From NCBI GenBank assembly GCA_003221515.1, contig QHSI01000062.1:1-32966 (forward strand): DNA of 32,966 nt, read 5' to 3'. The DNA comes from Candidatus Rokuibacteriota bacterium. Lineage in GTDB: Bacteria; Methylomirabilota; Methylomirabilia; Rokubacteriales; CSP1-6. The position numbers and the translations under genes are program-made. The number at the start of each line of letters is the position of its first letter. The stretch's first letter is position 1. The notes beneath the pieces were generated by a model. That model did no database searches and was not told where the DNA came from. It saw only the letters and a program-made list of their open reading frames with translations. Shown here piece after piece: positions 1-32,966 of the stretch.

Positions 1-2936
1 CCCTGAACACGGAGGAGTTGCTGGCGGGCGTGCCGTGGCTCAAGGCGATGCGCTCCCAGTCAGTGACCGGCATGTCGTCCGTTCAGCTCATCTTCGAGCC
101 CGGCACCAACTTGATGCGCGCACGGCAGCTGGTCCAGGAGCGTCTGATCCTGTCTTACCTGCTGCCGAACGTCTCGCAGAGGCCGGTCATGCTCAATCCG
201 GTATCGGCGACGAGCCGCACGATGATGATCGGGGTGTCCTCGAAGAAGCTGTCCATGATCGAGCTGTCGGTGCTCGCCCGCTGGACGATCAAGCCGCGCC
301 TGATGGGTGTTCCCGGCGTCGCCAACGTCTCCATCTGGGGCCAGCGGGAGCGGCAGTTGCAGGTGCAATTCGATCCCGAACAGTTGCAGAAGCACAAGGT
401 GACGCAGGAACAGATCATCAAGACCGCCGGGGATGCCCTGTACGTGTCGCCCCTGACCTTCCTGAATGCCTCCTTCCCGGGGACCGGCGGCTGGATTGAT
501 ACCCCCAATCAGCGACTCGGTGTTCAGCACGTCCTGCCCATCTCCACGCCGGAGGACCTGGCCCGCGTCCCGGTCGACGGCGCGGCGGTTCGCCTGGGCG
601 ACGTGGCCAAGGTGGTGGAAGGCCATCCGCTGCTCATCGGGGACGCATTCCACAACGGGGGCGCGGGACTGCTGCTGCTCGTCGAAAAATTCCCCGGCGC
701 CAACACGCTCGAGATCACGCGGGGCGTGGACAGGGCGCTCGAGGCGTTGCGGCTCGGGCTCCCGGGGGTGGACGTCGACTCGCGGATCTTCCGAGCGGCG
801 ACGTTCATCGAGATGGCGTTCGAGAATCTCGGGATCGCTCTACTCCTCGGCGGCGTGCTCGTCGTGCTCGTGCTGGGCGCCTTCATGGCCTCGTGGCGGA
901 CCGCGCTGATCAGCCTGATCGCGATCCCGCTGTCCTTGCTGGCCGCTGCCGTCGTGCTGAGCCTGCGTGGCGCCACGCTCAACACGATGGTGCTCGCGGG
1001 GTTCGTGATCGCCGTCGGGGTCATCGTCGACGACGCCATCATCGCCGTCGAGCACATCGGGCTGAGGCTGCGGCAGCGCCGGTCGGAAGGCAGCGATCAG
1101 TCGACCGCCTCGATCATCTGGGACGCGTCGCTCGAGGTGAGCCGACCCGTTCTCTACGCGACGCTGATCGTCCTGCTCGCGGTGGCGCCCGCCTTCTTCA
1201 TGGAGGGCTTGTCGGGCGCCTTCTTCACGCCCCTGGCGGTCTCCTATGCCTTGGCGGTAGTCGCCTCGACGGTGGTGGCGCTGACCGTCACTCCCGCTCT
1301 GGGCCTGATCCTCCTGGGCGCCGCGCCCATCAAGGACCGTGCGGCCCCGCTCGCTCGGTGGTTGCAGCACGGCTATGATCGGCTGCTGGCGCGGACGATC
1401 CACGCTCCACGTACGGCAGCCGTCACCGCGGTCGTGCTGATGGCAGTTGGACTCGCGGTGTGGCCCGTGCTCGGGCAGTCCTTCCTGCCGGCGTTCAAGG
1501 AGCGGCAGCTGATGATCGACTGGGTGGGCGCGCCCGGCACCTCTCATCCGGCGATGTCTCGCGTCATGAATCAGGCGGCGCGGGAACTGCGGGCGGTGCC
1601 GGGAGTCACCAACATCAGCGCACATCTGGGGCGGGCCGTGACGGGTGATCAGATCGTCGGGATCAATGCCAGCCAGCTCTGGGTGAGCGTCGATCCCCAG
1701 GCGGACTACAAGGCGACGATGACCGCCGTTCAAAGAGTGGTCGACGGCTATCCCGGCCTCTCCAAGAACGTGCAAACGTATCTGCGCGAGAAGGTGCGAG
1801 AGGTGCTCACGGGTACCGACGACGCCATCGTGGTGCGCCTCTATGGTCCGGAGCGTGCCACGCTCAACCGCACGGCGCAGGACGTGCGCGACGCCCTGAC
1901 GAACGTCAAGGGCATCTCCGACCTGCGCGTGGAGGGCCAGGCCGAGGAAGCCCAGATCGAGATCAAGGTCGACATCGCCGCGGCCGAGCGTCATGGCCTC
2001 AAACCCGGCGACATCCGCCGGCAGGTCGCCACGATCTTTGCCGGCCTCCAGGTCGGGACCCTCTTCGAGCAACAGAAAGTGTTCGAAGTGGTGGTCTGGG
2101 GCGTGCCGGAAGCCCGCCGCAACCTCACCAATCTCCACGAGCTCCTGCTCGAGAATCCCAGGGACACTCGTGTGCGCCTGGATGATGTGGCCGCCCTGCG
2201 CATCGTACCCACGCCCACGGTCATCCATCATGAGGCCCTCTCTCCGCGTGTCGACGTGGTCGCCAACGTACGCGGACGCGACTTGGGGTCCGTCTCCGGC
2301 GACGTCGCTCGGCGTCTGAAGCAAGTGAAGTTCCCGCTCGAGTACCGAGCCGAGCTGCTCGGTGAGTACGCGGAGCGACAGGCTGCTCAGAAGCGCATGC
2401 TCAGTTTCGCCATTGCGGCCGCCGCCGGCATCTTTCTCGTCCTCCAGGCGTGCTTCGGCAGCTGGCGTCTGGCCACGCTGGTCTTCGTGACCCTCCCCGT
2501 GGCGCTGGTGGGCGGAGTGCTGGCCGCGTTCGCCGGCGGAGGCATCTCGCTCGGGTCGCTGGTCGGATTCCTCGCGTTGCTCGGGATCGCCGCGCGCAAC
2601 GGAATTCTGTTAATCGACCGCTACCAGAGTCTCCAGCAGCACGAGGGTGAACCCTTCGGTCCGGCGCTGGTCCAGCGAGGAACCCGGGAACGCGTAGCGC
2701 CGATCCTCATGACCGCGGTCACCACCGCGCTCGCGCTGGTACCCCTGGTGCTCCTCGGCGACGTCGCCGGCCTCGAGATCGTCCGTCCAATGGCGCTCGT
2801 GATCCTGGGCGGCCTGGTGACATCGACCTGGCTCGCCCTGGTGGTGATCCCCGCCCTCTATTTGAGGGTGCGAGCGGCTAGCTATCGAGTGGACGTCACC
2901 GACCATGCGCCCAGCGCGGCGGCGGCGCGAGCGTGA
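1..2936 (+). CDS. Heavy-metal-type RND efflux pump (CusA/CzcA-like), 5' partial
   Basis: Inner-membrane RND transporter that would export substrate by proton antiport as part of a tripartite envelope pump. The frame is open to the left edge (first whole codon at base 3), so the true start lies outside the window. Alignment with the paralogue at 3727 suggests about 65-70 N-terminal residues are missing. Visible features are the porter-domain region SVTGMSSVQLIF, the TM4 segment with the acidic pair in GVIVDDAIIAVEH (the expected proton-relay position), and the C-terminal membrane half with LGIAARNGILLIDRY. The ARNGI form is typical of uncharacterised HME-like pumps rather than CusA itself, so the substrate is unknown. 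Its stop is 39 bases before the adaptor gene, and the three genes look like one operon. It is clearly homologous along its length to the second pump. Confidence 0.9.
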   Translation, partial: LNTEELLAGVPWLKAMRSQSVTGMSSVQLIFEPGTNLMRARQLVQERLILSYLLPNVSQRPVMLNPVSATSRTMMIGVSSKKLSMIELSVLARWTIKPRLMGVPGVANVSIWGQRERQLQVQFDPEQLQKHKVTQEQIIKTAGDALYVSPLTFLNASFPGTGGWIDTPNQRLGVQHVLPISTPEDLARVPVDGAAVRLGDVAKVVEGHPLLIGDAFHNGGAGLLLLVEKFPGANTLEITRGVDRALEALRLGLPGVDVDSRIFRAATFIEMAFENLGIALLLGGVLVVLVLGAFMASWRTALISLIAIPLSLLAAAVVLSLRGATLNTMVLAGFVIAVGVIVDDAIIAVEHIGLRLRQRRSEGSDQSTASIIWDASLEVSRPVLYATLIVLLAVAPAFFMEGLSGAFFTPLAVSYALAVVASTVVALTVTPALGLILLGAAPIKDRAAPLARWLQHGYDRLLARTIHAPRTAAVTAVVLMAVGLAVWPVLGQSFLPAFKERQLMIDWVGAPGTSHPAMSRVMNQAARELRAVPGVTNISAHLGRAVTGDQIVGINASQLWVSVDPQADYKATMTAVQRVVDGYPGLSKNVQTYLREKVREVLTGTDDAIVVRLYGPERATLNRTAQDVRDALTNVKGISDLRVEGQAEEAQIEIKVDIAAAERHGLKPGDIRRQVATIFAGLQVGTLFEQQKVFEVVVWGVPEARRNLTNLHELLLENPRDTRVRLDDVAALRIVPTPTVIHHEALSPRVDVVANVRGRDLGSVSGDVARRLKQVKFPLEYRAELLGEYAERQAAQKRMLSFAIAAAAGIFLVLQACFGSWRLATLVFVTLPVALVGGVLAAFAGGGISLGSLVGFLALLGIAARNGILLIDRYQSLQQHEGEPFGPALVQRGTRERVAPILMTAVTTALALVPLVLLGDVAGLEIVRPMALVILGGLVTSTWLALVVIPALYLRVRAASYRVDVTDHAPSAAAARA

Positions 2937-2975
2937 GTGATGGCGCACAAAACCGAACGCAACGAGGAGGAAATC

Positions 2976-3704
2976 ATGCGGCGTGACTATCGACTATGGG
3001 CTCTGGTCGCCATCCTTGCTGGTCTGCACACGACCGCGTGTACCCAGAAGGTCGAGCTAATGAGCGAGATCAAACCGGCCAAGGTCGAGCGTGTCCAGGG
3101 AACGGAGCTCAGTCGCCTGACACTGACTCCGAAGGCGGTCCAACGGCTCGACATCAAGACGGCCGCGGTTCGTGAGGAGCGGATCGGGGCGCGGAAACGG
3201 CTGGTCGCCGGAGAAGTCATCGCCAGGCCGGCCGCCGCCGCCAACGACGGCAGCAAAGTCTGGGTCCGGGTGCCCATGTCCGCCGCGGACCTTCGCGTAG
3301 TGGCCGCCCGCCAGCCCGCCCAGATCGCATCGCTAGCGGACGTCACGGGCGGCACGACGGCCCGACCGGTCACGGTTCTCAACGGCTCCAAGGAGCTGGC
3401 GGCCCTGCATTACGCACTTGATCAGGCCGACGGCTTCACCCCGGGGCAACGGGTGCGGGTCGAGCTCGCGGTGTCCGGGGCCGCAATGCGCAGGATCGTC
3501 GCCACCTCTTCGGTGCTCTACGACGCGAAAGGCAAGACCTGGGTCTACACCAGCCCCGAGCCTATGGTGTTCGTCAGACATGCCATCACGGTCGACCACA
3601 TCGATGGGGACCGGGTCGTGCTGTCGGACGGTCCTGCCCCCGGTACGGCGGTCGTGACGGTCGGGGCGGCGGAACTGCTCGGTACCGAATACGGCAGAAA
3701 ATGA
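2976..3704 (+). CDS. Short periplasmic adaptor (MFP) lipoprotein of the RND system
   Basis: Membrane-fusion-type subunit that would link the RND pump to the outer membrane. The start at 2976 is chosen for the Shine-Dalgarno GAGGAGG at 2964-2970, five bases away; the open frame runs back to a GTG at 2937 without such a site. The 242-residue product opens with a lipoprotein signal and lipobox ending HTTAC. The part from about residue 85 (VWVRVPMSAADLRVV) to the end matches the beta-barrel and membrane-proximal part of CusB/CzcB-like adaptors, for example GQRVRVEL and PGTAVVTVGAAELL. Residues 45-80 run from the first strand (LVAGEVIARPA) almost directly into the barrel. The lipoyl/barrel-sandwich and alpha-hairpin parts that make family members about 400 residues long therefore appear absent. 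It may be a degenerate or auxiliary adaptor, with a full one possibly upstream of the window. Confidence 0.75.
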   Translation: MRRDYRLWALVAILAGLHTTACTQKVELMSEIKPAKVERVQGTELSRLTLTPKAVQRLDIKTAAVREERIGARKRLVAGEVIARPAAAANDGSKVWVRVPMSAADLRVVAARQPAQIASLADVTGGTTARPVTVLNGSKELAALHYALDQADGFTPGQRVRVELAVSGAAMRRIVATSSVLYDAKGKTWVYTSPEPMVFVRHAITVDHIDGDRVVLSDGPAPGTAVVTVGAAELLGTEYGRK

Positions 3705-3726
3705 TGGCCCGGAGAGGTTCACGGCG

Positions 3727-6700
3727 ATGATGCGCTGGATCGTCGGGTCCAGCTTGAAGTTCCGGTTCCTGGTGGTCGCCGTCGCGGCGGCGCTGATGTA
3801 CTTCGGCATGGAGCGCATTCGCTCCATGCCGGTGGACGTCTTCCCCGAGTTCGCGCCGCCCTTGGTGGAGATCCAGACCGAAGGCATCGGCATGACGGCG
3901 GCCGAAGTGGAGGACCTGATCACCCTGCCCCTGGAGGAGCTGCTCAGGGGGACGCCGGAACTGGATATCCTGCGCTCCAAGTCGGTCACCGGCCTGTCGG
4001 CGATCCGCCTCATCTTCAAGATGGGGACCGACCAGTTGCATGCCCGGCAGCTGGTGCAAGAGCGCCTCGCGCTGGCGGCTCATACCCTGCCGCTCTCGGC
4101 CGGCGCGCCGATCATGCTCCAGCCTCTGTCAGCGACCAGTCGCACCATGAAGATCGGGATCACCTCGAAAGAGCACGACCTGATCGATCTCTCGATGACA
4201 GCCTACTGGACGATCAAGTTCCGCTTGATGCAGGTGCCGGGTGTCGCCAACGTGCCGATCTGGGGCGAGCGAATCAAGCTGCTGGCAGTGCTGGTGGACC
4301 CGGAGTTGTTGCGCGTGTACGACCTGACGCTCAACGATGTCGAGAAGGCGGTCAGTGAAGCCCTGGAGTTCTCGGCCCTGCCCTATTCAAAGCACGCCAA
4401 GCTGCAGACCGAGGGGTTCATCGATACTCCCAACCAACGGCTCGCCCTCCGCTACGTCCTGCCCGTCTTCGAGGCGCAGGATCTGGCCAAGATTCCCCTG
4501 GAGGGTCACGACGGCAAGCCCGTGCTCCTGGGGCAGGTGGCCGAGGTGAAGTGGGACACCTGGCCGATGATCGGGGACGCGGTCATCAACGGCGGTCCGG
4601 GCCTGATGATGATCGTCGAGAAGCTGCCCTGGGCCAACACCCTGGACGTGACGCGAGGCGTTGACGCAGCGCTGGCGGCGTTGAAGCCCGGTCTTCCCGG
4701 GATCGAGATCGACGCCCACATCTTTCGGCCCGCGACCTTCATCGAGCTGGCGCTCCACAATCTCACGACCGCCCTGCTGATCGGGTGCCTGCTCGTGATC
4801 GTGGTGCTCGGCGCATTTCTCGTCGAGTGGCGGGCCGCGCTGATCAGCGTGGTGGCCATCCCGTTGTCGCTGACCGCCGGAGCCCTCGTGCTCTATGCGC
4901 GCGGCGCCACCATCAACACCATGGTCCTGGCCGGGTTCGTGATCGCCGTTGGGGTCGTCGTCGACGACGCCATCATCGACATCGAAAACATCGTGCGGCG
5001 ACTGCGCCAGCATCGCCGGGAGGGGAGCACGAGATCGACGGCGAGCGTCATTCTCGAGGCCTCGCTCGAGGTGCGCAGCGCAATCGTCTACGCCACGCTG
5101 ATCGATGCCGTGACCCTGGTCCCGGTCTTCCTCATGGAGGGTCTCTCCGGCGCCTTCTTCAGGCCCCTGGCCCTCTCCTACGCGCTGGCGGTGCTGGCCT
5201 CAATGGTGGTCGCCTTGACCGTCACCCCGGCCCTCGGACTGCTCCTCCTGTCCAAGTCGGCTGTCGAGCACCGCGAGTCCCCGATCGCCCGGTGGCTGCA
5301 ACGGAAGTACGAGGGGTTGCTCGCCCGGATCATTCGCACTCCGCGCCCGGCGTATGTCACCGTCGTCGTCATCGTGCTCGCCGGCGCCGTGGTCTATCCT
5401 TGGCTCGGGCAGTCCCTGCTCCCGAGCTTCAAGGAGCGAGACTTCCTGATGCACTGGGTGACCACTCCCGGCACCTCGCATCCGGAGATGGTCCGGATCA
5501 CGGAAAAGGCGTGTCGTGAGCTGATCTCCATTCCCGGAGTCCGCAACTGCGGCGCCCACGTTGGCCGCGCCATCACCGGTGACGAGCCCTACGGCGTCAA
5601 CTTCACCGAGAACTGGATCAGCATCGACCCCAAGGTGGACTACGACAAGACGCTCGCCAAGATTCAGGCGCTCGTCGACGGCTACCCCGGGCTCTATCGC
5701 GACGTCCAGACGTATCTCAAGGAGCGCATCAAGGAAGTCCTGACGGGCGGCAAGCAGGCCATCGTGGTGCGCACCTATGGCTCTGATCTGGAGGTCCTTC
5801 GCCAGACGGCCGCCGAGGTGGAGCACGCCCTGACCGGAATCCCCGGGCTCGTGGATCTTAAGATGGAGGCTCACCGGCCCGTACCTCAGGTGGGAGTGAA
5901 GGTGGACCTCGCGGCCGCCCATCACTTCGGGCTCAAGCCCGGCGACATCCGTCGGGCGGCGGCGACCATCGTGTCCGGCATCGAGGTCACCGACATCCAC
6001 CGGGACGGCAAGGTGTACGACGTGTGGGTGTGGAGCAAGCCCAAGGCGCGCCAAAGTGTGACCAGCATCAAGGAGCTCTTGATCGACACGCCGAAGGACT
6101 TTGTTCACGTGCGCCTGGATGAGGTCGCCGACGTGAGCGTCAAGCCGACCCCCGACAGCATCGAGCATGAAGGACTCTCGCGCCGGCACGACGTGGGCGC
6201 CAACGTGCGCGGCCGCGATCTCGGCTCCGTCGTCGCCGACGTCGAGCGTCGGCTCAAGAACGTCAAGTTCCCGCTGGGGTACCGCGCCGAGGTGCTCGGC
6301 GAGTACGCTGAGCGGCAGGCCGCTCAACGGCGCTTGCTGACCTTTTCAGTCGCGGCGGGGATCGGTGTCTTCTTCCTCCTGCTGACGTCCTTCGGGAGCT
6401 GGCGCCTGGCCATGCTGTCCTTCTTGACCCTGCCCTCGGCCCTGGTGGGAGGCGTGCTGGCGGTGTACCTCGCGGACGGCGTCATCTCGCTCGGCTCGCT
6501 CGTCGGGTTCTTCACGATCCTGGGCATCGCCGCCCGCAATGGAATCATGATGATCAATCATTTTCAGCATCTCGAGCGTCACGAAGGCGAGACGTTTGGC
6601 CCCGGGCTCGTCGTGCGGGGAGCCCGCGAACGGCTCTCACCGATTCTCATGACCACGTTGGCCTGCGGTCTGGCGATCGTTCCCCTGGTGATCGCCGGCA

Positions 6701-6837
6701 ATATCCCCGGGAACGAGATCGAGCACCCGCTGGCTATCGTCGTCCTGGGAGGATTGGTCACGTCGACCTTGCTGAATCTGTTCGTGGTGCCCTCCCTGTA
6801 CTTGCGTTTCGGGAGGTCCCAGCAGCGACCGGCATAA
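3727..6837 (+). CDS. Heavy-metal-type RND efflux pump (CusA/CzcA-like), full length
   Basis: Second RND permease of 1036 residues, the normal length for HME-type pumps, and a paralogue of the partial pump at the left edge. It has TM1 near residues 10-25, then the porter domain opening with PVDVFPEFAPPLVEIQTEG, the first large periplasmic loop, and TM4 with acidic residues in GVVVDDAIIDIENI. The second TM block contains LGIAARNGIMMINHFQHLE. Either of two adjacent ATGs (3727 or 3730) could start it; GGAGAGG at 3711-3717 is 9 or 12 bases upstream. The stop of the short adaptor is 22 bases before it, so the two are probably co-transcribed. The substrate cannot be read from the sequence. Two related permeases in one operon could form a mixed trimer or serve different substrates, as in MdtBC, but that is inference. 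Confidence 0.92.
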   Translation: MMRWIVGSSLKFRFLVVAVAAALMYFGMERIRSMPVDVFPEFAPPLVEIQTEGIGMTAAEVEDLITLPLEELLRGTPELDILRSKSVTGLSAIRLIFKMGTDQLHARQLVQERLALAAHTLPLSAGAPIMLQPLSATSRTMKIGITSKEHDLIDLSMTAYWTIKFRLMQVPGVANVPIWGERIKLLAVLVDPELLRVYDLTLNDVEKAVSEALEFSALPYSKHAKLQTEGFIDTPNQRLALRYVLPVFEAQDLAKIPLEGHDGKPVLLGQVAEVKWDTWPMIGDAVINGGPGLMMIVEKLPWANTLDVTRGVDAALAALKPGLPGIEIDAHIFRPATFIELALHNLTTALLIGCLLVIVVLGAFLVEWRAALISVVAIPLSLTAGALVLYARGATINTMVLAGFVIAVGVVVDDAIIDIENIVRRLRQHRREGSTRSTASVILEASLEVRSAIVYATLIDAVTLVPVFLMEGLSGAFFRPLALSYALAVLASMVVALTVTPALGLLLLSKSAVEHRESPIARWLQRKYEGLLARIIRTPRPAYVTVVVIVLAGAVVYPWLGQSLLPSFKERDFLMHWVTTPGTSHPEMVRITEKACRELISIPGVRNCGAHVGRAITGDEPYGVNFTENWISIDPKVDYDKTLAKIQALVDGYPGLYRDVQTYLKERIKEVLTGGKQAIVVRTYGSDLEVLRQTAAEVEHALTGIPGLVDLKMEAHRPVPQVGVKVDLAAAHHFGLKPGDIRRAAATIVSGIEVTDIHRDGKVYDVWVWSKPKARQSVTSIKELLIDTPKDFVHVRLDEVADVSVKPTPDSIEHEGLSRRHDVGANVRGRDLGSVVADVERRLKNVKFPLGYRAEVLGEYAERQAAQRRLLTFSVAAGIGVFFLLLTSFGSWRLAMLSFLTLPSALVGGVLAVYLADGVISLGSLVGFFTILGIAARNGIMMINHFQHLERHEGETFGPGLVVRGARERLSPILMTTLACGLAIVPLVIAGNIPGNEIEHPLAIVVLGGLVTSTLLNLFVVPSLYLRFGRSQQRPA

Positions 6838-6882
6838 GGGATGTTCGGGCCTTCTATCCATCCACAAAGAGAGCGATGGGAC

Positions 6883-7803
6883 ATGATGACAGTGAAATGC
6901 GGACTTCGTCATAGGGCGTTCGGCATCGCGACGATCTTCGTGTCGATCCTGCTCGCGTCGAGTGGTCTCGTGCTGCCCGGCGGTGTCGCGGTGGCGCAGA
7001 AGTCCGATGCTCCCGAAAAGGAGTTCGAGGACTTCGACCGCACCAAGTTCGAGCGTTCGACCACGATCGACAACGAGTGGTTCCCGCTGAAGGTGGGAAC
7101 ACGGTGGGTGCACCGCGGGTCGACCACCGAGAGGGGAAAGCGCGTCGCTCATCGTCTGGTCACCACCGTCACCGATTTGACGAAGGTCATCGATGGCGTG
7201 CGCACGGTCGTGCTCTGGGTCGAGGACTACAAGGAAGGCAAGCTGGATGAGGCGGAGCTCGCCTTCTTCGCTCAGGACAAGGACGGCAACGTCTGGTCTT
7301 TCGGAGAGTACCCCGAGGAATACTTCAACGGGAGGATGATCAGGGCGCCGGCCTGGATCCACGGATTGAACGATTCGACAGCGGGCATCATGATGCCGGG
7401 GGTGCCGCGGCTCGACACGCCCAGCTATTCCCAGGGGTGGGCCCCCTCGGTCTTCTGGACCGACCGGGGGAAGGTGGACCAGATGGGCCAGAAGACCTGT
7501 GTCCCGCTACGCTGCTACGACGACGTTCTGATCGTGGCCGAGACCAGCAAGGCGGAGCCCAACGCCGAGCAGCTCAAGTACTACGCGCGCGGTATCGGCA
7601 AGGTTCGAGTCGGCTGGAGGGGTGAAGGAGAAAAGCTCCAGGAAGTCCTCGAGCTGACCGAGTTCTCGCAGCTCGCCCCAGAGGCCCTGGCCCGGGCCCG
7701 TGCGGCTGCGCTGAAACTGGAGAAGAGCGCCTATAACGTCAGCAAAGATGTGTATGGCGCCACGACGCCCTCGGAGCACATGCCGAGCGCTCAACATCGA
7801 TGA
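6883..7803 (+). CDS. Secreted protein of unknown function
   Basis: I know this as a widespread hypothetical-protein type with no assigned function. The start is placed at 6883 (tandem ATGs at 6883 and 6886) because a signal peptide then follows directly, ending near VALPGGVAVAQ-like residues 35-40. An ATG at 6841 would add 14 polar residues ahead of it. The mature part of about 270 residues has conserved-looking blocks: IDNEWFPLKVGTRWVHRG, VIDGVRTVVLWVEDY, FFAQDKDGNVWSFGEYPEEY and QKTCVPLRCYDDVL. It has no membrane segment after the signal and no recognisable catalytic motif. Two cysteines (TCVPLRC) could form a disulfide. It starts 45 bases after the pump stop, and its stop overlaps the next start by four bases (ATGA), so it probably belongs to the pump operon. 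Confidence 0.8.
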   Translation: MMTVKCGLRHRAFGIATIFVSILLASSGLVLPGGVAVAQKSDAPEKEFEDFDRTKFERSTTIDNEWFPLKVGTRWVHRGSTTERGKRVAHRLVTTVTDLTKVIDGVRTVVLWVEDYKEGKLDEAELAFFAQDKDGNVWSFGEYPEEYFNGRMIRAPAWIHGLNDSTAGIMMPGVPRLDTPSYSQGWAPSVFWTDRGKVDQMGQKTCVPLRCYDDVLIVAETSKAEPNAEQLKYYARGIGKVRVGWRGEGEKLQEVLELTEFSQLAPEALARARAAALKLEKSAYNVSKDVYGATTPSEHMPSAQHR

Positions 7804-8591
7804 CGTCCACAGCGTCGACGTTTGCGTCGCTGATGCTCGCGGTGATGGTGATCGGAGTTGCCGCCACCGCCGACAGTCAGGACAGAGCGCCGGCGCCGGT
7901 TGTGGAGGGTCAGGACCAGAAGCCATCGACCCCACTCGAGAGCCAGGAGAACACCGCGGCTCTGCCCGAGAGCCAGGAGAAGACACCGGGCCCGACGGCG
8001 CCGAGCCCGGACAAGGCATCCGAGCCGGGGGGAAAGCAGGATCAGAAGTCGGTGGTCGCGTCCGAGGTCGTTGTGTACGCATCCGATCTGTCGGAGCGCG
8101 CGCTGTTCGAGTTCGACTTCTGGCCGAGCCGGGGATCTCCGGGGGGGAAGATGGTCGGAACCATCCAGACCGGGGACGAGATGCACCCTCCGCCCGAGGA
8201 AGACCCGCATGTAACCTTCAAGGTCAAGGTTTTGGGTGGCGTGCCCTACCGCTGCTGGATCCGCATGCTGGTGGGAGAGCCGCTGGGGCTATCGCAGGCG
8301 AACCGGCTCTATGTGCAATTCTCGAACGCGGTGGACAGGGCCGGCAAGGATGTTTTCAGGCCCAATACTGCGAGCTATCTGACCGTTCAAGGGCCCCCTC
8401 GGCGAGGCTGGAGATGGCTCCCCTGCGAGGCGGACCCCAAGTCGACCGACTCCCTGATCTATTTCCGCGACAGTCGGGAAATCACCATTAAGGTCCAGGC
8501 TGGGATGGAGGGCGTTGGGTTCGACCAGTTCGTGCTGAGCCCGGCACGATTCCTCGAGAAGCCTCCCGCGGAAGCCATCGTCAAGAAGTGA
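7800..8591 (+). CDS. Secreted protein with Pro/Gln/Glu-rich linker and beta-sandwich-like domain
   Basis: I do not recognise a named family. The start ATG overlaps the previous stop (ATGA), so translation is probably coupled. The 263-residue product has a signal peptide (residues 1-25). A low-complexity linker follows (about 26-85) with two near repeats, ESQENTAALP and ESQEKTPGP. The globular region opens with VVVYASDLSERALFEFDFW and closes with GVGFDQFVLSPARFL. That closing motif is common at the end of carbohydrate-binding-module-like beta-sandwiches, so binding of a sugar or envelope polymer is possible. Two cysteines sit in the domain (YRCW and LPCEA). It has no catalytic signature. A role in the envelope with the preceding gene is inference from position only. 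Confidence 0.75.
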   Translation: MTSTASTFASLMLAVMVIGVAATADSQDRAPAPVVEGQDQKPSTPLESQENTAALPESQEKTPGPTAPSPDKASEPGGKQDQKSVVASEVVVYASDLSERALFEFDFWPSRGSPGGKMVGTIQTGDEMHPPPEEDPHVTFKVKVLGGVPYRCWIRMLVGEPLGLSQANRLYVQFSNAVDRAGKDVFRPNTASYLTVQGPPRRGWRWLPCEADPKSTDSLIYFRDSREITIKVQAGMEGVGFDQFVLSPARFLEKPPAEAIVKK

Positions 8592-8751
8592 GCCTCTCGA
8601 ATTCCTTTCGTCCGGATCTCGATCAGCGTCCACCTATAGTTGTTCGTAGTCCCTATGCCATCCGACTGCCCACTCTAGGGAAGGGCGGTTTCGTCGCGCC
8701 CGGGGCCGCGAGCCCGAGGTCGTGGCGTCGACCCTTTCGGGAGCCATGCGA

Positions 8752-10023
8752 ATGAATGACCGGCGACTCAAGTGGACCCTGCTGACGGCGTCTGTGGCGT
8801 GGATTCTCTCCAGCTCGGGGGTGCAGGCGCAGCAAGCAGCGCCCGGCGAGTTGGAAGCACTCAAGAAACTGATACAGGAAGTCGTTTCAGAGAACCAGGA
8901 TCTCAAGAAACGGGTCCGCGACCTGGAAGAAGCGATGAAGGCCCGGGGCCCGGCGGAGGGAACCAAGGAGGTCGGGGTAGCGCCGGCGGCACCGGCCGAG
9001 CCGACCGCGCCGGAGGTTCCCCCCGGGCCGCCCAAGGCCGCCCGGGAAAAGATCCAGCTCGGAGGCGCGATCGAGGTCGAAGCCGGGCTACGCAAGGACT
9101 TCGCCCGCATCCGATCGAGTGACTTCGCGCTCGCGACGGCCGAGTTCGACTTCGAGGCCGACGTGGTCGACTGGGCCAAGGCGGAGCTCTCGCTTCAGTG
9201 GGACAGCGCCAACGACACGATCACCGTGAACGAGGCGCTGATCACCTTCGCCAAGCCGACGCTGCTTCCGGTCTATCTCAAGACCGGCCGAGGGATCGTG
9301 CCGTTCGGCGTCTCGACCGGGACCACGGTGGCGGCGCGGTTCGAGGAGTCGTTGACGATCACCGGACCGCTGACCATCGAGGCGTTCGAGGCCAAGGAGG
9401 ACTATGTGCTGCTCGGCGCCAAGAGCCACGGGTTCTCCGCGGGCGCCTATGTCTACGACGGGACGACCGACAACCGAAAGAGGGGAAAGCACCTCGAGCA
9501 CTATGGCGGCACCATTGGCTATGGGATCAAGACCGATCTCCTATCCTTCGACGTCGGCGTCGACTGGATCGACTCTGTCTTCGATACCGACGGCTTGACC
9601 GCGGCCTTCGCCGAACTACAGAAGCGCCCGAGGCGCGCGTATACCCCGGGCATCTCGGTGCACGGGAGGCTCGGCATGTTCGGATTTTCGCTCATCGCTG
9701 AATACGATGGAGCCACGAGGAGAGTTCACGTCGCGCGGGCAAGGCAAGATCTCAAGACCATGCCCGAGGCGTGGCAGATCGAGCTCGGCTACATGACGAA
9801 GATGTTCGGGATCAGGCCGTACGTCGCGTTCAACTACTCGCGGACGACCGACATGTGGGGCGCGTTTCCTGAGCGAAGACTGCTCGGGACCGTCGGGAGT
9901 TGGATCACCGACAACATCCGACTCGGGCTAGAGTACAGCCACGAGGACGACTATCCAATAGTTCAGAAGGGTACCGGGAAATACTCGGACGGGTGGCTCC
10001 TTCGATTGACCTATGAATGGTGA
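8752..10023 (+). CDS. LbtU-like outer-membrane porin
   Basis: Predicted outer-membrane beta-barrel resembling the LbtU siderophore-porin family, whose Legionella member takes up legiobactin without TonB. Start 8752 is preferred because CGGGAG at 8738-8743 lies eight bases upstream; GTG 8722 and ATG 8746 are in frame but fit less well. The 423 residues comprise a signal peptide (1-27, cut after GVQA), a heptad-like coiled coil (about 32-63, LKKLIQEVVSENQDLKKRV), an Ala/Pro/Glu linker (64-95) and a barrel opening with KIQLGGAIEVEAG. Alternating aromatic strands continue to the C-terminal LLRLTYEW, which ends in an aromatic residue as barrel proteins do. The coiled coil followed by a short linker and barrel fits the family. 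The substrate is not shown; with metal-type pumps upstream, a metal or metallophore is plausible. Confidence 0.7.
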   Translation: MNDRRLKWTLLTASVAWILSSSGVQAQQAAPGELEALKKLIQEVVSENQDLKKRVRDLEEAMKARGPAEGTKEVGVAPAAPAEPTAPEVPPGPPKAAREKIQLGGAIEVEAGLRKDFARIRSSDFALATAEFDFEADVVDWAKAELSLQWDSANDTITVNEALITFAKPTLLPVYLKTGRGIVPFGVSTGTTVAARFEESLTITGPLTIEAFEAKEDYVLLGAKSHGFSAGAYVYDGTTDNRKRGKHLEHYGGTIGYGIKTDLLSFDVGVDWIDSVFDTDGLTAAFAELQKRPRRAYTPGISVHGRLGMFGFSLIAEYDGATRRVHVARARQDLKTMPEAWQIELGYMTKMFGIRPYVAFNYSRTTDMWGAFPERRLLGTVGSWITDNIRLGLEYSHEDDYPIVQKGTGKYSDGWLLRLTYEW

Positions 10024-10040
10024 TCAACGCCCTATCCGGA

Positions 10041-10115
10041 TGGTGGCGGTGGGAGGAATTGAACCTCCGACACGGGGCTTATGAGACCCCTGCTCTGCCG
10101 CTGAGCTACACCGCC
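10041..10115 (-). tRNA. tRNA-Met (anticodon CAT), elongator type
   Basis: Read on the minus strand this is a full cloverleaf. The seven-pair acceptor stem GGCGGTG/CACCGCC is perfect. The D arm is GCTC...GAGC, and the anticodon stem GGGGT/GCCCC (last pair T-G) carries loop CTCATAA with anticodon CAT. The T arm is GGAGG TTCAATT CCTCC, the discriminator base is A, and the 3' CCA is encoded (10041-10043). Acceptor pairing at position 1-72 rules out the initiator type. CAT could also be the lysidine-modified tRNA-Ile2; the acceptor pairs do not settle it, but Met is likelier. A TAGAAT hexamer on the minus strand (10149-10154) could be its -10, though no good -35 is visible. The gene ends 17 bases from the porin stop, in convergent orientation. 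Confidence 0.95.
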
Positions 10116-11247
10116 GATCCTAGGAAGGTCGACCAGTTGCAGGACGAGATTCTACCGCAGACCCCCCGGTCATGCCCGAAAACATGCCCAAACCGAGCTT
10201 ATTCGCGGCCGCCCGCTTGTCCGCAACCGCCTCGAGACGTTCGGGGGGTACACGGCGTATCAGATGGATCCGGACTGCCGAGCCATCCTACAGGTTCTGA
10301 AATCACCCACACGACTTTACGAAGACCCGGTAAAACAAGAGCGGCTCGCGACTAAGCTCCCATCGGTCGCGTTCCCCAACGGCAACCGCGGGATCGGGCC
10401 GCACGACATCGCGATGCTCGGAGTCGGCAGCGCCCACGTGACGATCGGGCTCGAAGGAAGACTCAGCGCTCGCGACAGGCTCCTACCAGGATCAGGTGCC
10501 CACTGGGAACCAGGCTCTCTGCGATGCGCGGGAGCACACCGTGCTAGTCAAACCAGTGAAAGGCCTCTGCCGCAACGACGGCGGCATACGCCCTTCGACT
10601 CAACGGGCCTCCTCCCCGTGACAACGTGCAAGGTGCACGGGTCAACGAGTCACGACTACAACGGTAGTTCCCACAAGGCCGCAGGCCCCTCCACCTGTCC
10701 TCCAGCGCGGCAAGTCGGCTGCCACGAACAAAGGAAGGATCGTATTGCTGGAAACTCGGCAAATCTGTTTGCGGAAATCCCCGGAAGGGCCACAACGAGA
10801 CACCGAAACGTGTGAGGAGGAGTGGACATTTCCGGCCAGCTGGACATTTCCGGCCCCCGTTGCGGCGGGGAACAACCCGGCTCTTGGAATTCCAGAAGAC
10901 TTAGGGAGACCTCAGCGTCCGGTCTGACGACGGTCTCGTTTCACAGGAAAGAGTTACCGGATCCGGCGCTTGAGATTTCCGGAAGACGCTCTGACTTGAC
11001 GCTCTGGTTCAGTGGCCACACGCGACGTCCCAGATCTCCGACTTCGACAGAGCTCGACTCGATTGGCATGCGTTGTGCCCCTCTGCTTCGGCGATGGAAG
11101 AATCGCTGGACGTTGCTGAAACGTTGAACGGCTTCGATCGGACCGGCCAGTCCCGTGGCAGGCTCGCGGGCGATGCCAAGGCGTTGCAGTGCGCGTCGGT
11201 CGACTCGCCCGTGCTGGTGCTCGGGCTTCCGCGCACATCCTCAGCGA
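10116..11247. other. 1.1-kb region with no supportable gene
   Basis: The open frames here (the longest about 180 codons, 10264-10815) have no start signal, no recognisable domain and Ser/Arg/Pro-rich random-looking composition. GC is visibly lower than in neighbouring genes, with stretches such as CTGAAATCACC and GGTAAAACAAG. The only structure noticed is a 15-base direct repeat (see the repeat entry) and a short peptide frame ending at 11255 with VLVLGLP. It may hold a decayed insertion or a dead gene. Confidence 0.6.
10823..10855 (+). repeat. Direct repeat TGGACATTTCCGGCC x2, possible IS21-type end remnant
   Basis: The 15-mer TGGACATTTCCGGCC occurs at 10823-10837 and again at 10841-10855, a period of 18 bases. 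Pairs of TGGACA-type repeats occur near the ends of IS21-family elements, and the surrounding 1.1 kb is gene-free with unusual composition. No IstA or IstB coding remnant was recognised, so the link to an insertion sequence is a guess. Confidence 0.3.
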
Positions 11248-13236
11248 ATGACTGATACCGATATGCATCTAGACCGAGACCGGGAGGCCGGACGAGAGCG
11301 GGGGTCGTCGACCGTCGAGTGGCTCTGTGTCATTGGGTTGATCCTCACGATCCTGACCGCCGAGGCACGCGGAGAGCCGGTGGATCCCGGCTCGCGCGTG
11401 GTATCTCTGACTTCGATCGTCCGCCTCGCGGCGCCGGTCAGCGCGCAGGCCATCCGCCTCCCGATCCATCCGGGACTAACTCCGCAGGCTCTCACCGCCC
11501 GCGTCGCGCTGGCTCCGGGAATCGAGTCTGGCGCGCTCAGGGTCGAGGCTGAAGGCCGAGCCATTGTGACGCTACCCCTGGATCACGCTCACGACCGTAT
11601 CATGATCCCGCTCGCGGGAGTGGTCCCGATGAGCGGCTGGCTCGAGCTCACGTTCCGGGCCACGACCGTCGTGGCGCGGACCGCATGCCATACTCCGAAC
11701 ATCGCAGGTGCCGTCGAGCTCTCGGCGTTTGAACTCTCGCTCGGCGAATCGCCGATTCCTCCACGAAGCACCGCGGAGTTCTGGCCGCCGGATCTCAACA
11801 GGCTCGACGTGTACCTGCCCGCGAGTGCGGAGCTTGGCGAGGCGACCGCCGCTTTGACGCTCTCGGCTTTCGCTGCCCGATTGGGGACAGAGCACCCCGT
11901 GCGGATCAACGTGCGGGTGCTCGATCAAGCACTGCCGGGTGGCCCCGCCGACGCCTCGTCCCGGACCGTCGTTATTCGAAGCGCGGCGGCCACCCAGACG
12001 CGGTTGATCGACGGCGCCGGCACCGCGGATGGGGAGTGGCCTCCACTCCTCGTGACCGCGCCCGCCCCCGAGCTACCCGCTGCCGTGGAGGCCCTCATCG
12101 GAGTCGCCCCGGCACCTGGGACGCGAAGCCGCGAGCAATGGAGCTTCGAGGCGCTAGGGCGTCGCGCCGATCAACTCCAGGCCACGAGGGCGGCGGACGT
12201 ACACATCCGCTTCTCCCAGGCCGATGTCGGCGGACCGATCACCGCCGCGGGAATCCGGCTGGTTGGCCGCCACGCGGGCGCGCCGTACGGGGCGCGCCTG
12301 CTCGTCCTCATCAACGGTAGACTCGTGCACTCCATGCCGCTCTCCGGGGCGGGACGCTTCGACCTCTACCGCGACATCCCAGGCGTGCTCATGGCGCGTG
12401 ACAACGACGTGATCGTGCGAGTGTCCGGTGGGTCAGCGCCCGCCTCGTGCGGCGGCGACGCCTTTGTCGTTCAGCTCGATGCGGTCTCATACGTTGACGT
12501 CACCCACGGACAGGCGCTGCCTGTCGGCTTTGAACGCTTCCCCCAGGCCTTTTTGCCGGAATTCGACGTGAGTGTGGACGACGGTAGCGTCGAGGGCCTC
12601 GCAATCGCCGCGCAAATCATCGCGGCCCTCCAGCGAGGAACCCGCACACCGCTGCGCCCGCGCATGGTGCGCTGGGACGCCGCCCGCGCGGGCGGCCGAC
12701 CGTGGCTCGCGGTCGCCCGGCGCCCCGAGAGCACCCGCGATCTCGCGCTGCCGTTGAAGCCGGCACCGTTCCGGATCCTGGATAGCCACGGCAATGAGCT
12801 CGTTCGTCTCGATGCCAAAACCCGCTTCGCCGAGCTGGTGGCCTTCACCGTCCAGGGCCGCGACGCGTTGCTCGTGACTCACCGCGACTGGCCCGACAGT
12901 GCGACCGTCCTTGGCGCCGCGCTGGCGACGCCGAGCGGGTGGGCGGGGCTCAGTGGCAACGTCTGGGTCGTTCCCGCCGACGGCCTGGCCTTCGCGATGC
13001 GACTCGAGGGGCGCGCCGGCCTCGAAGCGGCACCGCTCGTCCAGGAAGTATTGCCGATCCGGCTCGGGCTGCGGCGGGCGGCTTTCGGCATCGCGTTCGC
13101 AAGCGTGATGCTCTTCCTTGGTTGGGTCTACCCGCGTGTGGTGCGGGAGCATTCACCGCTCCGCCGGTCAGGCGACGAGGGCGGGACCCTCGCGGTCCCG
13201 GCCCTGCGCAGCGGCCAGCTCGAAGCCAACCAATGA
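11248..13236 (+). CDS. BcsB-like polysaccharide synthase partner, membrane-anchored periplasmic protein
   Basis: The 662-residue protein resembles BcsB, the periplasmic partner that sits beside the cellulose synthase catalytic subunit. Features are an N-terminal hydrophobic segment (about residues 28-45), two long beta-rich regions and BcsB-like blocks: EFWPPDLNRLDVYLPASA, GRLVHSMPLSGAGRFDLYRDIP and VQLDAVSYVDV. A C-terminal transmembrane helix follows (about 611-630, AAFGIAFASVMLFLGWVYP) with a short basic tail. The start at 11248 is followed by an alternative ATG five codons on; no clear ribosome site favours one. The frame is open further upstream, but that part looks non-coding. Its stop overlaps the glycosyltransferase start (ATGA), as for bcsA/bcsB pairs, although the order here is B before A. 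The polymer made is unknown. Confidence 0.72.
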   Translation: MTDTDMHLDRDREAGRERGSSTVEWLCVIGLILTILTAEARGEPVDPGSRVVSLTSIVRLAAPVSAQAIRLPIHPGLTPQALTARVALAPGIESGALRVEAEGRAIVTLPLDHAHDRIMIPLAGVVPMSGWLELTFRATTVVARTACHTPNIAGAVELSAFELSLGESPIPPRSTAEFWPPDLNRLDVYLPASAELGEATAALTLSAFAARLGTEHPVRINVRVLDQALPGGPADASSRTVVIRSAAATQTRLIDGAGTADGEWPPLLVTAPAPELPAAVEALIGVAPAPGTRSREQWSFEALGRRADQLQATRAADVHIRFSQADVGGPITAAGIRLVGRHAGAPYGARLLVLINGRLVHSMPLSGAGRFDLYRDIPGVLMARDNDVIVRVSGGSAPASCGGDAFVVQLDAVSYVDVTHGQALPVGFERFPQAFLPEFDVSVDDGSVEGLAIAAQIIAALQRGTRTPLRPRMVRWDAARAGGRPWLAVARRPESTRDLALPLKPAPFRILDSHGNELVRLDAKTRFAELVAFTVQGRDALLVTHRDWPDSATVLGAALATPSGWAGLSGNVWVVPADGLAFAMRLEGRAGLEAAPLVQEVLPIRLGLRRAAFGIAFASVMLFLGWVYPRVVREHSPLRRSGDEGGTLAVPALRSGQLEANQ

Positions 13237-15095
13237 GCGCGACGGACACGGGCGTTCGACCGCGCCGGCTTGGTGAGCTTCTCGTAGAGCGGGGGCTCGT
13301 GTCGGACAAGGACCTCGCCCGGGCGCTCGCGCTCCAGCGCCGCACCTGCGACCCGCTCGGCGGAATCCTGCTCGCGCTCGGCCTGGTGCGTCGCTACGAC
13401 CTCTACCACACGCTTTCGGAGCTGTGGGAGCTACCGTTCGTCGATCTCAGCCGAGAGCCGGCCGACCGGGTGCTGCTCCAGAGCCTGCCGATGGAGTTGA
13501 TGATCCGGGAGCGCTTCGTCCCGGTGACAAAGGCGGGCGCGCAAGTCACCGTCGCGGTCGCCCGCCGGCCCGATGCCGCACTGGAGGAAACCCTCCGGCA
13601 GGCGCTCGGCGACGTCCCAGTCACCTACCGCGTCACCACCGACTGGGACATCGACCACGCCATCCGGCAAACGTTCCGTCAAGAACTGATCGACGGCGCG
13701 ACCTATGGGCTGTTCTTCCGTAACCCGGAGGATTCGGCACACTCCGTGTTCACCCGTTCCCAGTTCGCCGTCCTGGTTGGCGCCGTGGTGGCGGCGCTCG
13801 GCGCGCTCTACGTCGCGCCCCTGCCCGTCCTCATCGTGCTTAACCTCTTCATCAGCCTTGCGTTCCTCGTCAGTATCGTGTTCAAGGTCGCCGTCTCCTT
13901 CGTCGGGGCGGCCCCCGAGCGCTGGGAGACGATCACCGCCGATGACGTGACACGGCTCGAGGATCACGACCTACCGCTCTACACGGTCCTGGTGCCGGTC
14001 TACCACGAAGCGTCGGTCGTGCAACAGGTGCTGCGGAATCTCTCACGTCTCGACTACCCGAAGAGCAAGCTCGAGATCCTCATCCTCCTCGAGGAGGACG
14101 ACGTCGATACGATCGCCGCCGCCAAGGCGGCACAGCCGCCTGGCAACGTCCGGTTCGTGATCGTCCCGGACCAGGTGCCGAAGACGAAGCCCAAGGCGCT
14201 CAACGTGGGTCTGTACTTTGCCCGGGGTGAGTACCTGGTGATCTACGACGTCGAGGATCGGCCCGACCCCGACCAGCTCAAGAAGTCGGTCGTGGCCTTT
14301 CGCGACGGCCCCGCGAACCTGGCGTGCGTGCAGGCCGCGTTGAACTACTACAACGCGAACGAAAATCTGTTGACCCGCATGTTCACGCTCGAATACTCGT
14401 ACTGGTTCGATTACCTGCTTCCCGGCCTTCACAAGCTCGCGCTGCCGATCCCGCTGGGAGGAACCAGCAACCATTTCCGCACGGAGATCCTGCGCCGCCT
14501 TGGCGCCTGGGATCCGTTCAACGTCACCGAGGATGCCGATCTCGGCGCGCGCGCGTCCGCACGAGGCTACAGCGTCGGCATGATCAACTCCACGACGTAC
14601 GAAGAGGCCAACACGCACGTGGGCAACTGGATCCGCCAGCGCTCGCGATGGATCAAAGGGTTCATGCAGACGACGCTGGTGTTCCTGCGGAAGCCGGCGG
14701 TCCTCGTGCGCCAGATCGGGTTGATCCCGACTCTGAGCTTCCTCGCGTTGGTGGCCGGGACTCCAGTCACGTTCTTGATGACGGTGCCGATGTGGGCGCT
14801 CTACGTCACCTGGCTGGTGCGTGGGACGAACGCGCTGAACCCGCTGTTTCCGCCGGCGATCCTCTATCTGAGCCTCTTCAACTTCCTGGTCGGCAACATG
14901 TTGGCCACGTACCTTGGCATGCTGGCGGTCTTCCGGCGGCGTCAGTACGGGCTGATCTTCTGGGCGCTCGCCACACCGGTCTACTGTGTCCTGCATTCCA
15001 TCGCCGCCTCGAAGGCGGTGTGGCAGCTGTTCACGCGACCCTTCTACTGGGAGAAAACCACGCATGGCCTCAGCCGCGTCCGCGCGCCGCGCTGA
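13233..15095 (+). CDS. Family 2 glycosyltransferase with N-terminal MshEN-type c-di-GMP domain
   Basis: Processive-type inner-membrane glycosyltransferase of 620 residues. Residues 12-35 and 41-64 are two 24-residue copies of the MshEN pattern (RLGELLVERG... and PLGGILLALG...), separated by exactly five residues as in c-di-GMP-binding MshEN domains. Two membrane helices follow (about 176-215). The GT-A domain begins with LYTVLVPVYHEAS (about 248), has the Asp motif DVEDRPD (about 338), the TED base motif in NVTEDADLG (about 431) and the QxxRW motif RQRSRW (about 467). Several helices follow to the end. There is no PilZ domain. E. coli NfrB is a known MshEN-containing glycosyltransferase controlled by c-di-GMP. 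The start at 13233 overlaps the BcsB-like stop; longer readings of the frame would overlap that gene. The next gene starts inside its 3' end. Confidence 0.88.
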   Translation: MSATDTGVRPRRLGELLVERGLVSDKDLARALALQRRTCDPLGGILLALGLVRRYDLYHTLSELWELPFVDLSREPADRVLLQSLPMELMIRERFVPVTKAGAQVTVAVARRPDAALEETLRQALGDVPVTYRVTTDWDIDHAIRQTFRQELIDGATYGLFFRNPEDSAHSVFTRSQFAVLVGAVVAALGALYVAPLPVLIVLNLFISLAFLVSIVFKVAVSFVGAAPERWETITADDVTRLEDHDLPLYTVLVPVYHEASVVQQVLRNLSRLDYPKSKLEILILLEEDDVDTIAAAKAAQPPGNVRFVIVPDQVPKTKPKALNVGLYFARGEYLVIYDVEDRPDPDQLKKSVVAFRDGPANLACVQAALNYYNANENLLTRMFTLEYSYWFDYLLPGLHKLALPIPLGGTSNHFRTEILRRLGAWDPFNVTEDADLGARASARGYSVGMINSTTYEEANTHVGNWIRQRSRWIKGFMQTTLVFLRKPAVLVRQIGLIPTLSFLALVAGTPVTFLMTVPMWALYVTWLVRGTNALNPLFPPAILYLSLFNFLVGNMLATYLGMLAVFRRRQYGLIFWALATPVYCVLHSIAASKAVWQLFTRPFYWEKTTHGLSRVRAPR

Positions 15096-16527
15096 GCTGC
15101 GGCAGAATCCGACGGCCGGCCCCCTGGCGGCCGCCGGCGTCTTCTTCTTCCTGGCCGCAGCGCTGACGTACCGCGCAGACGTCAGCCTGTGGCTCAGCCA
15201 TCATCATGCGCACGTGATCGAGAAGGCACTGCTCGTGCTCGATCGGGGACGGCTCGAGCTCATCGGCTTCTTCTACCCCCCGCTGCCGTTCCTGCTCATG
15301 CTCTCCTGGCCGAGCCCTGTCTTCGCCGGCCTGCTCGCCGCCGGCTGCGGCGCGGGCCTCGTCTGGATCCTTACCCGTGAACTGTCGTGCCTGCCCTTCC
15401 CGCGCCCGGCGTCGTTCGGTTTGCTGCTGGGCCTGGCGACACCGACGACGTTCTTCCTGTTCACGCAGTCGCTCTGGGAGGCGCTTCTGTTGGTCCTGCT
15501 CGTCGTCGCGCGGACTCAGTGCGTCGAGTTCGTCTCGCGCGGGAACACCCGGGCTCTATTCATCGCCGGGCTCGCGCTCGGCCTAGCCTTCCTGGCGAAC
15601 TATTACGTCCTGCTCTTTACCCTGCCGTACGCGTTCACGATGCTCTTGTTCGTGCGCACGACGCGGCGCGGGGCTGGCGTGGCCGCCGCCTTCGTGCTGG
15701 TCTTTCCCATGGTGGCGACGATCCTCGGCTGGATGTACCTGAGCTGGGTCTTCACCGGCGAGCCCCTCGCGTTCACGCGCGACCCCGCGTCGAGTATGTT
15801 TGCGTTCCTCAAACCCGACGGCGCGGACCTGCCGACGGGCTGGTCGGCCGCGCTTAGGGCGACGGCGCACGACGTGCGGATGGCGCCAGTCTACATGGTA
15901 GTGGCGGTGGTCGTCGCGTGGTACCGGCCGTTCCGACTACTCACCCTCGTCGTCTGCGCGGTGTTCGTGCTCGTCTTACGGACGTTCGGCTTCGTGTTTC
16001 CTGACTACCTCGCCACGGTCACCTTTACCGTCGTGGCCCTAGCTTCGCTGCCGCCACGCACCCCGCGGCAGCTCTGGCCGCTCCTCCTGGTCACCGCCCT
16101 GCTGCAGTTCGGGCTCGGATGGGCGCTGCCGCTTCGTGGCGAGCCAGCTGCGTGGCAGAACGCGGTCACCTCGGGCGAGGTGACGCCGGAAGACCGGGAG
16201 GAGACTGCGATCGGCCAATCTCTCAACCAACGACCGGCTCGCTCCGTTCTTATCGACGATCGCGTCGGCTATCGGATCATTGCCCGCGCCGGGACGGCAC
16301 GCCCCTTCCTCACGCCAGTGGATGGCCTCTACGCGCTGGCCGTGAGCCAGCCCGCTCGATTCGTTCCCTCTATGCTCGCGCCGGTGGGCCGTGCGCATGT
16401 CGTCGAGGCTGCCGGCCAGTCCCCAGCCGGCGCGCACCCCGGCTTGCGGCTCACCAGGGCCTGGTCGACGTGGTGCCTCTACGAGTCGACCACCAGCCGA
16501 GCCACCCTGGGACCCCAAATACGTTGA
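15064..16527 (+). CDS. Polytopic membrane protein, GT-C-type glycosyltransferase-like
   Basis: A 487-residue integral membrane protein with about ten hydrophobic segments. The first periplasmic stretch carries HHHAHVIEKALLVLD and then IGFFYPPLPFLLML. The position and the YPPL motif resemble the first loop of GT-C enzymes that use lipid-linked sugars, but the classic DE/DD motif is not obvious. The last 130 residues are soluble and contain IDDRVGYRIIARAG. The start ATG at 15064 lies 32 bases inside the preceding glycosyltransferase gene; an in-frame ATG at 14986 would add a Pro/Arg-rich stretch and is rejected. Tight overlap implies co-expression with the synthase, so a role in modifying or assembling its polymer is likely. 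The exact reaction is not known. Confidence 0.72.
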   Translation: MASAASARRAELRQNPTAGPLAAAGVFFFLAAALTYRADVSLWLSHHHAHVIEKALLVLDRGRLELIGFFYPPLPFLLMLSWPSPVFAGLLAAGCGAGLVWILTRELSCLPFPRPASFGLLLGLATPTTFFLFTQSLWEALLLVLLVVARTQCVEFVSRGNTRALFIAGLALGLAFLANYYVLLFTLPYAFTMLLFVRTTRRGAGVAAAFVLVFPMVATILGWMYLSWVFTGEPLAFTRDPASSMFAFLKPDGADLPTGWSAALRATAHDVRMAPVYMVVAVVVAWYRPFRLLTLVVCAVFVLVLRTFGFVFPDYLATVTFTVVALASLPPRTPRQLWPLLLVTALLQFGLGWALPLRGEPAAWQNAVTSGEVTPEDREETAIGQSLNQRPARSVLIDDRVGYRIIARAGTARPFLTPVDGLYALAVSQPARFVPSMLAPVGRAHVVEAAGQSPAGAHPGLRLTRAWSTWCLYESTTSRATLGPQIR

Positions 16528-16572
16528 CGGCGGCGCGCGCGTTCCCCTAAGCTCGTCGCGGACCAGTCGAGC

Positions 16573-17433
16573 GTGATCTCCTGCACGCGGCTCACGAGGC
16601 GATTCCTGCTGCTCGTGGGGTTGGCCGCCGGCCTCGACTTGACGGCGGCGGCGCGTCCCGCGCACGCCGGGGCCTGGACGCTTCCGGAATCGGAGGCGCA
16701 GGTCATTCTCAACACCCTGTACTACCAGGCGACCGACGAGTTCACGCGGGGCGGACACAGGCGGTCGTTCTCGGACGACGGCAAGTTCACCAAGCTGGAG
16801 CTCAATCCCTACATCGAGTACGGGTTGCGCGACGACCTGACGCTGGTCCTCAATCTGTTCGCGCGCCGCGTGGAATTCTCCAACAACTTCGGAAGCGACG
16901 CGAACTTCGGTGTGGCCGATCCCGAGATCGCGCTCCGCTATCGGCTGAGCGCACCAGAATCGCTGACCGTATGGTCGGTGCAGGGGCTGATCAAGCTTCC
17001 CGTCGCGGCCCCCCACGGCACACCCCCACTGGGAAACGAGCAAACCGATGTGGAGGGGCGCTTGCTGGTCGGGCGCAGCTTCTCGATCGGCCCTCGCTGG
17101 GCCTACTGGGATCTCGAGGTCGCCTATCGGTTCCGCGACGAGGAGCCGGCCGACGAGATCCGGTTGGACGCCACGCTCGGCGTGTGGCTCACCGAGCGTT
17201 GGTTGGTGATCGGCCAGTTCTTCGGCATCCGCGGCCTGCGGAACGGCACGCCGATCGCGACGCACAACAACCCCACCATCGATCCCAATTTCGATCTCTA
17301 CAAGGCACAGCTCTCGGTCGTCTACACGCTGACGAAAACGGTGCGACTGCAGGTCGGCTATTTGCGGGATCTCGCGGGCCGCAACACCGGCGCTGGCCAG
17401 GCCGCGCTCTTCGCAGTGTGGTTCAGATTCTGA
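16573..17433 (+). CDS. Outer-membrane beta-barrel protein (transporter / Phenol_MetA_deg-like)
   Basis: Predicted outer-membrane barrel of 286 residues with a signal peptide (cleavage after HAG, about residue 33). Repeated amphipathic strands follow, and the protein ends in AVWFRF, the terminal Phe typical for BAM-inserted barrels. The layout, with an early strand pair, a block IEYGLRDDLTLVLNLFAR, then GVADPEIALRYRL and a proline/glycine loop LIKLPVAAPHGTPP, resembles the MetA-pathway-of-phenol-degradation family, whose members are mostly uncharacterised. The start is GTG at 16573, 45 bases after the previous gene. An ATG does not occur close by. As the last gene of the polysaccharide block it might export the polymer or bind it, but no periplasmic TPR part like that of BcsC is present. 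Confidence 0.65.
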   Translation: MISCTRLTRRFLLLVGLAAGLDLTAAARPAHAGAWTLPESEAQVILNTLYYQATDEFTRGGHRRSFSDDGKFTKLELNPYIEYGLRDDLTLVLNLFARRVEFSNNFGSDANFGVADPEIALRYRLSAPESLTVWSVQGLIKLPVAAPHGTPPLGNEQTDVEGRLLVGRSFSIGPRWAYWDLEVAYRFRDEEPADEIRLDATLGVWLTERWLVIGQFFGIRGLRNGTPIATHNNPTIDPNFDLYKAQLSVVYTLTKTVRLQVGYLRDLAGRNTGAGQAALFAVWFRF

Positions 17434-17567
17434 GGCGACCGCGCACGCCTCGCACCGCCGATCTCCGGTAGGACGAAGGGCCGCAGCACCGGATTTTACC
17501 GCGGGCCCTCCGATCGTGCGAGAAAACATCACGCGCCGAGAGCGCCGCGATCACGTAGCATGCGTCC

Positions 17568-18266
17568 ATGATTCGCGCCCTCACGTTCGATACCTACGGC
17601 ACCGTGGTGGATTGGCGAACGAGTGTCCTGGACGAGCTCCGCGCGCTCGCAGACCGAAAGGTGCTCAGGCTCGACTCCGTCCTCTTCCTCGACGAGTGGA
17701 AGGCCGCCTACCGTCCGGGCATGGACGACGTGAACCGGGGGGCCCGCCCGTGGACCACCGTCGACGCGATCTACCGTCGGCGGCTCGTGGAGCTGCTCCC
17801 CAAGCACGGCGTCTCGCTCGCCACGGACGAGATCGACGCGCTCACCCGCGTGTGGTGGCGGCTGCGTCCATGGCCCGACGCACTCGCTGGACTGCGCCGG
17901 CTCAAGCGGCGCTACATCCTGTCGCCGCTCTCCAACGCGAGCTTCATCGGCATGGTCGAGCTCGCCCGCTGGGCCGGCCTGCCGTGGGACTGCGTCATCA
18001 CGGCGGAAAACGCCCGCTGCTACAAGCCGCGGCCCGAGGTGTATCGCACGGCGATCACGCTCCTCGGCCTGGCGCCGGCGGAGATCATGATGGTCGCCGC
18101 GCACAACTACGATCTGGCGGCCGCCCGCGGCGAGGGCATGGCGACGGCGTTCGTGCCGCGCGCGCTCGAATACGGCACCGGACAGACGACCGACCTCGCG
18201 CCGGCGCAGGCGTGGGACGTCGTCGCGGCGGACTTCGAAGATCTCGCTACCCGCCTTGGGTGCTAG
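17568..18266 (+). CDS. HAD superfamily hydrolase, haloacid dehalogenase type II-like
   Basis: Cytosolic hydrolase of 232 residues, the usual length for L-2-haloacid dehalogenases. The motifs are nucleophile D8 in FDTYGT, the motif II serine in LSPLSNAS (about residue 123), the lysine in CYKPRPEVYR (about 153) and a closing motif AAHNYDLAAARGEGM (about 178-192) with the conserved Asp. Characterised dehalogenases have Ser-Ser-Asn where this protein has Ala-Ala-His just before that Asp. This is common in sequences named type II dehalogenase but weakens the assignment of haloacids as substrate. A cap domain occupies residues 15-95. The gene stands alone after a 134-base gap, and its stop codon lies in the first copy of a 12-base tandem repeat. 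Confidence 0.85.
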   Translation: MIRALTFDTYGTVVDWRTSVLDELRALADRKVLRLDSVLFLDEWKAAYRPGMDDVNRGARPWTTVDAIYRRRLVELLPKHGVSLATDEIDALTRVWWRLRPWPDALAGLRRLKRRYILSPLSNASFIGMVELARWAGLPWDCVITAENARCYKPRPEVYRTAITLLGLAPAEIMMVAAHNYDLAAARGEGMATAFVPRALEYGTGQTTDLAPAQAWDVVAADFEDLATRLGC

Positions 18267-18282
18267 TCGAGGTGCTAGTTGA
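18259..18282 (+). repeat. 12-base tandem repeat GGTGCTAGTYGA x2
   Basis: GGTGCTAGTCGA (18259-18270) is followed directly by GGTGCTAGTTGA (18271-18282). The first copy contains the stop codon of the HAD gene. The pair ends three bases before the -35 of the next promoter, so it could be either slippage or an activator site. Confidence 0.6.
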
Positions 18283-18284
18283 GG

Positions 18285-18311
18285 TTGACGGCGGAGGATG
18301 TTTGTTATAAT
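18285..18311 (+). promoter_or_regulatory. Strong extended -10 sigma-70-type promoter
   Basis: A perfect TATAAT at 18306-18311 is preceded by TGT (18303-18305), giving the full extended -10 TGnTATAAT. TTGACG at 18285-18290 is a good -35, but the spacer is only 15 bases, so the extended -10 may do most of the work. Transcription would start near 18318, about 25 bases before the ATG of the Asp-rich protein. It is the best promoter-like sequence I saw in the window. Confidence 0.75.
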
Positions 18312-18343
18312 CCGCCCGGACAACTCACCGAAGGAGCTTTCAC

Positions 18344-18640
18344 ATGCAGTTTCGGACGCACCCGTGGCCTGACGACGCCGAATTGCGCCGGAGCGACGTC
18401 GAGAGCGACGAAGACGCGGAGGAGACGGAGACCGAGGCCGAGGACGAGGACGACGACGACGACGATGACCTGGACGACGATGACGAGCTCGACGACGACG
18501 ATGACGACTTCGAGGATGACGACCTCGACGAAGAGTCCGACGACGACGATGTCGACGATCTGGATGACGACGATCTCGACGACGATGAAGATGGAGACGC
18601 CGAGGAGGACGACCAGGACGGAAGCGCACCACTCGACTAG
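18344..18640 (+). CDS. Small extremely acidic Asp-rich protein
   Basis: A 98-residue protein in which roughly 60 residues are Asp or Glu. After a short mixed head (MQFRTHPWPDDAELRRSDV) nearly everything is runs of Asp broken by single Leu, Phe, Val or Ser. No family is recognised; such tails are intrinsically disordered and can bind cations or basic proteins. Coding status is supported by a strong promoter, AAGGAG at 18331-18336 seven bases before the ATG, and a stop that overlaps the ribosome site of the next gene. The GAC/GAT/GAG repeats are low-complexity DNA that can expand by slippage, so length is likely to vary between strains. The gene lies 11 bases upstream of the membrane gene and both should be on one transcript. 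Confidence 0.75.
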   Translation: MQFRTHPWPDDAELRRSDVESDEDAEETETEAEDEDDDDDDDLDDDDELDDDDDDFEDDDLDEESDDDDVDDLDDDDLDDDEDGDAEEDDQDGSAPLD

Positions 18641-18651
18641 GAGGCGGCGCA

Positions 18652-19293
18652 ATGACTGACGGTTGGTTGTTCCTGCTACGCTGGTTCCACTTTCTCGCCG
18701 GCATCACCTGGATCGGCATGTTGTACTACTTCAACTTCGTGCAGGTCCCGTTCTTCGCGGGGGCCGAGGCGCCGGTGAGGACCGGCATGATCGCGGGTGG
18801 GCTCGTCAGTCGAGCGCTCTGGTGGTTCCGATGGGGCGCGATGCTGACCTTCATCACCGGCTGGCTCTATCTACTGCATCGGCTCGGCCAGTTCGGTGTC
18901 CAGCCGTTCTTTGCGACGTCCTACGGCTGGGCGATCTTCATCGGTGGCATCATCGGCAGCCTCATGTGGTTCAACGTCTGGTTCATCATCTGGCCGGCGC
19001 AGCAGGTCGTCATGGCGTCGGCGGCCCGGGTCAAGGAAGGCGGCCAGGCGATCCCGGAGGCGGCCGCGCGCGGCGCACGTGGTGGTGTGACGTCACGCGG
19101 CATGAAGATCGCGATGATGATCGTCTTCGCGATCATCCTCGTCATCGTCGAGGGGAACGCCGTAGTCGGTCCCGCCACGCCCGACAAGGCCAGCGCGGGC
19201 AAGAAGCTGCTCAGCACGGTGAACGGAACGCTCTGGGCGGGGTTCGTGCTCACCGCGATCTTCGTGATCGCGCTGAAGATCATCTTCGGCTGA
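18652..19293 (+). CDS. PuuD-like (urate oxidase N-terminal-type) membrane protein
   Basis: A 213-residue protein with about five to six helices. It opens LRWFHFLAGITWIGMLYYF, a signature of the N-terminal membrane domain of PuuD-type urate hydroxylase, and also has RWGAMLTFITGWLYLLH and WFNVWFIIWPAQQ. Conserved His and Trp in the helices may bind haem. In full PuuD a cytochrome c domain follows; here the protein stops after the membrane part. Short homologues of this kind are common in genomes and their reaction is not established. AGGAGG at 18639-18644 overlaps the stop of the Asp-rich gene and sits seven bases before the ATG. A bidirectional hairpin follows at 19306-19342. Confidence 0.75.
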   Translation: MTDGWLFLLRWFHFLAGITWIGMLYYFNFVQVPFFAGAEAPVRTGMIAGGLVSRALWWFRWGAMLTFITGWLYLLHRLGQFGVQPFFATSYGWAIFIGGIIGSLMWFNVWFIIWPAQQVVMASAARVKEGGQAIPEAAARGARGGVTSRGMKIAMMIVFAIILVIVEGNAVVGPATPDKASAGKKLLSTVNGTLWAGFVLTAIFVIALKIIFG

Positions 19294-19305
19294 TCGAGCG
19301 CGCGC

Positions 19306-19342
19306 GTCGACGGTCCGGCGGCGCTTCCGCCGGGCCGTCGGG
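19306..19342. terminator. Hairpin between convergent genes, probable bidirectional terminator
   Basis: The arms 19306-19321 and 19327-19342 pair over 16 positions (two G-T wobbles) around a CGCTT loop, and almost all other pairs are G-C. It sits between the stop of the PuuD-like gene (19293) and the stop of the opposite-strand cytochrome gene (19346). No T-tract follows on either strand, so termination may be inefficient or need Rho. Confidence 0.6.
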
Positions 19343-19345
19343 CGT

Positions 19346-19660
19346 TCAGCGCAGATAGTCGGCGAGCGCCGCGATCTCCGGCGCGACGGCCGGCAGTGGC
19401 ACCATGACCTTCGTCGGCCGCTTCGGTGTGTAGCCCGGCGGATAGGTCCCGCTCAAGACCTTTGCCTCCAGCAGCGCGCGAGACGAGCCCCTGACCGGCG
19501 GGCCCACCGAGCCAGGTTGGCCGGGATCCGTGTTGTGGCACGCGGTGCACTGGGCGAGATAGACCTGCCGGCCACGCTCGGCGCTCGGCGAGAGCCCGCG
19601 TTCCGAGCAGCCGCTCACCGCCAGGGCGAGCGCGGCGGCCAGCGGCAGCGCCACCCTCAC
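19346..19660 (-). CDS. Small c-type cytochrome lipoprotein
   Basis: Periplasmic electron carrier of 104 residues. Start GTG at 19660 overlaps the DUF3501 stop (GTGA), and it gives a clean lipoprotein signal with lipobox AVSGC at residues 15-19; a longer reading of the frame would lie over DUF3501 and is rejected. The haem-binding motif is CTACH (about residue 38), and the likely axial Met is in KVMVPLP (about residue 82). It is a single-haem class I cytochrome by size. It ends the PerR/rubrerythrin operon, where it could take electrons from, or feed, the Fe-S protein; that direction is inference. It converges with the gene for a PuuD-like membrane domain. Confidence 0.87.
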   Translation of the reverse strand: MRVALPLAAALALAVSGCSERGLSPSAERGRQVYLAQCTACHNTDPGQPGSVGPPVRGSSRALLEAKVLSGTYPPGYTPKRPTKVMVPLPAVAPEIAALADYLR

Positions 19661-20238
19661 CCGAGGTCGTCCCGCAAACTCTTCTTGGTCTCGTCCGAGA
19701 GCACCGTGCGCGCATGTTCGTTGGGGTGCTCGACCACCAGGGCGACCTCGGCCGCTCGGAAGATGCGCCGCGCGGCGGGCGGTAGCGCGAATCGAACCAG
19801 GTGGACGGCGCTGAGCTTGCCGCGCTCCTCGTCGGAGTGGCCGGCCTCGAAGTCGCCCACGATCGTGTGGGGGCCGACGGTCAGCTTCACGTATTCGCGC
19901 GTGTCGATCCCCTGGAACCGGTCGAGCACGGGCTTGACCTGTGTGGGCTCGGCGATCTCGATCATCATGGTGGCCGACAGCTCGCCGGGCCGCGGCAACA
20001 GCCCGTTGTAGACCTCGACCTCCTCGGCGACCTTGGCGTCGTCCGCGATGCGCTCGGCCCGCACCATCTCCTGGATCTGGAACCACACCGTGGCGCGGTT
20101 CTCGAAAACGAAGGACAGGTAACGACCGACGGTCACGCGACGGAAGTTCTTCAGCGCGATCAGCTCGCGGCGCCGCGCGTCGCGTACTCTTTCGTACTCG
20201 ACGAGGTTCAGGATTTCCGAGGTCAGCAGCTCCTTCAT
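19657..20238 (-). CDS. DUF3501 family protein
   Basis: A 193-residue cytosolic protein of unknown biochemical role. It begins MKELLTSEILNLVEYERVR and contains the family-like block FRRVTVGRYLSFVFENRATVWFQIQEM, then YNGLLPRPGELSATMMIEI. I recognise this as DUF3501, which recurs next to rubrerythrin and a GlpC/HdrD-like Fe-S protein in many bacteria. No metal-binding cysteines are visible. The start ATG at 20238 lies four bases after the stop of the Fe-S gene, and its stop overlaps the cytochrome start, so it is in the middle of a translationally coupled set. A role in oxidative-stress electron transfer follows only from context. Confidence 0.88.
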   Translation of the reverse strand: MKELLTSEILNLVEYERVRDARRRELIALKNFRRVTVGRYLSFVFENRATVWFQIQEMVRAERIADDAKVAEEVEVYNGLLPRPGELSATMMIEIAEPTQVKPVLDRFQGIDTREYVKLTVGPHTIVGDFEAGHSDEERGKLSAVHLVRFALPPAARRIFRAAEVALVVEHPNEHARTVLSDETKKSLRDDLG

Positions 20239-20242
20239 CGCA

Positions 20243-21547
20243 TCACTCCTCGAGGCCGTAGGCGGCGGCGAGAATCTCGATCGGATGCTTCGCCTTCCGG
20301 CCCGTTCCTTGCTCGATCTGGAGCGCGGCCAATGGGCAATCGGTCGCCACCGTCGGCGCGCCGGCCGCCACCGCGTCGAACAGCGGCTTCGCGACCTTCA
20401 ACGAGAGCTCGTAGTATTCCTTCTTGAAGCCCCACGTGCCGTCCACCGCGGAGCACTTCTCGACCACGTCGACCGCGGCGCCGGGCACCGCCCGCAGCAC
20501 GTCCGCCGACTTGTGGCCGAGGTTCTGGGCTCGCAAGTGACAGGGCACGTGATACGTCACGTTGCCGATGGGTCGCGTGAAGTTCGTATCCAGCTGCCCC
20601 GCCGCCTGGAGCTTGGCCAGGTACTCGAAGATGTCGCGGGTGTTCGCCGCGACGAGCTTGGCGTCGTCAGAGCCGTCGAGCCAGGGATAGTCCTGCTTGA
20701 GCATGTAGCTACAGGTCGGCCCGGGCACGACGATCTCGCGTCCCTCGCGCACCGCAGCGGCAAGGCTCTGCACGTTCTGCTTGATGAGGGCCTTCGCCTC
20801 GTCGATAGCGCCGCCGTCGAGGAACGGCATGCCGCAGCAGCGCTGCTCGGGCAGGCTCACGTCCGCCCGATTCCGCTCCAGCACGCGCACCGCCGCGCGT
20901 CCCGTCGACGGCTCGTAGTACTCGACGCTGCACGTCGCGAACAGCGCGATTCTCTTCGCGGCGGGCTCCCGGGCTGTCGCCACGCCCGCCGCGCTTGCCC
21001 GACGCGCGGTCTTCCCCCGCGCATGCTGCTTGAACCAAGCCGAGAAGGTCTGCCGGTGGAACTTGGGCATGTTCCGGTGCTTGTGGATGCCCAGCACGGC
21101 CTGCACGAACGCGCGGTGCACGGACAGCTCGTTCATCCAGTTCGACAGCGGTGCGCCCAGGCTCCCCAGCCTGCCGACGAGATCGGCGCTGCCGAGCAGT
21201 CGGTCTTGAAGGCTCACGCCGCTCTTGCGGGCCTGAGCCCCGCGTGCGCGCAGCATGAGCCGCGGGAAGTCGACTTCCCAGCGATGCGGAGGCGTGTACG
21301 GACAGTGGTTGAAGCAGAGCTTGCACTGGTAGCAGAGATCGACGACGTCCTTGACGTCCGATGCCGGCAGCTTGTCCACGTCGCCGTCGACCGCTTCGAC
21401 GTCCATCCGGTCGAACAGCACCTTGAACGACGGGCACAGCGGCAGGCAGCGCCGGCAGCCGCCGCAGATGTCGTAGACCCGTCGGAGCTCTCGGTCAACC
21501 GCCCCGAGATTCCAAAACTCCGCCTTCTTCAGATCCAAACCCGCCAT
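20243..21547 (-). CDS. Heterodisulfide-reductase/GlpC-like Fe-S protein with two CCG domains
   Basis: A 434-residue redox protein. Two [4Fe-4S] motifs lie at the N-terminus: Cys28, 31, 34, 38 (CGGCRRCLPLCP) and Cys72, 75, 78, 82 (CYQCKLCFNHCP). Two CCG-type domains follow; the first has ATCSVEYYEP and QRCCGMPFLDGG. The second has HVPCHLRAQNLG but EKCSAVDGTWG in place of the CCG triplet, a variant seen in rubrerythrin-linked members. It probably passes electrons between a quinone or cytochrome and rubrerythrin, which is inference from the cluster. The ATG at 21547 gives MAGLDLKK; the frame runs on upstream only through the palindromic element at 21576-21738. No good Shine-Dalgarno precedes the ATG. 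Confidence 0.88.
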   Translation of the reverse strand: MAGLDLKKAEFWNLGAVDRELRRVYDICGGCRRCLPLCPSFKVLFDRMDVEAVDGDVDKLPASDVKDVVDLCYQCKLCFNHCPYTPPHRWEVDFPRLMLRARGAQARKSGVSLQDRLLGSADLVGRLGSLGAPLSNWMNELSVHRAFVQAVLGIHKHRNMPKFHRQTFSAWFKQHARGKTARRASAAGVATAREPAAKRIALFATCSVEYYEPSTGRAAVRVLERNRADVSLPEQRCCGMPFLDGGAIDEAKALIKQNVQSLAAAVREGREIVVPGPTCSYMLKQDYPWLDGSDDAKLVAANTRDIFEYLAKLQAAGQLDTNFTRPIGNVTYHVPCHLRAQNLGHKSADVLRAVPGAAVDVVEKCSAVDGTWGFKKEYYELSLKVAKPLFDAVAAGAPTVATDCPLAALQIEQGTGRKAKHPIEILAAAYGLEE

Positions 21548-21575
21548 GATTGAAACTGTCGCGGCTAGCGACCGC

Positions 21576-21738
21576 ACGGGCTCTCGGCGAAGGGCCGGGA
21601 GGGGCCGACCGGACCCGTTCCCTCCGAGTGGCGGCGGACGCCGTGCACCCAGATGGAGCCCAGCCGCCGCCGGGCAACGCACGCGTGCCGCGTGGTCCGG
21701 CGGCCCCTCCCCCCGTCGGCCCTTCGCCGAGAGCCCGT
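21576..21738 (+). repeat. Palindromic element, copy A (163 bp)
   Basis: Perfect 22-base inverted repeats form the ends (21576-21597 and 21717-21738). Inside, GAGGGGCCGACCGGACC pairs imperfectly with GGTCCGGCGGCCCCTC. The centre has a further GGCGGCGG/CCGCCGCC pairing around the conserved CCCAGATGGAGCCCAG. The core matches copy B (32527-32688, opposite strand) with 13 substitutions and no indel over about 100 bases, while the outer arms do not match. It fills the space between the rubrerythrin stop (five bases away) and the Fe-S gene start (28 bases away). It could act as an attenuator between the two genes. Confidence 0.85.
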
Positions 21739-21743
21739 CGTAG

Positions 21744-22187
21744 CTAGATCGCTTCAGCCGGATCCTTGCCCGCGATCTGCTGCAGTCCCTTACTGAAGCG
21801 CCCGGCGTGCGACTTCTCGGCCTTCGCCAGCGTCTCGAACCACTCGGCTAGCTCGCCGAAGCCTTCGCTCCGCGCGGTCTTGGCCATGCCCGGATACATC
21901 TGGGTGTACTCGTACGTCTCGCCCGCGACGGACGCCTTGAGATTCTTCTCGGTCTTCCCGATCGGTTCTCCGGTCGCCGGATCGCCCACTTCCTTCAGGA
22001 AGTCGAGGTGACCGAAGGCGTGCCCGGTTTCGGCGTCCGCGGTGTCCTTGAAGAGACCCGCGATGTCGGGGAACCCTTCGATGTCCGCGACGCGCGCGAA
22101 GTACAGATACCGCCGGTTCGCCTGCGACTCGCCGGCGAAGGCTTCCTTGAGGTTTTCGAAGCTCTTAGTGCCCTTGAGACCTGCCAT
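21744..22187 (-). CDS. Rubrerythrin (di-iron peroxidase, no rubredoxin domain)
   Basis: Ferritin-like di-iron protein that reduces hydrogen peroxide in the cytosol. The four-helix ligand set is visible: E20 ([10 protein letters not shown]), E53 and H56 ([10 protein letters not shown]), glutamates in the third helix ([14 protein letters not shown]) and E/H in the last ([10 protein letters not shown]). At 147 residues it lacks the C-terminal CxxC rubredoxin domain of classical rubrerythrin, so an external electron donor is needed; the Fe-S protein and cytochrome downstream are candidates. AGGAG lies just before the ATG (about 22193-22200), and the start is 23 bases inside the end of the PerR-type gene. 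The next gene is separated from it by the palindromic element. Confidence 0.92.
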
Positions 22188-22641
22188 GAGTCCTTCTCCT
22201 TTGTCCCTTGACGGGTGATCGGCCGCGGCGCCGGCACGCGCCGCAGCGGCCGTAGTATTCGGTCCGGTGATCCAGCACCTCGAAGCCGGTACGCGCCGCG
22301 ACCCGGCGGCGCCCCCCCGGTCCGGTGCCGGCCGGTACGTCGTAGATGCGCCCGCACACCAGGCACGTGAAGTGGTCGTGCGGGCCGGTGTTGCCGTCGA
22401 AGCGCAGCCCGCCAGTGTCGGCGCGCTCGGCCAGGAACCCCTCGGAGGCCAGCACGCGAAGATTGCGGTACACGGTCGCGAGGCTCACCCGTGGGAGCCG
22501 GCGCCGCACGCGCTGGTAGACCAGCGCGGCGGTCGGGTGCGCGTCGGTGGCGCGGACCACGTCGAGGATGAGTCGGCGCGGCCGCGTGAGCCGGAGCCCG
22601 CGAGCCCGCAGCGTGTCGAGGCCTTCCTGGCGAGCGAGCAT
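22165..22641 (-). CDS. Fur-family regulator, PerR type
   Basis: Metal-dependent repressor of 158 residues. It has a winged helix (recognition helix SLATVYRNLRVL, 53-64), a hinge and a dimer domain. The PerR regulatory metal site is conserved with B. subtilis spacing: D82, H88, H90 and D101 correspond to Asp85, His91, His93 and Asp104, and H35 corresponds to His37. Asp rather than Glu at 101 is the PerR-versus-Fur marker. The structural zinc cysteines are C93/C96 and C133/C136. The basic C-terminal tail (RRRGRSPVKGQRRR) overlaps the rubrerythrin start. It probably represses itself and the peroxide-defence genes downstream until peroxide oxidises the histidines. A candidate operator lies 33-47 bases upstream. 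Confidence 0.88.
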   Translation of the reverse strand: MLARQEGLDTLRARGLRLTRPRRLILDVVRATDAHPTAALVYQRVRRRLPRVSLATVYRNLRVLASEGFLAERADTGGLRFDGNTGPHDHFTCLVCGRIYDVPAGTGPGGRRRVAARTGFEVLDHRTEYYGRCGACRRRGRSPVKGQRRRTHGRSQGH

Positions 22642-22654
22642 GGGGGTCAGCGAT

Positions 22655-22688
22655 CTCTGTTAGGAAGCTCTGTTAGGAATCATTATCA
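22655..22688 (-). promoter_or_regulatory. Candidate PerR/Fur operator with 12-base direct repeats
   Basis: On the minus strand TGATAATGATTCCTA (22674-22688) matches the Fur/PerR 7-1-7 box TGATAATnATTATCA in 12 of 14 defined positions and includes a possible -10, GATAAT. Adjoining and partly overlapping it, CTCTGTTAGGAA occurs twice on the plus strand (22655-22666 and 22668-22679). The site lies between the divergent PerR-type gene and uvrA, so it could control either. Confidence 0.55.
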
Positions 22689-22801
22689 ATTACTACTCGA
22701 CGCCAGCCTACAGGGCGCTCGCGCCGCTGTCAAGCGTCCGAAGCGTGTGGCGCGCTGCGCTCTCTTCCAGTAGACTACCCGCCTCAGGAGGACTGTTTCG
22801 A

Positions 22802-25612
22802 ATGCCTCAGCCCCTCGGGCTGCGCATCTACGGAGCACGCCAGAACAACCTCAAGAACATTTCGCTCGAGATCCCGCACGACCGACTCACCGTCGTGACC
22901 GGCGTCTCCGGCTCCGGCAAGTCGTCCCTCGCCTTCGACACCCTCTTCGCCGAGGGCCAGTGGCGCTACATCGAATCACTGTCGACCTACGCTCGAATGT
23001 TCCTCGACCGGGTGGATCGTCCCGACGTGGACAAGATCGAGCAGATCCGGCCGGCCGTCGCCCTCGAGCAGAAGAACCCGGTGCGGACGGCGCGGTCCAC
23101 CGTCGGCACCGCCACCGAGGTCTACGACTATCTGCGTCTCCTCTACGCGAAGATCGGCCGCGTTCACTGCCCGAGCTGCGGCGCGCCGGCGGTGTCGCAC
23201 TCGCCGGAGTCCATCGTGAACGTGCTGCTCGGCGAGCACACCGGCGCGCGGGCGCTGATCACCTTCCGGCTCGCGGTTCCGGCCGGGCTCCCACCCGCCG
23301 AGCTGTGGGCGACGCTCACCCGTCGTGGATTCGCCCGGGTTCGGATCGACGGCGACATTCTCGATCTCGCCGCGCCGCCGCCGGCCGACTTCGGCGACCG
23401 CACGGCGATCGCGGTGGTCCTCGATCGGGTCGTGCTGGACCCGGCCCAGCGCGGCCGGATCAGCGAGTCGGTCGAGTCGGCGCTGCGCGAAGGCGGGGGG
23501 CAGCTCGCCGTCGACATCGTGAACGGTCCCACCCGCGTGTTCGCCGAGGACTTCCGCTGCAGCGGGTGCGGGGCCGCCCTCGAGCGTCCGCAGCCGTTGC
23601 TGTTCTCGTTCAACCACCCGCTGGGGGCCTGCCCGGAGTGCAAGGGCTTCGGCAACGTGCTGAAGTACGACGAGGCGCGCGTGGTGCCCGACCGCACGCT
23701 GAGCCTCGCCGACGGCGCCGTCGAGCCGTGGACGCACCCGTCGGGCCGCTGGTACCAGCGCGAGCTGATGAAGGCCGCGCGGCGGAAGCGGCTCGACACC
23801 GACACGCCGTGGGAGAAGCTTCCGGAGGCGACACGCGCCTTCGTCTACAAGGGTGACGGCACCTTCCCCGGCATCCAGGGGTTCTTCGAGGAAGTCGAGT
23901 CGTACCGTTACAAGCTCCACGTCCGGGTCTTCCTTTCGCGCTACCGGAGCCAGTCCATCTGCCCGACGTGTCGCGGCGCGCGGCTCAAGCCCGCCGCCCT
24001 CGCGGTCCGCGTCGGGGGGCTCACGATCGCCGAGTTCACCGCGCTCACCATCGACGCGGCGGCGCGTCTCGTCGGCGATCTCGGTCTCACCGCGTGGGAC
24101 GCGGTGGTGGCGCGCGAGATCCTGCGCCAGCTTACGGCGATGCTCACCTTCCTCCTGCGCGTCGGGCTCGGCTACCTCACGCTCTCGCGCCAGACACGGA
24201 CGCTGTCGGGTGGCGAAGCCCAGCGCATCAACCTGGCCAACCAGCTTGGCTCGCAGCTGGTGGGCACGCTCTACGTGCTGGACGAGCCGTCGATCGGACT
24301 GCACCCACGCGACACCACCCGGCTGGCCGACCTCTGCCGCGAGCTGGCGCAGGCTGGCAATACGGTCGTGGTCGTCGAGCATGACCGCGAGTTCATCGCG
24401 GCGGCCGACCACATCGTCGAGCTGGGACCGGGCTCGGGCGAGCGCGGTGGCGAGATCGTCTTCAACGGCACGCAGGCCGAGTTCCAGAAGGCGACCCACT
24501 CGCTGACCGCACGCTACGTGACCGGACGCGAGTCGATCCCGGTGCCCCCGTTCCGACGCGGCGGCCGCCGGCAGCTCACCCTCGTCGGCGCGCGCGAGCA
24601 CAACCTCAAGGACGTGACGCTCCGCGTGCCCCTGCACACGCTCACGGTGGTGTCGGGTGTGTCCGGCTCCGGCAAGTCCACGCTCGTGCACGACACGCTC
24701 TATCGCGCCGTCGCGCGCGCCTTCAAGACCGACTTCGCGCCGCCGGGCGCCTACAAGGCGCTGACCGGCATCGAGTACCTGAAGGGCGTCCGCCTCATCG
24801 ATCAGGAGCCGATCGGCCGCACGCCCCGCTCGAACCCGATCACCTACGTGAAAGCGTTCGACGAGATCCGCAAGCTCTTCGCGGCGCACCCACGGGCCAA
24901 GGCGCTCGGCCTCGACTCCGGCGCGTTCTCCTTCAACGTCCCGGGCGGGCGCTGCGAGTCCTGTCAGGGCGACGGCTTCCAGAAGCTCGAGATGTACTTC
25001 TTCGAGGATGTGTACGTCGCCTGCCCCGAGTGCGAGGGTCGGCGCTACCGGACGGACGTCCTCGGCGTCCGGCTGCGGGGCCGGAGCGTGAGCGACGTGC
25101 TCCAGATGACGGTCGACGAAGCCGTCGACTTCTTCGCCGCCCAGACCGGCCTCGCGCGGCGCCTGCAGACTCTACAATCCGTCGGTCTCGGCTATCTCCG
25201 GCTGGGCCAGGCAGCGACGACGCTGTCGGGAGGCGAGGCGCAGCGGCTCAAGATCGCCGCCGAGCTGGGCGCGCGCGCGACCAGCGAGATGCTCTACGTC
25301 CTCGACGAGCCGACGACCGGTCTCCACCTCGACGACGTCAAGAAGCTCCTGGGCGTCCTCAATCGTCTCGTCGACGCCGGCAACACCGTGCTGGTCGTCG
25401 AGCACCACCTGGACGTGATCAAGGCAGCGGATCACGTGATCGACCTCGGGCCCGAGGGCGGTGAGGACGGCGGCGAGATCGTGGCCGAGGGCCCGCCCGA
25501 GACGATCGCCCAGACGCCCGGATCGTACACCGGCAAGTTCCTCGCGGAAGTTCTTCCGAAACCCCTGACCGGGACCCGCGCCATGGCTTCCGCGACAAAG
25601 GAGACTCGATGA
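22802..25612 (+). CDS. uvrA: UvrA excinuclease subunit A
   Basis: Damage-recognition ATPase of nucleotide excision repair; it loads UvrB at lesions. The 936 residues match E. coli UvrA (940). Domains: Walker A at 34-42 (GVSGSGKSS), the UvrB-binding/insertion region to about 250, zinc module 1 with CSGC...CPEC (about 253-280), and signature LSGGEAQR at about 470 with [10 protein letters not shown]. Walker A 2 is at about 620 (GVSGSGKST), zinc module 2 CESC...CPEC at about 717-743, and the second LSGGEAQR at about 807. The start at 22802 is set by AGGAGG (22786-22791); the open frame extends upstream without one. There is no uvrB nearby. It is divergent from the PerR-type gene, and its stop overlaps the thiolase-like start. 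The region after the first Walker A ([20 protein letters not shown]) is a well-conserved UvrA block. Confidence 0.95.
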
Positions 25613-26823
25613 ACACGCTGCGCGACAAATACTGCATCGTCGGCGTGGGCGAGACAGAATACTCGCGCAGCTCCCGGCGCACGACGCGGGCCATGGCGGT
25701 CGAGGCGATCCGTAAGGCGATCCTCGACGCCGGGCTCAAAGCGGCCGACGTGGACGGCATGCTCGACTACCAGGGCGGCGACTCCACCCTCGCCAACAGC
25801 GTCGCCTCGGACCTGGGGATCCGCTTCAACTTCTATATGGACGTGATGGGCGGCGGCTCCTCCACCGAGGCCCTGGTCGGTCTGGCGATGGGCGCGATCG
25901 AGGCCGGCATGTGCAACACCGTCGCCATCTATCGCTCGATGAACGGCTACTCGGAGTTCCGCATCGGCGGCACCGGCGCGCGCGCCGCCCAGCCGGTCCG
26001 CGGGCTCGACCTGGCTCAGGTCCCCTACGGGATGCGCAGCGCCGGCCAGAACTTCGCGCCGACGTTCATGCGCCACATGTACGAATACGGCACGACCTCC
26101 GAGCAGGTGGCCCACGTCCGCGTCGCCCACAGCAAGCACGCCTCGCAGAACCCGAAGGCGCTCTTGAAGGAGCGCGTGACGGTGCAGGACGTGCTCAACT
26201 CACGCTGGATCGTCAAGCCGCTGCACCTCCTCGACTGCTGCCTCGAGACCGACAACGCGACCTGCATCATCGTCACGTCGACCGAGCGCGCGCGTAACTT
26301 GAAACATCGGCCCGCCTACATCATGGGCGTCGCCGGGCGCGTGTCGAAGCCGCGGCTGGACTTCCACTGGGCGCACGGCCCGATCTCGCGGGTGGCCGGC
26401 TACTACGCGAAGGACATCGTGTTCCCGCAAGCCGGGATCACGCCCGAGGACGTCGACGTCACCGGCTCGTACGACGCGTTCACCTTCACCACGATGCTGC
26501 AGCTCGAGGAGTACGGGTTCTGCAAGAAGGGCGAGGGCGGCGCCTACGTGTCGAGCGGGATCATCGAGCTCGGCGGCAAGCGCCCCAACAACACGTCCGG
26601 CAGCCACCTGTGCGAGGGCTACACGCACGGCATGTCGATGGTGATCGAGAACGTGCGCCAGCTCCGCGGCACCGTGGACGACTACTGCCCGCGCGCCACC
26701 GACGGCGTGCACACCTACGACTACTCCCCCGGCCATTGCCGCCAAGTGAAGGACGTCGAGATCACGATGAATCTCGGCTGGGCCATGCCGGCCACCGGCA
26801 GCGCTTTGATCATGCGCCGATGA
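25609..26823 (+). CDS. Thiolase-like protein (SCPx/Ltp type) lacking the nucleophilic Cys
   Basis: A 404-residue thiolase-fold protein of the lipid-transfer/SCPx group. It opens KYCIVGVGETEYSRSS, and the C-terminal part has SGSHLCEGYTHGMSMV, near the place of the thiolase His motif. At the normal nucleophile position the sequence is VMGGGSSTEA (about residues 79-88), with Ser in place of Cys. A standard Claisen thiolase reaction is therefore unlikely. Homologues of this kind pair with a DUF35 protein, as the steroid retro-aldolase Ltp2 does with a DUF35 domain (ChsH2), and the next gene is DUF35. Translation is coupled to uvrA by ATGA, with AAAGGAG five bases before the ATG. The substrate is probably an acyl- or steroid-like CoA thioester, not proven by sequence. 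Confidence 0.82.
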   Translation: MNTLRDKYCIVGVGETEYSRSSRRTTRAMAVEAIRKAILDAGLKAADVDGMLDYQGGDSTLANSVASDLGIRFNFYMDVMGGGSSTEALVGLAMGAIEAGMCNTVAIYRSMNGYSEFRIGGTGARAAQPVRGLDLAQVPYGMRSAGQNFAPTFMRHMYEYGTTSEQVAHVRVAHSKHASQNPKALLKERVTVQDVLNSRWIVKPLHLLDCCLETDNATCIIVTSTERARNLKHRPAYIMGVAGRVSKPRLDFHWAHGPISRVAGYYAKDIVFPQAGITPEDVDVTGSYDAFTFTTMLQLEEYGFCKKGEGGAYVSSGIIELGGKRPNNTSGSHLCEGYTHGMSMVIENVRQLRGTVDDYCPRATDGVHTYDYSPGHCRQVKDVEITMNLGWAMPATGSALIMRR

Positions 26824-26854
26824 CAGGTCTGATATCCCGTCAAGAGGAGCTCTC

Positions 26855-27361
26855 ATGCCCCAACCCGTCCAGTATCGCGGCATGGCGCTGATCGTTCCCG
26901 ACAACGACAGTGAATGGAAGGAGTTCTACGAGCACGCTCGCGCCCACCGGCTCGTCGTGCGCAAGTGCAACGCCTGCGGGCTGATGCGCTACCCGCCCAC
27001 CCACGCGTGCCCCTGGTGCATGGACCTCGGGTGGACGTGGCAGGAGGTGTCCGGGCGCGGGACGATCTACTCCTACGAGATCGTCGCGCACGCGATCCAG
27101 CCAGGCTTCAAGGCGCTGACGCCGTACGCGGTCGTGCTGATCGAGCTCGACGAGCAGCGCGGCAAGCCGACGGCCGACGAGGCGCTTCGGGTCATCGCGA
27201 ATCTCGTTCAGCCCGACTTCACGCCGGAGCCGGAAGCGAACGTGGCGATCGGCAAGCGCGTCCGCGTGGTCTTCCAGGACCTCGCCGACCACATGGCGCT
27301 GCCGCAGTTCACGCTGAGCGAGGAGCCCGCGCCGGGGCGGCTCTGGCGGCTGCCCGGGTGA
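26855..27361 (+). CDS. DUF35 / OB-fold Zn-ribbon protein, partner of the thiolase-like protein
   Basis: Acyl-CoA-binding type accessory protein of 168 residues. The N-terminal zinc ribbon has Cys38, 41, 52 and 55 (CNACG and CPWC), followed by the OB-fold region (SGRGTIYSYEIV and PYAVVLIELDE). Such proteins form complexes with thiolase-fold enzymes, where they shape the CoA channel. The ATG at 26855 has GAGGAG at 26844-26849. Its TGA overlaps the next gene's GTG start. The last 15 residues (PAPGRLWRLPG) are Pro-rich and may be variable. Together with the genes on either side it forms a small acyl-CoA or lipid-handling operon. Confidence 0.88.
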   Translation: MPQPVQYRGMALIVPDNDSEWKEFYEHARAHRLVVRKCNACGLMRYPPTHACPWCMDLGWTWQEVSGRGTIYSYEIVAHAIQPGFKALTPYAVVLIELDEQRGKPTADEALRVIANLVQPDFTPEPEANVAIGKRVRVVFQDLADHMALPQFTLSEEPAPGRLWRLPG

Positions 27362-28365
27362 AATTCGGCCTCGGGCTCTCGGTCCAGCACCTGCCCGACG
27401 AGCCGCAGGCCGTTCGGTTTCGTGAGCACGTCGAGCAGGTGCGGCTCGCCCGCGCGGTCGGCTTCACCTCCATCTGGGCGAGTCAGCACTATCTCTCCGA
27501 TCCTTTCACTTACTTCCAGCCGATCCCGACGCTCGCGCGTCTCGCGGCCGACGCGCGCGGGCTGACACTCGGCACCGGCGTGCTCCTGCTGCCGCTCCAC
27601 CATCCGGTGGACATCGCCGAGCAGCTCGCGACGCTCGACGTGATCGCCGACGGACGCCTGGTCTGTGGCGTCGGCCTCGGCTACCGCGACGTCGAGAACA
27701 CCGCGATGGGGCACGATCCGAAGCAGCGCGTCGGCCGCCTCGTCGAGGGGCTCGAGGTCCTCGAGCGTCTGTGGAGCGGCGAGCCCGTCGATTACGAAGG
27801 GCGGCACTTCAACCTCCGGTCGGTCCGGATCTCGATGCGCCCGATGCAGAGCCCACGCCCGCCGATCTGGCTGGCCGCGAACAGCGACGGCGGCGTCCGC
27901 CGCGCAGCGCGTCTCGGCGACGCCTGGCTGATGAACCCGCACACGACGCTCGCGACGCTCGAGCGGCAGCTGGCGCTCTTCCGACGCGAGCGCACCGCCC
28001 TCGGCCGCCCGGCGCCCGCCGAGATCCCGTTGATCAAGGAATGCTACGTGTCGCTCGAAGCGGCCACGGCAGTGGCCGAGGCGGCGAGGTTCGTCGGGCC
28101 GAAGTATCAAGCGTATCGGCGCTGGGAGCAGGACAAGGCGCTACCCGCCGGAGAGAGCTTCGACGCGAGCTTCGACCAGCTGGCGCGCGACCGGTTCCTC
28201 GTCGGCGACCCGGCACGCATCGTCGACGAGATCGCCCGCTATCGCGAGCGGCTCGGCGTCACCATGATGATTTTCAGGCTCCAGTGGCCGGGCATGGACC
28301 AGGAGCGAGTGTTGCGCTCGATCCGGCTCCTGGGTCAGAAGGTTCTGCTGAAGTTTCTCGGCTAA
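27358..28365 (+). CDS. LLM-class flavin-dependent oxidoreductase (luciferase-like)
   Basis: Luciferase-like TIM-barrel oxidoreductase of 335 residues that uses FMN or F420. Characteristic blocks are MKFGLGLSVQ-like opening, FTSIWASQHYLSDPFTYFQPIPTL, LGTGVLLLPLHHPVDIAEQLATLD, VCGVGLGYRDVENTAMG and RPPIWLAANSDGGVRRAARLGDAWL; the last is a typical cofactor-site region. The start is GTG at 27358 in the stop of the DUF35 gene (GTGA); no ATG lies near. Substrates of this group vary widely, so only an oxidation or reduction step linked to the thiolase-like/DUF35 pair can be suggested. It converges with the CoA-transferase gene, whose stop is six bases away with no room for a terminator. Confidence 0.87.
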   Translation: MKFGLGLSVQHLPDEPQAVRFREHVEQVRLARAVGFTSIWASQHYLSDPFTYFQPIPTLARLAADARGLTLGTGVLLLPLHHPVDIAEQLATLDVIADGRLVCGVGLGYRDVENTAMGHDPKQRVGRLVEGLEVLERLWSGEPVDYEGRHFNLRSVRISMRPMQSPRPPIWLAANSDGGVRRAARLGDAWLMNPHTTLATLERQLALFRRERTALGRPAPAEIPLIKECYVSLEAATAVAEAARFVGPKYQAYRRWEQDKALPAGESFDASFDQLARDRFLVGDPARIVDEIARYRERLGVTMMIFRLQWPGMDQERVLRSIRLLGQKVLLKFLG

Positions 28366-28371
28366 CGCAGC

Positions 28372-29073
28372 TCAGCGGGCGGCGCGAACCCGGAACTCTC
28401 GCAGGCCGTCGGCCGCGACCAGCTTCGCGCCCGTGAGCGCCTGAATCTCGCCGACCGTCCAGCCGGGCGCGTACTCGCTCAGCTTGAAGCCCTGCGGGGT
28501 CACCTCGAACAGGCCCAGATCGGTCACCACCAGCTTGACGACGCCTGGCGCCGTGATGGGCAGCGTGCACCGCTGGAGCAGCCGGGGCTCGCCCTCGCGC
28601 GTGGTGTGCTCGAGCGCGACGAAGACGCGCTTGGCGCAGGCCGCCAGATCCATGGCGCCGCCGATGCCACCGCCCTTGCGGCCGGGGACGCGCCAGTTGG
28701 CGAAGTCGCCGTTCTCCGCGACTTCGTAGGCGCCCATGACGGTCACGTCCACCATCCCCTTGCGGATCAGCGCGAAGGAGTCGGCGTGATGGACGATGGC
28801 CATGCCGGGGACCGCCGTGACCTGCTGCCCGCCCGCGTTGACGAGATAGCGGTCCGCCGTCTCCGGAGCGGCAAGGGGACCGTAGCCGATCGCCCCGTTC
28901 TCGGAGTGGAAGATCAGGCTCTTGGTGGGATCGACGTAGTTGGAGCACAGCGTCGGCATCCCGACGCCGAGATTCACGATCCATCCGTCCTGGAACTCCA
29001 TGGCCAGCCGATCGCACATGGCCTGTCGTGCCAGTCTCGGCTTCTCCGTCGTCGGCGTCCGATGCTCGGCCAT
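28372..29073 (-). CDS. CoA-transferase subunit B (3-oxoacid/AtoA-ScoB type)
   Basis: Beta subunit of a family I CoA-transferase, 233 residues. The catalytic Glu lies in HSENGAIGYGP (about residues 54-63). The family blocks DGWIVNLGVGMPTL and KGGGIGGAMDLAAC are present. It works as a dimer of alpha/beta pairs with the product of the gene eight bases upstream, moving CoA between acids through a glutamyl-CoA thioester. ATG 29073 is in frame with a convincing start (MAEHRTPT); upstream reading would enter the A subunit. The acyl substrate is not evident; 3-oxoadipate, acetoacetate and succinate are all possible. The operon context suggests it acts on products of ring cleavage. Confidence 0.92.
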   Translation of the reverse strand: MAEHRTPTTEKPRLARQAMCDRLAMEFQDGWIVNLGVGMPTLCSNYVDPTKSLIFHSENGAIGYGPLAAPETADRYLVNAGGQQVTAVPGMAIVHHADSFALIRKGMVDVTVMGAYEVAENGDFANWRVPGRKGGGIGGAMDLAACAKRVFVALEHTTREGEPRLLQRCTLPITAPGVVKLVVTDLGLFEVTPQGFKLSEYAPGWTVGEIQALTGAKLVAADGLREFRVRAAR

Positions 29074-29081
29074 CGCCCCAC

Positions 29082-29780
29082 TCAGTCCCAGATCCCGTCG
29101 GGCGGGATGCGCACGAGGCGGTCCACGTAGACGCCCGGCACGTGAATCTGATCCGGGTCCAGCTCGCCCATGGGCACGATGTCGTTCTCCACCTCGACGA
29201 TGGTGACGCGGGCGGCCATCGCCATGATCGGGTTGAAGTTGCGCTGGGTCAGACGGAACTGCAGATTGCCGAACGTGTCGGCCTTCCAGGCCCGGATGAA
29301 CGCGTAGTCGGCGTGCAGCGGGTATTCGAGCACGTAGACCTTCCCGTCGATCTCGCGATGCTCCTTGCCCTCGGCGAGCTCGGTGCCCACGCTGGCCGGC
29401 GTGTAGAAGGCGCCGATGCCGGCGCCGGCGGCGCGGATCCGCTCGGCGAGCGTCCCCTGGGGGATCAGCTCGGCGTCGACCTCGCCGTTGTTGTACATCC
29501 GCACGAAGGCCGTCACCTGCGAGGGATGGGGCGTCGCGGTGAAGGCGCAACACATCTTCTTCACCTGCCCGGCGGCGATCAGCGTGCCCACGTCCACCTT
29601 GGCGTCGACCGTGCCGGCGTTGTTGGAGATGCCGGTGAGGCCCTTGGCGCCCTGACGGTTCACCGCGGCGAGGATGTTGCGCGGAATACCGACGCCGCCG
29701 AAGCCCGGGGACATGAACACCGAGCCGTTGGGGATGTCCGCGACGGCCTCATCGAAGGTCCGGTAGATCTTGTTCTTCAT
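29082..29780 (-). CDS. CoA-transferase subunit A (3-oxoacid/AtoD-ScoA type)
   Basis: Alpha subunit of the same CoA-transferase, 232 residues, at the typical length. Glycine-rich SPGFGGVGIPRNILAAV (about 24-40) and LTGISNNAGTVDAKVD are family blocks. EYPLHADYAFIRAWKADTFGNL is the conserved C-terminal region. The start ATG at 29780 is 51 bases downstream of the LigA-like stop and no strong ribosome site is seen. It probably belongs to the transcript that begins at or before the gene at 32495. Confidence 0.92.
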   Translation of the reverse strand: MKNKIYRTFDEAVADIPNGSVFMSPGFGGVGIPRNILAAVNRQGAKGLTGISNNAGTVDAKVDVGTLIAAGQVKKMCCAFTATPHPSQVTAFVRMYNNGEVDAELIPQGTLAERIRAAGAGIGAFYTPASVGTELAEGKEHREIDGKVYVLEYPLHADYAFIRAWKADTFGNLQFRLTQRNFNPIMAMAARVTIVEVENDIVPMGELDPDQIHVPGVYVDRLVRIPPDGIWD

Positions 29781-29831
29781 GGGACAGGGCCTGAAGTTAT
29801 GACGGCCGCCTCGGCGATGTCAACGGCCCCG

Positions 29832-30116
29832 CTAGAAGTATTCGAAGGTGACGGGCTCGCGGGCCATCCGGAGCCGCAGGTCCGCCATGAAGACCAGATA
29901 GGGATGGGCGCCGCGGGCCAGGAGCGTGTCGCGATCGCCCCGGAGCACCGCGGCGGCGTCGTCGTCGCCGAGCCCGAGCTCGCGCATGGCCGCGCGCGCG
30001 TCCTGCAGGAAGCGCGCCCTGAAGTCGTCGTCGGACTTGAGCGCGAACAGACACCGGTTCAGCCGGTACGCGGACGCCGGCGGAAACCGGTAGTGGAGGG
30101 GCTCGGCGGCGCTCAC
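29832..30116 (-). CDS. LigA-like small subunit of extradiol dioxygenase
   Basis: A 94-residue protein resembling the alpha subunit (LigA) of LigAB-type class III ring-cleavage dioxygenases. The helical block ASAYRLNRCLFALKSDDDFRARFLQD and the end AHPYLVFMADLRLRMAREPVTFEYF fit the family, in which this chain closes over the active site of LigB. Start GTG 30116 overlaps the LigB stop (GTGA). A longer ORF starting upstream at 30152 would lie over LigB and is rejected. It is shorter than characterised LigA (about 120-140 residues). Confidence 0.78.
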   Translation of the reverse strand: MSAAEPLHYRFPPASAYRLNRCLFALKSDDDFRARFLQDARAAMRELGLGDDDAAAVLRGDRDTLLARGAHPYLVFMADLRLRMAREPVTFEYF

Positions 30117-30898
30117 AGCGCCCACTCGACGACGGCGTTGCCGTGGTGCCACGACGGCTCGTAGCAGTACACGTCCGCCTTCGCGTCACCGACGGCGCCC
30201 AGGACGACCGCCCAGGTCCGGAGCTCGATGTTGCCCATCTTGTCGAGCTCCTCGCCGGTGACGGCGGCGAGCTCGCGGCCACGTCCCTCTCGTAGCGTGT
30301 CGAGCAGCCGGCGGTCGTACTCGAACTCCGGTGACGCGTACCGGTCGGTTCCCGGGAAGTGGGACATCCCGCCGGAGCACATGAGGACCACGCGCTCGGA
30401 CCGCGCCCGGACAATCGCGCCGAGCGCCGCGCCCCACTCGAAGCAGCGCCGGGGCGTGGGCTGAGGCGGCAGGTACACGTTCACGTGCAGCGGAACGATC
30501 GGGAGCGCGGGCTCCGGCATCGTGAAGTGGAGCGGAACGTAGAAGGCGTAGTCGAGCGGCGCCGATTGCGTGTAGCAGAGATCGAAGCCCCGCTCGACCC
30601 CCTGCTCCACGATCGCTCGCGCCAGGGGCTCGTGGATCGGGAAGCGGTAGCGATAGTGTCCGAACGTTCCGGCGCACTCGGCGCCCACGTACACCGCGAG
30701 CGCCGGGACCGAGTCGAGGAAGAACGCCTCGACGTGATCTCCGGCGACGATCGCGATCGCGTCGGCGCGGAGCGCCTCGAGCCGCCGCTTCACGCGGGCG
30801 AACGCCGCGTGCACGCGCAGCACGAGGTCGCGGTCTTCGGTGCCCGGCCGCGCCAGGAGCTGCGGCGTGTGGGCGCAGGCGAAGGCGCCGACCAGCAT
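30113..30898 (-). CDS. LigB-type extradiol aromatic ring-cleavage dioxygenase
   Basis: Catalytic subunit of a class III extradiol dioxygenase, 261 residues. The Fe(II) ligand candidates are H10 in FACAHTPQL, the His in IVAGDHVEAFF (about 54) and the Glu of CYEPSWHHGNA near the C-terminus; MCSGGMSHFPG (about 172-182) holds the His usually serving as acid-base. The substrate would be a catechol- or protocatechuate-like diol, or an analogue; members of the LigB fold also act on non-aromatic diols. The LigA-like partner follows by GTGA overlap, and the start ATG at 30898 is seven bases from the UGSC gene stop. The cluster also supplies a CoA-transferase, suggesting a ring-cleavage route. Confidence 0.85.
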   Translation of the reverse strand: MLVGAFACAHTPQLLARPGTEDRDLVLRVHAAFARVKRRLEALRADAIAIVAGDHVEAFFLDSVPALAVYVGAECAGTFGHYRYRFPIHEPLARAIVEQGVERGFDLCYTQSAPLDYAFYVPLHFTMPEPALPIVPLHVNVYLPPQPTPRRCFEWGAALGAIVRARSERVVLMCSGGMSHFPGTDRYASPEFEYDRRLLDTLREGRGRELAAVTGEELDKMGNIELRTWAVVLGAVGDAKADVYCYEPSWHHGNAVVEWAL

Positions 30899-30905
30899 CA
30901 GCGTC

Positions 30906-31424
30906 TCACGCGGTCAGTTTCCGCACGATCTCGTCGAAGGCCTTGTCGGCCAGCGCCCGCACTTCCTCGCGCGTCAGCGGCTGGATCGGGTGCGCCACCA
31001 CGACCGCCCGATACTCGGCGGCGCCGAGCGCCTCCGCCTGCGCCCGGGCCGCGCGGGTGAACTCGGATGAAATGACCGTCGCCACCGGAATGCCGTTGTC
31101 CTCGAAGAACACGCCGTCGTGCACACTGCACGTTGTGCAGGACCCTCAGTCGGCGAGCGCCTCGATGAGAACGTCGGTGGCCCCCACGATCTCCTGACGG
31201 AGGCCGTCGGGCGCCGGGCGCGCGAACGTCGGCTTCTTCTTCCGGACGATCGCCGTCGCGTGAGTCCGCTCGCGCAGCAGCTCCTCGATGCGGTCCAGGA
31301 GATGGTTCCCCTTGGCCTTGGAGATGTCGAGCAGCGTGACGACCTTGCCGTCGAGGCTCGTCGGTCGCAGCGCCGTCTTGCGCGGAACGGCGACGGAGTC
31401 GGTGGGGTCGAGGTAGTCGGACAT
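30906..31424 (-). CDS. UGSC-family selenoprotein with in-frame TGA (Sec93)
   Basis: One gene interrupted by a TGA codon at 31146-31148, which I read as selenocysteine. Codons before the TGA (residues 1-92: MSDYLDPTDSVAVP... to ATDVLIEALAD) and after it are in the same frame. The text across it reads ALAD-U-G-S-C-T-T-C-SVHDGVFFEDNG, exactly the U-G-S-C motif that names the UGSC (seleno)protein family. The full product is 172 residues with U93, C96 and C99. The C-terminal half has IPVATVISSEFTRAA and a VAHPIQPLTREEV block. A hairpin at 31118-31132 fits a bacterial SECIS. The function is unknown; the U/C motif suggests redox or thiol chemistry. AAGGAGG lies close before the ATG, and the upstream gene ends nine bases away. 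Confidence 0.85.
31118..31132 (-). promoter_or_regulatory. SECIS-like hairpin after the UGA codon
   Basis: In the mRNA CGUGCA and UGCACG form six perfect pairs around the loop GUG. The loop starts 19 nucleotides after the UGA, inside the 16-37 range of the bacterial SECIS model, and has G as its first base. An alternative hairpin, CUGCAC/GUGCAG (31126-31140), competes with it but places its loop too close to UGA. Confidence 0.6.
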
Positions 31425-31433
31425 GAGGCCTCC

Positions 31434-32495
31434 TTAGCGGGAATGCGACGGTGTGTGGATCGGCCTGAACACGAGCGCCGAGCCCTTGGAGAACGTCCAG
31501 CCCGGCACGATCGCCGAGAATCGACCGGCCAGCCCGCCGGCCACCAGCACCTTGATGTTCTCGGGCGAGCGGAACTTCGGGATCATCGTGGTGTCGCTCG
31601 ACGGGTCGCCGAACTTGGCGAGGACGTGCTCGGGCAGCCCCTCGCCGCCGTCGAGCCCGGGCCGCAGCGCGCGCACCGGCCACCGCAGCCGTTCGTGGAG
31701 CCAGCGGCGCACGTCGGCCTTCTTCCAACCGGCGTCGCCGAAGATCTTTGCGTGCTCCGGCGAGAGCACCAGCAGCGTGTCGCCCCAGTGCGTCATCCGG
31801 TGATGGGAGACGACGGCCATGCTCGCGGCGAGCGTCGGCAACAGGTGATCGGGCGTGCGGCTATGCTGCGCGTAGACGCCGAGCGGCGCGTCGGCGGCCA
31901 GCACCGCGACCACGCTCTGACTCGCCGCGAACCCGTGCTCGACGGCGAGCGACTCCCAGGGGCTCGCCTCCTCGTGCTCGCCGATGCAGTACGTGTAGCG
32001 ACCCGGATGCGCGAGCGTCGACATGCTGACGACGCCGGGCCGGGCGCCACCGAGGTTGACGCAGACGAGCCGCACCGCGCGACCGATCGTCGCGTTGGCG
32101 CGCCAGCCTGGTCCGAACACCCCGGCGCCGGAGTTGATCTCGAGCCGGGCGCGAATCGGCCCGTTCACGATCACGAGCGGCGACGGGGCGTTGGTGGTCG
32201 CGGAGACGCCGTGCAGGTCGAACGCCTCGTCGCAGACGGCGTCGATCGCGGCGATGACGACCGGGAGATATTCGGGCCGGCAGCCCGCCATCACGGCGTT
32301 GATCGCGACCTTCTCGACGGTCGCACGCCCGTAGTTGGGCGGGACCAGCGCGACCAGCTCGTCCCCGGACCGCCCGGACGCGGCGATCGCCCGGTCGACG
32401 CGGGCGCGCGTCGGCGGCACCACCGGCAGGCCGTCGGTTACGCCGCGGGCGTATAGCTCCTCGATTGCGTCGGCGTCCACGTCGGGAACGGACAT
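31434..32495 (-). CDS. Conserved protein of unknown function, upstream of the UGSC gene
   Basis: A 353-residue soluble protein; I recognise the conserved style but no assigned family function. Blocks are GVTDGLPVVPPTRARVD (about 17-33), INAVMAGCRPEYLPVV, ATTNAPSPLVIVNGPI, EINSGAGVFGPGWRANATIGRAVR, HPGRYTYCIGEHEEASPWESL and DTTMIPKFRSPENIKVLVAGG. The pairing with a UGSC gene and the density of conserved Gly/Pro/Asn suggest an enzyme acting with it. The start is at MSVPDVDADAIEELY (ATG 32495). The frame remains open upstream to 32732, but that part translates the palindromic element. It lies first in the minus-strand operon; no clear promoter is seen in the 400 bases upstream. Confidence 0.85.
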   Translation of the reverse strand: MSVPDVDADAIEELYARGVTDGLPVVPPTRARVDRAIAASGRSGDELVALVPPNYGRATVEKVAINAVMAGCRPEYLPVVIAAIDAVCDEAFDLHGVSATTNAPSPLVIVNGPIRARLEINSGAGVFGPGWRANATIGRAVRLVCVNLGGARPGVVSMSTLAHPGRYTYCIGEHEEASPWESLAVEHGFAASQSVVAVLAADAPLGVYAQHSRTPDHLLPTLAASMAVVSHHRMTHWGDTLLVLSPEHAKIFGDAGWKKADVRRWLHERLRWPVRALRPGLDGGEGLPEHVLAKFGDPSSDTTMIPKFRSPENIKVLVAGGLAGRFSAIVPGWTFSKGSALVFRPIHTPSHSR

Positions 32496-32526
32496 CGCCC
32501 CGAGGCTAACACAGGCGGTTGGCGGC

Positions 32527-32688
32527 TGGCGCGGGCCGGCTCGGGTGTGGGGAGGGGCTCGCCGGACCACGCGGCACGCGTTCGCTGATCCGCGGCGGCT
32601 GGGCTCCATCTGGGCGCGCGTCGTCCGCCGCCGCTTGATGGGAACGGGTCCGGTCGACCCCTCCCCACACCCGAGCCGGCCCGCGCCA
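32527..32688 (-). repeat. Palindromic element, copy B (162 bp)
   Basis: Perfect 31-base inverted repeats (32527-32557 and 32658-32688) frame a core that on the minus strand matches copy A at 21576-21738. Shared stretches include CGACCGGACCCGTTCCC, CCCAGATGGAGCCCAG and ACGCGTGCCGCGTGGTCC. The arms outside the core do not resemble those of copy A. The element ends 31 bases before the ATG of the gene at 32495. Inner stems like those of copy A are conserved. Confidence 0.85.
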
Positions 32689-32896
32689 ATCCCCCGCGAC
32701 CTTTGGTTATGCATGCTCCAGCGCGAGAGCACTGGTGACCGCGGCTGCCTGCGAAGCGTGCGCCGCGGCGTCAGCGGGCGTAGGAGGCGGAGTCAGCGGG
32801 GGTCGTGAATTGGCGCGCGCGGAGTGAGCTGGCGTGAAGCGGGGACGTCAGCGGGGCGTGGAAGACTGCGCCCACTGCCGATGTGCGAGCGGAGGG
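32689..32896. other. Intergenic tail, repeats only
   Basis: No gene is supported between the palindromic element and the partial gene at the right edge. The stretch holds three of the four GTCAGCGGG copies described separately. Its short plus-strand ORF (32335-32808) runs through the palindromic element and is not credible. Confidence 0.6.
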
Positions 32897-32904
32897 TCAG
32901 CGGG
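32770..32904. repeat. Four copies of GTCAGCGGG
   Basis: The 9-mer starts at 32770, 32792, 32847 and 32896. Read on the minus strand each is CCCGCTGAC, and the last copy contains the stop codon of the partial gene. The flanks of copies (CCCCGCTGACGTCC-like) also agree in part, suggesting copying of that 3' tail. Confidence 0.55.
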
Positions 32905-32966
32905 GAGCGGGGGCGTTGGCGAAGGCGGAGGGGGGTAGGCCGGCGGCTTCGATCACGGAACCAACG
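32897..32966 (-). CDS. 3' end of a minus-strand gene, partial
   Basis: The last 22 codons of an open frame enter from the right edge and end in TGA at 32897-32899. The peptide is VGSVIEAAGLPPSAFANAPA plus PR. Codon third positions are almost all G or C, as in the neighbouring genes. It is too short to name, and is listed because a reader with the next window can join it. Confidence 0.4.
   Translation of the reverse strand, partial: VGSVIEAAGLPPSAFANAPAPR

Follow-up and report, generated by a model that had tools for sequence, protein, structure and literature searches.

Introduction

UGSC family selenoproteins (NF041046; PF24696) are among the commonest selenoproteins of aquatic metagenomes and have no known activity. 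In the GOS survey of 2008, 255 members with selenocysteine (Sec) and 21 with cysteine were counted, a thioredoxin-like fold was considered likely and a fusion of UGSC with a protein called Unknown_1 was mentioned (PMC2398784). Both the UGSC family and the use of Sec in the phylum Methylomirabilota are already published, and a 2026 review cites a Methylomirabilota metagenome-assembled genome (MAG) with 63 predicted selenoprotein genes (PMC13188914).

Two other groups of selenoproteins invite comparison. GrdB and PrdB of the glycine, sarcosine, betaine and proline reductases (PF07355) have in common with UGSC a U-G-x-C motif that follows a beta strand, and the GIP and HP motifs downstream of it are also present in UGSC, which in contrast is devoid of their long N-terminal part. 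Thioredoxin-like selenoproteins share with UGSC the UxxC redox motif but differ from it in predicted fold.

The window analysed here is a stretch of 32,966 nucleotides from the genome of a soil bacterium of Candidatus Rokuibacteriota, called Methylomirabilota in GTDB naming. It carries a UGSC gene that has the U-G-S-C motif, the Sec-TGA and a full-length match to the family, and nothing distinguishes it from other members. The nearest named relatives are Candidatus Rokuibacteriota MAGs with 95% identity. In the literature searched, the partner protein encoded next to UGSC, the thioredoxin domain of this partner, the probable kinship with GrdB and the predicted fold were not found, which is no proof of novelty.

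A single reading frame interrupted by one TGA

An earlier note on this DNA had described two frames of the same phase, separated by one TGA and seven codons, that would spell D-U-G-S-C-T-T-C-S-V-H-D if the TGA were read as Sec. Direct reading confirmed it. On the minus strand, from the ATG at 31424 to the terminal stop TGA at 30906-30908, a frame of 172 codons is open with the TGA of codon 93 as its sole interruption, and the motif around this codon is DUGSCTTCSVHD. The TGA is followed by GGG TCC TGC ACA ACG TGC AGT (GSCTTCS) and then by a GTG at 31124. Because of these seven codons between TGA and GTG, a standard gene caller yields two fragments of 92 and 72 amino acids, as had been anticipated, and calling with translation table 11 would split the gene in every copy looked at. 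The Shine-Dalgarno sequence attributed to the N-terminal half was also found (Table 1).

The proposed family membership is borne out by the joined product, which matched PF24696 over residues 4-171 (E=1.8e-50, 171.8 bits for a cut-off of 25) and NF041046 over residues 25-171 (160.2 bits for a cut-off of 125). Both profile matches run across the TGA and this codon is a TGA in all of the 80 best homologues; the frame is not a chance one.

Table 1. Coordinates of the features of the UGSC locus in the window.
Feature	Position	Strand	Basis or remark
UGSC family selenoprotein gene, 172 aa, Sec at codon 93	30906..31424	-	Reading of the frame and family profiles
In-frame UGA as selenocysteine	31146..31148	-	TGA in 80/80 best homologues and in the relatives listed for the order; recoding inferred
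Shine-Dalgarno AAGGAGG of the UGSC gene	31429..31435	-	4 nt upstream of the ATG; overlaps the end of the upstream gene
Bacterial SECIS-like hairpin	31116..31134	-	Apical GTG loop; covarying stem in the family
Partner protein, 'TDGLPVVPPT' family, 353 aa	31434..32495	-	No Pfam or NCBIfam family; neighbour and fusion pattern with UGSC
LigB-type (class III) extradiol dioxygenase	30113..30898	-	PF02900, E=8.7e-35; directly downstream of the UGSC gene
LigA-like small subunit, 94 aa	29832..30116	-	PF07746, E=4e-9; overlaps LigB

Conservation of the TGA and the selenocysteine machinery

The 80 best loci, from a scan with one genome per species, belong to Rokubacteria, Binatota, Tectomicrobia, Chloroflexi, Actinomycetota, Acidobacteriota, Deltaproteobacteria and Myxococcota. 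Within the order, the family is present in all 60 genomes searched and every UGSC relative listed has the TGA at the Sec site. The host genome (5.1 Mb, 95% complete) contains five UGSC genes. In 16 fully searched genomes, the TGA is present in 52 of 54 matches; of the remaining two, one stops short of the site and the other, L177 (G050 contig 71, ~4063-4581), is a divergent fusion of UGSC with its partner in which Met occupies the Sec position and the following Cys is lost. L177 is probably an inactive or repurposed paralogue, and it is the one homologue whose aligned residue is neither Cys nor Sec. No Cys-for-Sec homologue was observed among the family members whose match covers the site, all of which have TGA except L177. 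The statement that UGSC members occur with Sec or with Cys thus holds here for its Sec part, whereas for Cys it depends on the 21 members of the GOS survey, from which Cys forms exist elsewhere. A side finding was the contig of L153, which is labelled as a Bifidobacterium breve MAG and carries a UGSC gene resembling those of aquatic Actinomycetota; this label is probably wrong.

The prediction that the lineage has a Sec system proved right, since selA, selB, selC and a Sec-type selD were all found in the host genome. The tRNA-Sec (selC) scores 69.8 bits for a cut-off of 47 with a TCA anticodon and lies in one cluster with selA and selB (C184:8663-13385), while the active site of selD reads CAG-U-ASK. 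Across the phylum, tRNA-Sec was detected in 79 of 95 genomes, and in 34 of the 37 UGSC carriers tested outside Rokubacteria it was above the cut-off.

Were the TGA a true stop, the locus would encode two short proteins or a decayed gene, a reading in line with the GTG start available to the downstream half and with the behaviour of gene callers. Against it, the TGA followed by GSC-x-x-x-S is kept across phyla, the seven codons joining the two halves belong to the best-conserved part of the family, the hairpin described below is retained and the TGA is present in all five copies of the host genome, which makes a true stop highly improbable. A reassigned or generally read-through TGA, for example as Trp, is more improbable still: the gene itself terminates in TGA, the host has tRNA-Sec together with SelA, SelB and SelD, and no Trp was seen at the site in any homologue. 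It is thus almost certain that the TGA encodes selenocysteine and that the product is a selenoprotein.

A covarying hairpin downstream of the UGA

Every UGSC copy can form a hairpin downstream of the TGA, with a three-base loop that is nearly always GTG and begins 19 nt past the UGA. In the window, the inner six of the eight family pairs form (CGTGCA/GTG/TGCACG) and the apical loop starts 19 nt past the UGA, with G first in the loop. The stem overlaps conserved codons. The control consisted of 1000 synonymous recodings of 85 unique sequences at each locus's own codon usage. Mean pairing was 7.34 of 8 against 4.81 in the recodings (SD 0.135, highest 5.20), folding energy was -15.1 kcal/mol against -11.1, and the structure stood far above slid versions of itself. 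Compensatory changes were observed at four pairs (C-G/G-C/U-A, U-A/G-U/A-U and twice G-C/A-U). Double-sided changes numbered 18 against 3.2 in column shuffles and covariation reached 0.257 against 0.084, figures that are strong and yet, because the sequences compared are related, do not represent independent counts or probabilities. An Rfam search of the locus gave no SECIS match. Judged from the sequence comparisons, this covarying hairpin supports the Sec reading further.

A partner protein encoded next to UGSC

The gene directly upstream encodes a protein with no match in Pfam or NCBIfam. Of the 76 loci that allowed a test, 69 encode a relative of it no more than 400 nt from UGSC. The start and stop codons of the two genes often overlap. 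In several Rokubacteria the two proteins are even fused, UGSC part first, for instance at L057:9175-10770 (532 aa), at L068:5969-7600 and in the C164 copy of the host genome. The Unknown_1 of the published fusion is not equated here with this partner. Many polar residues of the partner core are invariant.

In addition, 26 partners from Chloroflexi, Actinomycetota, Deltaproteobacteria and other groups bear an N-terminal domain with a CxxC motif (CPTC, CETC, CATC, CDTC), for which an AhpC/TSA match above the cut-off was obtained in two of those tested. This thioredoxin domain is missing from the partners of Rokubacteria, including the one in the window. The adjacency of the partner and the possession of its own thioredoxin in some lineages suggest a two-part selenium enzyme, and from these genomic patterns UGSC and its partner probably constitute an obligate two-component enzyme.

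The predicted model of the partner has a pLDDT of 87.1. Its sequence had no match in the PDB and its fold none at E<=0.001; fumarate hydratase, the best match, was rejected as a fold relative with a TM below 0.35. At several loci (L126, L134, L149-L152, L168), two partner genes, one with and one without the thioredoxin domain, accompany a single UGSC gene, possibly as a heteromeric version.

Predicted fold of UGSC

The AlphaFold2 model of UGSC (pLDDT 93.7, pTM 0.89) displays a Rossmann-like alternation of alpha and beta elements. In this model, Sec93 follows strand 85-91 and is placed at the beginning of helix 94-109, with Cys96 one turn further on, as in a UxxC motif. Foldseek comparison to the PDB retrieved azoreductases and other flavodoxin-like or nucleotide-binding domains with TM of about 0.5 or less, no thioredoxin was among the 50 structure matches listed, and a sequence search of the PDB gave no match. 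UGSC is therefore predicted to be a Rossmann/flavodoxin-like and not a thioredoxin-like domain, in disagreement with the fold proposed in 2008.

This model bears on another view of the family, in which UGSC would be a general thiol oxidoreductase or peroxidase with a thioredoxin-like fold and the partner a mere neighbour. UxxC is indeed a redox motif, the GOS paper gives the thioredoxin-like fold as likely (PMC2398784), and the extra thioredoxin domain of some partners points to dithiol chemistry. Nevertheless, the model is confidently Rossmann/flavodoxin-like and thioredoxins are absent from its listed matches, while the partner is conserved, fused to UGSC and endowed with an enzyme-like core of invariant polar residues. 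We consider a general thiol oxidoreductase unlikely.

Probable kinship with the Sec domain of GrdB and PrdB

In a profile-profile comparison by hhalign with the GrdB-like Sec proteins of the host genome and with short PF07355 Sec proteins, UGSC reached a probability of 90.8%, over 83 columns only and with one of 200 block-shuffled controls attaining the score. The alignment placed Sec on Sec and HP on HP. The score was 51.4, for a maximum of 27.4 in column-shuffled controls; an unrelated control gave 0.7%, and unrelated and reversed controls all remained below 1%. The value depended on the set of sequences used, being 20-27% with seven near-identical GrdB sequences and rising to the 91% given above with the more diverse set. 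No direct match of UGSC to PF07355 was obtained at E<=0.01. The Pfam GRDB model PF07355 stops directly before the Sec codon (seen at L055:13704-15011), so that neither the model nor the annotations built on it include the catalytic Sec domain. On these alignments, we consider a relationship between UGSC and the GrdB/PrdB Sec domain probable but not proven. The partner of UGSC had no match to PF09338, the family of the pyruvoyl-forming subunit of the reductases.

Genes of the GrdB type were also observed in the host genome itself, where GrdE-like (PF09338) and GrdB-like (PF07355) genes are found at L055:12442-15011 (C107), L180:4569-7112 (C101) and L181:5995-8709 (C94). In the GrdB-like genes of all three contigs, the Sec position is occupied by an in-frame TGA, and PF09338 was confirmed by Pfam on C107. 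One of these sets is near another UGSC operon. In other Methylomirabilota (L080, L082, L083, L085, L086), short PF07355 relatives of ~265 aa with an in-frame TGA were found, and they may represent a further family of GrdB-type Sec proteins that stand alone.

Proposed mechanism

By established bacterial Sec biology, SelB and Sec-tRNA-Sec would read the UGA with the aid of the downstream hairpin to produce the 172-aa protein. UGSC and its partner would then act as one enzyme, in which the Sec of UGSC may attack or reduce a substrate held together with the conserved polar residues of the partner. Redox chemistry would be carried out by the Sec93/Cys96 pair, and the resulting Sec-Cys would be re-reduced by a dithiol that, in Chloroflexi, Actinomycetota and Deltaproteobacteria, could be supplied by the partner's own thioredoxin domain. 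UGSC would thereby play a role like that of the Sec domain of GrdB/PrdB, minus the pyruvoyl subunit.

A Sec-dependent two-component reductase made of UGSC and its partner and recharged by a dithiol is overall the best explanation of the locus and one that we regard as reasonably likely. The assignment of GrdB-like Sec reductase chemistry to UGSC is an analogy and is more tentative. The same reserve applies to the wider proposal of an undescribed two-component selenoenzyme, in which UGSC, as a free-standing protein, would descend from the GrdB/PrdB Sec domain or be a cousin of it, working with a different, non-pyruvoyl substrate subunit, recharged by the thioredoxin fused to this subunit and serving catabolism in soil and water bacteria rather than amino-acid fermentation; we put it forward as a speculative possibility. 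Cultured carriers exist in Pseudonocardia lacus and P. bannensis DSM 45300, and together with the partner and its thioredoxin domain, the fusions and the probable kinship with GrdB they make the function of UGSC testable.

Genomic neighbourhood

LigA and LigB genes follow UGSC in the window and in near relatives, and LigB possibly belongs to the same operon. In Pseudonocardia bannensis, UGSC and its partner are included in a meta-cleavage cluster with a VanA-type Rieske oxygenase, a tautomerase, two FAA-hydrolase-family (hydratase-like) proteins and two catechol-2,3-dioxygenase-like proteins. Apart from the partner, the neighbours of UGSC are heterogeneous and the other loci do not share these surroundings. 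As neighbours vary so widely, the link to aromatic catabolism rests on two contexts, which give a hint, from gene order, that UGSC and its partner may take part in aromatic breakdown. The LigA-like protein of the window also scored 33.4 bits, just under the cut-off of 34, for an NHLP-related RiPP precursor family.
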